Origin: Vallicoccus soli
GTDB lineage: Bacteria; Actinomycetota; Actinomycetes; Motilibacterales; Motilibacteraceae
NCBI RefSeq assembly: GCF_003594885.1
Contig: NZ_QZEZ01000011.1
Location: 1-64,000 of the forward strand
Length of the DNA: 64,000 nucleotides
Reading direction: 5' to 3'
Shown here: in pieces, positions 1 to 64,000 of the stretch
Layout: each line of letters opens with the position of its first letter
Position numbering within the stretch: the stretch's first letter is position 1
Notes under the pieces: generated by a model
The model's database searches: none
What the model was told of the DNA's origin: nothing
Seen by the model: the letters and a program-made list of their open reading frames with translations, nothing else
Translations under genes and position numbers: made by a program

Positions 1-460
1 GTGGCGCACTACGCCGTGCTGCGTGACGGGGTCGAGGTCGCGGCGGTGACGGGGACCTCGTACGAGGGCACGGGCCTGGCCAACGACGTGGAGGTCCACT
101 ACGCGGTGGTCGCGGTCGACGGCCACGGCAACCGCTCGCCGGCGTCCGACGCGGTCGCTGCCACCCCGACCGACCTCACCCCGCCGGACGCGCCCGCCCC
201 TCTCGTCGCCGACCGCGGTGACGGGAGCGTCCGGCTCTCCTGGACGCCGAGCCAGGCACCGGACGTGGCGCACTACGCCGTGCTGCGCGACGGGGTCGAG
301 GTCGCCACGGTGGGCGGGACCTCGTACGAGGACACCGGCCTGGCCAACGACGTGGAGGTCCACTACGCGGTGGTCGCGGTCGACGGCCACGGCAACCGCT
401 CGCCGGCGTCCGACGCGGTCGCTGCCACCCCGACCGACCTCACCCCGCCCGACGCGCCGT
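1..460 (+). repeat. Tandem 264-bp FN3-coding repeat
   Basis: The DNA from position 1 and from position 265 is nearly identical for about 195 bases (88-codon period) and diverges only at scattered positions. The array probably continues upstream of the window. Such near-identity at DNA level in FN3 linkers indicates recent duplication or gene conversion. Confidence 0.8.
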
Positions 461-1989
461 CCGACCTCCAGGCGGAGCGCGACGAGGCGCTGGTGCGCCT
501 GGCGTGGACGGGGAGCACGTCGCCGGACGTGGTCGAGCACGTGGTCCGACGCGACGGCGTCGACGTCGCCGTCGTGGTTGGGACCGAGCACGTCGACGCG
601 CCCGGGGACGGCGCCGAGCACCTGTACGAGGTCGTCGCGGTCGACGGCCACGGCAACCGGTCGGCCCCCGTCGCGTTCCTCCTCGCCCGGCTCCGCGAGG
701 AGCCGACGACGACGCCCGACGAGGGCGCGGGGGAGACGGGCGGCCTGGCGGCGAGCCCCGACGGGCGCTTCGTCGTCGTGGGCACCCGCGCGCGGCGCGA
801 GGCGTCGGACCTGAACACGGCCTACGAGCTGCACCTCCTCGACCGCCGCACGGGCGCCGTGCGCCGCATCGCGCCCCTGCCGCCGTCCGCCACCGGCGCG
901 ACCGACCCGGTCGGCGCGGCCGCGCCGTCGGTGAGCGACGACGGCCGGTACGTCGCCCTGGCGACGACGCGCGCCCTCGTGCCGCAGGACACCAACGGCC
1001 TGCTCGACGCGTACCGGCTCGACACCGCCACCGGCACCTGGGCGCTGGCGAGCGTCCCGCCCGCGGGGCGGGTCGGCACGACCGCCGGCACGCTGCTGCA
1101 GGCCGGCGCCTCCGTGCACGCGACGAGCCCGACGGTGCTGCTGTCCGGCGACGGCGACCTCGTCGTCTTCTACTCCGCCCGGGCCGACCTCGTCCCCGGC
1201 GACACCAACGGCGCGGTGGACGTGTTCGCCAAGCGGATGTCCACGGGGGCGGTCGTGCGGGTGTCGTCGACGCCGACGGGGGCGAGCCTGCCCCGCGCGG
1301 CGACCGGCCCGGCGCTCGCCCTGACCCCCGACGGCAGCACCGTCGACTTCCCGGCGACCTCCTCGGGCGGGCCCACCGTCCTCTACCGCGCGGTGCTCGG
1401 CCCGTCCGGCGTCGCGTCGGTGCGGGTGGTCTCGTCCGTGGTCGTGGGCGGGCGCGCCACCGAGTACGGCGTCTCGCGCGACGCCGGCGACCTGGCGGTG
1501 AGCGACGACGGGCGCTACGTCGCGCTCGTGACGCCGCACAAGCTCGGGACGCCGACGCCCGGCGCGGTGTGGAGCACCGGCCTGGCGCACCGGCTCGACA
1601 CGGCGACCGGGCAGCACGTCGCCCTGGGCACCGGGCAGACCTCGGCCTGGGAGCACCGGGTGGAGCTCGACCCCACCGGCCGCTGGGCGTTCTTCTCCAC
1701 GGCCGCCGCCGGGGTGCCGGAGGACACCGACGGGCGCATCGACCACTACCGGCGCGACCTCGGGGGCGACGTCGCGGGGGCGCTCGTGCGGGTCACGGTG
1801 CCGGCGGTGGCGGGTGCCGGGCCGACCGGGGCCGTCACCCCGGCCGAGCACGGCCGGCTCCTGGCGGCGACCGGTGACCGCGTCCTGGTCCTGACCTCGC
1901 AGCCGCTGCTGCCCGGCGACGCGAACCGCCGGCGCGACCTCTACGCGCGCGACCTCGCCGCCGAGCGGGTCACGTCGCCCCTGGGCTGA
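1..1989 (+). CDS. Fibronectin type III / beta-propeller protein, 5' end outside window
   Basis: C-terminal 662 residues of a larger secreted or surface protein. The first codon of the window is GTG, but it lies inside a fibronectin-III repeat: the same AHYAVLRDGVEVA stretch recurs 88 residues later, so the true start is upstream. Three FN3-like units (about residues 1-60, 61-148, 149-230), each closing with VVAVDGHGNRS, precede a region of PD40/TolB-like blades (SPDGRFVVVG, SDDGRYVALA, SGDGDLVVFY, SDDGRYVALV, DPTGRWAFF) that should fold as a beta-propeller. No catalytic motif is visible. The role (extracellular binding or adhesion) is inferred from domain types only. The 3' end overlaps the convergent next gene by 20 bases. 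Confidence 0.85.
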   Translation: MAHYAVLRDGVEVAAVTGTSYEGTGLANDVEVHYAVVAVDGHGNRSPASDAVAATPTDLTPPDAPAPLVADRGDGSVRLSWTPSQAPDVAHYAVLRDGVEVATVGGTSYEDTGLANDVEVHYAVVAVDGHGNRSPASDAVAATPTDLTPPDAPSDLQAERDEALVRLAWTGSTSPDVVEHVVRRDGVDVAVVVGTEHVDAPGDGAEHLYEVVAVDGHGNRSAPVAFLLARLREEPTTTPDEGAGETGGLAASPDGRFVVVGTRARREASDLNTAYELHLLDRRTGAVRRIAPLPPSATGATDPVGAAAPSVSDDGRYVALATTRALVPQDTNGLLDAYRLDTATGTWALASVPPAGRVGTTAGTLLQAGASVHATSPTVLLSGDGDLVVFYSARADLVPGDTNGAVDVFAKRMSTGAVVRVSSTPTGASLPRAATGPALALTPDGSTVDFPATSSGGPTVLYRAVLGPSGVASVRVVSSVVVGGRATEYGVSRDAGDLAVSDDGRYVALVTPHKLGTPTPGAVWSTGLAHRLDTATGQHVALGTGQTSAWEHRVELDPTGRWAFFSTAAAGVPEDTDGRIDHYRRDLGGDVAGALVRVTVPAVAGAGPTGAVTPAEHGRLLAATGDRVLVLTSQPLLPGDANRRRDLYARDLAAERVTSPLG

Positions 1990-2833
1990 GCGGCGGCGCG
2001 GACCGCAGCGCGGCGGCCGCGAGCCGCTCGCTCGTCCGGGCGAGCGCGACCTCGTCGGCGGTGACGAGGACGGGGCCGCGGAAGCCGCGCTCGGGCGCGG
2101 CGGTCGCCGCCGCGGCGGCCACGGCGAAGGCCGGGTCGACGTGGCGCAGCCCCGTCCAGCCCCGGCGCCGGGCCGGCACGGCGACCGCGACCATGCCGAC
2201 GGGGTCGCCGGCGACGAGGGCGGCGCGCAGCGACCGTGCGCCGAGCAGGGTCACGACGTCGAGGGCGCCGAGGGGGCGCAGCACCCCGTCGCCGCGGGAC
2301 AGCCGGCCGGCGGCGGTGCGCCCGGCGGCCTCGAGCCGCACCCGGAGCAGGACGGGGTCGGCGGTGGCGTCCAGGGTGCGCAGCGCCCACGGGGTGAGCG
2401 GGAGCGGCGGCGCCGCCTCGGCGCGGGCCGGGTCGGACACGTCGAGGGCGGGCCCGAGGTCGAGCGCGCCGCCGGGCACGCGCAGCGACGCCCAACCGGG
2501 GCCCGGGTGGTCGACGGCGTCGGCGGGCAGCCCCAGCGGGACGAGGGCCGCGGCGAGCCGGTCGGGCCCCTGCGCCCGCAGCGCCGCCCCCGCCTGCACC
2601 GCACGCAGCTGGCGGGCGAGGCGGGGGCGCAGGACCGCGGGCTCCAGCGCCTCGGCGTCGAGCAGCCGGTCGGAGCCGGCCGGCAGCGCCGCCGCGAGCA
2701 GCGAGGGCCACGGCACCGGCGCCGGTACGCCCGCGAGGTGCACGCCGTCGTCCCGGCACGCGAGGTCGACGTCGTGCAGCAGGCTGACCGCGAGGGCGAG
2801 CCGGCGCAGGGCGGCGAGGACGTCGGGGCGCAC
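1970..2833 (-). CDS. Hypothetical actinobacterial protein, 287 aa
   Basis: I do not recognise a family. The product is a soluble, Ala/Arg/Leu-rich protein beginning MRPDVLAALRRLALAVSLLHDVDLAC, with no signal peptide or membrane segment. It is read as real rather than a shadow because the GTG start at 2833 is preceded by a -10 hexamer TAGCCT (2846-2841) with a 7-base spacer, the leaderless-promoter pattern seen at many firm genes in this window. It is convergent with the FN3 protein (20-base overlap) and follows the fad operon on the same strand after 102 bases. A long open frame on the opposite strand (2141-5155) has no homology-like features and is rejected. Confidence 0.6.
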   Translation of the reverse strand: MRPDVLAALRRLALAVSLLHDVDLACRDDGVHLAGVPAPVPWPSLLAAALPAGSDRLLDAEALEPAVLRPRLARQLRAVQAGAALRAQGPDRLAAALVPLGLPADAVDHPGPGWASLRVPGGALDLGPALDVSDPARAEAAPPLPLTPWALRTLDATADPVLLRVRLEAAGRTAAGRLSRGDGVLRPLGALDVVTLLGARSLRAALVAGDPVGMVAVAVPARRRGWTGLRHVDPAFAVAAAAATAAPERGFRGPVLVTADEVALARTSERLAAAALRSAPPLSPGAT

Positions 2834-2935
2834 CCGCCCGAGGCTAGGCGCAGCGCGGCGGGCGGCACGACGGCCGCCGGGTCGACCTGCCGTCGCGGAG
2901 CGTGCGGGACCGCTCGCGCTGGGTCGGACGGGACG

Positions 2936-5065
2936 TCAGGCGGGCAGGCTCGCGACGCCGGGCGGCAGGAACCGGCGCCCCGTGACGCGCTCGGCGGCGC
3001 CGGTGCGGTCGAGGTACGGCGTGATGCCCCCGTTCCAGGACGCCCAGCCCGCGCCGAGCAGCAGGCACAGGTCGACGTCCTGCGGCTCGGCGACGACGCC
3101 CTCGTCGAGCAGGGCGCGGACCTCCTCGGCCAGGGCGTCGCGCACCCGGTCGCGCACCTGCGCGGTCGTCAGCGGCGCGGACCCCTGCGGCCACAGCTGC
3201 TCGACCCGCGGGTCCACCGACGGGCGGCCGCGCCCGTCGCGCACGTACGCCCCCGGCAGCCCGGACGCCACGAGCGCGCGCAGGCCCTCGGACACGCCGA
3301 AGCGCCCGGGGTAGGCCTCGTGCAGCGACTCGGCGACGTGCAGGGTCACCGCGGGACCGACCAGCTCGAGCAGCGCGAAGGGGCTCATCGGCAGGCCGAG
3401 CTCCCCGGTGGCGGCGTCCGCGACGGCGACCGGCGTCCCCTCGTCGACCGCGGCGACGACCTCGCCCATCGCGCGCAGCAGCAGGCGGTTGACGACGAAG
3501 GCGGTGGCGTCGCGCACGAGCACCGCGGACTTGCGCAGCGCCCTCGCGGTGGCGAAGGCGGTCGCGAGGGTCGCGTCGTCGGTGCGCCCGGTGCGGACCA
3601 CCTCCAGCAGCGGCAGGACCGCGACGGGGTTGAAGAAGTGGAAGCCGACGAGCCGCTCCGGGCGGGCCAGGCCCGAGCCCATCCGCGTCACCGACAGGGA
3701 CGAGGTGTTGGTGGCGAGCACGCACTCCGGGCCGACGACCGCCTCCACCGCCGACAGCACCTGCTGCTTGACGCCCATCTCCTCGAACACCGCCTCGATG
3801 ACGAAGTCCGCGTCGGCGAACGCCCCGAGGTCGGTCGTGCCCGTGACCAGCGCGACGACGCGCTGCGCGGCCGCGGGGGAGAGGCGCCCCTTGGCCACCT
3901 GCCCCTGCACGTCGGCCCGGACGCGCTCGAGGCCGCGGTCCACCCGCTCCTGGTCCAGGTCGGTGAGGACGACGGGCACCTGCAGGCGGCGGGCGAAGAG
4001 CAGCGCCAGCTGCGAGGCCATGAGCCCGGCGCCGACCACGCCGACCTTCGTCACCGGGCGGGCGAGCCCCGACGGCGGCGCGTCCGCGGGGCGCTTGGCC
4101 CGCCGCTGGACCAGGTCGAAGGCGTAAAGGCCCGCCCGCAGCTCGTCGCTGAACGCGAGGTCGGCCAGGGCGTCGTCCTCGGCGCGGGTGCCCTCGTCGA
4201 AGGCCGCCGTGCGCGCCAGGGCGAGCAGGTCGAGAGCGCGGTACGGCGCCGGCGCGTGCCCGTGGGTCTTCGCGTCGGCGGCCCGCCGCCCGCGCGCCAG
4301 CGCCGCCGCCCACTCCTGCTCGGCCGCGGGGGGACGTCGCACGACCTCCACCTCCCCGCGGACGACGCGCGCCGCCCAGTCCAGGGAGCGCTCGAGGAAG
4401 TCCGCGGGCTCGAACGCGGCGTCGACGACACCGAGCTCGAGGGCCTGCACGGCGTCGAGCCGGCGGTCGGCGAGCGGGTCCTCCACGACGACGCGTACGG
4501 CCGTGTCCGGCCCCACGAGGTGCGGCAGCAGCTGGGTGCCGCCCCAGCCGGGGACGAGGCCGAGACGGGTCTCGGGCAGCGCGATGCCCCGCACGCCCGC
4601 CGCGACGGTGCGGTAGTGGCAGTGCAGCGCGACCTCGAGCCCCCCGCCCATCGCAGGCCCGTTGACGAAGGCGAAGGTCGGGACAGCGCTGTCCCGCAGG
4701 TGCCGGAAGGCGGCGTGCCCTGCGCGGGCCAGCGCGAGCGCGTCGTTGCGGGCGCCGCCCGAGCCGATGACCTTGAGGTTGGCGCCCACGCAGAAGACGA
4801 AGGGCTTGCCGGTGACCGCCACCGCGGCCAGGTCGCCGCGTCCCGCGAGCTCGCGCAGCGCCGCGTCGAGCGCGCGGAGCCCCTGCGGGCCGAGCGTGGT
4901 CGGCTGCTCCTGGCCGTTCTCGAGCGTGACGAGGGCGAGGGTGCCGGCCCCGTGCGGGAGCTCGACGTCGCGGACGAGCGCGCGGGTGACGACCTCCTCG
5001 GGGAAGTCCGGCAGGGCCGCGAAGGGGTCGCCGGCGGTGGTCGTCGGTGCCGTGGTCGTCGTCAC
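2936..5065 (-). CDS. fadB: Enoyl-CoA hydratase / 3-hydroxyacyl-CoA dehydrogenase (fatty-acid oxidation alpha subunit)
   Basis: Bifunctional beta-oxidation enzyme, 709 aa. The N-terminal crotonase domain (about 30-260) holds the oxyanion and catalytic region NGPAMGGGLEVAL with Glu144 and LPETRLGLVPGWGG with Glu165. The C-terminal part (about 337 onward) is a 3-hydroxyacyl-CoA dehydrogenase with the Rossmann motif VGVVGAGLMA and the active-site GFHFFNPV. It would hydrate trans-2-enoyl-CoA and oxidise the 3-hydroxyacyl-CoA with NAD. The GTG at 5065 is chosen because it overlaps the thiolase TGA as GTGA, so the pair is translationally coupled; longer in-frame upstream starts would lie inside the thiolase gene. 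With the thiolase it forms the complete trifunctional set. The same gene pair sits next to RNase D and whiI in Streptomyces (from memory). Confidence 0.93.
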   Translation of the reverse strand: MTTTTAPTTTAGDPFAALPDFPEEVVTRALVRDVELPHGAGTLALVTLENGQEQPTTLGPQGLRALDAALRELAGRGDLAAVAVTGKPFVFCVGANLKVIGSGGARNDALALARAGHAAFRHLRDSAVPTFAFVNGPAMGGGLEVALHCHYRTVAAGVRGIALPETRLGLVPGWGGTQLLPHLVGPDTAVRVVVEDPLADRRLDAVQALELGVVDAAFEPADFLERSLDWAARVVRGEVEVVRRPPAAEQEWAAALARGRRAADAKTHGHAPAPYRALDLLALARTAAFDEGTRAEDDALADLAFSDELRAGLYAFDLVQRRAKRPADAPPSGLARPVTKVGVVGAGLMASQLALLFARRLQVPVVLTDLDQERVDRGLERVRADVQGQVAKGRLSPAAAQRVVALVTGTTDLGAFADADFVIEAVFEEMGVKQQVLSAVEAVVGPECVLATNTSSLSVTRMGSGLARPERLVGFHFFNPVAVLPLLEVVRTGRTDDATLATAFATARALRKSAVLVRDATAFVVNRLLLRAMGEVVAAVDEGTPVAVADAATGELGLPMSPFALLELVGPAVTLHVAESLHEAYPGRFGVSEGLRALVASGLPGAYVRDGRGRPSVDPRVEQLWPQGSAPLTTAQVRDRVRDALAEEVRALLDEGVVAEPQDVDLCLLLGAGWASWNGGITPYLDRTGAAERVTGRRFLPPGVASLPA

Positions 5066-6315
5066 TGCCGCGCGCTCCCGCTCTCGTGGTGGGGGTTCTC
5101 CCAGACGACGGTGCCGCCCATGCCCAGGCCGATGCACATCGCGGTCAGGCCGTAGCGCACCTCGGGGTGGTCCTCGAAGTGGCGCGCCAGCTGGGACATG
5201 AGCCGCACGCCGGAGGAGGCCAGCGGGTGGCCGACCGCGAGGGCGCCGCCCCACGGGTTGACCCGGGGGTCGTCGTCGGCGATGCCGAAGTGGTCGAGGA
5301 AGGCGAGCGCCTGCACCGCGAAGGCCTCGTTGAGCTCGAGCAGGCCGATGTCCTCGATGCCGAGGCCGGCCTTCGCCAGCGCCTTCTCCGTCGACGGCAC
5401 GGGGCCGTAGCCCATGACCTCGGGCTCGACGCCGGCGAACGCGAACGAGACCAGCCGCATCCGCACCGGCAGGCCCAGCTCCTCGGCGGCCTCGCGCGCC
5501 GCGAGCAGGCAGGCCGTGGCGCCGTCGTTGAGGCCCGCGGCGTTGCCCGCCGTGACCCTGCCGTGCGGGCGGAACGGCGTGCGCAGCGTCGCGAGGTCCT
5601 CCATCGTCGTGCCGGGGCGCGGCGGCTCGTCACGGGTCGCCAGGCCCCAGCCCCGCTCGGTGCTGCGCGTCGCGACCGGCACGAGGTCGGGCTGCACCCG
5701 CCCGTCCGCGTAGGCCTTGGCCAGCTTCTCCTGGCTCGCCACCGCGTACGCGTCGCACCGCTCCCTGGTCAGGTGCGGCAGCCGGTCGTGCAGGTTCTCC
5801 GCGGTCTTGCCCATCACCAGCGCGTCCGGGTCGACCATCCGCTCCGCGAGCAGGCGCGGGTTGGGGTCCAGGCCCGCGCCGAGGGGGTGGTGGCCCATGT
5901 GCTCCACGCCGCCGGCGACGACGACGTCGTACGCCCCCAGCGCGATCCCGCCGGCCGCCGTCGTCACCGCGGTCATGGCGCCGGCGCACATGCGGTCGAC
6001 GGCGTAGCCCGGGACGGTGCGGGGGAGCCCCGCGAGCAGGGCGGCCGAGCGCCCCAGGGTCAGGCCCTGGTCGCCGGTCTGCGTGGTGGCGGCGACGGCC
6101 ACGTCGTCGACCCGCTCGGGCGGGAGCGACGGGTTGCGCCGCAGCAGCTCGCGCAGGCACCGCACGACGAGGTCGTCCGCGCGGGTCTCTCCGTAGAGGC
6201 CCCCGGGACCGGCCTTGCCGAACGGCGTGCGCACCCCGTCGACGAACACGACCTCGCGCCCGCCCGCCGGACGGGCCGGGCGCACCTGCGGGGACGCTGC
6301 TGGGCTCGCTGCCAC
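5062..6315 (-). CDS. fadA: Acetyl-CoA acyltransferase (thiolase, beta subunit)
   Basis: Thiolase of 417 aa that cleaves 3-ketoacyl-CoA with CoA as the last step of beta-oxidation. The nucleophile is Cys110 in DRMCAGAMTA. The other family signatures are NEAFAVQ, GGALAVGHPLASSGVR and the second catalytic Cys394 in MCIGLGMGGT. The GTG start at 6315 has a Shine-Dalgarno GAGGAG 6 bases upstream. It is the first gene of a two-gene operon, with fadB following through a GTGA overlap. The promoter region carries a -10 TAGCAT (6357-6352) and two TAC-N6-GTA inverted repeats, so repression by an acyl-CoA-responsive regulator is plausible but not shown. Confidence 0.94.
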   Translation of the reverse strand: MAASPAASPQVRPARPAGGREVVFVDGVRTPFGKAGPGGLYGETRADDLVVRCLRELLRRNPSLPPERVDDVAVAATTQTGDQGLTLGRSAALLAGLPRTVPGYAVDRMCAGAMTAVTTAAGGIALGAYDVVVAGGVEHMGHHPLGAGLDPNPRLLAERMVDPDALVMGKTAENLHDRLPHLTRERCDAYAVASQEKLAKAYADGRVQPDLVPVATRSTERGWGLATRDEPPRPGTTMEDLATLRTPFRPHGRVTAGNAAGLNDGATACLLAAREAAEELGLPVRMRLVSFAFAGVEPEVMGYGPVPSTEKALAKAGLGIEDIGLLELNEAFAVQALAFLDHFGIADDDPRVNPWGGALAVGHPLASSGVRLMSQLARHFEDHPEVRYGLTAMCIGLGMGGTVVWENPHHESGSARQ

Positions 6316-6351
6316 CGATGGCTCCTCACCGTCGAGTCGACCTCGACGGTC

Positions 6352-6393
6352 ATGCTACTCACGGGTAACCCACGGGGGCTACCGGTCGGTAGC
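6352..6393 (-). promoter_or_regulatory. fadAB promoter with two TAC-N6-GTA operator candidates
   Basis: On the minus strand a -10-like TAGCAT lies at 6357-6352. Two 12-bp sites with identical TAC...GTA arms are present: TACTCACGGGTA at 6356-6367 and TACCGGTCGGTA at 6380-6391, centres 24 bp apart. The second extends to GCTACC/GGTAGC arms (6378-6393). The proximal site overlaps the -10. Dimer-binding by a TetR- or GntR-type fatty-acid regulator is inferred from position and symmetry. Confidence 0.5.
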
Positions 6394-6422
6394 GGCTGCC
6401 GCAGCGGCTCAGGCGCAGCGGC

Positions 6423-7715
6423 TCAGGCGCGGGGGTCCGGCGCGGGCGGGGGCTCGGGCAGGGCGCCGGCGACGGCCTCGGCCACCAGGCCCACCTGCCA
6501 GGCGCGCGCACCGTGACCGCGCAGCACCGCGGCCACCTCCGCGGCCCCGGCGTCCGGCGGAGGCGCCCACGCCAGCCGGCGCAGCGCGTCGGGGGGCAGC
6601 AGGTTCTCCGCGGGCAGGGCGTGCCGCTCGGCGAGCTCCGCGACGGCCGCGCGCACCCGCGCGAGGCGGGCGGCGGCGGCCTCGTCCCGCGAGGCCCAGC
6701 TGCGCGCCGGCGGCGGGCCGTCGGTGGGCAGCGAGTGCGGGGGCAGGTCCTCCTCGGCCAGCTCCGACGCCGAGCTCAGCGCCGCGAACCAGGTCGCGGC
6801 GGCGCGCCGGGTCGCGCGCCCGCCGAAGGGCCGCAGCGCGACGAGCTCCTCGACCGTCCCCGGCTGCGCGAGCGCGGCCTCGACGATCGCCGCGTCGGGC
6901 AGCACGCGCCCGGGGGACACGTCGCGGGCGCGGGCCAGCTCGTCGCGCTTCTCCCACAGCGCGCGCACGGCGGCCAGCTGCCGGCGCCGGCGCACCCGGT
7001 GCAGCCCGGACGTGCGGCGCCACGGGTCGACGCGCGGGGCCGGCGGCGGGGCCGCGGCGACGGCGGCGAACTCCTCGAGCGCCCAGTCGAGCTTGCCCGC
7101 CGCGCGCAGCTGCTCCTCGAGCGCGTCGCGCAGCTCCACGAGCACCTCGACGTCGAGCGCGGCGTAGCGCAGCCAGGGCTCGGGCAGGGGCCGGGTCGAC
7201 CAGTCGGCGGCCGAGTGGCCCTTCTCGAGCACGAGGCCGAGGACCTGCTCGACCATCGCGCCGAGGCTCACCCGCGGGTAGCCCAGCAGCCGCCCGGCGA
7301 GCTCGGTGTCGAACAGCCGGGTCGGGCGCATGCCGACCTCGGACAGGCACGGCAGGTCCTGGCTCGCCGCGTGCAGCACCCACTCGACGTCGGCCAGCGC
7401 CGCGCCGAGGCCGGTGAGGTCCGGCAGGGCCACCGGGTCGACCAGCGAGGTCCCCGCGCCGGCGCGGCGCAGCTGCACGAGGTACGCCCGCTGGCCGTAC
7501 CGGTAGCCCGAGGCCCGCTCCGCGTCCACGGCGACCGGCCCGGACCCCGCGGCGAACGCCGCGACGACGCGGGCGAGCTCCGCCGGGTCGGTGACCGGCT
7601 GGGGGACGCCGTCGCGCGGCTCGGTGAGGGGCACGGCGCCCCCGGGGGCGGCGCCGCCGGGCTCGCCGGGGTCGGCGGGGTCCGCCTCCCGGGCCCGCTG
7701 CGTCGCGCTGGTCAT
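6423..7715 (-). CDS. rnd: Ribonuclease D-like 3'-5' exonuclease with HRDC domain
   Basis: DEDD-family exoribonuclease, 430 aa. The exonuclease core (about 25-205) shows VAVDAERASGYRYG (Exo I, DxE), HAASQDLPCL (Exo II) and RYAALDVEVL (Exo III, YxxxD), so it should be DEDDy-type and metal dependent. An HRDC-like helical domain follows (about 225-300: RRRQLAAVRALWEKRDELAR). The N-terminal 20 residues are Pro/Gly-rich and probably disordered. The ATG at 7715 has TACGGT (7727-7722) with a 6-base spacer, a leaderless promoter. It lies between the fad operon and the WhiI-like gene, a neighbourhood conserved in Streptomyces. The likely role is tRNA or stable RNA 3' processing. Confidence 0.9.
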   Translation of the reverse strand: MTSATQRAREADPADPGEPGGAAPGGAVPLTEPRDGVPQPVTDPAELARVVAAFAAGSGPVAVDAERASGYRYGQRAYLVQLRRAGAGTSLVDPVALPDLTGLGAALADVEWVLHAASQDLPCLSEVGMRPTRLFDTELAGRLLGYPRVSLGAMVEQVLGLVLEKGHSAADWSTRPLPEPWLRYAALDVEVLVELRDALEEQLRAAGKLDWALEEFAAVAAAPPPAPRVDPWRRTSGLHRVRRRRQLAAVRALWEKRDELARARDVSPGRVLPDAAIVEAALAQPGTVEELVALRPFGGRATRRAAATWFAALSSASELAEEDLPPHSLPTDGPPPARSWASRDEAAAARLARVRAAVAELAERHALPAENLLPPDALRRLAWAPPPDAGAAEVAAVLRGHGARAWQVGLVAEAVAGALPEPPPAPDPRA

Positions 7716-7738
7716 CCCCCCACCGTACGGGGGCCGGC

Positions 7739-8347
7739 TCAGTCGATCACCCCGGCACGCAGCGCGTGGGCCACCATCTCGGCCCGGTCGCCGGTGCCGA
7801 GCTTGCGCGCGATGCGCGCGAGGTGGCTCTTGACGGTGAGGGCGGACAGGCCCAGGTCGACGCCGATGTCGCGGTTGGAGCGACCCCCGGCGACCAGGCC
7901 CAGGACCTCGACCTCGCGGGCGGACAGCGCGTCCACGCCGTGGGCGCGCACCCGCCCGCCGAGCGGCGCCGCCGGGGCGTCCCCGCCGGTGACGAGGAAG
8001 GCGCGCACGCCCGCCGCGAGGGCGGCCCGCACGGTGTAGGGGTCCTGCAGCTCGGACAGCACCACGCCGCGGGACCAGCCGGTGCGGCGCAGCTCGGCGA
8101 GCAGCGCGACCCCGGAGCCGTCGGGCAGCACGGCGTCGGTGAGCGCGAGGCCGCGGCCCCCCAGGGCCCGGCCGCGCACGCGCCCCTCGTCGACGCTGCC
8201 CGCCTGCTCGACGTGCTCGGCCCCGAGGGCCCGCAGCGCCTGCACGGCGCGCTCGCGCGCGCGGGGGTCGGCGACGACGACGAGGGCGCGGAAGCTGGCG
8301 AGGACGGCCCTCGCGGGCCCTCCGGTGCGTTCGACGAGTGCGGCCAC
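7739..8347 (-). CDS. whiI: WhiI-like orphan response regulator, LuxR-type HTH
   Basis: 202-aa regulator. The degenerate receiver domain (about 10-125) is followed by a LuxR/GerE HTH (LSAREVEVLGLVAGGRSNRD, then LGLSALTVKSHLARIARKL). The receiver keeps the acceptor-position Asp (LTDAVLPDGSG) and a Ser in beta-4, but the acidic pair is reduced to VVADPRA and the conserved Lys after beta-5 is replaced (FLVTGG), so normal phosphorylation is doubtful. WhiI of Streptomyces is likewise atypical and sits between RNase D and the DUF3000-hemE genes; the ortholog name rests on this synteny. The GTG at 8347 is chosen for its AGGGAG Shine-Dalgarno; the open frame extends 50 codons further upstream without domain content. 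There is no partner kinase adjacent. Confidence 0.8.
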   Translation of the reverse strand: MAALVERTGGPARAVLASFRALVVVADPRARERAVQALRALGAEHVEQAGSVDEGRVRGRALGGRGLALTDAVLPDGSGVALLAELRRTGWSRGVVLSELQDPYTVRAALAAGVRAFLVTGGDAPAAPLGGRVRAHGVDALSAREVEVLGLVAGGRSNRDIGVDLGLSALTVKSHLARIARKLGTGDRAEMVAHALRAGVID

Positions 8348-8531
8348 GGTGCTCTCCCTAGCGGTGGGGCGCGGGCCTCCTGCCCGCGCGGGGGCCGGTA
8401 CGGCTCCCGTACTCCCTTCGGCGCAGCAGGGCCCCTCCTGTAGCCCGTCCGGGCAGCGGGCCGGTGGCAGGGCCGGGACGGCCTCGACGGGCGCCACCGG
8501 GACGGCCGCGGGGACGGCCTGGGGGGTGGCG

Positions 8532-9263
8532 TCAGGGACGGCGCCGGGCCGGCAGCGCCGCGACGCCGTCGGGCAGCGGCGGCTGGCCGGCGGCCGTGCG
8601 CAGCAGGTCGCACCAGGCGCCGAGGTGCGCGCCGAGCGCGGCGCCGACCGCGGCGGCGTCCTCGCCCCCGGCGCCGGCGACCGGTGTCCACGACGCGCGG
8701 ATCTCCACCTCGGCGGTGGCCGGGCGCTCCACCATCGCGCCGAAGCTCTCGGACACCACCCGGGTGACGGTGCCGCTGGCGGCGACGTGCTCGGCGCCGC
8801 GCGCCTGCAGCGCCTCGAGCAGCCAGTCCCAGCCGACCTCGGGGAGCATCGGGTCCGCGACCATCTCCGGGTCGAGGTCGGCGCGCAGGAACGTCACCAC
8901 GCGGAACGCGCCCTGCCAGGCCTCCTGGCCGGCGGGGTCGTGCAGCACGACGACCCGCCCGGTCGCCAGCTCCTCGGGGCCGTCCTCGCCGGCGGGGCCG
9001 GGCGCGGGCAGGTCCGCGGTGAGCGCGACCGCCCACGGGGCGAGCCGCTGCGGGGCGGGCGCCTCGGCGAGGACGACGTCGGGGCGGGGGGCCACGGCGC
9101 GCAGCGCGGCCAGCGCGGCGCGGAACGCCGGCGGGGCCCCGTCGCGCTCGCGCGGGGGCAGCGGCTCCGGAGGGGCCGTACCGCCCCCGCCCCCGCTGCC
9201 GCCGCTCGCGCCGCCGCCGGCGCCGCCGGGGCCGGGCGCACGGCGCAGCGGCACGACGCCCAC
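8532..9263 (-). CDS. DUF3000 family protein
   Basis: 243-aa protein of the actinobacterial DUF3000 family, always found beside hemE. The core (about 40-215) begins [22 protein letters not shown], contains the hallmark [20 protein letters not shown] and GWDWLLEAL, and ends in a Pro/Arg tail. The N-terminal 30 residues are a Gly-rich spacer. Function is unknown. The start is uncertain: GTG at 9263 or 9254, both a few bases after the stop of the upstream zinc-ribbon gene (9272), so translational coupling is likely. 184 bases of GC-rich non-coding sequence separate it from the WhiI-like gene. Confidence 0.85.
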
Positions 9264-9271
9264 CGGCCCGC

Positions 9272-9532
9272 TCAGGCGGCCCGGGCGGCGCGACCGCGCC
9301 GCCGGCCCCCGGGACGGCGCGCGCCCTCGTCGACGCCGCCGGCCTCGACCGCACCGCCGGCCTCGTCCACGACGCCGGCCTCGTCCACGACGCTGCCCAC
9401 GACGACCACGGCGCCGCACTCCACGCAGACGAGCTCGGGGCAGTCGCGGCCGTGCCCGTCGAGGCAGTCGAAGGGCTCCAGCGGCGCCTCCTGCTCGCAG
9501 ACGGTGCACCAGTGCAGCTGCGCAGCGACCAT
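9272..9532 (-). CDS. Small zinc-ribbon protein next to DUF3000
   Basis: 86-aa protein with a compact metal-binding segment at the N-terminus: [17 protein letters not shown] and, 15 residues on, [13 protein letters not shown], so two CxxC knuckles. A low-complexity acidic then Arg-rich tail follows ([18 protein letters not shown] at the C-terminus). The ATG at 9532 is chosen over a start 18 codons upstream because a perfect AGGAGG lies 11 bases before it. It is the first gene of an apparent zinc ribbon-DUF3000 pair, divergent from hemE across 140 bases. Function is unknown; the basic tail could bind nucleic acid (inference). Confidence 0.7.
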
Positions 9533-9601
9533 CGTCGCGTCCACCTCCTCGTCGGTCCGGACGGGGACGACGCTGCCACGCGGCACCGACAGGCCCGCGG
9601 A

Positions 9602-9650
9602 GGCGCGCCGGTCGGGCGCGCCGGTGGGGCGCGCCGGTGGGGCGCGACGG
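9602..9650. repeat. 13-bp tandem repeat upstream of hemE
   Basis: Three consecutive copies of GGCGCGCCGGTGG (first copy ending CG instead of GG) at 9602-9640, followed by a decayed fourth copy. Each unit contains the palindrome GGCGCGCC. It occupies the divergent promoter region between the zinc-ribbon gene and hemE. Confidence 0.8.
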
Positions 9651-9672
9651 ACCGGCGTGGGACGATCGGGCG

Positions 9673-10800
9673 GTGAGCTCCCCCCGCCCCGGACCGCAGG
9701 ACTCCGACCTGCTGCGCGCCTGCCGCCGCGAGCCCGTGCGCCGCACCCCCGTCTGGTTCATGCGCCAGGCCGGGCGCTCCCTGCCGGAGTACCGCCGGGT
9801 CCGCGAGGGCGTCGGGATGCTCGAGTCGTGCATGCGCCCGGACCTCGTCACCGAGATCACCCTGCAGCCGGTGCGCCGCCACGGCGTCGACGCGGCCATC
9901 TTCTTCAGCGACATCGTCGTGCCGCTGAAGGCCGTGGGGGTGGACCTCGACATCCGCCCGGGCGTGGGTCCCGTGGTCGAGCGCCCGTTCCGCACCTGGG
10001 AGGACCTCGACCGGCTGCCGGCCCTCGAGCCGGACCACGTGCCGTACGTCACCGAGGCCGTGCGCTCGCTCGTCGGCGAGCTCGGCGCGACCCCCCTCAT
10101 CGGCTTCGCGGGCGCGCCGTTCACCCTCGCGTCGTACCTCGTCGAGGGCGGGCCGTCGCGCAACCACGAGGCCACGAAGGCGATGATGTGGGGCGCGCCC
10201 GACCTGTGGCACGCCCTGCTCGAGCGGCTCGCCGGCATCAGCGCCGCGTTCCTGCGGGTGCAGGTGGAGGCCGGGGCGAGCGCCGTCCAGCTCTTCGACT
10301 CCTGGGCGGGGGCGCTCGGCGCCGCGGACTACGCGCGCAGCGTCGCCCCGCACTCCGCGCGGGTCCTCGCGGAGGTCGGCGGGCTCGGGGTGCCGCGGAT
10401 CCACTTCGGCGTCGGCACGGGCGAGCTGCTGCGCCTCATGGGCGAGGCCGGCGCCGACGTCGTGGGCGTCGACTTCCGGGTGCCGCTCGACGAGGCGGCC
10501 CGGCGCGTCGGGCCCGACCGCGCCCTGCAGGGCAACCTCGACCCCGCCGTGGTGTTCGCGCCGTGGGAGGCGGTCGAGGCCCAGGTGCGCGCGGTGCTCG
10601 ACGCGGCCCGGGGCCTGCCGGGGCACGTGTTCAACCTCGGGCACGGCGTGCTGCCCACGTCCGACCCCGACGTGCTCACCCGGGTCGTCGAGCTGGTCCA
10701 CGAGCTCACCGAGGGCGGCCCGGCGGTGCCGGTCACCGGGCGCACCGCGGAGCCGGCACTCCCCGGCGGTGCTCGACCCGGGGTGCCGGGAAGCCGTTGA
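9673..10800 (+). CDS. hemE: Uroporphyrinogen decarboxylase
   Basis: 375-aa HemE, which decarboxylates uroporphyrinogen III to coproporphyrinogen III in haem synthesis. It carries both family signatures: [16 protein letters not shown] near residue 25 with the substrate-binding Arg pair, and [17 protein letters not shown] near 145. Downstream are [20 protein letters not shown] and GNLDP. The GTG at 9673 has a -10 GACGAT (9661-9666) and a 6-base spacer, consistent with a leaderless message; the open frame extends far upstream but without homology. The last 22 codons run past the usual family end and overlap the convergent decarboxylase gene by 68 bases. Confidence 0.95.
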
Positions 10801-11863
10801 ACGCCGACGCGTAGCCCGTGGTGTAGGCGCCGGCCGAGCGCACCGCGACCCGGTCGCCGGCGCGCAGCCCGGCGGACAGCGCGACGTCGAGCAGCACGGT
10901 GTCCTGGCTGTCGCACGTGGGACCCGTGACCGCCCACCGCGCCGTCGGGCCGCCGCGCGAGTCGGACATCGGGAAGCGCAGGGTCCTGCCGGTCTCGAGC
11001 GCCTCCATGAAGCCGTTGAACGCCCCGGCGTCCAGGTGCGCCCAGCGCCGGCCGCGCCGGTGCGCCACCCCGAGGACCTCGCAGACCATGGTCCCGGCGG
11101 CGGCGACGAGCGCCCGGCCGGGCTCGGCGACGACCTCGACCGGGTACGGCAGGCGCCCCAGCCCCGCGACCACCGCGGTCCCGAGGGCGGCGAGGTCGGG
11201 CCGCTGGTCGGCGTACGCCGCCGGGAAGCCGCCGCCGACGTCGACGAGCCGCAGGCGCACCCCGTGCCCCGCCAGCGCGCGCATGGCGTCCGCGCACTGC
11301 GCGAGCGCCGCGTCCCAGGCGGCGGCGCACGTCGTCTGCGAGCCGACGTGGAAGGTCAGCCCGAGCGGGTCCAGCCCGCGGTCGCGGGCGGCGAGGAGGA
11401 GCCGTACGGCCTCCTCGGGACCGACCCCGAACTTGCCCTCGCTGGCCACCCGGCTGGCCACCCGGGGCGGTGCGAGGCGCAGCAGGACCGACGCCCCCGG
11501 CGCGCAGGCCGCCAGCTTCGCGAGCTCCTCGTCGCCGTCCGCGGCGAAGCGGCGGACCCCGGCCGCGTGGGCCCGGCGCACGTGCGCGGCCGGCTTGACC
11601 GGGTTGCTGAAGAGCAGCCCCGCCGGGTCGACGCCGAGGCCGACGAGCAGGTCCAGCTCGGGCGCGGACGCGACCTCGAAGCCGCACCCCTCGCCGGCGA
11701 GCGTGCGCAGCAGCTCCGGGTCGCTGTTGCACTTCACCGCGTAGTGCAACCGGACGCCCGGCAGGGCCGACACGAGGCGCGCGTGCGCCGCGCGCAGCAC
11801 CGCGTGGTCGAGGACGAGGACGGGCGTGGGGCCCGCCGTGGCAGGGACGCTCGAGGCACTCAC
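10733..11863 (-). CDS. Type III PLP-dependent decarboxylase (ornithine/diaminopimelate decarboxylase family)
   Basis: 376-aa fold-type III (alanine-racemase barrel) decarboxylase. The PLP lysine is Lys44 in HYAVKCNSD. Other family marks are [31 protein letters not shown] for the phosphate site and Cys317 in GPTCDSQD, the catalytic cysteine of ornithine-decarboxylase-type enzymes, so a basic amino acid substrate such as ornithine or lysine is likely. The GTG at 11863 has GAGGAGG 7 bases upstream and overlaps the TGA of the preceding membrane-protein gene (GTGA). It lies between hemE and the membrane partner and is not in a lysine or polyamine operon, so substrate and pathway are open. Confidence 0.88.
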
Positions 11864-12330
11864 CCGACGACCTCCTCGCTGCGGGCCCCCCGGCGGGAGG
11901 CCTCGTGGCCGACGACGGCGACGGCGTAGAAGGCCGCGTCGGCGGCGACCTTGCCGGCGAGCAGCCCGGCCGCGACGCCCGCGCCGCTGCCCGCGAGCAG
12001 GGCGGGCAGCGCCCACATCGCCCAGGGGCGCACGACGAGGCTGTCGAGCGCCTCGGCGGGGCCGAACTCCACGAGCAGCCGGCCGAGCGCGCGCCGCCGG
12101 CCGGGGCGCCCGGCGCCCGCGAGGTCGCGGGCGACGACGACGGCGTAGAAGCCGAGCGCCTCCGCCCAGGCCGCCGCGAGCGCGGTGGTGAGCGGGTCGC
12201 CGGTGCCGGCGTGGGCGAGGAGCCCCGCGGCGAGCGCGGAGGCCGTGCCCGCGACCTCGGCCGGCAGGTAGCGCCGCACCCACCGGGCGAGCGCCGCCCG
12301 GGAGGACGCCCTCGCCCGCGCCGCACCCAT
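11860..12330 (-). CDS. Membrane protein coupled to the PLP decarboxylase
   Basis: 156-aa predicted inner-membrane protein with about four hydrophobic segments: VAGTASALAAGLLAHAG, a helix around ALAAAWAEALGFYAVVVA, WAMWALPALLAGSGAGVAAG and VAADAAFYAVAVVG. A basic N-terminus (RARASSRAALARWVRRYL) and an Arg-rich central loop suggest cytosolic sides. No family is recognised. Its stop overlaps the decarboxylase start by four bases, so the two are made together; a transporter or membrane anchor for the substrate or product is inferred from this coupling only. Confidence 0.75.
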   Translation of the reverse strand: MGAARARASSRAALARWVRRYLPAEVAGTASALAAGLLAHAGTGDPLTTALAAAWAEALGFYAVVVARDLAGAGRPGRRRALGRLLVEFGPAEALDSLVVRPWAMWALPALLAGSGAGVAAGLLAGKVAADAAFYAVAVVGHEASRRGARSEEVVG

Positions 12331-12385
12331 GCCGGGCAGACGCGGCGCACCGCCCGGGAGATACCCCGGGAGCGCCCGGCCCCGC

Positions 12386-13309
12386 TCAGGGGCGCGGCGG
12401 CGCCGGGGACCGCAGCCGCCCCGCCGCCCGCAGCCGGCGGGCCAGGAGCAGGAGCAGGCCGAGGACGACCGCGGCCGGCAGGACCGCGCCGAGCGCGGTG
12501 AGGGCGTACGCCCCCGCCGTCACCAGCGCGCCCCAGCCGGCGCCGAGCCCGGCGAGGAACCCCGCCGGCTCGTCCTCGCCGGCCACTGCCGCCTCCTGGC
12601 CGACGAGGGTGACCACGACGGTCGCCAGCGCGGTGAGGTCGGCGAGGCGCTCCTGCTGCGCCTGCAGCGCCTCGAGGTCGGCCTGGCGCCGGGCGAGCTG
12701 GCCCTCGACCTGCACGACCTCGGCGACGCTGCGGGCTCGCTCGAGCAGCGCGCGCACGCGGGCGACGCTCTCGCGCTGCGAGGCCAGCCGGCTCGCGACG
12801 TCGACGACCTCGCCGGTGCGGTCCGTCGTCGACTGCGTGCGCGACAGGCGCTCGCCGAGCCGGTCGAGGTCGTCGAGCAGGGCGTCGTACGACCCCACGG
12901 GCACCCGCAGCGTCAGCGTCGCCGTCGGCTCGCCGTCCGGCCCGCCGTACGACTCCTCGGCCGTGACCGCGCCGTCGCGCCCGCGCGCCGCGGCCGCGGC
13001 GGTGCGGGCCGCCCCGTCGACGTCGCGCACCCGCAGCGCCACCTCGGCGCGGCGCTCCAGCGCCTGCCGGCCGGGCACGACCGGCCCGGCTGCGGCGCCC
13101 CCCGGGGCGCCGGCGCCCCCCGCTGCGCCCTCGGCGACCGCGCCGTCCCGGTCGACCGCCGGCGCCGCGGGCTCGGCGCCCGACCCGCCCGCCGAGGCGC
13201 CCTGCGGGGCCCCGCCCGCCGCACCGCCCGACGTCCCGTCCGACCCCGAGCACCCCGCCAGCAGCAGCAGGGCGACCAGCCCCGCCGCGGTGCGTCCCCG
13301 ACGTGCCAC
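12386..13309 (-). CDS. DUF4349 lipoprotein
   Basis: 307-aa lipoprotein. The signal peptide ends in the lipobox LLAGC (Cys20), followed by a Gly/Ala/Ser-rich linker to about residue 90. The DUF4349 core (about 95-260) has a periplasmic-facing beta region (RRAEVALRVRDVDGAA, ATLTLRVPVGSYDALLDDL), a coiled coil (SRLASQRESVARVRALLERA) and a C-terminal membrane helix (ALGAVLPAAVVLGLLLLLA) with an Arg-rich cytosolic tail. The protein is thus anchored at both ends. The GTG at 13309 has GGAGG 5 bases upstream. It is divergent from hemG across 103 bases. Function is unknown; DUF4349 proteins often neighbour anti-sigma or envelope genes. Confidence 0.85.
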   Translation of the reverse strand: MARRGRTAAGLVALLLLAGCSGSDGTSGGAAGGAPQGASAGGSGAEPAAPAVDRDGAVAEGAAGGAGAPGGAAAGPVVPGRQALERRAEVALRVRDVDGAARTAAAAARGRDGAVTAEESYGGPDGEPTATLTLRVPVGSYDALLDDLDRLGERLSRTQSTTDRTGEVVDVASRLASQRESVARVRALLERARSVAEVVQVEGQLARRQADLEALQAQQERLADLTALATVVVTLVGQEAAVAGEDEPAGFLAGLGAGWGALVTAGAYALTALGAVLPAAVVLGLLLLLARRLRAAGRLRSPAPPRP

Positions 13310-13412
13310 GGCCGCCTCCCTCGTCCCGGGGCCGGCGCCCTCGACCGGCCCGCGGCGGTGTGACGGGGCCCTCCCGCCGGCGGTTCCGCGCGCCGGGTCA
13401 CGGTCTGGCATC

Positions 13413-14906
13413 GTGGCCGCCGTGCCCGACGCCCCCGCCGCGCAGCCGGCCCCGCCGGGGTCGCGGCCCCGCGTCGTCGTGGTGGGCGGCGGCATCGCCG
13501 GGCTGGCCGCGGCCCACGCGCTGCGCGACGCCCCGGTGGACGTGCTGGTCCTGGAGTCGTCCCCGCGCCTCGGCGGCAAGCTCGAGGTCGGGGAGGTCGC
13601 AGGCCTGGCGGTCGACACCGGCGCCGAGTCCGTCCTGGCCCGCCGGCCGGAGGCCGTCGATCTCGCGCGCGACGTCGGCCTCGGCGACGACCTCGTCGAG
13701 CCCGTGACGACGACCGCCCGGGTGCTGAGCCGCGGCGCCCTGCGCCCGCTGCCGCGCCCGCAGGTCATGGGCGTCCCCGCCGACCTGGAGGACCTCGCGC
13801 GCACCGGCGTCCTCGGCCCGGCCGACCTCGCGCGCGTGCCGCTCGACGCGTGGCTGCCGCGCACCCGCGTCGAGGAGGACGTCTCCGTGGGGGCGTACGT
13901 CGCGCGCCGGGTCGGCCGTGCCGTCGTCGACCGGCTGGTCGAGCCGCTCCTCGGCGGCGTGTACGCGGGCCGCGCCGACGCCCTGTCCATGGCCGCGACC
14001 GTGCCCGGCCTCTTCGCCGCGGTGCGCGCGGAGCGCTCGCTGCTGGCGGCCGCCCGCGGGGTCGCGGCCCGGACGCCGGCCGGGGCCGGGCCGGTCTTCG
14101 CCGGGGTGCGCGGCGGCGTCGGCCGGCTGCCCGCGGCCGTCGCGCGGGCCAGCGGCGCGCAGGTGCGCACCGGCGCGGCGGTGCGCGGGCTGCGCCGCAC
14201 GCCGGGCGGGTGGGAGCTCGTCGTGGGGCCCGCGTCGGCGCCGGAGGTGGTCCGCGCGGACGCGGTGGTGCTCGCCGTGCCCGCGCCCGCCGCCGCGCGC
14301 CTGCTGGCCCCGCTGGTGCCGGCCGCCGCGGCGGAGGTGGGCCACGTGCCGTACGCCTCGGTCGCCCTCGTCACCGCCGCGTTCCCCGCGGCGGTGCTCG
14401 GCGAGGGGTCCGGCGGGGGGCCCGGCGGGGGCTCCGGCGGTGGCTCCGGCGGCGGCCTCGTCGGCAGCGGCCTGCTCGTGCCGCCGGTCGAGCGCCGGCT
14501 CGTCAAGGCCGCGACGTTCTCCTCGCGCAAGTGGGGCTGGGTCGGGGAGGGCAGCGGCACCGTGGTGCTGCGCACCTCGGTCGGGCGCGCCGGCGACGAG
14601 CGCGACCTGCAGCGCGACGACGCCGAGCTGGCCGCCGCCGCGCTGGCCGACCTCGCCGAGGTCACCGGCGCGCCCGGCCTGCGCACCCGCCCGCTCGACG
14701 TCGTCGTCACCCGGTGGGGCGGCGGCCTGCCGCAGTACGCCGTCGGCCACCTGGCCCGGGTGCGCCGGGTGCGGGCCGCGCTGGAGCCGCACCCGGGCCT
14801 GGCGCTGGCCGGGGCGGCGTACGACGGCGTGGGGGTCCCGGCCTGCGTCGCGTCCGGCCGGGCGGCCGCCGCCCGGGTCGTCGCCGCGCTGCGCCCGGGG
14901 GGATGA
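13413..14906 (+). CDS. hemG: Protoporphyrinogen/coproporphyrinogen III oxidase (HemG/HemY, CgoX)
   Basis: 497-aa FAD-dependent oxidase. The dinucleotide-binding motif [17 protein letters not shown] lies at about 21-37 with [11 protein letters not shown] after it; the C-terminal FAD-contacting [14 protein letters not shown] and [17 protein letters not shown] are typical of the family. Because hemQ follows 7 bases downstream, the enzyme most likely oxidises coproporphyrinogen III in the Gram-positive route. A run of Gly/Ser (about residues 330-352, [15 protein letters not shown]) interrupts the fold and is unusual. Start choice: GTG 13413 with CACGGT 8 bases upstream; GTG 13422 is an alternative. 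It is co-transcribed with hemQ and the kinase. Confidence 0.93.
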
Positions 14907-14913
14907 TGGAGCC

Positions 14914-15615
14914 GTGAGCAGCCCCACCACCACCGTCAGCGCCCGCGAGGTCAACGCCACCATCCGCTACGCCATGTGGTCCGTCTTCCGGGCCACCGGG
15001 CCGCTGCCCGAGGACCGGGCCGCGCTCGCCGGCGAGGTCGAGGAGCTCTTCGGCCAGCTCGCGGCCAAGGGCGTCGTGGTGCGCGGCACGTACGACGTCT
15101 CCGGCCTGCGCGCCGACGCCGACCTCATGGTCTGGTGGCACGCCGAGCACGTCGAGGACGTCCAGGAGGCCTACCACCGCCTGCGCCGCACGCGGCTCGG
15201 GCAGCACCTCGAGCCGGTCTGGTCGGTCGTCGCGCTGCACCGCCCCGCGGAGTTCAACAAGGGCCACGTCCCCGCCTTCATGGCGGGGGAGGAGCCGCGC
15301 GGCTACGTCTGCGTCTACCCGTTCGTCCGCTCGTACGAGTGGTACCTGCTGCCGGACGACGAGCGCCGCCAGCTGCTCGTCGAGCACGGCATGGCCGCGC
15401 GCGGCTACCCGGACGTGCGGGCCAACACCGTGTCGGCGTTCGCGCTCGGCGACTACGAGTGGGTGCTCGCCTTCGAGGCCGACGAGCTGCACCGGATCGT
15501 CGACCTCATGCGCGACCTGCGCGCCACGGGCGCCCGCCTGCACGTGCGCGAGGAGGTGCCCTTCTACACGGGGCCGCGCAAGCCGGTCGCCGAGCTGATC
15601 GCCGCCCTGCCGTGA
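14914..15615 (+). CDS. hemQ: Coproheme decarboxylase (HemQ/ChdC)
   Basis: 233-aa chlorite-dismutase-fold enzyme that decarboxylates iron-coproporphyrin III to haem b with peroxide, the last step of the coproporphyrin pathway. The proximal histidine is His118 in [12 protein letters not shown] and the catalytic tyrosine is Tyr135 in [15 protein letters not shown], the same numbers I recall for the corynebacterial enzyme. The length matches the actinobacterial clade. The GTG at 14914 is preceded by GGAG, 7 bases after the hemG stop. Its TGA overlaps the start of the histidine kinase as GTGA, so haem completion and the kinase are translationally linked. Confidence 0.95.
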
Positions 15616-16784
15616 CCGCCGCGCCGCTGCCCGCCGACGAGGCCGAGCGGCTCGCGGACCTGCGGGCGTACGACCTGCTGGACCAGCCGCTCCAGGAGGA
15701 GCTCGACGGGGTCGTGCGGCTCGCCCGCACGGTGACCGGCGCGCAGATGGCCGTGGTCAACCTCATCGACGAGCGGCGGCAGTGGCAGGCGTGCGCGGTC
15801 GGGATGACCGCGGGGGAGGTGCCGCGCGACGACGCCATGTGCGCGTACGCGATCCTCTCCCGCGAGGTGCTCCACGTGCGCGACGCGCGCGAGGACCCGC
15901 GCTTCGCGCGGAACCCCTTCGTCACGGGCCTGCTCGCGCAGGTGCGCATGTACGCCTCCGCGCCGATCGTCACCGGGGACGGCCACGCGCTCGGGACGCT
16001 GTGCGTGGTCGACCCCTCGGCGTACGAGCTCGAGCCGCACCAGGTGCAGGCGCTCGCCGACCTCGCCGCGCAGGTGATGGCGGTCTTCGCGCTGCGGCGC
16101 AGCCAGCGCCTGCTCGAGCGCTCCAACGCCGAGCTCGAGGCGTTCGCCGGCTCGGTGGCGCACGACCTGAAGAACCCGCTGGCCGCCGCGACCGGCTACA
16201 CGGAGCTGCTGCGCGACGAGCTCGACGAGGGCTCGCCGGCCGCCGGCGTGGCGGCGCGCCTCGACGCCTCGCTGCAGCGCGCCAACCGCCTCGTCGAGGA
16301 CCTCCTGGCGTACGCCCGCAGCGGGCGCCGGCCGGTGACCGGTGAGGACGTCGACCTCGGCGACGCGGCGCGCGACGTCGTGCGCGCGCTCGAGCCGCTG
16401 CTCGCCCAGCACGGGGCGCGGGTCGAGGTCGGCGACCTGCCGACCGTCCCCGGCGACCCCTCGCAGCTGGCCCGGCTCGTGCAGGCGCTGCTCACCGTCG
16501 CCGTCGTGCAGACCGCGCCGCACCGCCCGCCGCGCGTGCGGCTCGGGGCGGAGGCGCGGGGGCAGGACTGGGTGCTCGCGGTGGACGACGACGGCGAGCC
16601 GCTCACCGGCGCCGAGCGCGCGCGGGCCGTGGAGCCGTACCTCTCGGGGCGCGGCTCCGGCGGCGGCACCGGCCTCGGCCTGGCCACCGCGGCGCGCATC
16701 GCGCGGGCGCACGGCGGGCGGGTGTGGGCCGAGGCGTCGCCGCTCGGCGGGGCGCGCATCTGCGTCGCCCTGCCGCGCGGCTGA
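15612..16784 (+). CDS. GAF-domain histidine kinase with degenerate ATP-binding domain
   Basis: 390-aa soluble sensor. The N-terminal GAF domain (about 25-165, with [20 protein letters not shown] and [10 protein letters not shown]) is of the type seen in light- or redox-sensing kinases. The HisKA region has His184 in [11 protein letters not shown]. The C-terminal HATPase (about 270-390) keeps the G2 box [11 protein letters not shown], but the N-box asparagines are missing ([18 protein letters not shown]) and the D-box is a weak VDDDGEP. ATP hydrolysis or autophosphorylation may therefore be impaired. No response regulator is adjacent. It overlaps hemQ by four bases, suggesting a signalling role tied to haem status (inference). 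Confidence 0.85.
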
Positions 16785-16790
16785 GGGACC

Positions 16791-17216
16791 TCAGCCCTCG
16801 GCGGGCTCCAGGCGCAGGGCGACGCTGTTGATGCAGTAGCGCTGGTCGGTCGGCGTGCCGAACCCCTCGCCCTCGAAGACGTGCCCGAGGTGCGAGCCGC
16901 ACGTCGCGCAGCGCACCTCGACGCGGCGCATGCCCATGCTGCGGTCCTCGAGCAGCTCGACCCGGTCGCCGGCGAGCGGCGCCCAGAAGGAGGGCCAGCC
17001 GCAGTGCGAGTCGAACTTCGTCGCGCTGCGGAAGAGCTCGGCGTCGCAGGCGCGGCAGTGGTAGACGCCGACGGTCTTCTCGTTCGTGTACTCCCCGGTG
17101 TACGGGCGCTCGGTGGCCGCCTGGCGCAGCACCGCGTACTCCTGCGGGTCCAGCTGGGCCCGCCACTGCTCGTCGGTCTTCTCGACCGGGTACGACTCGC
17201 GCGCGTCCGTGCTCAT
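16791..17216 (-). CDS. msrB: Peptide-methionine (R)-S-oxide reductase
   Basis: 141-aa MsrB, which reduces the R epimer of methionine sulfoxide in proteins. It has the structural-zinc CxxC pairs CRAC and CATC, the fold motifs HCGWPSFW and GSHLGHVFEG, and the catalytic Cys in RYCINS near the C-terminus. The resolving partner is presumably thioredoxin. The ATG at 17216 has TACGGT (17228-17223) with a 6-base spacer, a leaderless promoter. It is convergent with the histidine kinase (6 bases apart) and divergent from the polymerase gene by only 33 bases. Confidence 0.96.
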   Translation of the reverse strand: MSTDARESYPVEKTDEQWRAQLDPQEYAVLRQAATERPYTGEYTNEKTVGVYHCRACDAELFRSATKFDSHCGWPSFWAPLAGDRVELLEDRSMGMRRVEVRCATCGSHLGHVFEGEGFGTPTDQRYCINSVALRLEPAEG

Positions 17217-17222
17217 GGGCCC

Positions 17223-17242
17223 ACCGTACGTCCGGCTAGCGT
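17223..17242. promoter_or_regulatory. Divergent leaderless promoters of msrB and the LigD-type polymerase
   Basis: Minus-strand -10 TACGGT at 17228-17223 serves msrB (ATG 17216). Plus-strand -10 TAGCGT at 17237-17242 serves the polymerase (ATG 17250). The hexamers are 8 bases apart and the whole intergenic space is 33 bases, so RNA polymerase cannot occupy both at once. Confidence 0.6.
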
Positions 17243-17249
17243 GCCCCAC

Positions 17250-18326
17250 ATGGCGACGCCGTTCGTGGAGATCGAGGTCGGGGACCGCGACGTCCGGGTG
17301 TCCAACCCGGACAAGACGTACTTCCCCGGGCCCGGGATCACCAAGCGGGAGGTCGTCGAGTACTACCTCGCCGTCGGCGACGGCATCCTGCGCGCGCTGC
17401 GCGAGCGGCCCGTGACGATGGAGCGCTGGCCGGGCGGCGTCCACGAGGGCATGAAGCTCGCCACGCGGATGGACAACCGGGGCGACGCGTTCTACCAGAA
17501 GCGGGTGCCGAAGAACGCGCCGCCGTGGGTGGAGACGGCGCACATCACGTTCCCCAGCGGCCGTACCGCCGACGAGGTCTGCCCGACCGAGCTCGCGACC
17601 GTCGCGTGGTGCGCGAACCTCGGCACCATCACGTTCCACCCCTGGCCGGTGCGCCGTGCCGACGTGGACCACCCCGACGAGCTGCGGATCGACCTCGACC
17701 CGCAGCCGGGGACCGCGTTCGCCGAGGCCGTAGAGGTCGCCGGCGTCGCGCGCGAGGTGCTCGCCGAGCTCGGCTGGCGAGGGTACCCCAAGACCTCGGG
17801 CAACCGCGGCGTCCACGTGTACGTGCGCATCGCCCCGCGCTGGTCGTTCACCGAGGTGCGCCACGCCGCCATCGCCTTCGGGCGCGAGCTGGAGCGTCGG
17901 ATGCCGGGGCGGGTCACCACGAAGTGGTGGAAGGAGGAGCGCGGCGAGGCGATCTTCGTCGACTACAACCAGAACGCGCGGGACCGGACGATCGCGTCGG
18001 CGTACTCGATCCGGCCGCTGCCGCACGCGCCGGTGTCGACGCCCCTCACCTGGGACGAGCTGCCGCTCGCCGACCCGCGCGACCTCACCGTGCGGACCCT
18101 GCCGGCCCGCTTCGCCGCCGTCGGCGACCTGATGGCGGGGATCGACGACGTCGAGCACGACCTCACGCCGCTGCTCGAGTGGTACGAGCGCGACGAGCGC
18201 GACCGCGGGCTGGGCGACATGCCGTACCCGCCGGACTACCCCAAGATGCCGGGGGAGCCGAAGCGGGTGCAGCCCTCGCGCGCCCGGGCGGAGCCGGCGC
18301 CGGAGCCGGCGGACGCGCCGGACTGA
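17250..18326 (+). CDS. LigD-type polymerase domain protein (AEP-family DNA repair polymerase)
   Basis: 358-aa stand-alone PolDom of the archaeo-eukaryotic primase superfamily, as in bacterial NHEJ. The metal-binding motif is IDLDPQPG with Asp148 and Asp150, followed by the family motif KTSGNRGVHVYV and a third region FVDYNQNARDRTIASAYSIR. It should add nucleotides, preferably ribonucleotides, at DNA break ends. No ligase or phosphoesterase domain is attached; a separate LigC-type ligase lies 6 kb away at 24,227. No Ku gene is in the window. The ATG at 17250 is leaderless by position (TAGCGT, 7-base spacer). The C-terminal tail is Pro/Ala-rich. Confidence 0.92.
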   Translation: MATPFVEIEVGDRDVRVSNPDKTYFPGPGITKREVVEYYLAVGDGILRALRERPVTMERWPGGVHEGMKLATRMDNRGDAFYQKRVPKNAPPWVETAHITFPSGRTADEVCPTELATVAWCANLGTITFHPWPVRRADVDHPDELRIDLDPQPGTAFAEAVEVAGVAREVLAELGWRGYPKTSGNRGVHVYVRIAPRWSFTEVRHAAIAFGRELERRMPGRVTTKWWKEERGEAIFVDYNQNARDRTIASAYSIRPLPHAPVSTPLTWDELPLADPRDLTVRTLPARFAAVGDLMAGIDDVEHDLTPLLEWYERDERDRGLGDMPYPPDYPKMPGEPKRVQPSRARAEPAPEPADAPD

Positions 18327-18335
18327 CGGCCGGTC

Positions 18336-18692
18336 TCAGGCGAGGGCGCGGGCCAGCGCGGCGAGGCCGGCGAGCACCGCGCCCAGCCCGGTGGCGCCCG
18401 CGGCGACGAGGTACGGCTGCTCCCCGGGCCCCTGCGCGTCCCGCCGCCGCCCGGCGCGCTCCTCGCCGAGCTGGGCGCGCCCGCCGAGGGCGAAGAGCAG
18501 GCCGTTGAGGAAGAAGCCGAGGGCCGCCAGCAGGAACCACGCGGGCTCCACCTGCAGCCCGCCGACCAGCGCCACCGTGCCGAGCAGCCCGAAGAGCCCG
18601 CTGAGCTGCAGGCTCCGCGCGGCGGTCGCTCCCCGCGCCTGCCACCAGGGCGGGCGCGGGGCCCGTGGGTCGGTCGGTCGTCGGGGGCTCAC
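18336..18692 (-). CDS. Small membrane protein
   Basis: 118-aa protein with three predicted membrane helices: LSGLFGLLGTVALVGGLQV, WFLLAALGFFLNGLLFALGG and the C-terminal AAGATGLGAVLAGLAALA, separated by a charged loop (QLGEERAGRRRDAQGPGEQP). No family is recognised. The GTG at 18692 has GGAGG 8 bases upstream. It is convergent with the polymerase gene, 9 bases apart. Confidence 0.65.
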   Translation of the reverse strand: MSPRRPTDPRAPRPPWWQARGATAARSLQLSGLFGLLGTVALVGGLQVEPAWFLLAALGFFLNGLLFALGGRAQLGEERAGRRRDAQGPGEQPYLVAAGATGLGAVLAGLAALARALA

Positions 18693-18754
18693 CGGTGCAT
18701 CCTCCCGGGGCGGCTCCGGCGGGCGCCAGGCGGGGCAGGCAGGTCCCCTCGGGG

Positions 18755-20440
18755 TCAGGAGACGACGGGCCAGAGCAGCATGTCCTTGCCGTCGACCGTC
18801 GAGGCGCCGAACGTCGCCGTGGCGCCGTCGGAGTAGGCGTCGCTGTTGGTCCGCAGCGTCCCGGGGACGACCTGGGACAGGTAGCGCGCGACGCCCCCGG
18901 TGGTCCCCGAGTGCAGGCCGACCCAGTAGCGGCCCTCGGTCAGGCGCAGCGCCTTCGTGACGGGCAGGTCCAGCGGGCCGGCAGGGCGTCCCGCGCGGAC
19001 CGTGACCGGCTCGCTGCTGGCGACGAGGCGTCCCGGGGCCCCGCCGGCGTCCGCGTAGACCACGCCGCGCAGCACCTGGCTGCCGCTGCTCGCGCCGAGG
19101 CCGTCGACGTACGCCGTGATGCTCCCGAGGTCCCGGCCCACCGGGACCTGCTCCAGGCTGACCCTCTTGGCGTTGGCGGAGAGCCCGGTCCAGACCGAGT
19201 GCGTCAGCTCGCTCGTCACAACGGTATGGGGGTCCGCGACATGGGTTGTCGCGTGCTCCAAGGAGATGGCGTCAGCGAAGAAGGCGTGCCCCGCTGCCGC
19301 ACCGCTCTGCTCGACCCGGACCCCGAGGTCGTTGCCGGTCGCGGTCGCCTGGGCTGCGACGGCGAGGCGCTGCCAGCCCGTGGTCAGCTTCACCGGGACC
19401 TTGGTCTCCTTCACGAGGGAGCCGGCGGGCGTCCGCTCGCGGAGGATGAGCGTCGCCGTCCTGCCCACGCTCGCGCTGGTCGCCGCCGCGACGTGGGCGC
19501 TCGCGACGTACGTGGCACCCCGCGTCGTGGCCGAGACCGTGGGCGCGGCGCCCTGCCGCGTGTCGCTGACCGAGAAGACCGTGCCGCTGCCGCGGCTCGC
19601 CCGGACGACGGCCGCGCCGTCGGGGGCTCCGGCCCGGGTCACCCGGGTCAGCGTCCCGCCGTGGGCGCCCCAGCCGGCCAGGTCGGACTCGAAGGACGGG
19701 TTGCGGACGAGCTCGTCGCTGGTGGTGGTCGTGCCATCGACCGCGACGGAGACGTCCATCGTCGCCGTGGCGGTGGACCACCCCCACGTGGGGGTGAAGA
19801 CGCCGCGGACCTGGTGTCGCCCCGCCGGGAGCTGCACTTCCAGCCAGTCCTCGCGGTCGTCGGCCGCGGACCACCCCGACGCCAGCAAGGTGCCACCGCG
19901 GTAGAAGTCCACGGTGCCGTAGGCCCAGTCGTCGTCCGAGTCCACGCAGTTGTAGTGCTGCTGGGCGCTCGTCGCTCCGTAGATCAGCTGACCACTCGGG
20001 TAGGCGTCCGTGGCGTTGAGCTGGAGACGCACCGGCAGGTCGATGGCCGCCACGTCGACATCCGCGTAGCCGCGGCCGCCCTCGCCGATCTCGCCGACGT
20101 AGTGCTGGGCCTCTACCCCTCCACCCGTGGGACTGATCAACGGGACGAGCGCCGTAGCGACTCCCCGGCCGTCGACGGGGACGGACGGCCCGTCGCACCA
20201 GCCGCGGATCAGGACCTGCCCGAACTGGACCGCGCCCTCCGTGTAGGGCTTGCCGTCGAGCGTCGTCACCTTCGCCGTGGCCCGCACCGACCCGCCCTCG
20301 GTCACGGTCGTCCTGTCGACGCTGACCGTGACCCGCGTCTGCACCTCGTCCGACCCCGACGCCGACGTCGCCGGCGCGGACAGGCCGGTGAGCGCGATCC
20401 CCGCCACGACCGCTACGGCCCCTGCACGTGCTCGAACCAC
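18755..20440 (-). CDS. Secreted protein with Ig-like and carbohydrate-binding-like domains
   Basis: 561-aa exported protein. A signal peptide (VVRARAGAVAVVAGIALTGL, cleavage near SAPATSAS) precedes a bacterial Ig-like unit (VTVSVDRTTVTEGGSVRATA, about 35-230), a CBM4/9-like jelly-roll segment beginning LVRNPSFESDLAGWGAH (about 245-400) and a C-terminal beta domain with YWVGLHSGTTGGVARYL. No catalytic motif is evident. The role is probably extracellular binding of polysaccharide (inference). The GTG at 20440 has a GGGGGGA stretch upstream; a -10 TAGGGT lies about 45 bases before it. Base composition is somewhat less GC-extreme than in the neighbouring enzymes. Confidence 0.78.
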   Translation of the reverse strand: MVRARAGAVAVVAGIALTGLSAPATSASGSDEVQTRVTVSVDRTTVTEGGSVRATAKVTTLDGKPYTEGAVQFGQVLIRGWCDGPSVPVDGRGVATALVPLISPTGGGVEAQHYVGEIGEGGRGYADVDVAAIDLPVRLQLNATDAYPSGQLIYGATSAQQHYNCVDSDDDWAYGTVDFYRGGTLLASGWSAADDREDWLEVQLPAGRHQVRGVFTPTWGWSTATATMDVSVAVDGTTTTSDELVRNPSFESDLAGWGAHGGTLTRVTRAGAPDGAAVVRASRGSGTVFSVSDTRQGAAPTVSATTRGATYVASAHVAAATSASVGRTATLILRERTPAGSLVKETKVPVKLTTGWQRLAVAAQATATGNDLGVRVEQSGAAAGHAFFADAISLEHATTHVADPHTVVTSELTHSVWTGLSANAKRVSLEQVPVGRDLGSITAYVDGLGASSGSQVLRGVVYADAGGAPGRLVASSEPVTVRAGRPAGPLDLPVTKALRLTEGRYWVGLHSGTTGGVARYLSQVVPGTLRTNSDAYSDGATATFGASTVDGKDMLLWPVVS

Positions 20441-20544
20441 CGTCGTCCCCCCGTCTGGCGCACCCCCGCGCGCGGCGGTCCGAACCCTAGGGGCCCGACC
20501 GCCGCACCGGAAGGCGTCCGTCGACCGCGTGCCGTCCCCGGGCG

Positions 20545-21648
20545 CTACGGGATGGCGATGCGCGTCTCGCACGTGGTGGCGGTGTCGGTCCCGGTGCCGC
20601 CGTCGCAGCGGTCGGTGCCGGCCTCGCCGATGAGGGTGTCGTTGCCGCCGAGGCCCTGCAGGTGGTTGTTGCCCGAGGAGCCGCGCAGGCGGTCCGCGGC
20701 GGGCGTGCCGGTGATGTTCTCCAGGGTCTGCAGGACGTCGTCGCCCTCGCCGGTGGCGGTGCCGGCGGTGAGGTCGGCGTTGATGGCCAGCGCGAAGCCG
20801 ACGGTGTCGGTGCCGGCGCCGCCGCCGCCGACGTCGTTGCCGGTGCCGAGGAACAGGCTGTCGTTGCCGTCGCCGCCGTAGACGAGGTCGTCCCCGCCGC
20901 CGCCGGAGACCTTGTCGTTGCCGACGCCGGCGCGCAGCTCGTTGGGGCCGGCGTCACCGGTCAGGGTGTCGGCGTAGCGGGAGCCGTCGATGCGCTCGAC
21001 CTGCTGCAGCTGGTCGCTCCCCTCGCCGGTGGCGGTCCCGCTGACGAGGTTCGCCACGACCGCCGCGGGCGACGTCGCGAAGTCGACGGTGTCCAGGCCC
21101 GGGCCGCCGATGACGACGTCGTTGCCGCCCAGCCCGCGGATGCGGTCGTCGCCCTCGAGCCCGCAGATGACGTCGTTCCCGGACGTGCCGGTGAGCAGGT
21201 CGTCGCCCGCGGTGCCGAGCCGGGTGCAGCGGACGACCGTGACGGTCCGGGACGCGGAGACGGCGACGGACTCGCCCGTCGACCAGTCCTGCACGGTGCC
21301 GCTGGCGTACGCCGACGCCGCTCCCGTCGCGAACCCCGTGCTGTAGGAGTAGTAGGACGCCTGCCACGGCGCGCACGGCGACACGTACGCCGACCCGTAG
21401 GCGTAGCGCCCGCCCTGGTACAGGTCGCCGTAGACGTCGGTGTACGCCGTGCCGCTCGAGCAGGTCACCGTGCCGCTGAGCTGCGGTACGAGCCGCCCGT
21501 CCCACTGCGGGACCAGCGGTGCGTACCGGTCGATGGTCAGGGTGGCCGACAGCGCCGCCGCCGACGCCCCGCCCGCCGGCACCACCCCGACCGCTGCCGC
21601 CGCCAGCCCCAGGACCGCGAGCCCGCGGCCCGCGCGTGCGTACCCCAT
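20545..21648 (-). CDS. Secreted protein with RTX-like calcium-binding repeats
   Basis: 367-aa exported protein. The signal peptide (MGYARAGRGLAVLGLAAAAVG, cleavage near GGASA) is followed by a Tyr/Ser-rich beta region with three cysteines (about 30-150) and then haemolysin-type nonapeptides: GTAGDDLLTG, GLEGDDRIRGLGGNDVVIGG, GGDGNDSLFLGTGNDVGGG, GLGGNDTLIG. The spacer VDFATSPAAVVANLVSGTATG and its later counterpart form an internal duplication. The repeats should bind Ca2+ and fold outside the cell. No protease or toxin domain is present and no type I exporter is nearby, so export is by the N-terminal signal. ATG 21648 is chosen over longer starts because the signal peptide begins there. Confidence 0.82.
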   Translation of the reverse strand: MGYARAGRGLAVLGLAAAAVGVVPAGGASAAALSATLTIDRYAPLVPQWDGRLVPQLSGTVTCSSGTAYTDVYGDLYQGGRYAYGSAYVSPCAPWQASYYSYSTGFATGAASAYASGTVQDWSTGESVAVSASRTVTVVRCTRLGTAGDDLLTGTSGNDVICGLEGDDRIRGLGGNDVVIGGPGLDTVDFATSPAAVVANLVSGTATGEGSDQLQQVERIDGSRYADTLTGDAGPNELRAGVGNDKVSGGGGDDLVYGGDGNDSLFLGTGNDVGGGGAGTDTVGFALAINADLTAGTATGEGDDVLQTLENITGTPAADRLRGSSGNNHLQGLGGNDTLIGEAGTDRCDGGTGTDTATTCETRIAIP

Positions 21649-21832
21649 GAAGGACACCCCCCGTGCCTCGCGCACGGGGCCGCCGCTGCCCCTGCAGGGC
21701 GTGCCCCCGTGCACGCGGGACGCTACGGAGGCGACGGACCGCCACACCATGGCCCTTTCGGGCTAGTCGGTCCTCGGTGGCGCCCTCGCGCGGTGACGCG
21801 GCCGACCGCCGTGCGCACCTAGGGTGGCGCGC

Positions 21833-23662
21833 GTGAACCTGCTCCTCCTGGCCACCGGCGTCCCCGAGCCCGTGCGCGACGCGCTCGTCGCGTCGCTGCA
21901 CGTGACCGCCGACGCGCTGCCGGGGCTGGACCGCCAGGCGGCGTGGCGCAGCGACGGCCCGGACGTCGTGGTGGCGGCCGTGCCGACGGACGGGCAGGCG
22001 GCGCACCCGCGGCGCTACGCCGAGCACGGCGAGGACGAGGTGGTCCTCTACGACGGGACCCCGGTCAGCACCGACCCGGCGGTGCTCGGGCACCGGGCCG
22101 AGTCGCTGGCCCGCTCCTGGGACCGTCTGGAGGACGTGCTCGAGGGCCGGTACGCCGTCGCACGGGTGCGCCCCCGCCGCGGCGGGGCGGAGCTGCTGGT
22201 CGACCCCCTCGGCATGCAGCAGGTGTACGCCCTGCGCCTCGGCGACGGGCTCGCGCTCAGCACGAGCGCGGGCGTGCTGGCGCGCGTGGCGGGGCCCGCG
22301 GGGCTCGACCTCGAGGCGGCCGCCGACCTCGCCGCGCTGGCGTGGGTGGGGCAGGACCGCACGCTGCACCCGCGGGTGCGCGTGCTCCCCGCGGGCGCCC
22401 GGGTCGTGCGCCGCCCGGGGCAGCCCGCCCAGGTGCGCCCCGGCGACGTCGTGGTCCGCGCCCTGCAGGACGCCCGCCGGGCGCCGCGCGGCCTGCGCGA
22501 CGACGCCGTGCGCGAGGCCGCCGCGTCGGTGGCGGGGCTGGTCCGCACGGCGGGGACGACGTACCCCGAGGTCACCCTCGGCCTCACCGCCGGGCGCGAC
22601 TCGCGGGTCCTGGTGGCGCTGCTGCGCCACGGCGGGGTGAAGGCGCGGCACTACACGTACGGCGCCCCGGAGGACACGGACGTGCGGGTGGCCGGCCTGG
22701 TGGCCGATGCCCTCGGCCTCGCGCACGCACCGCTGGACGAGGACGTCGAGGGCGTCGTGCGCTGCTGGGACGGCGCGGTCGACGGGCTGCTCGCCCGCGC
22801 CGACGGTCTCGCCACCCTGCGCCACCTCGGCACCCCGCTGGAGGCGGCCCCGGGCACGCTGCCGGTGCGCCTGTCCGGCAGCGGCGGCGAGACCGCCCGG
22901 GCCATCTACGCGACCCCGGGGCTCGTGCTCGGCGGCGGCGCGGCGGCGGGGCCCGTGCGCCGTCACCTGCAGGACCTGCTGCTGCGCGTGTCCGCCGGCG
23001 TCGCCACGGAGGCGGCGCGCGAGCACGGGCGGCGCCGGGCGGCCGGCTACCTCGACGCCGCCCGCGACGCCGGGCTCGGGCCCTTCGACGCGATGGAGCT
23101 CGCGTACGTCGACGACCGCGTGCGCCGGTGGGCCTCGTCGGTGGACCGGGCCGTGCTGCACGGGGTCGACGTGCTGTCGCCGCTCGCCACCCGACCGTGG
23201 CTGCGCGCCGGCTACGCGCTGCGCCCCGACCAGCGCTACGCGGCCGCGCTGCACCGCGCCGCCGTGGGCGTGCTCGACCCCGAGCTGCTCGCCCTCCCGA
23301 TGGGGGCTCCGTGGCCGCGCCCGCAGCCGTACGCCGCCGCGCTCGAGGTCGGCGCCCGCCGCGCCGCCGGCCGGCTCAAGGACCGGGCCCGGCGGGCCCT
23401 CGGGCGCGACGCGCACCGCGGGAAGCTGTGGCGCCACGCCCAGCGCGCCCGGTGGTTCGAGCAGGTGCTGCCGCAGGTACGGGCGACGTGCCTGGACCGC
23501 ACCTCCTCGCCGCTCTGGTCGGTCGTCGACCGCCCGGCGCTCGAGCGGCTCCTGGCGCCGTCGACGCCGCCCGAGGAGCGGCTGCGCCGCCTCGACCCGG
23601 TGCTCGACGTGGTGACCCTGTTCACCGCCGAGGAGCGGCTCGTCCCGACCTGGGGGGCCTGA
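21833..23662 (+). CDS. Asparagine-synthetase-like protein without glutaminase nucleophile
   Basis: 609-aa protein resembling the asparagine synthetase superfamily. The N-terminal half has a class II amidotransferase-like outline (LLVDPLGMQQVYAL, LALSTSAGVLARV) but lacks the Cys2 nucleophile, so glutamine hydrolysis is unlikely. The ATP-pyrophosphatase loop is GLTAGRDSR (about 250-258) instead of SGGxDS, a variant seen in polysaccharide and natural-product cluster members. The long Arg-rich C-terminal part is less conserved. It probably adenylates a carboxyl and transfers an amine, but the substrate is unknown. The start is GTG 21833, exactly 7 bases after TAGGGT (21820-21825); GTG 21824 would lie inside the promoter. 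Confidence 0.8.
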   Translation: MNLLLLATGVPEPVRDALVASLHVTADALPGLDRQAAWRSDGPDVVVAAVPTDGQAAHPRRYAEHGEDEVVLYDGTPVSTDPAVLGHRAESLARSWDRLEDVLEGRYAVARVRPRRGGAELLVDPLGMQQVYALRLGDGLALSTSAGVLARVAGPAGLDLEAAADLAALAWVGQDRTLHPRVRVLPAGARVVRRPGQPAQVRPGDVVVRALQDARRAPRGLRDDAVREAAASVAGLVRTAGTTYPEVTLGLTAGRDSRVLVALLRHGGVKARHYTYGAPEDTDVRVAGLVADALGLAHAPLDEDVEGVVRCWDGAVDGLLARADGLATLRHLGTPLEAAPGTLPVRLSGSGGETARAIYATPGLVLGGGAAAGPVRRHLQDLLLRVSAGVATEAAREHGRRRAAGYLDAARDAGLGPFDAMELAYVDDRVRRWASSVDRAVLHGVDVLSPLATRPWLRAGYALRPDQRYAAALHRAAVGVLDPELLALPMGAPWPRPQPYAAALEVGARRAAGRLKDRARRALGRDAHRGKLWRHAQRARWFEQVLPQVRATCLDRTSSPLWSVVDRPALERLLAPSTPPEERLRRLDPVLDVVTLFTAEERLVPTWGA

Positions 23663-23674
23663 GGCCCGCCGCCC

Positions 23675-24151
23675 TCAGACGACGCGGTCGGTGCCGGACA
23701 CGACGTGGAGCACCGGACGGCCGAGGTCGCCGCGGATGCGCGAGGCCCAGTCGCGGCGCAGCGACTCCTCGACCAGGTGGGGCTGCGTCACGACGATGAC
23801 CTCGTCGGCGTCGAGCTCGCGCGCCGTCCGCACCACGTCGTCGACCGGGTTGTCGCCGACGAGCGCGCCCTCGACCTCAGCGCCCGCGAGCCGCAGTGCG
23901 GACACGGACGCGTCCAGGGCCGCCTGGGCCCGTACCCGCGCCTGCTCCGGCGGCTGCTCGCCGCTGTCGGTGACGGCCTCCCGCAGGCGTCCGAGCGCCA
24001 GCTCGTCGAGCGCCTCGACGAGGCGGTTGTGCCGGGTGTCGACCGGCACGAGCACGTGGAAGCGGACCGGCTCCGGGTCGTGCAGGTGCACGACGCGGTC
24101 CACGTCGTGCTCGGCGAGCGCGTCCTCGGTCAGCAGCACGGTGGTCAGCAC
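23675..24151 (-). CDS. Universal-stress-like small protein
   Basis: 158-aa protein with an alpha/beta Usp-like (HUP) arrangement: an N-terminal VTTVLLTEDALAEHDVD strand, a Val-rich FHVLVPVDT strand, a helix with SVSALRLAGAEVEGALVGDN, then DDVVRTARELDADEVIVVTQP and a final VLHVVSGTDRVV. The usual ATP-binding GxxGxxG is not evident, so nucleotide binding is uncertain. The GTG at 24151 is leaderless by position, with TAGCGT at 24164-24159 and a 7-base spacer. It is divergent from the ligase and convergent with the asparagine-synthetase-like gene (12 bases apart). Confidence 0.7.
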   Translation of the reverse strand: MLTTVLLTEDALAEHDVDRVVHLHDPEPVRFHVLVPVDTRHNRLVEALDELALGRLREAVTDSGEQPPEQARVRAQAALDASVSALRLAGAEVEGALVGDNPVDDVVRTARELDADEVIVVTQPHLVEESLRRDWASRIRGDLGRPVLHVVSGTDRVV

Positions 24152-24226
24152 CCGCGGCACGCTACCGGTCCGCGCGGCGTGCCGGTCGCGGCGGTCGGCG
24201 GCCCCCGGGGCGGGCAGACTGGCGCC

Positions 24227-25306
24227 GTGCAGCTGCCCGTCATGCCCCCGGTCGCGCCGATGCTCGCCAAGGCGGTGAAGGACGTGCCCGACGTCGGGCA
24301 CGTCGAGCCGAAGTGGGACGGGTTCCGCACCGTCGTCTTCCGCGACGGGGACGAGGTGGAGCTGGGCAGCCGCAACGAGCGGCCGATGACCCGCTACTTC
24401 CCCGAGGTCGTGGCCGCGGTCCTCGAGAACCTGCCCGAGCGCTGCGTCGTCGACGGGGAGATCGTCATCGCCCGGGGCGACCGGCTGGACTTCGAGGCGC
24501 TGCAGCAGCGCATCCACCCCGCGAAGTCGCGCGTGGACCTGCTCGCGCGCGAGACGCCGGCCTCGTTCGTGGCGTTCGACCTGCTCGCCCTCGGCGACGA
24601 GGACCTCACGCGGCGGCCCTTCGCCGAGCGCCGCCGGCTGCTCGTGCAGGCCCTCGCCGGCGCCCGCCCGCCCGTCCACGTGACGCCGGCGACGACCGAC
24701 GTCGCCGTGGGGCGCCGGTGGCTGGAGATCTTCGAGGGAGCGGGCCTCGACGGCGTGGTCGCCAAGCCGGTCGACGCCCCGTACACGCCGGACAAGCGCA
24801 CGATGTTCAAGGTCAAGCACGAGCGGACCGCCGACTGCGTGGTCGCGGGCTTCCGCTGGCACAAGAGCGGCGAGGTCGTCGGGTCGCTGCTCCTCGGCCT
24901 GTACGACGACGCCGGCGCGCTGCAGCACGTCGGGGTCAGCGCCTCGTTCACCATGGCCCGGCGCGCGGAGCTCGTGCAGGAGCTCGCCCCCCTGCGCATG
25001 GACGACGCCGCCGGGCACCCGTGGGCGGCCTGGGCGCAGGCGGAGGCGCACGAGCAGGGCCGGCTGCCGGGCGCGGTGTCGCGCTGGAACGCGAAGAAGG
25101 ACCTCTCCTGGCTGCCGCTGCGCCCCGAGCTCGTCGTCGAGGTCGCGTACGACCACATGGAGGGCACCCGCTTCCGGCACACCGCGCAGTTCCGCCGCTG
25201 GCGGCCCGACCGGGACCCGGCGTCCTGCACGTACGAGCAGCTCGAGGTGCCGGTGCGCTTCGACCTCGGCAAGGTCCTCGCCGCCGACCCCGACGCCCTG
25301 CCGTGA
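24227..25306 (+). CDS. ligC: ATP-dependent DNA ligase, LigC type
   Basis: 359-aa ligase. The adenylated lysine is Lys29 in VEPKWDGFRTVVF (motif I, KxDG). Further motifs are LGSRNERPMTRYFPE, VDGEIVIARGDRLDFE (III), GLDGVVAKPVDAPYTP (IV) and KRTMFKVKHER (V), followed by an OB domain to about 355. The length matches mycobacterial LigC. It seals nicks with ATP, probably in repair; the LigD-type polymerase at 17,250 would be a natural partner. The GTG at 24227 is leaderless by position (CAGACT 24215-24220, 6-base spacer). The next gene overlaps its stop by GTGA. Confidence 0.93.
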   Translation: MQLPVMPPVAPMLAKAVKDVPDVGHVEPKWDGFRTVVFRDGDEVELGSRNERPMTRYFPEVVAAVLENLPERCVVDGEIVIARGDRLDFEALQQRIHPAKSRVDLLARETPASFVAFDLLALGDEDLTRRPFAERRRLLVQALAGARPPVHVTPATTDVAVGRRWLEIFEGAGLDGVVAKPVDAPYTPDKRTMFKVKHERTADCVVAGFRWHKSGEVVGSLLLGLYDDAGALQHVGVSASFTMARRAELVQELAPLRMDDAAGHPWAAWAQAEAHEQGRLPGAVSRWNAKKDLSWLPLRPELVVEVAYDHMEGTRFRHTAQFRRWRPDRDPASCTYEQLEVPVRFDLGKVLAADPDALP

Positions 25307-25662
25307 GGGCGGAGCGCTGCGCCCTCGCGCTCGCCGCGCTGCTGACGACGACGGGGGTCCTGCACTTCGCCGCCCCGCGCCCCTTCGCCTCGATCGTGCC
25401 GCGCGCCCTGGGGGACCCCCGGCCGTGGGTCCGGGGGAGCGGTGCCGCCGAGCTGGCCTGCGCCGCGGGCCTGCTGGCCCCGGGCACCCGCCGTCGCGCC
25501 GGCTGGGCGACCGCCGCGCTCCTGCTCGCCGTGTGGCCGGCGAACTGGCAGATGGCCCTCGCCTCGGGCGACCGGTCGGCCGCGTACCGCACCGCCGCCT
25601 GGGGGCGCCTGCCGCTGCAGCTGCCTCTCGTCGCCTGGGCGCTGCGCGTCGCCCGCGGCTGA
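25303..25662 (+). CDS. DoxX-like membrane protein
   Basis: 119-aa membrane protein with about four hydrophobic helices: CALALAALLTTTGVLHFAA, GAAELACAAGLLAPG, AGWATAALLLAVWPANWQMA and QLPLVAWALRVARG. The pattern HFAAPRPFASIVP and WPANWQMAL matches DoxX-type small membrane proteins that follow DNA ligase genes in other actinobacteria (from memory). It is translationally coupled to ligC by a GTGA overlap. Function is unknown. Confidence 0.75.
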   Translation: MRAERCALALAALLTTTGVLHFAAPRPFASIVPRALGDPRPWVRGSGAAELACAAGLLAPGTRRRAGWATAALLLAVWPANWQMALASGDRSAAYRTAAWGRLPLQLPLVAWALRVARG

Positions 25663-25703
25663 CGCGAGGTCGCGCCCACCGCCGTCCGGCTGCAGCCCGT
25701 CCT

Positions 25704-25795
25704 GCCGCGATCATGCGCGGATGGCGCAGCGGTGCCGTCGCCGTCGTCCTGCCGACCCCTGCGGCGGGTGCCCGCCATCCGCGCATGATCGCGGC
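25704..25795. repeat. Long perfect inverted repeat between convergent genes
   Basis: A 23-bp arm (25704-25726, containing GATCATGCGCGGATGG) is perfectly repeated in reverse complement at 25773-25795, with a 46-base loop. It sits between a plus-strand and a minus-strand gene end in a 217-base gap, so it could act as a bidirectional terminator. The arm length and lack of a T-run instead resemble a REP or miniature-element palindrome. Confidence 0.85.
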
Positions 25796-25879
25796 GGTGG
25801 GGGTGGTGCTGCGGGGAGGTCGCCGACCCCGGACGGGGACGACCCCCGCTCGGACCCCGAACGGTCTCGCAGGCGCCGG

Positions 25880-26611
25880 TCAGCGCACCCGCCACCGCGA
25901 GAGCAGGACCCCGTCCTCCTCGAGCAGCGAGCCGAGCCGCGCGGGCACCGGGGGCGCGAGGGCGGCACCGGTGAGGGCGCGCGGGGCGTCGCCCGCGGCG
26001 AGGACGGGGGAGAGGGTGAGGCACAGCTCGTCGAGGAGGCCGGCGCCGGCGACCTGCCCGAGCAGGTGGGGGCCGCCCTCGCACAGCAGGTGCGCGTGGC
26101 CCCGCGCGCGCAGGGCCGCCACGGCCGCGGGCAGGTCGACGCGCTCGCCCGGCGTGGTCACGAGGTCGGCGTCGAAGCGCCCGCCGCGCTCCCGGGCCGC
26201 CGCCTGGGTGGTCACGAGCACCGTGCGCGCACCGCCCCCGCCGGCGAAGAGCCGCGACCCCGGGTCCAGGTCGAGCGAGGACGACACCACCGCGACCGTC
26301 GGCAGGTCGGCGAGCCCGAGCGCCCGGCGGCGCGCGACGCGGGCCCCGGAGCGGGGGACCGCGCCGTACCCCTCGGCCCGCGCCGTCCCGGCACCGACGA
26401 GCACCGCGTCGCAGAGGTCGCGCAGCAGGGCGAAGACGCGCTTGTCCGCGGGGGAGGACAGCCCGCCGCTGCGGCCCTCGACGGAGACCGCGCCGTCCAG
26501 CGAGGACACCATGTTGGCGCGCAGCCAGGGCGTCCCCGCGGGCACCGCGTAGAGCGCCCGCAGCGCGTCGTCGTCGACGTCCTCGACCGGCTCGGGCAGC
26601 AGCATCCGCAC
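25880..26611 (-). CDS. RibD C-terminal-domain reductase (pyrimidine reductase-like)
   Basis: 243-aa protein with the dihydrofolate-reductase-like fold of the RibD reductase domain. Recognisable are RANMVSSLDGAVSVEGRSG at about 32-50, LRDLCDAVLVGAGTARAEGYG for nucleotide contacts, HLLCEGGPHLLGQVAGAGLLDEL and the ending LLSRWRVR. The deaminase domain of full RibD is absent. It probably reduces a pyrimidine or pterin-like substrate with NADPH; its place in riboflavin synthesis is not proven because no rib genes are near. The GTG at 26611 has GAGCAT 7 bases before it; ATG two codons later is an alternative start. Confidence 0.85.
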   Translation of the reverse strand: MRMLLPEPVEDVDDDALRALYAVPAGTPWLRANMVSSLDGAVSVEGRSGGLSSPADKRVFALLRDLCDAVLVGAGTARAEGYGAVPRSGARVARRRALGLADLPTVAVVSSSLDLDPGSRLFAGGGGARTVLVTTQAAARERGGRFDADLVTTPGERVDLPAAVAALRARGHAHLLCEGGPHLLGQVAGAGLLDELCLTLSPVLAAGDAPRALTGAALAPPVPARLGSLLEEDGVLLSRWRVR

Positions 26612-26649
26612 GTCGGGGATGCTCGCACGCCCGGGTAGCCTCGGGCACC

Positions 26650-27666
26650 GTGCCCACGCGCCTCGTCGACCGCAGCCCCAGCGTGCCCGCGGACCGGCTC
26701 GTGGCCGAGCTCGTCCCGCCGCCGCGGTTCGACGCAGTGCGGTTCTCGACGTACGTCCCCGACCCCGCGCAGCCGTCGCAGGCCGCGGCGGTGCAGCGGC
26801 TCGAGGAGGTGGCCGCCGGCCTCGGCCGCCCGGCCGCGGGGTCGTCGTGGCGCCGCCTGCTCGGCCGCCGGGAGGCGGCGGGGCCGGCGCGGGGGACGTA
26901 CCTCGACGGCGGCTTCGGCGTCGGCAAGACGCACCTGCTGGCCTCGCTGTGGCACGCGGCGCCGGGGCCGAGGGCGTACGGCACCTTCGTCGGCTTCACC
27001 AACCTCGTCGGGGCCCTCGGCTTCCAGCAGACCGTGCAAGCGCTGTCCCAGCACGTCCTCGTGTGCATCGACGAGTTCGAGCTCGACGATCCCGGCGACA
27101 CGACGCTCATGTCGCGGCTCATCGGCGAGCTGTCCGACGCCGGCGTCACCCTCGCCGCGACGAGCAACACGCTGCCCGGCGCCCTGGGCGAGGGGCGGTT
27201 CGCGGCGCAGGACTTCCTGCGCGAGATCCAGAACCTCAGCGGCCGCTTCGACGTGGTGCGCGTCGAGGGGGAGGACTACCGCCACCGCGGCCTGCCGCCG
27301 GCCCCCCGCCCGTACGACGACGCGACGGTCACCGCCCGCGCCGACGCCGCCGGCCCCGGCGCCACCCTCGACGACTTCCCGGCGCTGGTGGAGCACCTGG
27401 CCCGGCTGCACCCGAGCCGCTACGGCGCGCTCCTCGACGGCGTGAGCGCGGTCCACCTGCGGGGCGTCGGGACGGTGACCGACCAGAGCGTGGCCCTGCG
27501 CCTCGTGGTCCTGGCCGACCGGCTGTACGACCGCGCGGTGCCGGTCGTCACGAGCGGCGTGCCCTTCGACGACCTCTTCACCGCGGAGATGCTCCGCGGC
27601 GGCTACCGCAAGAAGTACGTCCGCGCGGTCAGCCGCCTCGGCGCGCTCGCCCGCGACGCCGGCTGA
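26650..27666 (+). CDS. zapE: ZapE / AFG1-like AAA+ ATPase
   Basis: 338-aa P-loop ATPase of the ZapE/AFG1 family, linked to cell division in bacteria. Walker A is GGFGVGKTHLL (about 87-97), Walker B is VCIDEFELDD (about 138-147), and sensor AATSNTLP follows. The C-terminal RGGYRKKYVRAVSRL is characteristic. The GTG at 26650 is leaderless by position: TAGCCT 26636-26641 with an 8-base spacer. It is divergent from the RibD-like gene with only 38 bases between them. Confidence 0.92.
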   Translation: MPTRLVDRSPSVPADRLVAELVPPPRFDAVRFSTYVPDPAQPSQAAAVQRLEEVAAGLGRPAAGSSWRRLLGRREAAGPARGTYLDGGFGVGKTHLLASLWHAAPGPRAYGTFVGFTNLVGALGFQQTVQALSQHVLVCIDEFELDDPGDTTLMSRLIGELSDAGVTLAATSNTLPGALGEGRFAAQDFLREIQNLSGRFDVVRVEGEDYRHRGLPPAPRPYDDATVTARADAAGPGATLDDFPALVEHLARLHPSRYGALLDGVSAVHLRGVGTVTDQSVALRLVVLADRLYDRAVPVVTSGVPFDDLFTAEMLRGGYRKKYVRAVSRLGALARDAG

Positions 27667-27691
27667 CCGCCGGCGCCGCGGGCCGGCAGGC

Positions 27692-29461
27692 TCAGGCCGG
27701 CACCCACCGCGGCGGTGCCGCGCCGAGCACGGCGACCGAGCGCGGCGCGAGCCGCACCGCGTGCGCCGACTCCCGCGCCACCGGGGCCGAGGCGAGCAGC
27801 ACCGGCCCGGGCACCAGCCCCAGCGGCACGTCCTGCTCGTCCTCGCCGAGGTTGACCGCGACCTGCGTGGCGCCCCGGCGCACGACGAGCCAGCGCGCCT
27901 CCTCGTCGAAGGCCACCGACGTCCTGGTGAGGCGCGGGTCGGTGAGGTCCGGGGTGGCGCGGCGCAGCCGGATCAGCGCCCGGTGCCACTGCAGCACCTC
28001 GGCGTGCTCCCCGGTCCCGGCCTCGGACCAGTCGAGGCGGGAGCGCTCGACGGTGGCCGGGTCCTGCGGGTCGGGCACGTCCTCCTCGGCCCAGCCGTGG
28101 CTGGCGAACTCCCGGCGCCGCCCCTGGCGCACGGCCTCGGCGAGCTCGGGCTCCTGGTGGTCGGTGAAGTACTGCCAGGGCGTCGAGGCCGCCCACTCCT
28201 CGCCCATGAAGAGCATCGGGGTGAACGGCGCGGTGAGCACGAGCGCGGCCCCGACCTTGAGCAGGTCCGTGCCGAGGGTCGCGCCGATGCGGTCGCCGAC
28301 GGCGCGGTTGCCGATCTGGTCGTGGTCCTGCAGGTAGGTGACGAACCGCCAGGCCTGCGTCCGCGTGGTGTCGACCGGTCGCCCGTGCACCCGCCCGCGG
28401 AAGGTCGAGTAGGCGCCGTCGTGCCGGAACACCCGCTCGAGGCACTGCGCCAGCAGGGCGATCGAGCCGAAGTCGTCGTAGTAGCCCTGCCGCTCGCCGG
28501 TGAGCAGCGTGTGCAGGGCGTGGTGGTAGTCGTCGAGCCACTGCGCGTGCACCCCGAGCCCGCCCGCCTCCCGGGGCGTGACCATCGCCGCGTCGTTGAG
28601 GTCGGACTCGGCGACGAGGAACAGCGGGCGGTCCAGGGCGGCCGCGAGCGCGTCCACGTCCGAGGACAGCTCCTCGAGCACGTGCACCGCGCGCTCGTCG
28701 ACCAGCGCGTGCACGGCGTCGAGGCGCAGCCCGTCGACGTGGTAGTCACGGAACCAGGAAAGCGCGTTCTCGACGATCCAGCGGCGCACCTCGTCCGAGC
28801 CCTCGTCGTCGAGGTTCACCGCCGAGCCCCACGGCGTGTGGTGCTTGTCGGTGAAGTACGGGCCGAAGCGCGGCAGGTAGTTGCCGCTCGGTCCGAGGTG
28901 GTTGTAGACCACGTCGAGCACGACGCCGAGCCCGCGCAGGTGGCACTCGTCGACGAACCGCTTGAAGGCGTCCGGGCCGCCGTACGGCTCGTGGACCGCC
29001 CAGAGGTGGACGCCGTCGTACCCCCAGCCGTGCCGGCCGGGGAAGGCCGCCACCGGCATGACCTCGACGGCGTCGACGCCGAGGTCGACGAGGTGGTCGA
29101 GCCGCTCCACCGCCGCGTCGAAGGTGCCCCCCGCGGTGAACGTCCCGACGTGCATCTCGTAGAGCACGGCGCCGGGCAGCGCGACGCCGCGCCAGCCGGT
29201 GCTGCGCCAGGCGTAGGCGGAGTGGTCGTACCAGCGCGACGGGCCGTGCACGCCCTCCGGCTGCCACCGCGAACGGGGGTCGGGCGTGGGGTCGGACCCG
29301 TCGACGACGTACGCGTAGTCGTCGCCGTGGCCCGCGTCGGGCACCTCGAGGCGCCACCACCCGCCCTCGGCGCGCTCCATGCCGCGGCGGGCGGGGGAGC
29401 GGGTCGGCAGGTCGATCTCGACGGTGGCGGCGCCGGGGGCCCAGACGGAGAAGGTGGTCAC
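27692..29461 (-). CDS. treZ: Malto-oligosyltrehalose trehalohydrolase
   Basis: 589-aa GH13 enzyme that releases trehalose from maltooligosyl-trehalose. An N-terminal CBM48-like beta domain (SVWAPGAATVEIDL) precedes the barrel with VLDVVYNHLGPSGNYLP, the nucleophile region DGLRLDAVHAL, the acid region LFLVAESDLND and YLQDHDQIGNR. The EWAASTPWQYFTDHQEPEL segment is typical of TreZ. It is the last gene of the glgX-treY-treZ run on this strand. The GTG at 29461 is 64 bases after treY; a small GGGGCA/TGCCCC hairpin lies just upstream. Confidence 0.95.
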   Translation of the reverse strand: MTTFSVWAPGAATVEIDLPTRSPARRGMERAEGGWWRLEVPDAGHGDDYAYVVDGSDPTPDPRSRWQPEGVHGPSRWYDHSAYAWRSTGWRGVALPGAVLYEMHVGTFTAGGTFDAAVERLDHLVDLGVDAVEVMPVAAFPGRHGWGYDGVHLWAVHEPYGGPDAFKRFVDECHLRGLGVVLDVVYNHLGPSGNYLPRFGPYFTDKHHTPWGSAVNLDDEGSDEVRRWIVENALSWFRDYHVDGLRLDAVHALVDERAVHVLEELSSDVDALAAALDRPLFLVAESDLNDAAMVTPREAGGLGVHAQWLDDYHHALHTLLTGERQGYYDDFGSIALLAQCLERVFRHDGAYSTFRGRVHGRPVDTTRTQAWRFVTYLQDHDQIGNRAVGDRIGATLGTDLLKVGAALVLTAPFTPMLFMGEEWAASTPWQYFTDHQEPELAEAVRQGRRREFASHGWAEEDVPDPQDPATVERSRLDWSEAGTGEHAEVLQWHRALIRLRRATPDLTDPRLTRTSVAFDEEARWLVVRRGATQVAVNLGEDEQDVPLGLVPGPVLLASAPVARESAHAVRLAPRSVAVLGAAPPRWVPA

Positions 29462-29525
29462 GGGGCACTGCCTGCCCCGCGACCACCTCGTCCATGCGCG
29501 GCGCCCCGGGCGCCGGGCGACCGCG

Positions 29526-31938
29526 TCAGGAGCGCACGAGCAGCGCCACCGGCAGGGTCGCGAGGAGGCGTGCGAGCGGCACCTCGCCGCCCTCGTACGC
29601 CACGCCCCCGTCCGCGCCGCCGAGCACGTCGGTCCACGTGCCGGGCGGCAGCGACACCGTGGCCCCGCCCCAGCCGCCCTCCCGCTCGACGGCCGCGGGC
29701 AGACGGGTCGCCACCGCGACGACCGAGCCGCTGCGGGCGAAGGCGACCGCGTGCGACGACGACGTGGCGACCGGCTCGTAGGTCGAGCCGGCCCCGAACC
29801 ACGCGGGGTGCTCCCGCCGCAGGCGCAGCGCGCGCGACACCACGAGGAGCTTCTCCATGTCGAGCCCCTCGGGCGCCTCGCCGGCGTCGAGCCTGGCGAG
29901 CAGCCCGCGCCGGAGCGCGTAGTCCACCGGGCGCCGGTTGTCCGGGTCGACGAGCGACAGGTCGACGAGCTCGGTGCCCTGGTAGACGTCCGGCGCGCCG
30001 GGCATCGCGAGCTGCACGAGCTTCTGCCCGAGCACGACCGCGCGCACGTGCGGCTCCACCTCGGCGACGAACGCCTCCACCGACGCCCGCACCTCCGGCG
30101 AGGCGAGCACCGCCTCGGCGAACCCCTTCACGGCGGCGTCGTACGCCGCGTCGGGCGTGGTCCAGGTGGTGTGGCGCTTGGCCTCGCGGGTGGCCTTCTC
30201 GAGGTACGCCGTGAGCCGGTCCGCCGCGATCGGCCAGGCGCCCACGAGCGTCTGCCAGAGCAGGTACTCGGTGTTGGCGTCGAGCTCCGCCGGGCGCACC
30301 GCGGCCGTGAGCGCCCGCCAGGCCGTCACCGCCTCGCCCCAGCGCTGCGGCACCTGCGAGAGCACGGCGAGGCGCGCGCGCACGTCCTCCGAGCGCTTGG
30401 TGTCGTGGGTGGAGAGCGTCGTCATCGCCTCGGGCCAGCGGGCGTGCGACGCCGCGGTCCAGGCGTGGAACTGCTCGACGGGCACCCCGAAGTGCGCCGG
30501 GTCGCCGCCGACCTCGTTGAGCCCGGCCAGGCGGAACCAGCGGTAGAAGGCGGTGTCCTCGACGCCCTTGGCCATGACCGGGCCGCAGGTCTGCTGGAAG
30601 CGCACGACGATCTCGTCGCGCCGCCGCTCGCGCCGGCCGTCGCCGACCGGGCGCCCCAGCACCAGGTCGCGGACCAGGGCGAGGGTGGCGTGGCGCTCCT
30701 CGGGGAGCCGGGTGCGCGCCACCTCCGCGGCGTCCTCGACGAGGCGGACCGACTCCGGCGGCGCCTCCTCGCCCGGGGTGACGTACGCCCGGTAGACCGG
30801 GAACGCGACGAGCAGCTCGACGAGCGCCTCGCGCAGCCCCCGCCGGGTGTGGTCGCGGACCTCGATGTCGTCGTGGCACACCTGCGCGGCGAGCTCGACG
30901 AGCCGGGCCACCTCGGCGTACAGGCCGTGCTCGACGACGTCGCGCTTGGACTGCTCGACCACGACGCCGAAGTCCGCCGGCTCGCCCGTGAGCTGGGTGT
31001 AGAGCGCGGTCAGCGGCGCCTCGCCGTCGGGGTCGACGAACAGCCCGCAGACGCGCAGCATCGCGTCGTACCCGGTGGTGCCGGCGCACGCCCAGTCCTG
31101 CGGGAGCTGCTCGTCGCCCTCGAGGATCTTCTCCACGACCACCCAGGTGCCGTCGGTGGCCTCGGCGAGCATCCGCAGGTAGCCGCCCGGGTCGGCCATG
31201 CCGTCCGGGTGGTCGATCCGCAGCCCGTCGAGCTGCCCCTCGCGCACGAGGCGGGCGAGCAGGGCGTGCGTCTCGCGGAAGACCTCCGGGTCCTCCATCC
31301 GCACCCCGGCGAGGGTGTCGACGTCGAAGAACCGCCGGTAGTTCAGCTCCTCGTCGGCGACCCGCCAGAACGCCAGCCGGTAGTACTGGCGCTCGAGCAG
31401 CGCGGGCAGCGGCAGGTGCTCGGTGCCCGGGCGCACCGGGTAGACGTGGTCGTAGTAGCGCACGAGCGGCTCGTCGCCGCTCGTGTCGAGCTGGATCTCC
31501 CCGTCGGCGAGGCACTCGCCGATGCGCTTGCCGAGCACCGGCATGAGGATGTCGCCGCCCTGGGCGGCCCAGTCCACGTCGAACCAGCGCGCGTACGGCG
31601 ACTCCGGCCCCTCGCGCAGCACCGACCAGAGCGGCGCGTTGAGCGACACCGGCGTCGGCACCGCGACGTGGTTGGGCACCACGTCGGCGACGGCGCCGAG
31701 CCCCACCTCCTCGAGCCGGGACCGCAGCCGCTCGAAGGCCGCCATGCCCCCCAGGTCGTCGCTGAGCCGGCCGTGGTCGACCACGTCGTAGCCGTGGGTC
31801 GAGCCCGGCGTCGCCTGCAGCACGGGGGAGAGGTACGCGTGGCTCGCGCCCAGGTCGCGCAGGTAGTCCGCCTGCCCGGCCAGGTCGTCGAACCCGAACT
31901 CCTCGCGCAGCTGCAGCCGGTACGTCCCGCGGGGCGCC

Positions 31939-31949
<11 letters not shown>
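29526..31949 (-). CDS. treY: Malto-oligosyltrehalose synthase
   Basis: 807-aa GH13 enzyme that isomerises the reducing-end glucose of a maltodextrin to a trehalose unit. The family marks are TYRLQLREEFGFDDLAGQ and YLSPVLQATPGSTHGYDVVD at the N-terminus, GLRIDHPDGMADP with the catalytic Asp, VVEKILEGDEQLP with the Glu, MAKGVEDTAFYRW and HDTKRSEDVRARL. The length is usual for TreY. The GTG start at 31949 overlaps the glgX end by 11 bases, so the genes are co-translated. Confidence 0.96.
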
Positions 31950-34050
<2,101 letters not shown>

Positions 34051-34133
34051 GCGCGGTGCGTCTCCTCGCGGTCGGGGGTCGGGCGGTGGTGCAGGGCGAT
34101 CATCGTCCCAGCCGCCGGGTGGCGACCTCCTGC

Positions 34134-35357
34134 CTACCCTGCGTCCGGCCCTCTCGATCCTCCCGGTGCCAGCCCCTCGGCCAGGCCCACGACGTCGCCG
34201 ACCACGACCACCGCCGGGTTGCGCACGCCGCGCTCGGCGGCGACCGCACCGACGGTGGCCAGGGTCGCCGTCGTCGTGCGCTGGGCGGGGGAGAAGCCCG
34301 ACTCGACGACCGCGACCGGGGTGCGGGGGTCGCGCCCGTGCTCGACGAGCCGCCGGGCGGAGCGCGCGAGGTGCGTGACCCCCATGAGCAGGACCAGCGT
34401 GCCCTCGAGGCGGCCGAGGGAGGCCCAGTCGAGGTCGTCGTGCCCGGTGGCCACGGTCACCTGCCGCGCGAGCCCGCGGTGGGTGACCGGGATGCCGGCC
34501 GCCGCGGGGACGGCGACCGCGCTCGTGACGCCGGGCACGACCTCCACGTCCACCCCCGCGGCGATGCACGCCAGCGCCTCCTCGCCGCCGCGGCCGAGCA
34601 CGAAGGGGTCGCCGCCCTTGAGGCGCACGACCCGCCGCCCGGCCAGGGCGTGCTCGACGAGGACCTCGTTGATGCGGTCCTGCGGCACGGGGTGGTGGTC
34701 GGGCACCTTGCCGACGTCCACGACGAGGACGTCCTCGTCGAGCTCGTCGAGCAGCGCGCGGGGGGCGAGCCGGTCCACGACCACGACGTCCGCCTCGGCG
34801 AGCAGGCGCCGTCCGCGCGTCGTGATGAGGCCGGGGTCGCCCGGGCCGCCGCCCACGAGGGCCACCCGGCCGCGGGCCGCCGGCCGGTGCCGGCGCAGCG
34901 GGAGCGCCCCGGTGTCCAGGCCCGTGGCGACGGCGTCGCGCAGGCGCCGGGCCCGCCGCGGGTCGCCGCCCGCGGTGACCGCGACCTGCACGTCACCCGC
35001 ACGGGCCACGGCGGGGGTCCAGGCGGCGCTCACGGCCGCGTCGTCGGCCCGTACGCACCACACCCGCCGCCGCTCCGCCTCGTCGGCCACCGCGGCGTCG
35101 ACCGGCGGGTCGCCGGTCGCGGTCTGCACCAGCCAGGCGCCGTCGACGTCGCCCTCGGCGTACGGGCGGGGCTCCCACGCGACGTCGCCGGCGTCGGCGA
35201 GCGCGGCGAGGCCCCCGCACAGCTCCGGGGCGACCACCCGCACGTCGGCCCCGGCCTCGAGCAGCCCGCGCGCGCGGCGCAGGGCCACCGGCCCGCCGCC
35301 GACGACGAGCGCGGGGCGCCCGCGCAGGTCGACGGCCAGGTGGTAGCGCTCGCTCAC
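34134..35357 (-). CDS. cysG: Siroheme synthase (precorrin-2 dehydrogenase / uroporphyrinogen-III methyltransferase)
   Basis: 407-aa fusion. The N-terminal NAD-dependent precorrin-2 dehydrogenase part (1-150; PALVVGGGPVALRRARGLL) is joined to a complete SUMT domain (about 162-400; VALVGGGPGDPGLITTRGRR, VVRLKGGDPFVLGRGGEE, VVPGVTSAVAVPAAAGIP, GTLVLLMGV). The linker region, which forms the ferrochelatase and dimer interface in E. coli CysG, is shorter here than the usual 457-aa form. The enzyme makes the siroheme needed by the sulfite reductase encoded nearby. The GTG at 35357 has GACACT (35369-35364) with a 6-base spacer, so it has its own leaderless promoter rather than reading through from cysH. 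Confidence 0.92.
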   Translation of the reverse strand: MSERYHLAVDLRGRPALVVGGGPVALRRARGLLEAGADVRVVAPELCGGLAALADAGDVAWEPRPYAEGDVDGAWLVQTATGDPPVDAAVADEAERRRVWCVRADDAAVSAAWTPAVARAGDVQVAVTAGGDPRRARRLRDAVATGLDTGALPLRRHRPAARGRVALVGGGPGDPGLITTRGRRLLAEADVVVVDRLAPRALLDELDEDVLVVDVGKVPDHHPVPQDRINEVLVEHALAGRRVVRLKGGDPFVLGRGGEEALACIAAGVDVEVVPGVTSAVAVPAAAGIPVTHRGLARQVTVATGHDDLDWASLGRLEGTLVLLMGVTHLARSARRLVEHGRDPRTPVAVVESGFSPAQRTTTATLATVGAVAAERGVRNPAVVVVGDVVGLAEGLAPGGSRGPDAG

Positions 35358-35424
35358 CCGCCCAGTGTCCCGCAGCGCGCCGCGGCGCCCGGTCGCGAGC
35401 GCCGGGGCCGGTCCGGCGGGGGCG

Positions 35425-36192
35425 TCAGGCGTGGATGCCGCACTCGGTCTTGCTGCGCCCGGCCCAGCGCCCGGCGCGCGGGTCCTCGCCGGGGGCGACG
35501 GCGCGGGTGCAGGTCTCGCAGCCGATCGAGGGGTAGCCCATCTGCGTCAGCGGGTTGACGAGCAGGTCGAACCAGTCGATGTAGCGGTCGACGTCGAACT
35601 GCGTCCACGCGACCAGCGGGTTGACCTTGATCTTGCCGCGCCGCTCGTCCCACTCGACGAGGCGCGCGTCGCGGCGGGTCGCCGACTCCTCGCGCCGCAC
35701 GCCGGTGACCCAGACGTCGTAGTCCTGCATGGCGCGCTCGAGGGGGCCGACCTTGCGCATCGCGCAGCACAGGTCGGGGTCGGTGCGCCACAGCTCGCCG
35801 TAGCGCGCCTCGTGGGCGGCCCGGGTGAGCTCGGGCCGGACGGTGACGACGTTGACCGGCAGCGTCGCCTCGACGGCGTCGCGGGTGCCGAGGGTCTCGG
35901 CGAAGTGGTAGCCCGGGTCGACGAAGAGCACGTCCACGCCGGGCTTGACCCGCGACACGAGGTGCGGGAGCACGGCGTCGGTCATCGACGAGGTGACCGC
36001 GACGCGGCGCCCGAAGGTGCGCGCGACCCAGTCCAGGACGAGCAGCGGGTCGCGGCCCTCGAACTCCACGGCCGCGCGCTGGGCCAGGCGGCGCAGCTCC
36101 TCGCGGTCGCGCCGGCGCACGGGCAGGCCGAGGTCGACGGTCGCGGTCGGAGCGGCCCCCGTCGCGGGGCCCGCCTCGATCGTGCAGGTCAT
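35425..36192 (-). CDS. cysH: Phosphoadenylyl/adenylyl-sulfate reductase
   Basis: 255-aa thioredoxin-dependent reductase. The PP-loop region is VAVTSSMTDAVLPHLVSR. The paired cysteines CCAMRKVGPL and CETCTR, with the catalytic ECGIHA at the C-terminus, are the [4Fe-4S] signature of APS-type reductases, so the preferred substrate is probably APS rather than PAPS. It produces sulfite for the Sir enzyme. The ATG at 36192 overlaps the stop of a 56-aa zinc-ribbon gene as ATGA, giving a coupled sir-ribbon-cysH operon. Confidence 0.95.
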   Translation of the reverse strand: MTCTIEAGPATGAAPTATVDLGLPVRRRDREELRRLAQRAAVEFEGRDPLLVLDWVARTFGRRVAVTSSMTDAVLPHLVSRVKPGVDVLFVDPGYHFAETLGTRDAVEATLPVNVVTVRPELTRAAHEARYGELWRTDPDLCCAMRKVGPLERAMQDYDVWVTGVRREESATRRDARLVEWDERRGKIKVNPLVAWTQFDVDRYIDWFDLLVNPLTQMGYPSIGCETCTRAVAPGEDPRAGRWAGRSKTECGIHA

Positions 36193-36359
36193 GCCGACAC
36201 CTCGATCCCGACGAGCTTGAGCGTGAACACGCGGCGGCAGCTCCCGCAGCCCCAGGCGCCGTGCGACGCCTCGTGCGGGCGCAGGTCCTCCTCGCCGCAG
36301 AAGGGGCAGTAGAAGGGCACCGCGCGGGCGGTGCCGTCGCCTCCCGAGGACCCGGTCAC
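36189..36359 (-). CDS. 56-aa zinc-ribbon protein of the sulfite reductase operon
   Basis: A small gene between sir and cysH. It starts at GTG 36359, 6 bases after the sir stop, with GAGGTGAT as ribosome-binding site, and ends in ATGA overlap with cysH. The product has FYCPFCGEEDLRPHEASHG then WGCGSCRRVFTLKLVGIEVS, two CxxC knuckles that make a rubredoxin-like or zinc-ribbon fold. Similar tiny proteins sit in Streptomyces cys operons (from memory). A role as metal-binding partner or electron-transfer aid for sulfate reduction is inferred from position. Confidence 0.85.
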   Translation of the reverse strand: MTGSSGGDGTARAVPFYCPFCGEEDLRPHEASHGAWGCGSCRRVFTLKLVGIEVSA

Positions 36360-36365
36360 GTCACA

Positions 36366-38039
36366 TCACCTCAGGTCCTCATCGGCAGCCCGGCCCACCC
36401 ACTGAGCGAACCGCTCGCCCTCGGTGCGCTGTTCCGCGAAGTGGCGCACGACACGCTCGACGTAGTCGGGCAGCTCGTCCGCCGCGATCTTGTGTCCGCG
36501 CAGCTTCTTGCCGAAACCGGCGTCGAGGCCGAGGCCGCCGCCCAGGTGCACCTGGAAGCCCTCCACCTGCGCGCCGCCCGGGCCGGGCACGAGCATGCCC
36601 TTGAGGCCGATGTCGGCGGTCTGGATGCGGGCGCAGGAGTTGGGGCAGCCGTTGACGTTGACCGTCAGCGGCACGTCGAAGCCGTCGAGGCGCTTCTCGA
36701 GCTCGTCGACGGCCCACGCCGCGCGCGCCTTGGTCTCGACGATCGCGAGCTTGCAGAACTCGATCCCGGTGCAGGCCATCGTGCCGCGGCGGAAGCGGCT
36801 GGGACGGGCCTGCAGGCCGAGCGCGTCGAGCGCCTCGACGAGGGACTCCACCCGGTCCTCGGGGACGTCGAGGACGAGCAGCTTCTGCTGCACCGTCGTG
36901 CGCACCCGGTCCGAGCCGTGCGCCTCCACGACGTCGGCGAGGCGGGCCAGCACCTCGCCGCTGACCCGGCCCACCGTGGGGGCCACGCCGACGTACGAGC
37001 GGCCGTCGCGCTGGCGGTGCACGCCCATGTGGTCGACCGGGTCGAGCGCGGGCGGCGCGGGGCCGTCGGTCAGCGCGCGGCCGAGGTACTCCTGCTCGAG
37101 GACCTCGCGGAAGCGCTCGGCGCCCCAGTCGCTCACGAGGAACTTCAGCCGGGCGCGGTTGCGCAGCCGGCGGTAGCCGTAGTCGCGGAAGATGCCGACG
37201 ACCCCGGCCCAGACCTCGGGCACGTCCTCGATCGGCACCCAGGCGCCGAGGCGCTGGGCGAGCATGGGGTTGGTGGAGAGCCCGCCGCCGACCCAGACGT
37301 CGAAGCCCGGGCCGTGCTCGGGGTGGACCACGCCGACGAACGACACGTCGTTGATCTCGTGGGCGACGTCCTGCAGGCCCGAGATCGCGGTCTTGAACTT
37401 GCGGGGCAGGTTCGAGAAGGCGGGGTCGCCGATGTAGCGCTCGGTGATGGCGTCGACGGCCGGGGTGCCGTCGAGCACCTCCTCCTCGCTGATCCCCGCC
37501 ACGGGCGAGCCGAGCACGACGCGCGGGGTGTCGCCGCACGCCTCGGTGGTCGAGAGCCCCACCGCCTCCAGCGTCGCCCAGATCGCCGGGACGTCCTCGA
37601 TCCGGATCCAGTGCAGCTGCACGTTCTGCCGGTCGGTGATGTCGGCGGTGCCGCGGGCGTACCTCGTGGACACCTCGGCGACGGCCCGCAGCTGCGCGAC
37701 GGTGAGCTGCCCGCCGTCGATGCGCACCCGGAGCATGAAGTACTCGTCGTCGAGCTCGTGCGGCTCGAGGACGGCGGTCTTGCCGCCGTCGATGCCGGGC
37801 CGCCGCTGGGTGTAGAGCCCCCACCAGCGCATGCGCCCGCGCAGGTCGGCCGGGTCGATGCTGTCGAAGCCGCGGTGGGCGTACACGCCCTCGATGCGCG
37901 CCCGGACGTTGAGCCCGTCGTCGTCCTTCTTGAACTGCTCGTTGGCGTTGAGCGGCTCGCGGTGGCCGAGGGCCCACTGGCCGTTGCCCTTGCCGCCGGT
38001 CGGGCGGGAGGGTCGGGTGCGCTGCTCGACAGGCGCCAC
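36366..38039 (-). CDS. sir: Ferredoxin-dependent sulfite reductase (nitrite/sulfite reductase family)
   Basis: 557-aa siroheme/[4Fe-4S] reductase. The cluster-binding cysteines are CTGIEFC (C-x5-C) and CPNSC (C-x3-C) near residues 420-470. Two ferredoxin-like half repeats are seen, with MRWWGLYTQRRPGIDGGKT and YARGTADITDRQNVQLHW in the first. It reduces sulfite to sulfide. The GTG at 38039 is chosen over the longer frame for the GGAAGGA site 6 bases upstream. It heads the sir-ribbon-cysH operon and is preceded by a cysteine-containing leader peptide with a hairpin, so attenuation by cysteine supply is likely. Confidence 0.94.
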   Translation of the reverse strand: MAPVEQRTRPSRPTGGKGNGQWALGHREPLNANEQFKKDDDGLNVRARIEGVYAHRGFDSIDPADLRGRMRWWGLYTQRRPGIDGGKTAVLEPHELDDEYFMLRVRIDGGQLTVAQLRAVAEVSTRYARGTADITDRQNVQLHWIRIEDVPAIWATLEAVGLSTTEACGDTPRVVLGSPVAGISEEEVLDGTPAVDAITERYIGDPAFSNLPRKFKTAISGLQDVAHEINDVSFVGVVHPEHGPGFDVWVGGGLSTNPMLAQRLGAWVPIEDVPEVWAGVVGIFRDYGYRRLRNRARLKFLVSDWGAERFREVLEQEYLGRALTDGPAPPALDPVDHMGVHRQRDGRSYVGVAPTVGRVSGEVLARLADVVEAHGSDRVRTTVQQKLLVLDVPEDRVESLVEALDALGLQARPSRFRRGTMACTGIEFCKLAIVETKARAAWAVDELEKRLDGFDVPLTVNVNGCPNSCARIQTADIGLKGMLVPGPGGAQVEGFQVHLGGGLGLDAGFGKKLRGHKIAADELPDYVERVVRHFAEQRTEGERFAQWVGRAADEDLR

Positions 38040-38106
38040 GTGGCGTCCTTCCTCACGGGGGCGCGCCACGGTCCGGGGGTGCCCGGGGGACGTGGACGCG
38101 CAGGGG

Positions 38107-38155
38107 GGTCTGCGGTCCGGGTGCGCGACGCTGCGCTCAGGCAGCCGGACAGACC
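38107..38155 (-). promoter_or_regulatory. Attenuator-like stem-loop overlapping the leader peptide's last Cys codon
   Basis: On the minus strand GGTCT (38155-38151) pairs with AGACC (38111-38107), and GTCCGG (38150-38145) pairs with CCGGAC (38120-38115), giving an 11-bp stem with a 3-base bulge and a 24-base loop. The 5' arm overlaps the second Cys codon of the leader ORF; a ribosome paused there would block pairing. Confidence 0.6.
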
Positions 38156-38220
38156 GCGCTCGACACGTGGCAGTTGTCCACGTGGAGCCGCGCGACGAGG
38201 ATGGTCGCGGCGCCGGTCAT
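38137..38220 (-). CDS. Cysteine-containing leader peptide of the sir operon
   Basis: 27-aa ORF ending in HVDNCHVSSAVCPAA, matching the actinobacterial 'putative leader peptide' pattern HVDxxRVSSAxC found upstream of sulfur-metabolism genes. ATG 38220 is preceded by CATCAT and a 7-base spacer, so it is probably translated from a leaderless message. Two Cys codons (positions 17 and 24) lie close to the stop; the stop is 97 bases before sir. Cysteine-responsive attenuation by such short ORFs is documented in mycobacteria; here it is inferred from sequence and position. Confidence 0.85.
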   Translation of the reverse strand: MTGAATILVARLHVDNCHVSSAVCPAA

Positions 38221-38307
38221 GCGGACCATGATGACCGTGGCGGGCGCCACCGGCAAACACGGTCCAGGATCCGGGACGGGGCGAGGGGCTCCCGTTACCG
38301 TGGGTGC

Positions 38308-39471
38308 GTGGCGACCGGGACCGCGAGCAGCGCGGGCGCAGCGTCCCGGCGGGGGTCCCGGGCGCGCGCCCGCTACCGCCTGCGCGACGCCCCGGCCGTG
38401 CTCTGGCGCCTCGTCGCCGGGACGACCGCCTGCGTCTTCCGGTACCGCGTCACGGGCCTGTCCGCCGAGGCCGGCTTCTTCGCGCTGCTGTCGCTGCCGC
38501 CGCTCGTCCTCGGGCTCGTGGGCAGCATCGGCTACCTCGGCGGGGTGATCGGCCGCGACGTCGTCGGCGACATCAAGGACCGCGTCGTGGAGGCCGCCGC
38601 GACGCTGCTCACCGAGCAGGGGGTCTCCGACGTCATCGTCCCCACGCTGGACCAGGTGCTCGACGGCGGGCGCATCGACCTGGTCTCCCTGGGCTTCCTG
38701 CTGGCGCTGTGGTCGGGCTCGCGCGCCCTCAACGTCTACGTCGACACGATCACGATCATGTACGGGCAGTCGGGCCGGCGCGGCATCGTGCGCACCCGCG
38801 CCCTGTCGTTCAGCCTCTACGTCCTCGCCCTCGGGGTCGGCTCGGTGGTCGTCCCGCTCGTGCTGCTCGGCCCGAGCCTGCTGGGCGACCTGCTGCCGCC
38901 GGCGGCGGACTGGCTCCTCGACCTGTACTGGCCGGTGGTCGTCGCCCTCTGCATCGCCGTCCTGACCTCGCTCTACCACGTCGCCGTGCCCGACCGGACG
39001 CCGTGGCGCCGGGACGTGCCCGGGGCGGTGCTGGCGATGGCGATCTGGGTGCTCGGCAGCTACGGGCTGCGCTGGGTCATCAGCGTGAGCGTCGACGGGA
39101 CGTCGATCTACGGCCCGCTGTCCGCGCCGATCGTCGTGCTGCTCTGGCTCTACGTCCTCGCCATCGCGGTCCTCATCGGGGCCGCGCTCAACGCCACGGT
39201 CATGCAGCTGTGGCCGCTCCCGCAGGACGCGCCCGCGCTCGCGGCGCAGGAGGCCACGGCCGCGCTGCCGGCGCAGGAGGTGCACGTCGTGCGGCTGCCC
39301 GAGGCCGTCGGCGGGGCCGGCGTGGTCAGCGGGGCCGAGGGGGTCGACGGGGTCGAGGGGCCCGAGGGGACCCCGGGGGCCGTCGGGGTGGACCTGGTGG
39401 ACCGGGAGGACCGGCGGACCGCGGCGGTGGTCGCGGAAAACCGCTCGCCCGCCGGCCGGGCCGCCCCCTAG
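38308..39471 (+). CDS. YihY/BrkB-type membrane protein
   Basis: 387-aa integral membrane protein of the YihY/virulence factor BrkB family, with six hydrophobic segments between about residues 45 and 300: LSAEAGFFALLSLPPLVLGL, LVSLGFLLALWSGSRALNVY, YVLALGVGSVVVPLVLLG, WPVVVALCIAVLTSLYHVA, AVLAMAIWVLGSYGLRWV and IVVLLWLYVLAIAVLIGAAL. The last 75 residues are a repetitive acidic, probably disordered tail (GAEGVDGVEGPEGTPGAVG). Substrate is unknown. The GTG at 38308 is leaderless by position (TACCGT 38296-38301, 6-base spacer). It is divergent from the cys leader. Confidence 0.88.
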   Translation: MATGTASSAGAASRRGSRARARYRLRDAPAVLWRLVAGTTACVFRYRVTGLSAEAGFFALLSLPPLVLGLVGSIGYLGGVIGRDVVGDIKDRVVEAAATLLTEQGVSDVIVPTLDQVLDGGRIDLVSLGFLLALWSGSRALNVYVDTITIMYGQSGRRGIVRTRALSFSLYVLALGVGSVVVPLVLLGPSLLGDLLPPAADWLLDLYWPVVVALCIAVLTSLYHVAVPDRTPWRRDVPGAVLAMAIWVLGSYGLRWVISVSVDGTSIYGPLSAPIVVLLWLYVLAIAVLIGAALNATVMQLWPLPQDAPALAAQEATAALPAQEVHVVRLPEAVGGAGVVSGAEGVDGVEGPEGTPGAVGVDLVDREDRRTAAVVAENRSPAGRAAP

Positions 39472-39523
39472 CCTCGGGCCCGTCGCCGGGAGGGGCCCGG
39501 CCGCTCGGGAGGGGGTGCCAGCG

Positions 39524-39598
39524 ATGGACGTCGTCGTCGCGCGCCCGCGTGCGCGCAGCCCCCGCCACCCCGCAGACCCGGGCGCCCGGCCGGCCTGA
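39524..39598 (+). CDS. Possible 24-aa upstream ORF before rsgA
   Basis: ATG 39524 has a strong GGAGGGGG site 8 bases upstream and a -10-like TAGCCT at 39469-39474. The product is MDVVVARPRARSPRHPADPG plus ARPA, Arg/Pro-rich and without recognisable features. It ends 38 bases before rsgA. It may be a translated leader or chance. Confidence 0.3.
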   Translation: MDVVVARPRARSPRHPADPGARPA

Positions 39599-39636
39599 CC
39601 CGGCCCGGGAGCCCCGCCCCGAGAGGCACTCCCGAC

Positions 39637-40932
39637 GTGAGCGAGACGCTCCCCGGCTCCACCCCGCACGGCTCCACCCCGCCCGGCCCCACGCCGCCCG
39701 GCCCCACCCCGCCCGGCCCCGCCCCCGACGGGCCCGCGCCGCACGGCCCCGCCGCTGCGGTGCGGACCCCGACCCACCCCGACCCGTGCGCCCCCGACCC
39801 GCACGCTGCCGACCCGCCCGCGCCGCACCCGTCCGCGCCGCGCGGGGCCGGCGGCGGGCCGTCCCTCGCCGACCTCGGCTGGGGCCCCGACCTCGCCGCG
39901 GCCCTGCCGGCCGGGTCCGACCCCGCCCGGGTGGCGCGGGTGCACCGCGGCGCGGTCGTCGCCCTGACCGGCGCCGGCGGCGGTCCCGGCGGGCCCGGCC
40001 CGGCCGTGCACGCGGTGCTCGGGCCCGCGCTGCTGGCCGCGGCCGCGCGCGACCCGGAGGCCCTGCCCTGCGTGGGCGACTGGGTCGCCCTGGGCGCGCG
40101 GCCCGGGGGGGAGACGGTCGTCGAGGCCGTCCTGCCCCGGCGCACGGCGTTCGTCCGCGGCGCGGTCGCGCCCGGGACGTCCGCCCGCCAGGTGCTCGCG
40201 GCCGACGTCGACGTCGCCGTGGTCGTCGAGCCGCTGCTGCCCGAGCCCGACCTCGGGCGGGTCGAGCGGCTGCTGGCCCTCGCCTGGTCCAGCGGCGCCC
40301 GGCCGGTGGTCGTGCTCACCAAGGCCGACCTCGTCGGCGACGCGCAGGACCAGCGCGAGGACGTCGCCCGGGCCGCACCCGGGGCCGACGTGCACGTGGT
40401 CAGCTCGGTCGCGGGCGAGGGCGTCGACCTCGTACGGGCCCTCGTCGGCCCCGGCGAGACCCTCGCCCTGCTCGGCCCGTCCGGCGCCGGCAAGTCGACG
40501 CTGCTCAACGCGCTCGCCGGCAGCGAGGTCATGGCGACCCGCGCCCTGCGGGCCGACGGCAAGGGCCGGCACACCACCGTCCACCGGGAGCTGGTGGTGC
40601 TGCCGGGCGGCGGCATGGCGGTGGACACCCCGGGCCTGCGCAGCGTCGGCCTGGCCGGCGAGGGCGTGGACCGCGCCTTCGGCGACCTCGAGGAGCTCGC
40701 CGCCGGGTGCCGCTTCGGCGACTGCGGGCACGCCGGCGAGCCCGGGTGCGCGGTCCTGGCGGCCGTCGAGGACGGCGCGCTCCCCGCGCGGCGCCTGGAG
40801 AGCTGGCGGCGCCTGCAGCGCGAGGAGCGGTGGGCGGCCTCGCGGCACGACGCGCGCCTCCGGGCGGAGCAGCTGCGCCGGTGGAAGCAGGTCCACCGGG
40901 AGGTGCGCCGCTCGGGGCGGACCCGGCCCTGA
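39637..40932 (+). CDS. rsgA: Ribosome small-subunit-dependent GTPase with Pro-rich extension
   Basis: 431-aa circularly permuted GTPase. Order of motifs: G4 VVLTKADLV (about 225-233), G5-like SSVAGEG, G1 LGPSGAGKSTLLNAL (about 283-297), G3 DTPGLRS. The C-terminal zinc module is CRFGDCGHAGEPGCAV. It should act in late 30S maturation. The N-terminal 70 residues are a low-complexity tract of PPGPTPPGP and HPDP repeats absent from ordinary RsgA. The OB domain (about 100-180) precedes the GTPase. GTG 39637 follows a weak site; a start nearer the OB domain cannot be excluded. Confidence 0.88.
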   Translation: MSETLPGSTPHGSTPPGPTPPGPTPPGPAPDGPAPHGPAAAVRTPTHPDPCAPDPHAADPPAPHPSAPRGAGGGPSLADLGWGPDLAAALPAGSDPARVARVHRGAVVALTGAGGGPGGPGPAVHAVLGPALLAAAARDPEALPCVGDWVALGARPGGETVVEAVLPRRTAFVRGAVAPGTSARQVLAADVDVAVVVEPLLPEPDLGRVERLLALAWSSGARPVVVLTKADLVGDAQDQREDVARAAPGADVHVVSSVAGEGVDLVRALVGPGETLALLGPSGAGKSTLLNALAGSEVMATRALRADGKGRHTTVHRELVVLPGGGMAVDTPGLRSVGLAGEGVDRAFGDLEELAAGCRFGDCGHAGEPGCAVLAAVEDGALPARRLESWRRLQREERWAASRHDARLRAEQLRRWKQVHREVRRSGRTRP

Positions 40933-40981
40933 CGGCCCGCCGTGCGCGGCCGCGGCCGGGGGCACCCGGGACTCGCGGGCC

Positions 40982-41005
40982 GGGGACCGGGGCGCCCCGG
41001 TGCCC
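40982..41005. terminator. GC-rich hairpin downstream of rsgA
   Basis: ACCGGG (40986-40991) and CCCGGT (40996-41001) pair around a GCGC loop. After one mismatch, GGG (40982-40984) pairs with CCC (41003-41005). There is no T-run, as is usual in this GC range. It lies between rsgA and the next lipoprotein gene. Confidence 0.4.
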
Positions 41006-41107
41006 CGGCAGGGGCGCTGCGGACACGCCGGGACCCCGGGCCGCGGCCGGCGCCGGGGCCCGGGGCCTACGGTGGGCTCGAGGCAGCACCGGGGGAGGGG
41101 AGCGAGC

Positions 41108-41536
41108 GTGGCGCACGTCCGGCTGCTCGGGGCGGTCCTCGCCGCCGCGGCCCTCGCGGGCTGCTCGCAGGCCGAGGACGCGCTCGGCGGCGCGCGCGAC
41201 GGCGCCGAGGGCGCGGTGCGCGAGCAGGCGCAGCGCCTGTCCGACCGGCTCGCCGACGAGGCGGGCGCAGCGGTCCGCGACCGGGTGGGCGCCGAGCTCG
41301 AGCGCGCGGGGGTCCGCCTCGACGGTCCGCCCGTGTGCGACCCGTCGGTGGACCTCTCCGCGCTCGACGCGGCCGCGCAGGGGCGCGTGGACTGCACCGC
41401 GCGCACGACCGACGGCCAGGACGTGCGCGCCGTCTTCCGCGGCCGGTTCTCCACCTCCGGCTGCGACGGCGAGCTCGTCGTGACCGTGGCCGGCCGCGAG
41501 CGCGTGCGCACCCCCGACCTGCAGGTCTGCGGCTGA
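41108..41536 (+). CDS. Small lipoprotein with helical and cystine-rich halves
   Basis: 142-aa lipoprotein: VAHVRLLGAVLAAAALAGC with lipobox LAGC, then an amphipathic Ala/Arg/Glu helix to about residue 75, then a small beta domain containing Cys residues (PPVCDPSVDLS, GRVDCTARTTDG, STSGCDGEL, DLQVCG) that could form two disulfides. The outline resembles DUF4333-type lipoproteins. The GTG at 41108 has GGGGAGGGGAG upstream; a -10-like TACGGT lies about 35 bases before it. Function is unknown. Confidence 0.75.
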   Translation: MAHVRLLGAVLAAAALAGCSQAEDALGGARDGAEGAVREQAQRLSDRLADEAGAAVRDRVGAELERAGVRLDGPPVCDPSVDLSALDAAAQGRVDCTARTTDGQDVRAVFRGRFSTSGCDGELVVTVAGRERVRTPDLQVCG

Positions 41537-41582
41537 GGCGCCGGTGCGCAGGCCGACCCGCCCCCGCACCGGAGCGAACCCC

Positions 41583-41611
41583 TTGACCCGCGGACTGTGA
41601 GCGTTAACAAT
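41583..41611 (+). promoter_or_regulatory. Promoter of the araB-linked LacI regulator with embedded operator
   Basis: -35 TTGACC (41583-41588), 17-base spacer, -10 AACAAT (41606-41611). The operator candidate GTGAGCGTTAACA (41597-41609) lies in the spacer and overlaps the -10, as expected for autorepression by a LacI-type protein. It nearly matches the site on the araB start. Confidence 0.7.
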
Positions 41612-41654
41612 GACGCGACCCGACACCGGACGACGACGCTCGAGGAGGAGCCCC

Positions 41655-42755
41655 GTGCCCGTGGCCCCTGCTCCCGAGGCGCCCGTCGCCGACGCCCCCG
41701 CCGCCGCGGGCCCCGGCGCGGGCGCCCCCGCTCCCGCCGTTCCGGCCGCACCCGCCGCGACCGGCCGCCCGCCGGTCATGGGCGACGTCGCGCGCCTGGC
41801 CGGGGTGTCGCACCAGACCGTGTCGCGGGTGCTCAACGAGCCGCAGGCGGTGCGCCCGGCCACCCGCGAGCGGGTGGAGGCGGCGATCGCCGCCCTGGGC
41901 TACCGGCGGAACCCCGCTGCGCGCTCCCTGGTCACCCGCCGCTCCGAGGTGCTGGGCGTCGTCAGCTTCGACACCGCCCTCTACGGCCCCGCCTCCACGC
42001 TCGCCGCGATCGAGGGCGCGGCGCGCGAGGCCGGCTACTTCGTGAGCATCGCGAGCCTGCCGACCCTCACCTCGGCGTCGGTGAGCGAGGCCGTCGAACG
42101 GCTCCTGGCCCAGTCGGTCGAGGGCGTCGTCGTCATCGCCCCGCAGCAGGAGGCCGCCGCCGCCGTGCGCGACCTGCCGGCGGACGTCGCGCTGGTCACC
42201 GTCGAGGGCGACGCCGTCGACGGGCGCAGCGCCGTGTCGGTCGACCAGGCCGAGGGCGCCCGCCTCGTCGTCGAGCACCTGCTGGACCTCGGGCACCCCA
42301 CCGTCCACCACGTCGCGGGCCCACGGCACTGGTACGAGACCGCGGGCCGCGTCCGCGGCTGGCGCACCGCCCTCGAGGCCGCGGGCCGCCCGGTCCCGCC
42401 GCCCCTGCAGGGGGACTGGACCGCCCGCTCGGGGTACGAGGCCGTGCTCGGCCTGGACCTCGACGGGGTGACCGCCCTCTTCGTCGCCAACGACCAGATG
42501 GCGCTCGGGGCGCTGCGCGCGCTGCACGAGCGCGGCGTCGAGGTCCCCGGGCGGGTCAGCGTCGCCGGGTTCGACGACGTGCCCGAGGCCGCCTTCTTCA
42601 TCCCGCCGCTGACGACCGTCCGGCAGGACTTCGGCCAGGTCGGGCGGCGCAGCATCCGCCTGCTCCTTGAGCGCATCCGCGGCGAGGGCGGGCCGACCGC
42701 CTCCCTCGTCCCCGCCGAGCTGCTCGTCCGGGAGAGCACCGCGCCGCCGCCCTGA
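41655..42755 (+). CDS. LacI-family regulator of the arabinose genes (AraR-like)
   Basis: 366-aa repressor. The HTH VMGDVARLAGVSHQTVSRVL starts near residue 41, after an Ala/Pro-rich leader; the hinge is ATRERVEAAIAALGYRRNPAARSL. The periplasmic-binding-like effector domain (about 95-355) includes SLPTLTSASVSEAVERLL, VANDQMALGAL, VAGFDDVPEAAFF and LTTVRQDFGQVGRRS. GTG 41655 is chosen for the GAGGAGGAG site 4 bases upstream; the ATG at 41610 falls inside the promoter operator. It is followed by araB and araD, so L-arabinose or L-ribulose is the likely effector (inference). Confidence 0.88.
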   Translation: MPVAPAPEAPVADAPAAAGPGAGAPAPAVPAAPAATGRPPVMGDVARLAGVSHQTVSRVLNEPQAVRPATRERVEAAIAALGYRRNPAARSLVTRRSEVLGVVSFDTALYGPASTLAAIEGAAREAGYFVSIASLPTLTSASVSEAVERLLAQSVEGVVVIAPQQEAAAAVRDLPADVALVTVEGDAVDGRSAVSVDQAEGARLVVEHLLDLGHPTVHHVAGPRHWYETAGRVRGWRTALEAAGRPVPPPLQGDWTARSGYEAVLGLDLDGVTALFVANDQMALGALRALHERGVEVPGRVSVAGFDDVPEAAFFIPPLTTVRQDFGQVGRRSIRLLLERIRGEGGPTASLVPAELLVRESTAPPP

Positions 42756-42841
42756 GCGTCGGACCGCCGGCGCGAGCAACGCACCGGCGCCGGACCTCCC
42801 TGCCCTCCCCCCCCCGTCCGCCCTCGTGAGAGGCCTCTGAT

Positions 42842-42854
42842 GTGAACGCTCACC
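42842..42854 (-). promoter_or_regulatory. Operator candidate on the araB start codon
   Basis: Reading the minus strand, GGTGAGCGTTCAC ends at the araB GTG; its core GTGAGCGTT-AC matches the regulator's promoter site at 41597-41609 in 11 of 12 positions. Binding here would block transcription or initiation of araB. Confidence 0.65.
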
Positions 42855-44500
42855 CCGGGTACGTCGTCGGCGTCGACTACGGCACCCTGTCCGGCCGCGC
42901 GGTCGTCGTGCGGGTCAGCGACGGTGCCGAGCTCGGCACCGCCGTGCACGAGTACGCCCACGCCGTGCTCGAGCGGGCCCTGCCGTCCGGCCGGCGCCTG
43001 CCCCCGGACTGGGCCCTGCAGGTGCCCCAGGACTACGTGGACGTCCTGAGGGTCGCGGTGCCCAAGGCCCTCGCCGCCAGCGGCGTGCCGGCCGAGGAGG
43101 TCGTGGGCCTCAGCACGGACTTCACCGCGTGCACGGTCCTGCCGGTGCTCGCCGACGGCACGCCGCTGTGCGAGCTGCCGGGCCTCGAGGACCGCCCGCA
43201 CGCGTACGTCAAGCTGTGGAAGCACCACGCCGCCCAGGGCCAGGCCGACCGCATCAACGCCCTCGCCCACGCGCGGGGGGAGCGGTGGATCTCCCGCTAC
43301 GGCGGCAAGCTCTCGAGCGAGTGGGCGCTGGCCAAGGCGCTGCAGCTGCTCGAGGAGGACCCGGAGCTCTACGCCCGCACCGAGCGCTGGGTGGAGGCCG
43401 CGGACTGGGTGGTCTGGCGGCTCACCGGCGAGGAGACGCGCAACGAGTGCACCGCGGGCTACAAGGAGGTCTACCAGGACGGCGCGTTCCCGTCCCGCGA
43501 CTACCTCCGGGCGCTGCACCCCGACCTCGTCGACCTCTTCGACGCCAAGGTCGCCGGGCGCCTGCTCCCGCTGGGCGCGCTCGCCGGCCGCCTGACGGCC
43601 GAGGCCGCGGCGTGGACCGGTCTGCCGGAGGGCATCGCGGTCGCCGCGGGCAACGTCGACGCCCACGTCACCGTCCCCGCCGCCTGCGCGATCGAGCCGG
43701 GGCAGCTCGTGGCCATCATGGGCACCTCCACCTGCCACGTCATGAACGGGGAAGCGCTTGCCGAGGTCCCCGGCATGTGCGGCGTCGTGCACGGCGGGAT
43801 CACGCCGGGCCTGTGGGGCTACGAGGCCGGGCAGAGCGGCGTCGGTGACATCTTCGGCTGGTTCGTGCAGCACGGGACGCCGCCGTACGTGCACGAGGAG
43901 GCCGCGGCCCGGGGCGTCAGCGTCCACGAGCTGCTGAGCCGCCAGGCTGCCGAGCAGCCGGTCGGCGCCCACGGGCTCGTCGCCCTCGACTGGCACAACG
44001 GCAACCGGTCCGTCCTGGTCAACCACGAGCTGTCGGGCCTCGTCCTCGGCCTCACCACGACGACGCAGCCGCACGAGGTCTACCGCGCGCTGCTCGAGGC
44101 GACCGCCTTCGGGACCCGTCGCATCGTGCAGGCCTTCGAGGAGTCCGGTGTCCCGGTCCGCGAGATCGTCGTGGCCGGCGGGCTCCTCAAGAACGCGTTC
44201 CTCCTGCAGATGTACGCCGACGTCACCCAGCGCCCCCTCTCGGTCATCGGCTCGGAGCAGGGCCCGGCGCTGGGCTCGGCGATCCACGCGGCGGTGGCCG
44301 CGGGGGCGTACCCGGACGTGCGGGCCGCCTCGGCGGCCATGGGCCGGGTGCGCCGGGCGGTCTACGTGCCGGACGAGGGCCGCGCCGCGGCCTACGACGC
44401 GCTCTACGCGGAGTACGAGCGCCTCCACGACCACTTCGGGAAGGCGGACGACATGATGCTGAGGCTGCGGGCCCTGCGGCGCCGGGCGGTGGCGCAGTGA
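42842..44500 (+). CDS. araB: Ribulokinase
   Basis: 552-aa FGGY-family kinase that phosphorylates L-ribulose. The N-terminal phosphate-binding motif is GVDYGTLSGRAVVV. Other marks are LSTDFTACTVLP, KLWKHHAAQGQADRIN, the AraB-specific GTSTCHVMNG, GIWGY-like GLWGYEAGQSGVGDIF and the second phosphate loop VVAGGLLKNAFLLQMYADVT. The length is typical. GTG 42842 has AGAGG about 9 bases upstream and overlaps an operator candidate. araD follows with a GTGA overlap. Confidence 0.95.
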   Translation: MNAHPGYVVGVDYGTLSGRAVVVRVSDGAELGTAVHEYAHAVLERALPSGRRLPPDWALQVPQDYVDVLRVAVPKALAASGVPAEEVVGLSTDFTACTVLPVLADGTPLCELPGLEDRPHAYVKLWKHHAAQGQADRINALAHARGERWISRYGGKLSSEWALAKALQLLEEDPELYARTERWVEAADWVVWRLTGEETRNECTAGYKEVYQDGAFPSRDYLRALHPDLVDLFDAKVAGRLLPLGALAGRLTAEAAAWTGLPEGIAVAAGNVDAHVTVPAACAIEPGQLVAIMGTSTCHVMNGEALAEVPGMCGVVHGGITPGLWGYEAGQSGVGDIFGWFVQHGTPPYVHEEAAARGVSVHELLSRQAAEQPVGAHGLVALDWHNGNRSVLVNHELSGLVLGLTTTTQPHEVYRALLEATAFGTRRIVQAFEESGVPVREIVVAGGLLKNAFLLQMYADVTQRPLSVIGSEQGPALGSAIHAAVAAGAYPDVRAASAAMGRVRRAVYVPDEGRAAAYDALYAEYERLHDHFGKADDMMLRLRALRRRAVAQ

Positions 44501-45213
44501 GCGCGGTGACCACCGGCGCCGCCCCCGGCGCGCTCGGGCGCGTCGACCGGGCCGCCGTCGCGGCCGCGCGGGAGCGGGTCAGCGCGCTGCACGCCGAGCT
44601 GACCCGCTACGGGCTCGTCGCCTGGACCGCGGGCAACGTGTCCGAGCGGGTCCGGGGCGCGGACGGGACCGACGTGCTCGTCATCAAGCCGAGCGGCGTC
44701 CCGTACGAGCACCTGACGCCGGAGGGCATGATCGTCTGCGACCTCGACGGGCGCGTCCTCGACGGGTCGGGCAGCCCGTCCAGCGACACCGAGGCGCACG
44801 CGTACGTCTACCGGGCGATGCCCGAGGTCGGCGGCGTCGTGCACACCCACAGCCCGTACGCGACCGCCTGGGCCGCGGTGGGGGAGCCGATCCCGTGCTC
44901 CCTCACGGCCATGGCCGACGAGTTCGGCGGCGAGGTCCCGGTGGGGCCGTTCGCGCTCATCGGCAGCGACGCCATCGGCCGGGGCATCGTCGCGACGCTC
45001 GCGGGGCACCGCTCGCCCGCGGTGCTCATGCGCAACCACGGCGTCTTCACCATCGGCGCCGACGCGCGCGCCGCGGTCAAGGCCGCGGTCATGACCGAGG
45101 ACGTCGCCCGCACGATGCACCTGGCGCGCGCCCTCGGGGCGCCGCCGGAGATCGGCCCGCGGGACGTCGACGCGCTGTACGACCGCTACCAGAACGTGTA
45201 CGGCCAGCGGTAG
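44497..45213 (+). CDS. araD: L-ribulose-5-phosphate 4-epimerase
   Basis: 238-aa class II aldolase-fold epimerase that converts L-ribulose 5-phosphate to D-xylulose 5-phosphate. Zinc ligands are His in VVHTHSPYATAWAA and in MRNHGVFTIG; substrate-contact segments are TAGNVSERV, KPSGVPYEHLTPEGMIV and SSDTEAHAYVYRAMPE. GTGA overlap with araB. The isomerase araA, normally part of this operon, is not found downstream; the next gene is a lipoprotein. Confidence 0.95.
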   Translation: MSAVTTGAAPGALGRVDRAAVAAARERVSALHAELTRYGLVAWTAGNVSERVRGADGTDVLVIKPSGVPYEHLTPEGMIVCDLDGRVLDGSGSPSSDTEAHAYVYRAMPEVGGVVHTHSPYATAWAAVGEPIPCSLTAMADEFGGEVPVGPFALIGSDAIGRGIVATLAGHRSPAVLMRNHGVFTIGADARAAVKAAVMTEDVARTMHLARALGAPPEIGPRDVDALYDRYQNVYGQR

Positions 45214-45282
45214 CGGCACGAGCGGGGGACGCCGGTCCGCGCCGCGGGGCGTGGGCCGGCCGGGGACGGGCAGCCGACGGGC

Positions 45283-45732
45283 ATGACGCCCCGCAGCCGC
45301 CCCGCCGGTCCGCCCGCCCTCGCCGCCCCCGCCCTCGCCGCCCCCGCCCTCGCCGCCCCCGCCCTGCTGGCGCTCGCCCTGGTGCTCGGCGCCTGCGGCT
45401 CCGACGGGGGCGGGGGCGGGGGCGGGGCCGGCGCCGACCACGGCACGCCGCAGGCCCTCGCGCAGGCCGTGGGCTGCACCGGGTTCCAGGAGGAGGAGAA
45501 CGTCACCGCGAACGGGGTCGTCGGCAGCTGCTCCCTCGACGGCGAGCCGCTGGCCGTCGTCATCGGCAGCACCGAGGCCGTCCCGCCGGGGCTGCTGGGG
45601 CCCGGGCTGCAGGACGCGCCGTACGAGGTGCGCGGCGAGGGCTGGAGCGTGCTCGCCACGACCGAGCAGGCGGCGCAGGACGTGCAGGGCGAGGTCGGCG
45701 GCGAGCTGGCCCCGGCGGCCGGGAGCCGCTGA
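45283..45732 (+). CDS. Small lipoprotein with repeat-built signal peptide
   Basis: 149-aa lipoprotein. The signal peptide hydrophobic core is made of ALAAP repeats (ALAAPALAAPALAAPALLAL) and ends in lipobox VLGAC, then a Gly-rich linker. The mature domain (about 55-149) has a disulfide-capable Cys pair (AVGCTGF, VGSCSLDG) and a compact alpha/beta outline (GEPLAVVIGSTEAV, WSVLATTEQAAQDVQ). No family is recognised. ATG 45283 has GGACGGG-like sequence upstream, so initiation signals are weak. Confidence 0.7.
   Translation: MTPRSRPAGPPALAAPALAAPALAAPALLALALVLGACGSDGGGGGGGAGADHGTPQALAQAVGCTGFQEEENVTANGVVGSCSLDGEPLAVVIGSTEAVPPGLLGPGLQDAPYEVRGEGWSVLATTEQAAQDVQGEVGGELAPAAGSR
45316..45360 (+). repeat. 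15-bp tandem repeat in a signal-peptide coding region
   Basis: Three exact copies of GCCCTCGCCGCCCCC, each encoding ALAAP, plus a partial fourth. Slippage by one unit keeps the frame and changes the signal peptide by five residues. Confidence 0.85.
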
Positions 45733-45764
45733 GCGCGGCCACGCAGGACCGGCCCCCCATGCAG

Positions 45765-45794
45765 CGAGGCCCCCTGCCGGAGCAGGGGGCCTCG
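45765..45794. terminator. Bidirectional terminator hairpin
   Basis: CGAGGCCCCCTGC (45765-45777) pairs perfectly over 13 bp with 45782-45794 around a CGGA loop. It separates the plus-strand lipoprotein gene (ending 45732) from the minus-strand tRNA operon (ending 45804). Confidence 0.85.
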
Positions 45795-45803
45795 TGTCGG
45801 GCG

Positions 45804-45875
45804 TGGGCGATACTGGGATTGAACCAGTGACCTCTTCCGTGTCAAGGAAGCGCTCTCCCACTGAGCTAATCGCCC
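45804..45875 (-). tRNA. tRNA-Val(GAC)
   Basis: 72-nt cloverleaf on the minus strand: acceptor GGGCGAT/ATCGCCC, D-arm AGCTCAGTGGGAGAGC, anticodon stem CTTCC/GGAAG with loop TTGACAC (anticodon GAC), T-arm CTGG-TTCAATC-CCAG, discriminator A. CCA is not encoded. Last gene of the Gly-Cys-Val operon. Confidence 0.97.
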
Positions 45876-45889
45876 GGGTGCGGGATGTG

Positions 45890-45960
45890 AGGTGGAGACG
45901 GGATTTGAACCCGTGTAGACGGCTTTGCAGGCCGTTGCCTCGCCTCTCGGCCACTCCACC
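45890..45960 (-). tRNA. tRNA-Cys(GCA)
   Basis: 71-nt cloverleaf: acceptor GGTGGAG/CTCCACC, anticodon stem ACGGC/GCCGT with loop CTGCAAA (anticodon GCA), T-loop TTCAAAT, discriminator U as usual for Cys tRNA. CCA is not encoded. Middle gene of the operon, 14 bases from tRNA-Val. Confidence 0.97.
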
Positions 45961-45991
45961 GAGGAGGCCCCGGAGCCGTGCGGCCTCTCCG

Positions 45992-46064
45992 AGCGGACGA
46001 CGGGATTCGAACCCGCGACCCTCACCTTGGCAAGGTGATGCTCTACCAACTGAGCCACGTCCGC
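45992..46064 (-). tRNA. tRNA-Gly(GCC)
   Basis: 73-nt cloverleaf: acceptor GCGGACG/CGTCCGC, D-arm GGCTCAGTTGGTAGAGC, anticodon stem TCACC/GGTGA with loop TTGCCAA (anticodon GCC), T-arm GCGGG-TTCGAAT-CCCGT, discriminator U. CCA is not encoded. First gene after the tRNA promoter. Confidence 0.97.
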
Positions 46065-46110
46065 GCGATCGAGCTCCCGGGGTTCCCCCCGTTCGCTCGG
46101 TGCGGGTAGA

Positions 46111-46140
46111 ACCATAGCCGATCCCGGCGCCCGGCTCCAA
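46111..46140 (-). promoter_or_regulatory. Promoter of the tRNA-Gly-Cys-Val operon
   Basis: Minus strand: -35 TTGGAG (46140-46135), 18-base spacer, -10 TATGGT (46116-46111), about 45 bases before tRNA-Gly. Confidence 0.7.
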
Positions 46141-46176
46141 CGCGGTCCCGGGGCGGCGGGTCGCTAGGGTCCCGCC

Positions 46177-47217
46177 GTGGCGGCTGGGGACCTGCCGGGG
46201 ACTCCGGCGCAGCGCGGCGGCGCGGGCACGGGGGAGCCCCTGGCCTGGGCCGGCGGGCGCCTGGCGACCGGCCTGGCCGAGGTGACCGACGACCCGCGGG
46301 CCCTCGACCGCGGCGGCTGGTGGGCGGTCGTGCAGACCTTCGAGGGCGCCCTGCGCTGCGCCCGCTTCACCGACGTGCGCCCGGCGCCGCTGCCCCCGGC
46401 CGCGCCCTGGCGCGGCCCGCGGCCCGGCGCGTGGACGAGCAGCCTCGACGAGGGGGCGTACGTCGCCGCGTGCGAGGAGGTCCGCCGGCGCATCGGGACC
46501 GGGGCGGTCTACCAGGTCAACGTCTGCCGGGTCCTCGAGGCGCCGCTGCCCGCGGGCGCCGACCTGCTCGGGCTCGCGCACCGGCTGGCGGTGCACCACC
46601 CGGCGCCGTACGCCGCGTACGTGCGCCTGCCCGGCCTGGAGGTCGCCTGCGCCTCCCCGGAGCTCTTCCTGGCCCGCGACGGCGAGCGGGTGGCGTCCGG
46701 GCCGATCAAGGGCACGGGGCGCACCGCCGGCGACCTCACCGCCAAGGACCGGGCGGAGAACGTCATGATCGTCGACCTCGTGCGCAACGACCTCGGTCGC
46801 GTCGCGGTCCCGGGCAGCGTCGAGGTGCCCGCGCTGCTGCGGGTCGAGGAGCACCCGGGGCTCGTCCACCTCGTCTCGCGGGTCGAGGCCCGCCTGCGCC
46901 CCGGCGCCGGCTGGGCCGACCTGCTCGCGGCGACGAGCCCGCCGGGGTCGGTGAGCGGGGCGCCCAAGGGGGCGGCCCTGCGGGCGGTCGCCGACCTCGA
47001 GCCGGTGCCGCGGGGGCCGTACTGCGGCGCCGTCGGCTGGGTCGACGCGGACCGGCGCACGGCGCGCCTGGCGGTCGGCATCCGCACGTTCTGGCGCGAG
47101 GGCGGCAGACTGCGCTTCGGCACCGGCGCGGGGGTCACCTGGGGCTCGGACCCGCACCGGGAGTGGCGCGAGACGGAGCTCAAGGCGTCGCGGCTGCTGC
47201 CGCTGGCCTCGGGGTGA
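46177..47217 (+). CDS. pabB: Aminodeoxychorismate synthase component I-like chorismate-binding enzyme
   Basis: 346-aa chorismate-binding domain protein. Active-site segments are GPIKGTGRTAGDLTAKDRAE, NVMIVDLVRNDLGRVAVPG, ATSPPGSVSGAPKGAALRAV, YCGAVGW and GTGAGVTWGSDPHREWRET. The Lys in PIKGTGR is the PabB-type residue at the position that differs in anthranilate synthase, supporting the p-aminobenzoate assignment. It has no amidotransferase domain; PabA must come from elsewhere. The GTG at 46177 is leaderless by position (TAGGGT 46165-46170, 6-base spacer). The aminotransferase class IV gene follows, as expected for pabB-pabC. Confidence 0.9.
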   Translation: MAAGDLPGTPAQRGGAGTGEPLAWAGGRLATGLAEVTDDPRALDRGGWWAVVQTFEGALRCARFTDVRPAPLPPAAPWRGPRPGAWTSSLDEGAYVAACEEVRRRIGTGAVYQVNVCRVLEAPLPAGADLLGLAHRLAVHHPAPYAAYVRLPGLEVACASPELFLARDGERVASGPIKGTGRTAGDLTAKDRAENVMIVDLVRNDLGRVAVPGSVEVPALLRVEEHPGLVHLVSRVEARLRPGAGWADLLAATSPPGSVSGAPKGAALRAVADLEPVPRGPYCGAVGWVDADRRTARLAVGIRTFWREGGRLRFGTGAGVTWGSDPHREWRETELKASRLLPLASG

Positions 47218-47291
47218 GCGCGCGGCGGGCGCGGGCCGGCGGGCGGGACGACGGGCGGGACGACGTGCGGGACGACGGGCGGGAGGCGCGG

Positions 47292-48116
47292 GTGGACGTG
47301 CGGGTGTGGCTGGACGGCGCGGTGGTGCCCCTGGCGGAGGCGCGGGTCGGGGTCCTCGACCACGGGCTGACCGTCGGCGACGGCGTCTTCGAGACGCTCA
47401 AGGTGGTCGACGGCACGCCCTTCGCGCTGACGCTGCACCTGCGGCGCCTGGCCGCCTCGGCAGCGGGCCTCGGCCTGGGCCTGCCGGGCGAGCCCGTGCT
47501 GCGCCGCGCGGTCGAGCAGGTCCTCGCCGGGCCCGGGGCGCCGCTGGCGCGGCTGCGGCTGACCGTCACCGGCGGCGAGGCGCCGCCCGGCAGCGCGCGC
47601 GCCGACGTGCCGCCGACCGTCGTCGTGGTGCTGGCCCCGCTCGACCCGGCGGCGCCGAGCGCCGCGGCGGTGACCGTCCCCTGGCCGCGCAACGAGCGCG
47701 GGGCGACGGCGGGGCTGAAGACGACGTCGTACGCGGAGAACGTGGTGGCGCTGGCCCGCGCCCGGGCGGCGGGGGCGTCCGAGGCGCTGCTGCCCAACAC
47801 GCGGGGGCGCCTGTGCGAGGGGACGGGGTCGAACGTGCTCGTCGAGCACGGGGGGCGGCTGGTCACGCCGCCGCTCGCGTCGGGGTGCCTGGCGGGCGTC
47901 ACGCGCGCGCTCGTGCTGCGCTGGTGCGACGTGGGGGAGCGGGACCTGCCGGTGGAGGCGCTCGGCACGGCCGGGGAGGTGGCGCTGACCTCGAGCACCC
48001 GCGACGTGCAGCCGCTGCACGCCCTCGACGGCCGGGCGCTGGAGCCGGGGCCGCTCGCCGCGGCGGCGCGCGAGGAGTTCGCGCGACGGGCCCGGCGCGA
48101 GCCGGACCCGGTGTAG
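47292..48116 (+). CDS. pabC: Aminotransferase class IV, probable aminodeoxychorismate lyase
   Basis: 274-aa fold-type IV PLP enzyme. VRVWLDGAVVPLAEARVGVL and DHGLTVGDGVFETLKVVDG open the fold; the PLP lysine is in GLKTTSYAENVVAL; TGSNVLVEHGG, PPLASGCLAGVTRALVL and LTSSTRDVQPL complete it. With pabB upstream it likely releases pyruvate from aminodeoxychorismate to give p-aminobenzoate; a D-amino acid or branched-chain transaminase role is possible. GTG 47292 has GGGAGG 5 bases upstream and is preferred to GTG 47214, which overlaps the pabB stop but adds a low-complexity GRDDGRDDVRDDG segment. Confidence 0.85.
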   Translation: MDVRVWLDGAVVPLAEARVGVLDHGLTVGDGVFETLKVVDGTPFALTLHLRRLAASAAGLGLGLPGEPVLRRAVEQVLAGPGAPLARLRLTVTGGEAPPGSARADVPPTVVVVLAPLDPAAPSAAAVTVPWPRNERGATAGLKTTSYAENVVALARARAAGASEALLPNTRGRLCEGTGSNVLVEHGGRLVTPPLASGCLAGVTRALVLRWCDVGERDLPVEALGTAGEVALTSSTRDVQPLHALDGRALEPGPLAAAAREEFARRARREPDPV

Positions 48117-48126
48117 CAGGGCGCCG

Positions 48127-48543
48127 TCAGCCGGCGAGCAGGGCGCCGATCGCCGCGTCGACGTCGACCGCCTCGGTGCCGGAGGGCACGACGTCGTAGG
48201 TGCGGTCGAGGAAGGCGCGCAGCGCGGCGGCGGGCGCCTGGAGCAGGGCCTGCCCGTCGGGGCTGGCCAGCGCCAGGAACACGGTGGCCGGGCCGGGGCC
48301 CGCCGAGGGCCAGACGCGCACGTCGCCCTCGCCGGCCGGGCGCTGCACGCCCTCGGCGACGAGGTCGCGGGCGAACACCCAGTCCACGCTCTCGTCGACG
48401 CCGGTGCGGAACTCGGCGTGGACCGCGTACGGGTCCTCGCCGCGGTAGCGCAGGACGACCGGGAGGGGGACGGTGGCCTCCCCCGGCACGACGAGCTGCA
48501 GGTCGAGCTGGCAGGTCACCGTCGCGGTGGGTCGGCCGGTCAT
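48127..48543 (-). CDS. ssgB: SsgA-like sporulation/cell-division regulator (SsgB type)
   Basis: 138-aa SsgA-like protein, unique to morphologically complex actinobacteria; in Streptomyces SsgB recruits FtsZ to septum sites. It matches the SsgB pattern throughout: LQLVVPGEATVPLPVVLRY, DPYAVHAEFRTGVDESVDW, VFARDLVAEGVQRPAGEGDV, RVWPSAGPGPATVFLAL, ALLQAPAAALRAFLDRTYDV. The ATG at 48543 has GAGGTG 5 bases upstream. It lies between pabC and the PGPGW protein, the order I recall around ssgB in Streptomyces. It suggests the host forms septated hyphae or spores, although SsgB also occurs in non-sporulating relatives. Confidence 0.93.
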   Translation of the reverse strand: MTGRPTATVTCQLDLQLVVPGEATVPLPVVLRYRGEDPYAVHAEFRTGVDESVDWVFARDLVAEGVQRPAGEGDVRVWPSAGPGPATVFLALASPDGQALLQAPAAALRAFLDRTYDVVPSGTEAVDVDAAIGALLAG

Positions 48544-48667
48544 GGTTCACCTCGGTCGCGCTCGGGGGGAGGGTCCGCCGGCGTGGCCGGCGCTGGTCCA
48601 CCGGTGCCCTGCGCCGCGCTGCGCGAAACCCGCAGCGGCGGCGGGCGGCCCGCCCTAGGGTGGTCCC

Positions 48668-49153
48668 GTGGGTGCGCGCGGGGACGGTCCGGTGGTCGAC
48701 GAGCGGCCGGCGCGCCCGGCCGCCGCGCGGGGCGGGGCAAGCGGGTCCACGGCGCTGCGCCGGTGGCACCACCGGCTGCGCACCAGCCCGGCGACCCGCG
48801 GGGCGTACCGCGCGACGGTGGCGGTGCTCGGCGCGGCGGTCGTCGCCCTCGGCGTCGTCCTGCTGCCGCTGCCGGGCCCCGGCTGGCTCATCATCTTCGC
48901 CGGCCTCGCGCTGCTGGCCACGGAGTTCGCCTGGGCCCAGCGCCTGCTCGGCTTCGCGCGCGAGCGCGTCGCCGCCTGGACCCGGTGGCTGGGCCGCCAG
49001 TCCTGGCCCGTGCGCGGCGCCGTCGCCGCGGGCTGCGCCCTCGTCGTGGTGCTGGCCCTGGGGGCGGTGGTCGCGGTGACCGGCGTGCCCGCCTTCCTGC
49101 CCGAGCCCGTCGCCGCGCTCGTCGCGGACGTCGTGCCCGGCTCCGAGCGCTGA
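48668..49153 (+). CDS. PGPGW-domain transmembrane protein (TIGR02611-like)
   Basis: 161-aa membrane protein. Two hydrophobic hairpins: VAVLGAAVVALGVVLLPLPG with the family signature PLPGPGWLIIFAGLALLATE, and a C-terminal VAAGCALVVVLALGAVVAV. The N-terminal 45 residues are basic and cytosolic (RRWHHRLRTSPATRGAYR). Function is unknown. The GTG at 48668 is leaderless by position: TAGGGT 48656-48661 with a 6-base spacer. It is divergent from ssgB over 124 bases. Confidence 0.88.
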   Translation: MGARGDGPVVDERPARPAAARGGASGSTALRRWHHRLRTSPATRGAYRATVAVLGAAVVALGVVLLPLPGPGWLIIFAGLALLATEFAWAQRLLGFARERVAAWTRWLGRQSWPVRGAVAAGCALVVVLALGAVVAVTGVPAFLPEPVAALVADVVPGSER

Positions 49154-49210
49154 GGCAGGAGCCCCCGGCGCCGCGCACCGCGGCGATCCGGTAGGGTCCT
49201 CCTCGACCAC

Positions 49211-49282
49211 GGGCGATTAGCTCAGCGGGAGAGCGCTCCGTTCACACCGGAGAGGTCACTGGTTCGAACCCAGTATCGCCCA
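49211..49282 (+). tRNA. tRNA-Val(CAC)
   Basis: 72-nt cloverleaf: acceptor GGGCGAT/ATCGCCC identical to tRNA-Val(GAC), D-arm AGCTCAGCGGGAGAGC, anticodon stem CTCCG/CGGAG with loop TTCACAC (anticodon CAC), T-arm CTGG-TTCGAAC-CCAG, discriminator A. A genomic CCA follows at 49283-49285. A -10-like TAGGGT lies at 49192-49197. Confidence 0.97.
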
Positions 49283-49383
49283 CCAGCCGTACCACACCGG
49301 GTCACCTGGTTGTAGCAACGGCACGCGCACGCTCCACCACGCAGCGTAGGATGGCGGTCCGACCCCTTCCTGGAGGACCGCCC

Positions 49384-50040
49384 GTGGACAGCACCCCTGC
49401 CAGCCCGTCCGCCGACGCCGCCGTGCCGATGGGGGGCCTCGCCCCCGGCGCCGTGCTCGTCACCCCCGTCTCCGGCGCTGGCGCCTCGGTGGCCGGCGAG
49501 CTCGACGCCTACTCCTCGGGCCCCGCGGGGCTCGCGGTGCAGCTGCGCGCCGTGCTGCCGCAGGACGTCGTGGAGTCGCTCGACGGGCTGCGGGTCTGGG
49601 TCACCGCGCACACCGACGGCCAGCTCGTGGCCTTCCAGGCGGTGGCCCGCCGCGCGGGGCGCACGAGCGTCGACCTCGCGGGCGTGACGGTCCCGGTGCA
49701 GGAGCACCGCCGCGGCTCGGTCCGCGCGAGCACCACGCTGCCCGCGGCCCTGCGGCTGACCGAGGCCGGCGACCCCCCGCCGCGGGTGAGCGCGCGCACG
49801 GTCGACCTCTCCCGCGCCAGCTGCCGCGTGCAGCTGGAGGGCGTGGACGCGGCCGGCATGCCGGTCGTCGGCGACCTCGTGGACGTCGAGATCGACCTCG
49901 ACGGGCGCAGCACCGTCGCCCGCTCGCGGGTCCTGCGCGTCGACCCGCGCAGCGCGCAGGCCGTCCTGCAGTTCACCGCGCTCGACCCCGAGGACGCCGC
50001 CCGCATCGAGCGGCACGTCCTGCGGCTCGTCACCCCCTGA
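49384..50040 (+). CDS. PilZ-like domain protein
   Basis: 218-aa protein. The N-terminal half (about 35-115) is a beta-rich YcgR-N-like domain; the C-terminal half (about 115-215) has the PilZ motif RGSVR (RxxxR) in EHRRGSVRAS and, after the usual spacing, VDLSRASCRVQ in place of the DxSxxG motif, with Ser replacing the Gly. Binding of c-di-GMP is therefore probable but weaker evidence than with an intact motif. The GTG at 49384 has GGAGG 7 bases upstream; a -10 TAGGAT lies at 49347-49352, giving a short leader that contains the ribosome site. Confidence 0.8.
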   Translation: MDSTPASPSADAAVPMGGLAPGAVLVTPVSGAGASVAGELDAYSSGPAGLAVQLRAVLPQDVVESLDGLRVWVTAHTDGQLVAFQAVARRAGRTSVDLAGVTVPVQEHRRGSVRASTTLPAALRLTEAGDPPPRVSARTVDLSRASCRVQLEGVDAAGMPVVGDLVDVEIDLDGRSTVARSRVLRVDPRSAQAVLQFTALDPEDAARIERHVLRLVTP

Positions 50041-50106
50041 GCCGCACCCCCGGGCCCGCACCGCTCGCCCGGCGCCCCGGTGCAGGCCGGGGGTAGCGTC
50101 GCGGCC

Positions 50107-50820
50107 GTGGACGAGGTGCGCGCCGGACGCGTCGAGCAGCTGTGGGTCTACCCGGTGAAGTCGCTCGGGGGGCAGCGGGTCGCCGCGACCCGCGTCGGCC
50201 GCACGGGCCTGGACGGCGACCGCGCCTGGGCCGTCGCGACGCCCGAGGGGGAGCGGCTCACCGCCCGCGCCGCCCCCGGGCTGCGCGCGGCGGCCGCGGC
50301 GGTGCCCGAGGTCCCCGCGGGCGGGGCGGGGGGCGAGGGCCCCGCGGTGCGCGTCGGCGCCGGCCCGGCCCGCACCGGCGCCGGGGCCGAGGCGGCGCTC
50401 GCGGAGCTGGTCGGGCGGCCCGTACGGCTCCTCGCGGCCGAGGACGGGGCGACCCACGCCGACGTCGCGCCGGTGCACCTGGTGTCCCGGGCCGCCCTGG
50501 CGGCCGCGGCGGGCGTCGACCACGCCGGGCACGACGCCGCGTGCCCGTGCTCGCACGAGGACCCGCGGGCCAACGTCGTGCTCGACCTCGAGCTGCCCGG
50601 CGGCGGCGACGAGACCGGGCTCGTCGGGGCGGAGCTGGCCCTGGGCGCGGCGCGGCTGCGCGTCACCCGCCGGCCCAAGCACTGCCTCGGGGTGTACGCC
50701 GAGGTGCTCGTCCCGGGCGCGGTCGCGGAGGGCGACCCGGTGCGGGTGCTCGCCGGTCGTGGCGGGGACGGGCGGGGTGCCGGGGAAACGCCCTCGGGGA
50801 CCGTCGGGGCCAGCGACTAG
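50107..50820 (+). CDS. MOSC domain protein
   Basis: 237-aa protein with the MOSC_N beta-barrel ([32 protein letters not shown]) and the MOSC core ([49 protein letters not shown]). MOSC proteins bind molybdenum cofactor sulfur ligands; the Cys in KHCLGVY is at the place expected for the family, and an extra [10 protein letters not shown] cluster is present. The likely role is oxidoreduction or sulfur transfer with Moco. The GTG at 50107 is leaderless by position: TAGCGT 50094-50099, 7-base spacer. Its TAG stop is part of the thrS -10 hexamer. Confidence 0.85.
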
Positions 50821-50823
50821 CCT
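50818..50823 (+). promoter_or_regulatory. -10 element of thrS
   Basis: TAGCCT at 50818-50823 shares its TAG with the MOSC stop codon. It gives a leader of about 45 bases containing AGGAGG before the thrS GTG. No T-box specifier or antiterminator was recognised in this short leader. Confidence 0.5.
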
Positions 50824-50875
50824 GGCCCGGCGGGCCGGCGCCCGCACCACCCGCACCACCACCAGGAGGACCTCC

Positions 50876-52858
50876 GTGCCCGACGAGCCCGCCGTGATCA
50901 CGCTCACCGTCGACGGCAGCGAGCGCACGGTGACGACGGGCACCACGGCGGGCGAGCTCTACGCCGAGCGCCGCGACGTCGTCGTCGCACGGGTCGACGG
51001 CGCGCTCGTCGACCTCGACCGGCCGCTGCCCGACGGCGCCGTCGTCGAGGCGGTGCCGATCGACAGCGAGGACGGGCGCGCGGTCCTGCGGCACTCCACC
51101 GCCCACGTGCTGGCCCAGGCCGTGCAGGACCTCTTCCCCGACGCGCGCCTGGGCATCGGCCCACCGGTGCGCGACGGCTTCTACTACGACTTCGACGTCG
51201 CCGTCCCCTTCACCCCGGACGACCTCAAGCGCCTCGAGAAGCGCATGCAGGAGATCGTCAAGCAGGGCCAGCGCTTCTCCCGCCGGGTGGTCACCGACGA
51301 GGAGGCCCGCGAGGAGCTCGCCGCGGAGCCGTACAAGCTCGAGCTCGTCGGGCTCAAGGGGGGCGCCGCCGCGGAGGCCGCCGAGGGCGCCGAGGCGGAG
51401 GTCGGCGGCGCCGAGCTGACGATCTACGACAACCTCGACGCGAAGACCGGGGAGCGGGTCTGGGCGGACCTGTGCCGCGGGCCGCACCTGCCCACCACGC
51501 GACGGATCCCGGCCTTCGCGCTGACCCGCAGCGCGGCCGCGTACTGGCGCGGGAGCGAGAGGAACCCGCAGCTGCAGCGGGTCTACGGCACGGCGTGGGA
51601 GTCCCGCGACGCGCTCAAGGACTACCAGCACCGCGTCGCCGAGGCGGAGAAGCGCGACCACCGCCGGCTCGGGACCGAGCTCGACCTCTTCTCGTTCCCC
51701 GACGAGATCGGCTCCGGGCTGCCGGTGTTCCACCCCAAGGGCGGCGTCATCAAGCGGGTCATGGAGGACTACGTCCGCCAGCGGCACGTGGAGGAGGGGT
51801 TCGACTACGTCGGCACCCCGCACATCTCCAAGCAGGGGCTCTTCGAGACCTCCGGGCACCTGCCGTACTACGCCGACACGATGTTCCCGCCGATGGACCT
51901 CGAGGGCAGCGCCTACTACCTCAAGGCGATGAACTGCCCGATGCACAACCTCGTCTACCGCTCCCGGGGGCGGTCGTACCGCGAGCTGCCGCTGCGGCTC
52001 TTCGAGTTCGGCTCGGTGTACCGCTACGAGAAGTCCGGCGTCATCCACGGCCTGACCCGGGTGCGGGGCTTCGCGCAGGACGACTCGCACTCCTACGTCA
52101 CCCCCGAGCAGGCGCCGGCCGAGATCGAGCACCTGCTGTCCTTCGTGCTCGGCCTGCTGCGCGACTTCGGGCTCAGCGACTACTACCTCGAGCTGTCCAC
52201 CCGCGACGACTCGGACAAGTTCATCGGCTCGCCGGAGCAGTGGGAGACCGCGACCCGGGTCCTGGAGGACGTCGCGACCCGCACGGGGCTCGAGCTCGTC
52301 GCCGACCCGGGCGGCGCCGCCTTCTACGGGCCCAAGATCTCGGTGCAGGCCCGCGACGCCATCGGGCGCACCTGGCAGATGTCGACGATCCAGTACGACT
52401 TCAACCAGCCGGCGCGCTTCGGCCTGGAGTACCAGGCGGCGGACGGCTCCCGCCAGCAGCCGGTGATGATCCACTCCGCGAAGTTCGGCTCCATCGAGCG
52501 GTTCCTCGGGGTCCTCGTCGAGCACTACGCCGGCGCCTTCCCGCCCTGGCTCGCCCCGGTGCAGGTCGTCGGCATCCCCATCACCGACGCGCACGTGCCG
52601 TACCTGCAGGACGTGGCGGCCCGGCTGCGCGCCCGCGGCGTGCGGGTCGACGTCGACGCGTCCGACGACCGCATGCAGAAGAAGATCCGCAACGCCCAGC
52701 GCGCCAAGGTGCCGTTCATGCTGCTCGCCGGCGAGGAGGACGCCGCCAAGGGCGCGGTGTCCTTCCGCTACCGCTCCGGCGAGCAGAAGAACGGCGTGCC
52801 GGTCGACGAGGCGGTCGAGGAGGTCGTGCGCGCGGTCGCCGACCGGGTGCAGGTCTGA
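50876..52858 (+). CDS. thrS: Threonyl-tRNA synthetase
   Basis: 660-aa class II synthetase with a full domain set: TGS (1-62, [20 protein letters not shown]), editing domain with [16 protein letters not shown] and CRGPHLPTT, catalytic core with motif 2 region [18 protein letters not shown], the zinc Cys in [11 protein letters not shown] and zinc His in [12 protein letters not shown], and an anticodon-binding domain (about 555-655, [18 protein letters not shown]). The GTG at 50876 has a perfect AGGAGG 6 bases upstream. An acidic Ala/Glu insert ([17 protein letters not shown]) in the editing region is longer than usual. A HIT hydrolase gene follows, as in mycobacteria. Confidence 0.96.
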
Positions 52859-52863
52859 CGCCG

Positions 52864-53436
52864 GTGGCGGGGGAGCAGCCGGGCGAGCCGCGCGCACCGG
52901 AGGAGCCGCCCGGCCCGGGGGCCGGCGACGCCTTCGAGCGCCTCTGGACGCCGCACCGCATGGCGTACATCACGGGGGAGGGCAAGCCGTCGGGGCCCGG
53001 CGCGGACGACGGCTGCCCCTTCTGCCGGATCCCCGGCCTGCCCGACGAGGAGGGCCTCGTCGTGGCGCGCGGCGAGCGCGCCTACGCGGTGCTCAACCTC
53101 TACCCCTACAACGCGGGGCACCTGCTCGTCTGCCCCTACCGGCACGTCGCGGACTACACCGACCTCGACGCGGCCGAGGTGGCCGAGGTGGGGGCCCTCA
53201 CCCAGCGCGCGATGGCCGTCGTGCGGGCGGTCTCCGCGCCGCACGGGTTCAACCTCGGGATGAACCAGGGGTCGGTCGCCGGCGCGGGGATCGCCGCGCA
53301 CCTGCACCAGCACGTCGTCCCGCGCTGGGGCGGCGACACCAACTTCATGCCGGTGGTCGGGCGCACCCGCGTGCTGCCGCAGCTGCTGCGCGACACGCGG
53401 GCGCTGCTGGCCGGCGCCTGGGAGGGCGCGGCGTGA
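52864..53436 (+). CDS. HIT-family protein (AP4A phosphorylase-like)
   Basis: 190-aa HIT nucleotide hydrolase or transferase. The catalytic triad motif is HLHQHVVPR; GCPFCRIPGLPDEEGLVVAR supplies a zinc-type CxxC; LYPYNAGHLLVCPYRHVADY and FNLGMNQGSVAGAGIAAHLH are typical. In M. tuberculosis the gene next to thrS (Rv2613c) encodes an AP4A phosphorylase of this size, supporting that role here: breaking down diadenosine tetraphosphate, a by-product of aminoacyl-tRNA synthetases. GTG 52864 is 5 bases after the thrS stop. Confidence 0.9.
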   Translation: MAGEQPGEPRAPEEPPGPGAGDAFERLWTPHRMAYITGEGKPSGPGADDGCPFCRIPGLPDEEGLVVARGERAYAVLNLYPYNAGHLLVCPYRHVADYTDLDAAEVAEVGALTQRAMAVVRAVSAPHGFNLGMNQGSVAGAGIAAHLHQHVVPRWGGDTNFMPVVGRTRVLPQLLRDTRALLAGAWEGAA

Positions 53437-53855
53437 GCCCGACGGGGCCGCCCCGGCCGGTGCTCGTGTACGACGGGGACTGCGGCGCGTGCACCCGGCT
53501 CGCCGGGGTCGTGCGCAGGGTCCTGCGCCCCGACGCCGAGGTGGTCGCCTGGCAGCAGGCCGACCTGGCGGCGCTGGGGCTGACGCCGGAGCAGTGCGAC
53601 GCGGCCCTGCAGTGGGTCGACGCGCAGGGCCGGGCGCACGCCGCGCAGGACGCCGTCGCGGCGCTGCTGCTCGCGTCGCGGCCCTGGGCCCGCCCCGCCG
53701 GCGCCGTGCTGCGCCTGCCGGGGGTCAACGCGGTCGCGGGGGCCGGCTACCGCTGGGTGGCCGCGCACCGGCACCTGCTGCCGGGCGGGACCGCGGCGTG
53801 CGCGGTGCCCGCGCCGCCGGCGGACGACGGTCCCGGGGCCCGGCTCAGGCCCTGA
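53433..53855 (+). CDS. DCC-type thiol-disulfide oxidoreductase (DUF393)
   Basis: 140-aa thioredoxin-fold-like protein. The defining motif VYDGDCGACTRLAGVVRR (DxxCxxC) lies at about 12-29; the DUF393 core continues with WQQADLAALGLTPEQCDAAL, QDAVAALLL and AGYRWVAAHRHLLPGG. It should shuttle thiol/disulfide electrons, but no substrate is known. It overlaps the HIT gene by GTGA and converges with the HTTM gene (11-base overlap). DCC and HTTM genes are neighbours in many bacteria (from memory), which suggests a shared function. Confidence 0.88.
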   Translation: MSPTGPPRPVLVYDGDCGACTRLAGVVRRVLRPDAEVVAWQQADLAALGLTPEQCDAALQWVDAQGRAHAAQDAVAALLLASRPWARPAGAVLRLPGVNAVAGAGYRWVAAHRHLLPGGTAACAVPAPPADDGPGARLRP

Positions 53856-54753
53856 CCCGCACCCGCGGCGCGTCGTCGTGCCCGTCGTCGTGCCCGTCGT
53901 CCTGCCCGTCGCCGTCCCCCTCCAGCGCCCCGGCCGCGGCCAGGGCCGCGCGCCGGCGCGCCGGCAGCAGCAGCTCGAGCGGCACGAAGGCGAGCAGGCA
54001 CACGACGAGCGGCAGGAAGTGGATCTCGATCGTCGCCCACGTCGCGGCGTGGAAGAGGACGAAGAACAGCACGACGGCGAGCCGCGCCCGGCCGCGGAGC
54101 ACGAGCAGCACGGGGGAGAGCAGCTCCGCGGCGAGCACGGTCCACTGCCCCGCGCGCAGCAGCCACGGCGGCTCGAGCAGCAGGTCGCCGAGCATCGTGC
54201 CCCGGCGGGTCATGGCCCAGGCGAACACCGCCCCGTTCGCCCAGCCCCAGCCGCCGAACCGCATCTTCGCCCACGCGGACAGGAAGTACGTCGCGACGCA
54301 GGCGACCTGCACGGCGAGCAGCGCCCACCCCGCGGCCTCGCTGCGGGCGGTGTCGCGGGTGCTCGCCCGGCCCACCGTGGCCATGGCGAAGAGCGCCACG
54401 ACGAGGGCGAAGTGGTCGTGGTCGATCTTGCCGTACGACATGCCGATCGACACCCAGTCGAGGAAGCCCACGGCGACGACGAGCCCGGCCAGCCGCGGGA
54501 GCCGGCCCGCGGCCGCCACGAGGCAGCCGACGACGAGGACCGCCTGCAGCGCGTGGACGTACGCCGGGGCCGGGACGGGCAGGTCGAGCAGGCGGCGCAG
54601 CAGCAGCGGCTTGTAGAGGTCCTCGGGGACGTAGCCGTGCGGCACGACGTCGTTGACGAGGAAGGCCATGTCGTAGAGCACGAAGAGGTAGAGCACCGGG
54701 CGCAGCAGGGCCAGGCGCGCCAGCGGCACCGCGGGGGCGAGTGCGGCGCGCAC
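53845..54753 (-). CDS. HTTM membrane protein, copy 2 (vitamin-K-carboxylase-like)
   Basis: 302-aa polytopic membrane protein of the HTTM family, which includes vitamin-K-dependent gamma-glutamyl carboxylase. Conserved blocks are LYKPLLLRRLLDLPVPAP, the loop motif SYGKIDHDHFALVVAL, ARSEAAGW, ATYFLSAWAKMRFGGWGW followed by MTRRGT, ELLSPVLLVL and EIHFLPLVVCLLAFVPLELL. About seven to eight helices are predicted. The acidic Asp/Gly/His tail (DGQDDGHDDGHDD) is encoded by a short repeat. It is a paralogue of the gene at 55,252; each is preceded by a small partner. GTG 54753 is one base after the partner's stop. Confidence 0.85.
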   Translation of the reverse strand: MRAALAPAVPLARLALLRPVLYLFVLYDMAFLVNDVVPHGYVPEDLYKPLLLRRLLDLPVPAPAYVHALQAVLVVGCLVAAAGRLPRLAGLVVAVGFLDWVSIGMSYGKIDHDHFALVVALFAMATVGRASTRDTARSEAAGWALLAVQVACVATYFLSAWAKMRFGGWGWANGAVFAWAMTRRGTMLGDLLLEPPWLLRAGQWTVLAAELLSPVLLVLRGRARLAVVLFFVLFHAATWATIEIHFLPLVVCLLAFVPLELLLPARRRAALAAAGALEGDGDGQDDGHDDGHDDAPRVRVRA

Positions 54754-54754
54754 G

Positions 54755-55255
54755 TCAGCCCTGCCCGCCCGGGACCACGTCCCAGGTGGCGAGCAGCTCG
54801 TCGCTGCGCCCGGCGTCGCGCCCGCCGCGCAGCCGGGTGACCTCCTGGCGGAGCCACAGGCGGACGTACTGCGGCTCGTCGGGGTGCAGCCGGCGCTGCG
54901 CGACGGCGAGGGCGCCGAGCTTCGACGGGTCCGCGACGATCGACGGCAGCTGGCCCTCGACCTCGGCCCGCCCGACGCCGACGCCGCGCGGCGACAGCGG
55001 CACGCGCACGACGTCGCCCTCGGTGGTCAGCGCGTCGACGTACGTCGAGCGGATCTCCCCGTCCAGGTCGACGCCGAAGGCGAACTGCGACATGGGCGCG
55101 AACGGCCAGAGGTCGTCGGTGCCGCGGGCGGTCCCGTAGGTGACGAGGAGCGTCCCGGCGAGCAGCACGGCACCCCGCCAGGCCAGCCCGGCGCGGGACA
55201 GCCGTACGACGCCGCCGACCGGCGCGGTCGCGCCCGCCCCGCGGCCGGCGCTCAC
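54755..55255 (-). CDS. Small membrane-anchored partner of HTTM, copy 2
   Basis: 166-aa protein. A single N-terminal helix (AVLLAGTLLVTYGTA, about 32-46) anchors it; the rest is predicted outside. The mature part has DDLWPFAPMSQFAFGV, a beta segment (IRSTYVDALTTEGDVVRV), and VGRAEVEGQLPSIVADPSKL, aligning with the copy-1 partner at 56,160. No database family is recognised. The stop-start GTGA overlap with the upstream HTTM gene places it inside one operon. Confidence 0.8.
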   Translation of the reverse strand: MSAGRGAGATAPVGGVVRLSRAGLAWRGAVLLAGTLLVTYGTARGTDDLWPFAPMSQFAFGVDLDGEIRSTYVDALTTEGDVVRVPLSPRGVGVGRAEVEGQLPSIVADPSKLGALAVAQRRLHPDEPQYVRLWLRQEVTRLRGGRDAGRSDELLATWDVVPGGQG

Positions 55256-56163
55256 GGCACCGCCACCGGGCGACGGTCCGGGCGGCCGCCGAGGCGGGCC
55301 GGCAGCCAGCGGGCCAGCGGCGACGGCTCCGGCGGCGGCGGGGTGACCCCGACCAGCCGCTCCAGCGGCAGGAACGCCAGCAGGGTCAGCAGGTGCGGCC
55401 AGAAGGCGATGGTGATGCTGACGTAGGTCACGAGGTGGAACACGAAGAACCCCGCGACGACCCGGCGGCGCCAGCGCTCGGAGAGGGCGAAGAGGCCGGG
55501 GGCGAGCAGCTCCATCGCCATGATCCCCCACTGGCTGGCCTGGATCAGCGACGGTGCGCGGCGCAGCAGCTCGTCCGCGACCCACGTGCCCCTGCGGATC
55601 ACCGCGCGGGCGACCGTGCCGCTCGTGACCCAGCCGAGCCCGCCGAAGCGCAGCTTGGCGAACGCCGCGTAGAAGTAGGTGGCGACGGCGCCGAGCTGGG
55701 CCATCCGCAGGGTCCAGCCCGCGGCCTCGCTGCGGGTGGCGGACCGGAGCCGGACCGCGCCGAGGGTCGGCACCACCGCGAGCGCCAGCAGGTAGCCGAA
55801 GCGGTCGTGGTCGACCTTGCCGTAGGAGAAGGCGATGACCTGGTACTCGAGGTAGAGGGCGAACACCGTCCAGCCCAGGACGCGGCTGTAGCGCCCGCGC
55901 ACGCACAGGACGACGAGCGCGCAGGCCAGCAGGACGACGCCCCACTTGCACAGCTGCACGAGCTCCACCGTGGGCGTGGGCAGCGGCAGGACCCGGCCGA
56001 CGAGCAGCGGCTGGTAGAACGCCGGGTCGGCGTGCCCGTGGTACTCCCCGGACGTGTGCAGCACGAGCACGTCGAGCGGGACGAAGAGGTAGACGAGGAC
56101 GCGGAAGACCGCCGCCCGCGCCTCGGGCACCGGGGCGTGCAGCCAGCGCACGAGCCCGCTCAC
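55252..56163 (-). CDS. HTTM membrane protein, copy 1 (vitamin-K-carboxylase-like)
   Basis: 303-aa polytopic membrane protein, paralogue of the gene at 53,845. It shares FYQPLLVGRVLPLPTPT, SYGKVDHDRFGYLLAL, ATRSEAAGW, VATYFYAAFAKLRFGGLGW with VIRRGTWVADELL, ELLAPGLFAL, FFVFHLVTYVSITIAFWPHL and LLAFLPLERLVG. The motif SYGKxDHDxF with its Lys and acidic residues is a plausible active-site loop, but carboxylase activity is not demonstrated. GTG 56163 overlaps the stop of the copy-1 partner (GTGA), and its own stop overlaps the copy-2 partner start. Confidence 0.86.
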   Translation of the reverse strand: MSGLVRWLHAPVPEARAAVFRVLVYLFVPLDVLVLHTSGEYHGHADPAFYQPLLVGRVLPLPTPTVELVQLCKWGVVLLACALVVLCVRGRYSRVLGWTVFALYLEYQVIAFSYGKVDHDRFGYLLALAVVPTLGAVRLRSATRSEAAGWTLRMAQLGAVATYFYAAFAKLRFGGLGWVTSGTVARAVIRRGTWVADELLRRAPSLIQASQWGIMAMELLAPGLFALSERWRRRVVAGFFVFHLVTYVSITIAFWPHLLTLLAFLPLERLVGVTPPPPEPSPLARWLPARLGGRPDRRPVAVP

Positions 56164-56684
56164 CGCGACCACTCCGCGAGCACCTGGCGGCGCTCCTCGC
56201 CGGTCGGCACGGTGTCGACGACGACCGTGCTGACGCGCAGCAGGCGCATGCCGGTCCACGGCTCGGCGCCCGGCTGCAGCCGGTCGCGGGCCTCGGCCAG
56301 CTTCCCGAGCAGCGCCGGGTCGGCCTGGATCCGGTCGAGCTGGCCCTCCACCTCGGCGCGGTTCATCCCGACCGTCCAGGGGTTGAGGTGCGCCGGCTCC
56401 CACGTCCCGCCGTCGGTCCTCGCCTCGATCGCCGCGACGCTGATGGCGCCGGTCGTGTTCGAGCTCGTGGAGTACATGCGGAAGGGGCCGAAGGGGAACG
56501 CGTCGTCGTCGCCCCAGAACGTCCCGGCGGTGAGCAGGACGGCGACGACGAGGGTCACCAGGGCGCGCGCCGCGCGCCCCCCGTCGCCCAGCCGGCGGAC
56601 CGGGTCCGCCGCGGGGCCGCCGCCGGCGACCGCCCCCGCCGGTCCCGCGCCGCTCTGCGTGCCTGCCCGTGCGTCCCCGCTCAC
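56160..56684 (-). CDS. Small membrane-anchored partner of HTTM, copy 1
   Basis: 174-aa protein with a Gly/Ala-rich cytosolic start, one membrane helix (ARALVTLVVAVLLTAGTFWG, about 39-58) and an extracytoplasmic domain: DDAFPFGPFRMYSTSSN, ISVAAIEARTDGGTWEPAHL, VGMNRAEVEGQLDRIQADPA, LLGKLAEARDRLQPGAEPW. It is the first gene of the operon. The GTG at 56684 is leaderless by position: TACCCT 56696-56691 with a 6-base spacer. Together with copy 2 it defines an uncharacterised partner family. Confidence 0.82.
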   Translation of the reverse strand: MSGDARAGTQSGAGPAGAVAGGGPAADPVRRLGDGGRAARALVTLVVAVLLTAGTFWGDDDAFPFGPFRMYSTSSNTTGAISVAAIEARTDGGTWEPAHLNPWTVGMNRAEVEGQLDRIQADPALLGKLAEARDRLQPGAEPWTGMRLLRVSTVVVDTVPTGEERRQVLAEWSR

Positions 56685-56809
56685 CGCCGCAGGGTAACCG
56701 CGGTGCGGGGCCGGCCGGGCGCTGCGCGGCGCGACGTGGCACGGTCGTGACCTGGCCCCGCACCGGCGGGGCGGCGAGGCGCCCGGGGGGCGCGGGGAGG
56801 AGCGGCGGG

Positions 56810-58324
56810 GTGGGGCGGCGCAGCAGGGCCACGGGGCTGCCCGTGGCGGGCGGCCTCGCCGTCCTCGCCGCGTCGGCGGCGGTCGCCACCGCGGCCGCCC
56901 CGGCCCGCACGCCGCCCTCGCCGCCCTCCCCGCCGCTCGTCGTCGCCGGGCTGGCCGGCGGGCCCGGCCTGGGCGTCGCCGCGCTGTCCCCGGCCCAGGC
57001 CGCCGCCGCCGGGCGCTACGTCCCCGGCTCGAGCGTGCTGCGCCGCCCCGACGGGCGCTACGTCACCGGGCCCGGGGCGCGGCCCGGCCCGTACGACCTC
57101 CTCGCCTCCGCCGAGCGCTCGGCGGCCTCGGACCCGGGGCTGGTGCGGGCGGCCGTCGTGGCGGACCGGGCCTGGCTGGCCTCGGGCCGGGTGCCCGGGC
57201 GGCCGGGGGAGGAGCGGCGCGCCGCCGAGCGGGCCCTGCTCGACCTGCGCCTGCTGCAGCGACCGGACGGCGCCGTCGTCGCGGGCCAGCGGCGCCACTG
57301 GGACTACACCTGGCCGCGGGACGCGTCGTTCGCCGCGGTGGCCCTGGCGCGCACGGGGCACCCGGAGGACGCGCTGCGCAGCCTCGACTGGCTCGCCGCG
57401 GTGCAGGAGCCGGACGGCACCTGGGCCGCCCGCTACCGCCCGGAGGACGGGCAGCCGGTGCCGGACGGGCGCCCGTACCAGCTCGACGCGAACGGGTGGT
57501 TCCCCTGGGCCGTCTGGTCGTGGGCGGACAGCCTCGGCGGGGCCGACGACCTCGACGCCGACGGGCGCGCCGCGCTGCTGCGCCTGTGGCCGGCGGTGAC
57601 GGCCGCGGCCGACGCGGCGGCCGGGTCGCTCGACGAGCGCGGGCTGCCCCGCGCGACCCGGGACTGGTGGGAGCTGCCGGTGGACGACGTGACGGTGTCG
57701 ACGTCGGGCGCCCTGCGGTCCGGCCTGCGCGCGGCGGCGGCGCTGGCGGACGGGCTGGGCCGGCCCGACGAGGCGCAGCGCTGGGCCGCGGCCGCGGTGC
57801 GGCTCGACGCGGGCGTGCGCGAGCGGTTCGGCGGGACCGGCTACCGGCGCACGCCCGACGCGGGCAGCGGCGCCGACGCGGGCATGGCCGTGCTCGCGCC
57901 CCCCTTCGCGCCGCCGGACCCGGGCGTGGCGGCCGCGCTGGACGACACCGAGCGCCGCCTGGCCGCGCCCGGCGGGGGGCTGCTCCCGGGGGAGGCGTTC
58001 TCCGGGCCGCGGCTGTCCTGGGTGCCGGCCGCGGGGCAGGTGATGCTCGCCCGCGCGGCGTCCGGGGACGCGCGGGGCGCGCAGCGCTGGGTCGACTGGC
58101 TGCTGGCCGCGCGCACCGTGCTCGGGGCCCTGCCGGAGAAGGTCGACGCCGCGGGCCGCCCCGCGGAGGTCGCGCCGCTGGCCTGGGCGGACGCGCTCTA
58201 CCTGCTCACGCTCGTCGCCCGGGACGAGGGCGTGCCCGCGCCCCCCGTGCCGCGGGGGCCGGCGCCCTCAGCGCAGGCGGCGGAGCAGGTCGGCGGCGAC
58301 GGGGCCGGCGTCGCGGCCCCCTGA
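56810..58324 (+). CDS. Secreted GH15-like glycoside hydrolase
   Basis: 504-aa exported (alpha/alpha)6-barrel protein. The signal peptide is GLPVAGGLAVLAASAAVATA. The barrel shows HWDYTWPRDASFAAVALART, LDWLAAVQEPDGTWAARY, YQLDANGWFPWAVWSWAD, RDWWELPVDDVTVSTSGALR and a C-terminal WADALYLLTLVARDEG, as in glucoamylase and glucodextranase-type enzymes. Likely substrates are alpha-glucans or alpha-glucosides, fitting the carbohydrate transporter downstream. GTG 56810 is chosen because the GGGGAGGAG site precedes it; a longer frame adds an Arg/Gly-rich stretch before the signal. The 3' end overlaps the convergent penicillin-binding protein gene by 57 bases. Confidence 0.82.
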   Translation: MGRRSRATGLPVAGGLAVLAASAAVATAAAPARTPPSPPSPPLVVAGLAGGPGLGVAALSPAQAAAAGRYVPGSSVLRRPDGRYVTGPGARPGPYDLLASAERSAASDPGLVRAAVVADRAWLASGRVPGRPGEERRAAERALLDLRLLQRPDGAVVAGQRRHWDYTWPRDASFAAVALARTGHPEDALRSLDWLAAVQEPDGTWAARYRPEDGQPVPDGRPYQLDANGWFPWAVWSWADSLGGADDLDADGRAALLRLWPAVTAAADAAAGSLDERGLPRATRDWWELPVDDVTVSTSGALRSGLRAAAALADGLGRPDEAQRWAAAAVRLDAGVRERFGGTGYRRTPDAGSGADAGMAVLAPPFAPPDPGVAAALDDTERRLAAPGGGLLPGEAFSGPRLSWVPAAGQVMLARAASGDARGAQRWVDWLLAARTVLGALPEKVDAAGRPAEVAPLAWADALYLLTLVARDEGVPAPPVPRGPAPSAQAAEQVGGDGAGVAAP

Positions 58325-60247
58325 GCCGCCGTCCTCGAGGACCACCGCCACCGCGAGGTCGCCCTGCGCCGCGACGATCCACGCGTGCGTGCGCGGCGGG
58401 ACCTCGGTGCCGTACTCGGCCGTGCCGGTCTTGGCGATCGCCGGCGGCCCCGGCAGGTCCGCGAGCGCGCCGCCGCTGCCGCCGGTGACGACGCCGCGCA
58501 TGAGCCCGCGCAGCGTCCGCGCGAGCCCGGGGTCGAGGGGGCGCGGCGGCACGGCGGCGGGGGCGGCGTCGCCGGTCACGAGCGACGGGCGGCGGTACGT
58601 GCCGTCGGCGACCGTCGCGGCCACGGAGGCCATGGCGAGCGGGCTCGCCAGCACCGTGCCCTGCCCGATGGAGGCCGCGGCCCGCCCGAGCGGCTCCGGC
58701 TGCGCCGGCACCGAGCCGGCGTACGCGCCCAGGCCGAGGCCCGACGCGACGCCCGCCGGCCCCTCGACCCCGAGGCCGTACAGCGCGGCGGCCCCGGGCA
58801 GGGCGCCCGCGGGCAGGTCCTCGGCCAGCCCGACGAAGGCGGTGTTGCAGGACTCCGCGAAGTCCGTGCGGAACGGGACGTCGCCCAGGGCGAAGCCGTC
58901 GACGTTGGTGAACGCCTTGCCCTCGACGACCGCCTCGCCCGGGCAGGCGACGACGTCGTCGGGGTCGAGCCCGCGCTGCAGCAGGGCCGTCGTCGTGACC
59001 ACCTTGAACGTCGAGCCCGGGGGGTACTGCCCGGCCAGCGCGCGGTCCGGCCCGTCGGCCGGGCCGCTGGCGGCGGCGAGCACCGCGCCGGTGCTGGGGC
59101 GCACGACGACGACCCCGCCGGCCCGGCCCCCCAGGGCGGCCTCCGCGGCGGCCTGCACGTCGAGGTCGAGGGTGGTGCCCAGCGGCCGCCCCGGCTCGGC
59201 CCGGAAGCGGTGCAGCACGCGCACGGGCTCGCCGTCCTCGCGCGCGACGAGGCGCACGGACCCGCCGGGGCGCCCGGCCAGGCGCTCCTGGTACGCCCGC
59301 TGGAGCCCCGTCGTGCCGACGTCGTCCACCTCGCTGGCGTACGGCCCCGCCTCGGCGAGCGTCTCGGCGGTCGCCGGGCGGACCGTGCCGAGCACGCCGC
59401 GCCCGAAGTCGGGCGTCGGGGCGAGCGTGCGCTCCCCTGGCGAGGCGATGGTGCCGGGGACGTCGCGCACCTGCTGCTCGACCTCGCGGTACGCCTCCTC
59501 GCGCAGCGTGATCACCGGCACGACCTGCAGCGGGTCGGCCTCGGCCAGGCGCTCCTCGAGCGCGTCGGCGTCGACCTCCAGCACCTCCGAGGCCAGGCGG
59601 CGCAGCGCCGCGCGGTCGCTCGCCCGCTGCGGCTGCACGCCGACCTCGACGACCGGGCGCACCTGCATGAGCGGGCGCCCGCGCGCGTCGAGCACGGGGG
59701 CCCGGGCGGGCAGCTCGCGGAGCCGGGCGAGCCGGGTGCCCTCGGTGAGCGCGGGGTGCACGGTGCGCGGGTCGGCGTGGACGGTCCACCCGTCGCCCTC
59801 GGGCCGGACGAGCACGGTGCCGTCGTAGGTCCAGGTGCCGAGCGAGCGCAGCTCGAGCGCGGCGCGGAACGGCACCGCGCGCAGGCCCTCCGGGTCCGGC
59901 GCCGGGGTGCCGGGCGGCGTCGCCCCGGCGGCGTCGCCCTGCGCGCGGGCGGCCGGCGTCGCGGGCGGGGCGCCCGTGCTGGCCCCCGTCACCTCGGCCT
60001 CGAGGCCGTCGACGCGCAGCGTGCCCGCGACCTCCTCGAGCAGCGCCCCCGCGGCCGCCGGGTCGTCGGTGAGGGCCGCGGCCGCGGCGGGGTCGTCCGG
60101 GCTGCCCGTCCAGGCCTCGAGGTACGCGGTCGCCGCGGCCAGCGCGCCGTCCTCGGACGGCTCCGGGCTCGCGCCGTCGTCGCCGGTGCACCCGGCCAGG
60201 AGCAGGAGCGCGAGCCCGGCGGCGAGCACGGAGGGTGAGGACCGCAT
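58268..60247 (-). CDS. Penicillin-binding lipoprotein with NTF2-like N-terminal domain
   Basis: 659-aa class B-type transpeptidase. A lipobox signal (LALLLLAGC, Cys20) is followed by an NTF2-like MecA_N domain (about 35-170), a dimerisation domain (about 175-330) and the transpeptidase with SxxK Ser412 in PPGSTFKVV, SxN in ESCNTAFVGL and KTGTAEYGT. It should crosslink peptidoglycan outside the membrane; MecA-type relatives can be beta-lactam insensitive, but that cannot be read here. Instead of the usual membrane helix it is lipid-anchored. The ATG at 60247 is leaderless by position: TAGGGT 60260-60255, 7-base spacer, with the hexamer inside the end of the LacI gene. Confidence 0.92.
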   Translation of the reverse strand: MRSSPSVLAAGLALLLLAGCTGDDGASPEPSEDGALAAATAYLEAWTGSPDDPAAAAALTDDPAAAGALLEEVAGTLRVDGLEAEVTGASTGAPPATPAARAQGDAAGATPPGTPAPDPEGLRAVPFRAALELRSLGTWTYDGTVLVRPEGDGWTVHADPRTVHPALTEGTRLARLRELPARAPVLDARGRPLMQVRPVVEVGVQPQRASDRAALRRLASEVLEVDADALEERLAEADPLQVVPVITLREEAYREVEQQVRDVPGTIASPGERTLAPTPDFGRGVLGTVRPATAETLAEAGPYASEVDDVGTTGLQRAYQERLAGRPGGSVRLVAREDGEPVRVLHRFRAEPGRPLGTTLDLDVQAAAEAALGGRAGGVVVVRPSTGAVLAAASGPADGPDRALAGQYPPGSTFKVVTTTALLQRGLDPDDVVACPGEAVVEGKAFTNVDGFALGDVPFRTDFAESCNTAFVGLAEDLPAGALPGAAALYGLGVEGPAGVASGLGLGAYAGSVPAQPEPLGRAAASIGQGTVLASPLAMASVAATVADGTYRRPSLVTGDAAPAAVPPRPLDPGLARTLRGLMRGVVTGGSGGALADLPGPPAIAKTGTAEYGTEVPPRTHAWIVAAQGDLAVAVVLEDGGSGGRDAGPVAADLLRRLR

Positions 60248-60257
60248 GCGACGGACC

Positions 60258-61373
60258 CTAGTCCCGCCTCCCCGACGGGCCGGTGCGGGCGGCGAGCACC
60301 GGGCGTGCCGCGCCGGCCCGCCGGGCGCGCTCGGCGGCGGTGCGCGACGCGGGGGCGGGCGACCCTGCAGCGGCCCCCGGCGGGGGCGGGCCGCTCGTTC
60401 CGCGGACCACGAGGCGGGTGGGCAGCACGACGTCGGCCGGGGGGACGTCCTCGCCGTGCAGCAGGTCCAGGGCCACCTCGGCGGCGACCCGGCCCTGGCC
60501 CGCGGCCGGCTGCGCCACCGTGGTGAGGTCGAACAGCACCGCCATCGGGTGGTCGTCCACGCCCACCACGGAGACCTGCTCCGGGACGGCGCGGCCCGAG
60601 CAGCGCAGCCCGTGCAGCACGCCCATGGCCATCTCGTCGGAGGCCGCGAACACCGCCGTCGCGCCCTGGTCGGCCACGACCCGGGCGGCGGCGGCGATGC
60701 CGCTGTCGACCGTGTAGTCGCCGGTCAGCTCGAGCGCCTCGGAGCGCTCGAGCCCGGCCTCCTCCAGCGCCCAGCGGTAGCCGGCCAGGCGGTCGCGCGG
60801 CGTGGTGTGCAGGCCCTCCTCGCCGCGCTCGACGCCGACGAAGGCGATCCGCCGGTGCCCGAGCCCGACGAGGTGGCGCACCGCCGTGACCGCGGCGCCG
60901 TGGTCGTCGATGCGCACCCCGGGGAACTCGCTCTGCCCGCCGACGACGACCACCGGCTTGCCGAGCCGGCGCAGGGCCGCCTCCTCCTGCGGGGACAGGG
61001 CGATGCTCAGGACGAGCACGGCGTCCACCCGCTTGCTCAGCAGGTGCCCGAACACCCGGCCCCAGGCGTCGCGCCGCCCCTCGAGGTCCCACAGCAGCAG
61101 GTCGTACCCGGCCTCGGCGAACACCGGCTGCATGCCCTGCACCACCGAGCCGAAGAACCAGCGCGACACGTGCGGGACGACGACGCCGACGGTGCGGGTG
61201 ACGCCGCTGGCCAGGCTCGCCGCGCTGGGGCTGGCGACGTAGTCCAGGCTCGCCGCGACCTCCTGCACGCGCCGGCGGGTCTCCTCGGAGACCCGGGGCA
61301 GCCCGCGCAGCGCGCGCGAGACGGTGGCGACGGACACCCCGGCCTGCTGGGCCACGTCGCGGATGCTCGTCAC
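60258..61373 (-). CDS. LacI-family regulator of the sugar ABC transporter
   Basis: 371-aa repressor. The HTH is SIRDVAQQAGVSVATVSRAL at the N-terminus, the hinge is VQEVAASLDYVASPSAASLA, and the effector domain includes VGVVVPHVSRWFFGSVVQG, FAASDEMAMGVL and VVGVDDHPMAVLFDLTTVAQ. The C-terminal 50 residues are an Ala/Arg/Pro tail. It follows the two permease genes on the same strand after 139 bases, so it most likely controls that transporter; its operators would be expected before the binding-protein gene, beyond the window. An alpha-glucoside effector is inferred from the transporter type. Confidence 0.9.
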   Translation of the reverse strand: MTSIRDVAQQAGVSVATVSRALRGLPRVSEETRRRVQEVAASLDYVASPSAASLASGVTRTVGVVVPHVSRWFFGSVVQGMQPVFAEAGYDLLLWDLEGRRDAWGRVFGHLLSKRVDAVLVLSIALSPQEEAALRRLGKPVVVVGGQSEFPGVRIDDHGAAVTAVRHLVGLGHRRIAFVGVERGEEGLHTTPRDRLAGYRWALEEAGLERSEALELTGDYTVDSGIAAAARVVADQGATAVFAASDEMAMGVLHGLRCSGRAVPEQVSVVGVDDHPMAVLFDLTTVAQPAAGQGRVAAEVALDLLHGEDVPPADVVLPTRLVVRGTSGPPPPGAAAGSPAPASRTAAERARRAGAARPVLAARTGPSGRRD

Positions 61374-61512
61374 GGGGTGCCTCGTCCGGGGTCGTCGGGG
61401 GTGGCGGTCGTCCTGCCGCGGGGTCGGGGTGCTGCCGGTCGGGCCGGGACCGGCCGGCGGCGCGTCCCCGGCGGCCGGCCCCCGCGGGGTGCAGGGGCCG
61501 GCCGGGCCGGGC

Positions 61513-62427
61513 TCAGCCCTTGACGCTGCCCGCGAGCAGGCCGCGGACGAAGTAGCGCTGCAGGGCCAGGAACACGACCACCGGGATGACGATCGAGATG
61601 AACGCGCCGGCCGACAGCAGGTACCAGTCGGTGCCGCGCGTGCCGCTGAGGTTGGCCAGGGCCACCGTCATCGGCGCGGTCTGCGGCGTGCCGCCGGCGA
61701 AGGTGAGCGCGACGAGCAGGTCGTTCCAGACCCAGAGGAACTGGAAGATGCCGAAGGCGGCCAGGGCGGGGGTCATGAGCGGCAGGACGACGCTGAAGAA
61801 GGTCTTGACGTGCCCCGCGCCGTCGACCCGCGCCGCCTCGATGAGCTCGGCGGGCACGTCGCGCATGAAGTTGTGCAGCAGGAACACCGCGAGCGGCAGG
61901 GCGAAGGTCGAGTGCGCCACCCAGATGCGCACGAACTCGCCGACGTCGCCCTGCACGAACAGGGTCAGCAGGGGGATGAGCGTGACCTGGATCGGCACGA
62001 TCTGCAGCGCGAACACCGCGATGAAGAGGAAGTCGCGCCCGGGGAAGTGGATCCAGGCGAACGCGTACGCCGCCAGCGCCGCCAGCACCATCGGGATGAC
62101 GACCGACGGCACCGTGATGACGAACGAGTTGACGAGGTAGTCCACGAGGCCGCCGCCGCCGGACTCGCGCCCGAGGGCCTCGCGGTAGTTGTCCAGCGTG
62201 AACGTCGGGTCGGACAGGGCGGTCCACCAGCCGGTGCGGCGGATGTCCGTCTCCTCGCGGAACGACGTGACGAGCAGCCCCAGCGTCGGCAGCGTCCAGA
62301 GGACGGCGATGACCACGGCCGCGAGCGAGGCCCACGGGGAGGTGAGGCGCTTCTTGCCGCGCGAGGCGGTGGTGCTGATCGTGCGGGCGACGCTCGGGAC
62401 GACGGCCGTGGGGGCGCTGGTGGTCAT
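61513..62427 (-). CDS. Carbohydrate ABC transporter permease (MalG/AglG type)
   Basis: 304-aa inner-membrane permease with six helices: AVVIAVLWTLPTLGLLVTSF first, then FVITVPSVVIPMVLAALAAY, FLFIAVFALQIVPIQVTLIP and others. The EAA loop is ELIEAARVDGAGHVKTFFSV, which contacts the ATPase. LFVQGDVGEFVRIWVAHSTF and WVWNDLLVALTFAGG are typical of alpha-glucoside transporters. ATG 62427 overlaps the stop of the upstream permease (ATGA). No ATPase gene is in the window, so a shared MsiK-like ATPase is possible. Confidence 0.92.
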   Translation of the reverse strand: MTTSAPTAVVPSVARTISTTASRGKKRLTSPWASLAAVVIAVLWTLPTLGLLVTSFREETDIRRTGWWTALSDPTFTLDNYREALGRESGGGGLVDYLVNSFVITVPSVVIPMVLAALAAYAFAWIHFPGRDFLFIAVFALQIVPIQVTLIPLLTLFVQGDVGEFVRIWVAHSTFALPLAVFLLHNFMRDVPAELIEAARVDGAGHVKTFFSVVLPLMTPALAAFGIFQFLWVWNDLLVALTFAGGTPQTAPMTVALANLSGTRGTDWYLLSAGAFISIVIPVVVFLALQRYFVRGLLAGSVKG

Positions 62428-63392
62428 CGTGCCTCCGAGGCGCGCAGCTGGCGGATGTTGTAGGCGACGATCGGGACGACGAGGGCGAAGAGGACGACCG
62501 CGAGCGCGGCGCCGATGCCGCCCTGGTCGGCCCGGAACGCCTGCGTGTAGAACTCGTTGGCCACGACGTTCGTGTCGAACTGCCCGCCGGTCATGGTGCG
62601 GACGATGTCGAAGACCTTCAGGGTCGCGATGCCGATCGTCGTGAGGACGACGACGAGGGCGGGGCGGATGCTCGGCACCGTGATGTGCCGGAAGAGCCCG
62701 ACGCCGGACACGCCGTCGAGGCGGGCCGCCTCGATGATGTCGTCGGGGATGGCCTTGATCGCGGCGGACAGCACCGTCATCGCGAAGCCGGCCTGCACCC
62801 AGATCATCACGGCGATGAGGAACAGGGTGTTCCAGGGCGCGTTCACCAGGAACTGCTGGGGGCTGAAGCCGAGCCACACGAGCACCTGGTTGAGCAGGCC
62901 GATCTGCTGGATGTTGCCCTGCTCGGGGCGGAACTCGTAGACGAACTTCCAGATGATCGAGGCGCCGACGAACGAGATCGCCATCGGCAGGAAGATGAGG
63001 GCCTTGGCGAAGGCCTCGACGCGCGCGCGGTCGATGAGCACGGCGTAGACGAGCCCGATGCCGGTGGCCACGAAGGGCGTCACGACGACCCAGAGCGCCG
63101 TGTTGCGCAGCACCGTGAGCTGGTCGCTGTTGGTGAAGATGAACTGGTAGTTGTCGAGGCCGACGAAGCCGCTGCCGTCGGCCTGCTGGAACGACTGCAG
63201 GATCGTGCGCAGGGCCGGGTAGACGAGCCCCACGGCCACGAGCAGCAGGGTGGGCCCGACGAAGCCGAGCGCGACGGCCCGGTCTCCGCGGCGGCCGGAG
63301 ATGCGGCCGATGAGGAACAGGACGAGGGCGATGAGGGCCAGGAAGACCACCACCGCCAGCGCCATCTGCCCGAACTTCTCGGCGGTGGTCAC
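62424..63392 (-). CDS. Carbohydrate ABC transporter permease (MalF/AglF type)
   Basis: 322-aa permease with about eight helices, the first two being LAVVVFLALIALVLFLIG and FVGPTLLLVAVGLVYPALRT. The EAA loop is DIIEAARLDGVSGVGLFRHI. RPEQGNIQQIGLLNQVLVWL and GGQFDTNVVANEFYTQAFRA are features of the alpha-glucoside (Agl) subgroup. The GTG at 63392 has a GGAGG site upstream (GAAGGAGGCACC). It is coupled to the MalG-type gene by an ATGA overlap and separated from the binding-protein gene by a hairpin. Confidence 0.92.
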   Translation of the reverse strand: MTTAEKFGQMALAVVVFLALIALVLFLIGRISGRRGDRAVALGFVGPTLLLVAVGLVYPALRTILQSFQQADGSGFVGLDNYQFIFTNSDQLTVLRNTALWVVVTPFVATGIGLVYAVLIDRARVEAFAKALIFLPMAISFVGASIIWKFVYEFRPEQGNIQQIGLLNQVLVWLGFSPQQFLVNAPWNTLFLIAVMIWVQAGFAMTVLSAAIKAIPDDIIEAARLDGVSGVGLFRHITVPSIRPALVVVLTTIGIATLKVFDIVRTMTGGQFDTNVVANEFYTQAFRADQGGIGAALAVVLFALVVPIVAYNIRQLRASEAR

Positions 63393-63454
63393 CGCGGTGC
63401 CTCCTTCGGACGGGGCGGGGACGAGGGGCGGGACGGGGGACGTGCGGGACGAGG

Positions 63455-63487
63455 GGCGGGCGCCCGCGCGGTGCGCGGGCGCCCGCC
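63455..63487 (-). terminator. Intercistronic hairpin after the binding-protein gene
   Basis: GGCGGGCGCCCGCGC (63455-63469) pairs over 15 bp with 63473-63487 around a GGT loop. It lies between the binding-protein stop (63503) and the permease start (63392), where such stems usually raise binding-protein mRNA over permease mRNA. Confidence 0.7.
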
Positions 63488-63502
63488 GACCTCAGCGGCG
63501 CG

Positions 63503-64000
63503 TCAGGACGCCGGCCAGGCCGCCTCGATCTTGTCGACCGTCTCCTGCGTCGACTGGCCCGTGATCCAGTTCGTGGCCTGCTTCCAGAACGCGTCGGCGC
63601 CGACCGCGCCGGGCATCTGGTCCGAGCCGTCGAAGCGGAAGACCGCGTTCGGGTCCTGCAGGATCTCCGCGGAGAGCTGGTCGATCGGGCTCACGAGGTT
63701 GTCCACCTCGAGGCCGCTGTTGGCGCTGACCCAGCCGCCCTGCGGGGTGGCGATCGCCTTCTCGTTGGCCCAGGTGTCCGAGGACAGGAAGGTCTGGAAC
63801 GCCTGCACCTCGGGGCGGTCGTCGAAGGCGAGGACGAACTCGCCGCCGCCCAGGACCGGGCGGTCCTCGGCGGTCTGGCCCGGCAGGTAGAACGCGAAGA
63901 CGTCACCGTCCTCGGCGACCTCGGTGCCCTCGGGCCAGTTCGCGGCGTAGAAGCCGGCCTGGCGGTGCAGCGAGCACGCGCCGTCGATGATCGGCAGGCC
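63503..64000 (-). CDS. Carbohydrate ABC transporter substrate-binding protein, C-terminal part
   Basis: The last 165 residues of a family 1 extracellular binding protein; the 5' end lies beyond 64000. The frame stays open to the window edge: it reads GLPIIDGACSLHRQAGFYAA, then EDGDVFAFYLPGQTAED, GGGEFVLAFDDRPEVQAFQT, LSSDTWANEKAIATPQGGWV and the C-terminal TVDKIEAAWPAS. The Cys in GACSLHRQAGF and the GGGEF segment match alpha-glucoside (AglE) binding proteins. Short starts inside it are artefacts. With the two permeases it forms a sugar importer. Confidence 0.9.
   Translation of the reverse strand, partial: GLPIIDGACSLHRQAGFYAANWPEGTEVAEDGDVFAFYLPGQTAEDRPVLGGGEFVLAFDDRPEVQAFQTFLSSDTWANEKAIATPQGGWVSANSGLEVDNLVSPIDQLSAEILQDPNAVFRFDGSDQMPGAVGADAFWKQATNWITGQSTQETVDKIEAAWPAS

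Follow-up and report, generated by a model that had tools for sequence, protein, structure and literature searches.

Several described systems share features with the locus analysed here. In human GGCX, the vitamin K-dependent carboxylase of blood clotting, and in its full-length homologues from bacteria (VKGC; for example, WP_271073465 of Paracoccus albus), the HTTM fold is part of a single chain. In GGCX, this chain also bears the luminal domains, with PBD-2 and the C-terminal domains; Lys218 is the base and His160 lies at the Glu site (PMC12589487, PMC9146348). The quinol is regenerated by VKOR. In SdpA-SdpB of Bacillus subtilis (sdpABC, yitPOM), a single-TM protein encoded upstream accompanies an HTTM protein in which the Lys is conserved, with a toxin gene adjacent. 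The DUF5819-HTTM pairs of Actinobacteria follow the same two-gene order, their partners bearing the motif QNWxLFAPNP, and indeed most loci matching the HTTM model PF05090 have a single-TM protein encoded directly upstream. In the open-access literature text, we found no paper joining SdpB with the vitamin K-dependent enzymes.

The window, a stretch of 64,000 nucleotides from Vallicoccus soli (NZ_QZEZ01000011.1), contains two such gene pairs in tandem, facing a gene for a thiol-disulfide oxidoreductase. The features are the following:

56160..56684, minus strand: partner 1, 174 aa, with one TM helix followed by a predicted extracytoplasmic mixed alpha/beta domain (GGCX TM9 plus PBD-1-like)
56514..56585, minus strand: membrane-spanning helix of partner 1 (residues 34-57), preceded by an Arg-rich and followed by an Asp-rich stretch
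56472..56498, minus strand: partner 1 motif FPFGPFRMY (residues 63-71), whose Met70 aligns with the Met of the VKGC motif WHM and with GGCX Met401
55252..56163, minus strand: HTTM 1, 303 aa, the putative polytopic catalytic subunit; its start overlaps the partner 1 stop in GTGA
55807..55809, minus strand: His119 of HTTM 1, equivalent to GGCX His160
55654..55656, minus strand: Lys170 of HTTM 1, equivalent to the GGCX catalytic base Lys218
54755..55255, minus strand: partner 2, 166 aa; its start overlaps the HTTM 1 stop in GTGA
55076..55108, minus strand: partner 2 motif WPFAPMSQFAF (residues 50-60), with Gln in place of Met70 of partner 1
53845..54753, minus strand: HTTM 2, 302 aa, starting one base past the partner 2 stop
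54418..54420, minus strand: His112 of HTTM 2, equivalent to GGCX His160
54265..54267, minus strand: Lys163 of HTTM 2, equivalent to GGCX Lys218
53433..53855, plus strand: DCC1-like thiol-disulfide oxidoreductase, 140 aa, convergent with HTTM 2
53481..53492, plus strand: CGAC (CxxC) of the DCC protein

Direct reading of the sequence confirms the layout given in the first-pass annotation, namely four minus-strand genes joined by two GTGA overlaps and a one-base spacing, with the DCC gene converging on them and overlapping the 3' end of HTTM 2 by 11 bp. The two HTTM proteins share 42% identity over 253 aa (E 3e-52) and the two partners 43% over 110 aa (E 3e-21). Both HTTM proteins match the Pfam model PF05090 (E 3.5e-6 and 4.9e-5), in each case slightly short of its gathering score, and the DCC protein is a clear member of the DCC1-like (DUF393) family (PF04134, 2.3e-14), with its CxxC. 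The partners match no Pfam or NCBIfam model, in contrast to DUF5819, a named Pfam family (PF19136), which gave no match to any of 65 partner sequences.

HTTM 1 has the GGCX fold. Its predicted model (pLDDT 92.7) finds GGCX as the sole match among PDB folds (Foldseek probability 1.00, TM 0.6), and re-alignment to GGCX residues 48-338 gives a VIA Z of 15.6 over 257 residues, the next unrelated fold reaching 7.2. At the sequence level, full-length carboxylases of bacteria are matched by the HTTM profile across 252 columns (E 1.4e-7), and in that alignment His119 and Lys170 fall on the residues that phmmer pairs with GGCX His160 and Lys218. The relationship to vitamin-K carboxylase proposed from the sequence is thus upheld, as is the comparison with the active-site lysine that had been set beforehand as a test: the Lys is invariant in all 52 HTTM sequences of the family, and so is the His, as aligned by hhalign (in a MAFFT alignment it is shifted by one column). 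The invariant columns of the HTTM and partner alignments hold no conserved Cys.

For the partner, the best explanation is that it represents TM9 and the first propeptide-binding lobe (PBD-1) of GGCX in detached form, a reading that profile comparison and modelling support, weakly to moderately, but do not prove. Foldseek returned no significant fold for the partner model (pLDDT 88.7; best E 0.27), whereas after VIA re-alignment the top eight PDB entries are all GGCX, at residues ~355-490, with a Z of 3.6 and an rmsd of about 5, values within the range of chance arrangements. A search of solved structures by sequence gave only designed repeat proteins, by composition, for A1 and none for A2. 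The GGCX/VKGC PBD profile scores 20.1 against the partner profile (real-protein null 11.4+-2.4, with none of 80 as high); in the reverse direction the score is 18.3, matched by 2 of 80 controls, and the global comparison gives 14.1 vs 6.1, so that the sequence link is marginal and direction-dependent. The global alignment places partner Met70 on GGCX Met401, a residue of the vitamin-K pocket. The partner domain would lie outside the cell, together with the C-terminus, given the positive-inside distribution of charge around the TM helix and the topology of GGCX. Rather than a mere accessory, the partner is thus probably the missing TM9/PBD-1 piece of the enzyme.

The pairing of partner and HTTM is obligate, and the two coevolve. 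The partner gene lies directly upstream of an HTTM gene in 85 of 85 distinct modules, with overlapping stop and start in 74; it is likewise directly upstream at all 76 loci besides the window's own. Partners are present in 37 of the 198 genomes of the class, and every one of the 37 has the adjoining HTTM gene; the dedicated partner suggested by the first-pass annotation therefore stands, its homologues never occurring without an HTTM neighbour. The distances of the two proteins are strongly correlated (Mantel r 0.92), and in six of six tandem loci the partner follows the HTTM protein of its own pair more closely than that of the other pair. No natural partner-HTTM fusion was seen among the loci examined, and a search of viruses and plasmids yielded no copy of the family.

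The tandem consists of two ancient paralogous pairs. The second-of-tandem HTTM proteins form a single clade in the tree (97/87), which rules out a recent local duplication, and their partners carry Gln where the others have Met. Of the partner motifs noted at first, PFxP is common to both, but the residues that follow it (FRMY vs MSQF) are not shared and mark the clades; the partner residue that best tells the clades apart aligns with GGCX Met401. With Met vs Gln at a predicted pocket position, the two pairs probably differ in the substrate or quinone they act on, and the original idea of two specificities fits this split.

The proposed involvement of the DCC protein was borne out in part: the association is real but optional. 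The gene adjoins the module in just a quarter of module genomes (9/37), outside the module transcript, and is absent from 25 of 37, ruling it out as an obligate component. In the window, the DCC gene overlaps the end of the upstream HIT gene and so seems to be transcribed with thrS and HIT, as a thrS-HIT-DCC unit separate from the module; a DUF393/DCC gene also lies alongside the P. albus VKGC homologue. No VKOR (PF07884) match was found in this genome (98.6% complete), which argues against a VKOR-driven cycle here; VKOR is missing from 15 of 37 module genomes, and several of these carry no DCC gene either. An anticorrelation of DCC with VKOR is confined to module genomes (p 7e-4; per genus, p 0.028), and over all genomes the presence of the module is associated with neither VKOR nor DCC (p 0.36 and 0.27). 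The conserved flanks contain only housekeeping genes (ftsY, amtB-glnB-glnD, thrS, pgsA-like and acyltransferase genes), which follow taxonomy, and no linked substrate gene.

The catalytic half and a second half of GGCX thus seem to be distinct proteins here, invariably found as a pair, and this suggests a so far uncharacterised bacterial family of quinone-using protein-modifying enzymes. We favour, with some reserve, the view that a partner and its HTTM protein together make up a GGCX-like membrane enzyme of two subunits, likely using menaquinol and acting on an extracytoplasmic substrate. The HTTM subunit would form the transmembrane catalytic domain and contribute the His and the Lys that acts as quinol base; from the partner would come TM9, the linker that shuts the active pocket, and PBD-1, the first of the substrate-binding lobes, on the outer side of the cell. 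Menaquinol oxidised by O2 at the Lys would generate a strong base able to activate the substrate, for which a Glu-containing protein undergoing carboxylation is our first guess; the DCC protein may play a dispensable supporting role, for instance as a thiol reductant. A TM9 and PBD-1-like part may be shared with GGCX and VKGC, and the use of quinol probably is, whereas the pair is encoded as two proteins (303 and 174 aa), partner gene first. Against this reading stand the weak fold match of the partner and its marginal link to PBD, the absence of PBD-2, jelly-roll and arch, the lack of a linked substrate gene and of VKOR, and the fact that SdpAB, another split HTTM system, is known for peptide-toxin processing and not for carboxylation.

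It is this last system that suggests an alternative, in which the chemistry is not carboxylation and the pair serves to process or export a small secreted peptide, be it a toxin or a signal. SdpA and SdpB are both required for SdpC processing (PMC6818787), linaridin clusters also contain HTTM proteins (PMC9927463), and SdpA is connected to the window partners through the type D partners (25.6 for SdpA with type D and 20.3 for type D with the window family, in each case with 0 of 80 controls as high). Nevertheless, we consider it unlikely: the SdpA and SdpB NCBIfam models do not match the window proteins, TIGR04034 is unmatched in this genome, neither an SdpC-like toxin precursor nor a conserved small secreted gene was found in the flanks, and SdpB-type proteins lack the His that the window HTTM family keeps. 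The DUF5819-linked HTTM proteins have G-D in place of this His.

The conserved Lys and GGCX quinone fold, the DCC neighbours and the DCC/VKOR anticorrelation would also suit a quinone- or lipid-handling redox protein, engaged in menaquinol oxidation or, with DCC, in disulfide formation. Such a role seems quite improbable, as most module genomes are devoid of DCC and several of both DCC and VKOR, neither subunit has a Cys among its invariant columns, and simple quinol oxidation does not call for the His that is conserved throughout at the position of the Glu site. We give an equally low probability to the partner being a mere assembly or stability factor, unrelated to PBD-1; a chaperone subunit would fit the strict pairing and coevolution just as well, and the structural match to GGCX is weak, but the place of the match, its register and the succession of elements are consistent with TM9-linker-PBD-1, and the partner residue most diagnostic of the clades lands on Met401.

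More tentatively, and with the balance somewhat against it, the small single-TM proteins preceding HTTM genes throughout bacteria (the window family, type M, type D, DUF5819 and SdpA) may form one superfamily equivalent to GGCX TM9/PBD-1. No direct PBD match was found for the DUF5819 and type D profiles. The apparent RlmD-like methyltransferase relatives in the type M search proved to be chance. If the superfamily reading is true, the blood-clotting carboxylase would be a fused version of an enzyme class that is widespread in bacteria as two subunits and comprises two chemistries (His plus Lys, and Lys only); SdpAB would then rely on this quinone chemistry as well.

Bacterial HTTM proteins are widespread and nearly all uncharacterised. 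If a separate partner completes the active site, an HTTM protein expressed alone would fail, and the missing subunit of each HTTM gene would be encoded next door; a partner family so far unannotated thereby gains a testable role. The pair would reduce the GGCX active site to a minimal model of two pieces, and the Met/Gln switch between the paralogous lines would be a natural experiment on the quinone or substrate pocket. It also suggests quinol-dependent protein modification in common Actinobacteria without VKOR.

Two modules, each made of a partner gene and an HTTM (PF05090) gene, lie head to tail in the window, facing a DCC1-like (DUF393, PF04134) thiol-disulfide oxidoreductase gene:

53845-56684, minus strand: partner 1, HTTM1, partner 2 and HTTM2, in that order (ORF reading of the window)
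53433-53855, plus strand: DCC1-like gene, converging on HTTM2

The order and junctions of the four-gene run recorded in the first-pass annotation (GTGA, GTGA, then 1-base) were borne out, as was the convergent DCC gene, which overlaps the 3' end of HTTM2 by 11 bp. Since the DCC gene also overlaps by four bases the HIT gene behind thrS, it looks like the last member of a thrS-HIT-DCC unit (50759-53855), and perhaps the module entered by insertion behind thrS-HIT. Also adjoining the module (56669-60247) are a glucoamylase-like gene (plus strand) and a penicillin-binding-protein-like gene (minus strand), labels given by eye from ORF translations only, whose ORF ends overlap by ~57 bp.

Partner and HTTM are strictly paired and coevolve. 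Searching 198 genomes of the class with the partner as seed gave 39 matches, and species genomes searched with HTTM as seed gave 46 loci; the partner gene immediately precedes the HTTM gene, in the same orientation, in 30/30 fetched partner loci and 46/46 HTTM loci, with an RTGA stop/start overlap in 74 of 85 distinct modules. The first-pass proposal of a dedicated partner withstood the co-occurrence check: in profile searches of the 198 genomes, real partners occur in 37, each adjoining its own HTTM (one match, in G060, E 8e-4, was left out as chance), and no partner-less full-length HTTM of the window family was seen. Partner and HTTM distances correlate with a Mantel r of 0.92, in which shared ancestry is uncorrected; the tandem loci do control for ancestry, and in 6/6 of them each partner follows the HTTM of its own pair more closely than the second HTTM.

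The HTTM subunit has the fold of GGCX, the human vitamin-K (gamma-glutamyl) carboxylase. GGCX was the sole fold matching the AlphaFold2 model of HTTM1 (52 homologues, pLDDT 92.7; Foldseek probability 1.00), and VIA aligned the model with GGCX 48-338 at Z 15.6 (rmsd 3.9, 257 residues), against Z 7.2 for the best unrelated entry. A profile of six full-length bacterial homologues (VKGC) matches the HTTM family over 252 columns (E 1.4e-7), placing HTTM1 His119 and Lys170, both invariant in 52/52 HTTM homologues, on VKGC His128 and Lys186, the residues matched to GGCX His160 and Lys218 (human numbering, chain index +31). The GGCX residue Lys218 takes the proton from the hydroquinone, and His160 is located at the Glu site (PMC12589487; PMC9146348). 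In the HTTM subfamily alignment, the Lys218 equivalent is kept throughout, but that of His160 only in VKGC, the window family and type M, another partner/HTTM subfamily; DUF5819-, D- and SdpB-type proteins carry Gly-Asp instead. HTTM proteins thus appear to form two chemical classes, with and without this His, and, because the window family keeps it as VKGC does, it falls on the carboxylase-like side.

The partner is probably a separately encoded counterpart of GGCX TM9, linker and PBD-1 (PBD, propeptide-binding domain), a moderately supported reading. The partner 1 model (pLDDT 88.7) has one TM helix (34-57) followed by a domain of beta-hairpin, helices and beta-hairpin, for which Foldseek found no significant fold. 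On VIA re-alignment against 993 chains, the top eight were all GGCX entries (Z 3.3-3.6), matched over 400-490 and in one case over 355-490, including the TM helix; a Z of 3.6 is by itself no proof, but the single family heading the ranking is that of the neighbouring gene. Against the GGCX/VKGC PBD region, the partner profile scored 20.1 in one direction, where 0/80 controls reached as much, and 18.3 in the other, where 2/80 did. By global alignment, partner Met70 falls on the VKGC 'WHM' and on GGCX Met401, a vitamin K pocket residue in the TMD-PBD linker (PMC12589487). Pfam gave no match for either window partner and no convincing one for any of 65 partner homologues; it matched the window HTTMs weakly (3.5e-6 and 4.9e-5) and DCC clearly.

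A single-TM protein encoded ahead of HTTM is not confined to the window family. Among 28 further PF05090 loci of the class, all belonging to other types, almost every one has a gene for a single-TM protein directly upstream: DUF5819 (found upstream of HTTM on a B. subtilis plasmid as well), 'GLDQNWGMFAPNP' type D, 'RFGFQMYSG' type M, or SdpA. Profile comparison linked window-family partners to type M (25.3) and type D (20.3), and D to DUF5819 (46.6) and SdpA (25.6), so that types D, DUF5819 and SdpA are connected to one another; each score exceeded all 80 real-protein control windows. Genetic work already provides one functional HTTM system made of two proteins, since SdpC processing needs both SdpA and SdpB (PMC6818787); like the window module, it has a single-TM protein upstream of the HTTM protein, but SdpB-type HTTMs share only the Lys.

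The duplication is old. Identities of 42% between HTTM1 and HTTM2 (253 aa) and 43% between the partners (110 aa) indicate true paralogues. A 72-sequence tree groups the HTTMs in downstream position at tandem loci (the window, Kineosporia, Motilibacter with its relatives, a MAG) as a single clade (support 97/87) and places the upstream ones with single-copy Intrasporangiaceae HTTMs; the tandem thus unites two ancient paralogous pairs, where most lineages have kept a single pair. The duplication at one MAG locus, L064, arose separately. Partners switch cleanly at position 70 of partner 1 between Met (RMY/RMF) in one line and Gln (SQF/SQY) in the other, and the window carries one of each.

The earlier link to a DCC thiol oxidoreductase held in part. 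DCC genes occur in 81/198 genomes of the class and adjoin the module in 9/37 module genomes, far above the chance expectation for one gene in a few thousand; however, DCC is absent from 25/37, and VKOR (PF07884) is missing from 15/37 and from the window's genome, which has DCC. Across the 37, 2 have both, 10 DCC only, 20 VKOR only and 5 neither, a tendency towards mutual exclusion (p 7e-4; per genus p 0.028) not found in the non-module genomes of the 198. DCC as a stand-in reductant for VKOR is a suggestion only, and menaquinol could come from the respiratory chain with neither. Elsewhere, on a plasmid of Paracoccus albus, a DCC gene adjoins a full-length bacterial homologue of GGCX in divergent orientation (L187, 964-2832), and DCC lies near other HTTM pair types (G122 C38 43605-45595; G140 C71 301279-304531), one gene adjoining a DUF5819-type pair and one within ~2 kb of an SdpAB-type pair.

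All together, we propose that each pair would be a two-subunit GGCX-like enzyme using menaquinol at the membrane's outer face; its substrate and the role of DCC are inferences. Quinol chemistry has about an even chance of being right, and carboxylation itself is a more doubtful prospect; the two paralogous lines would serve two substrates.
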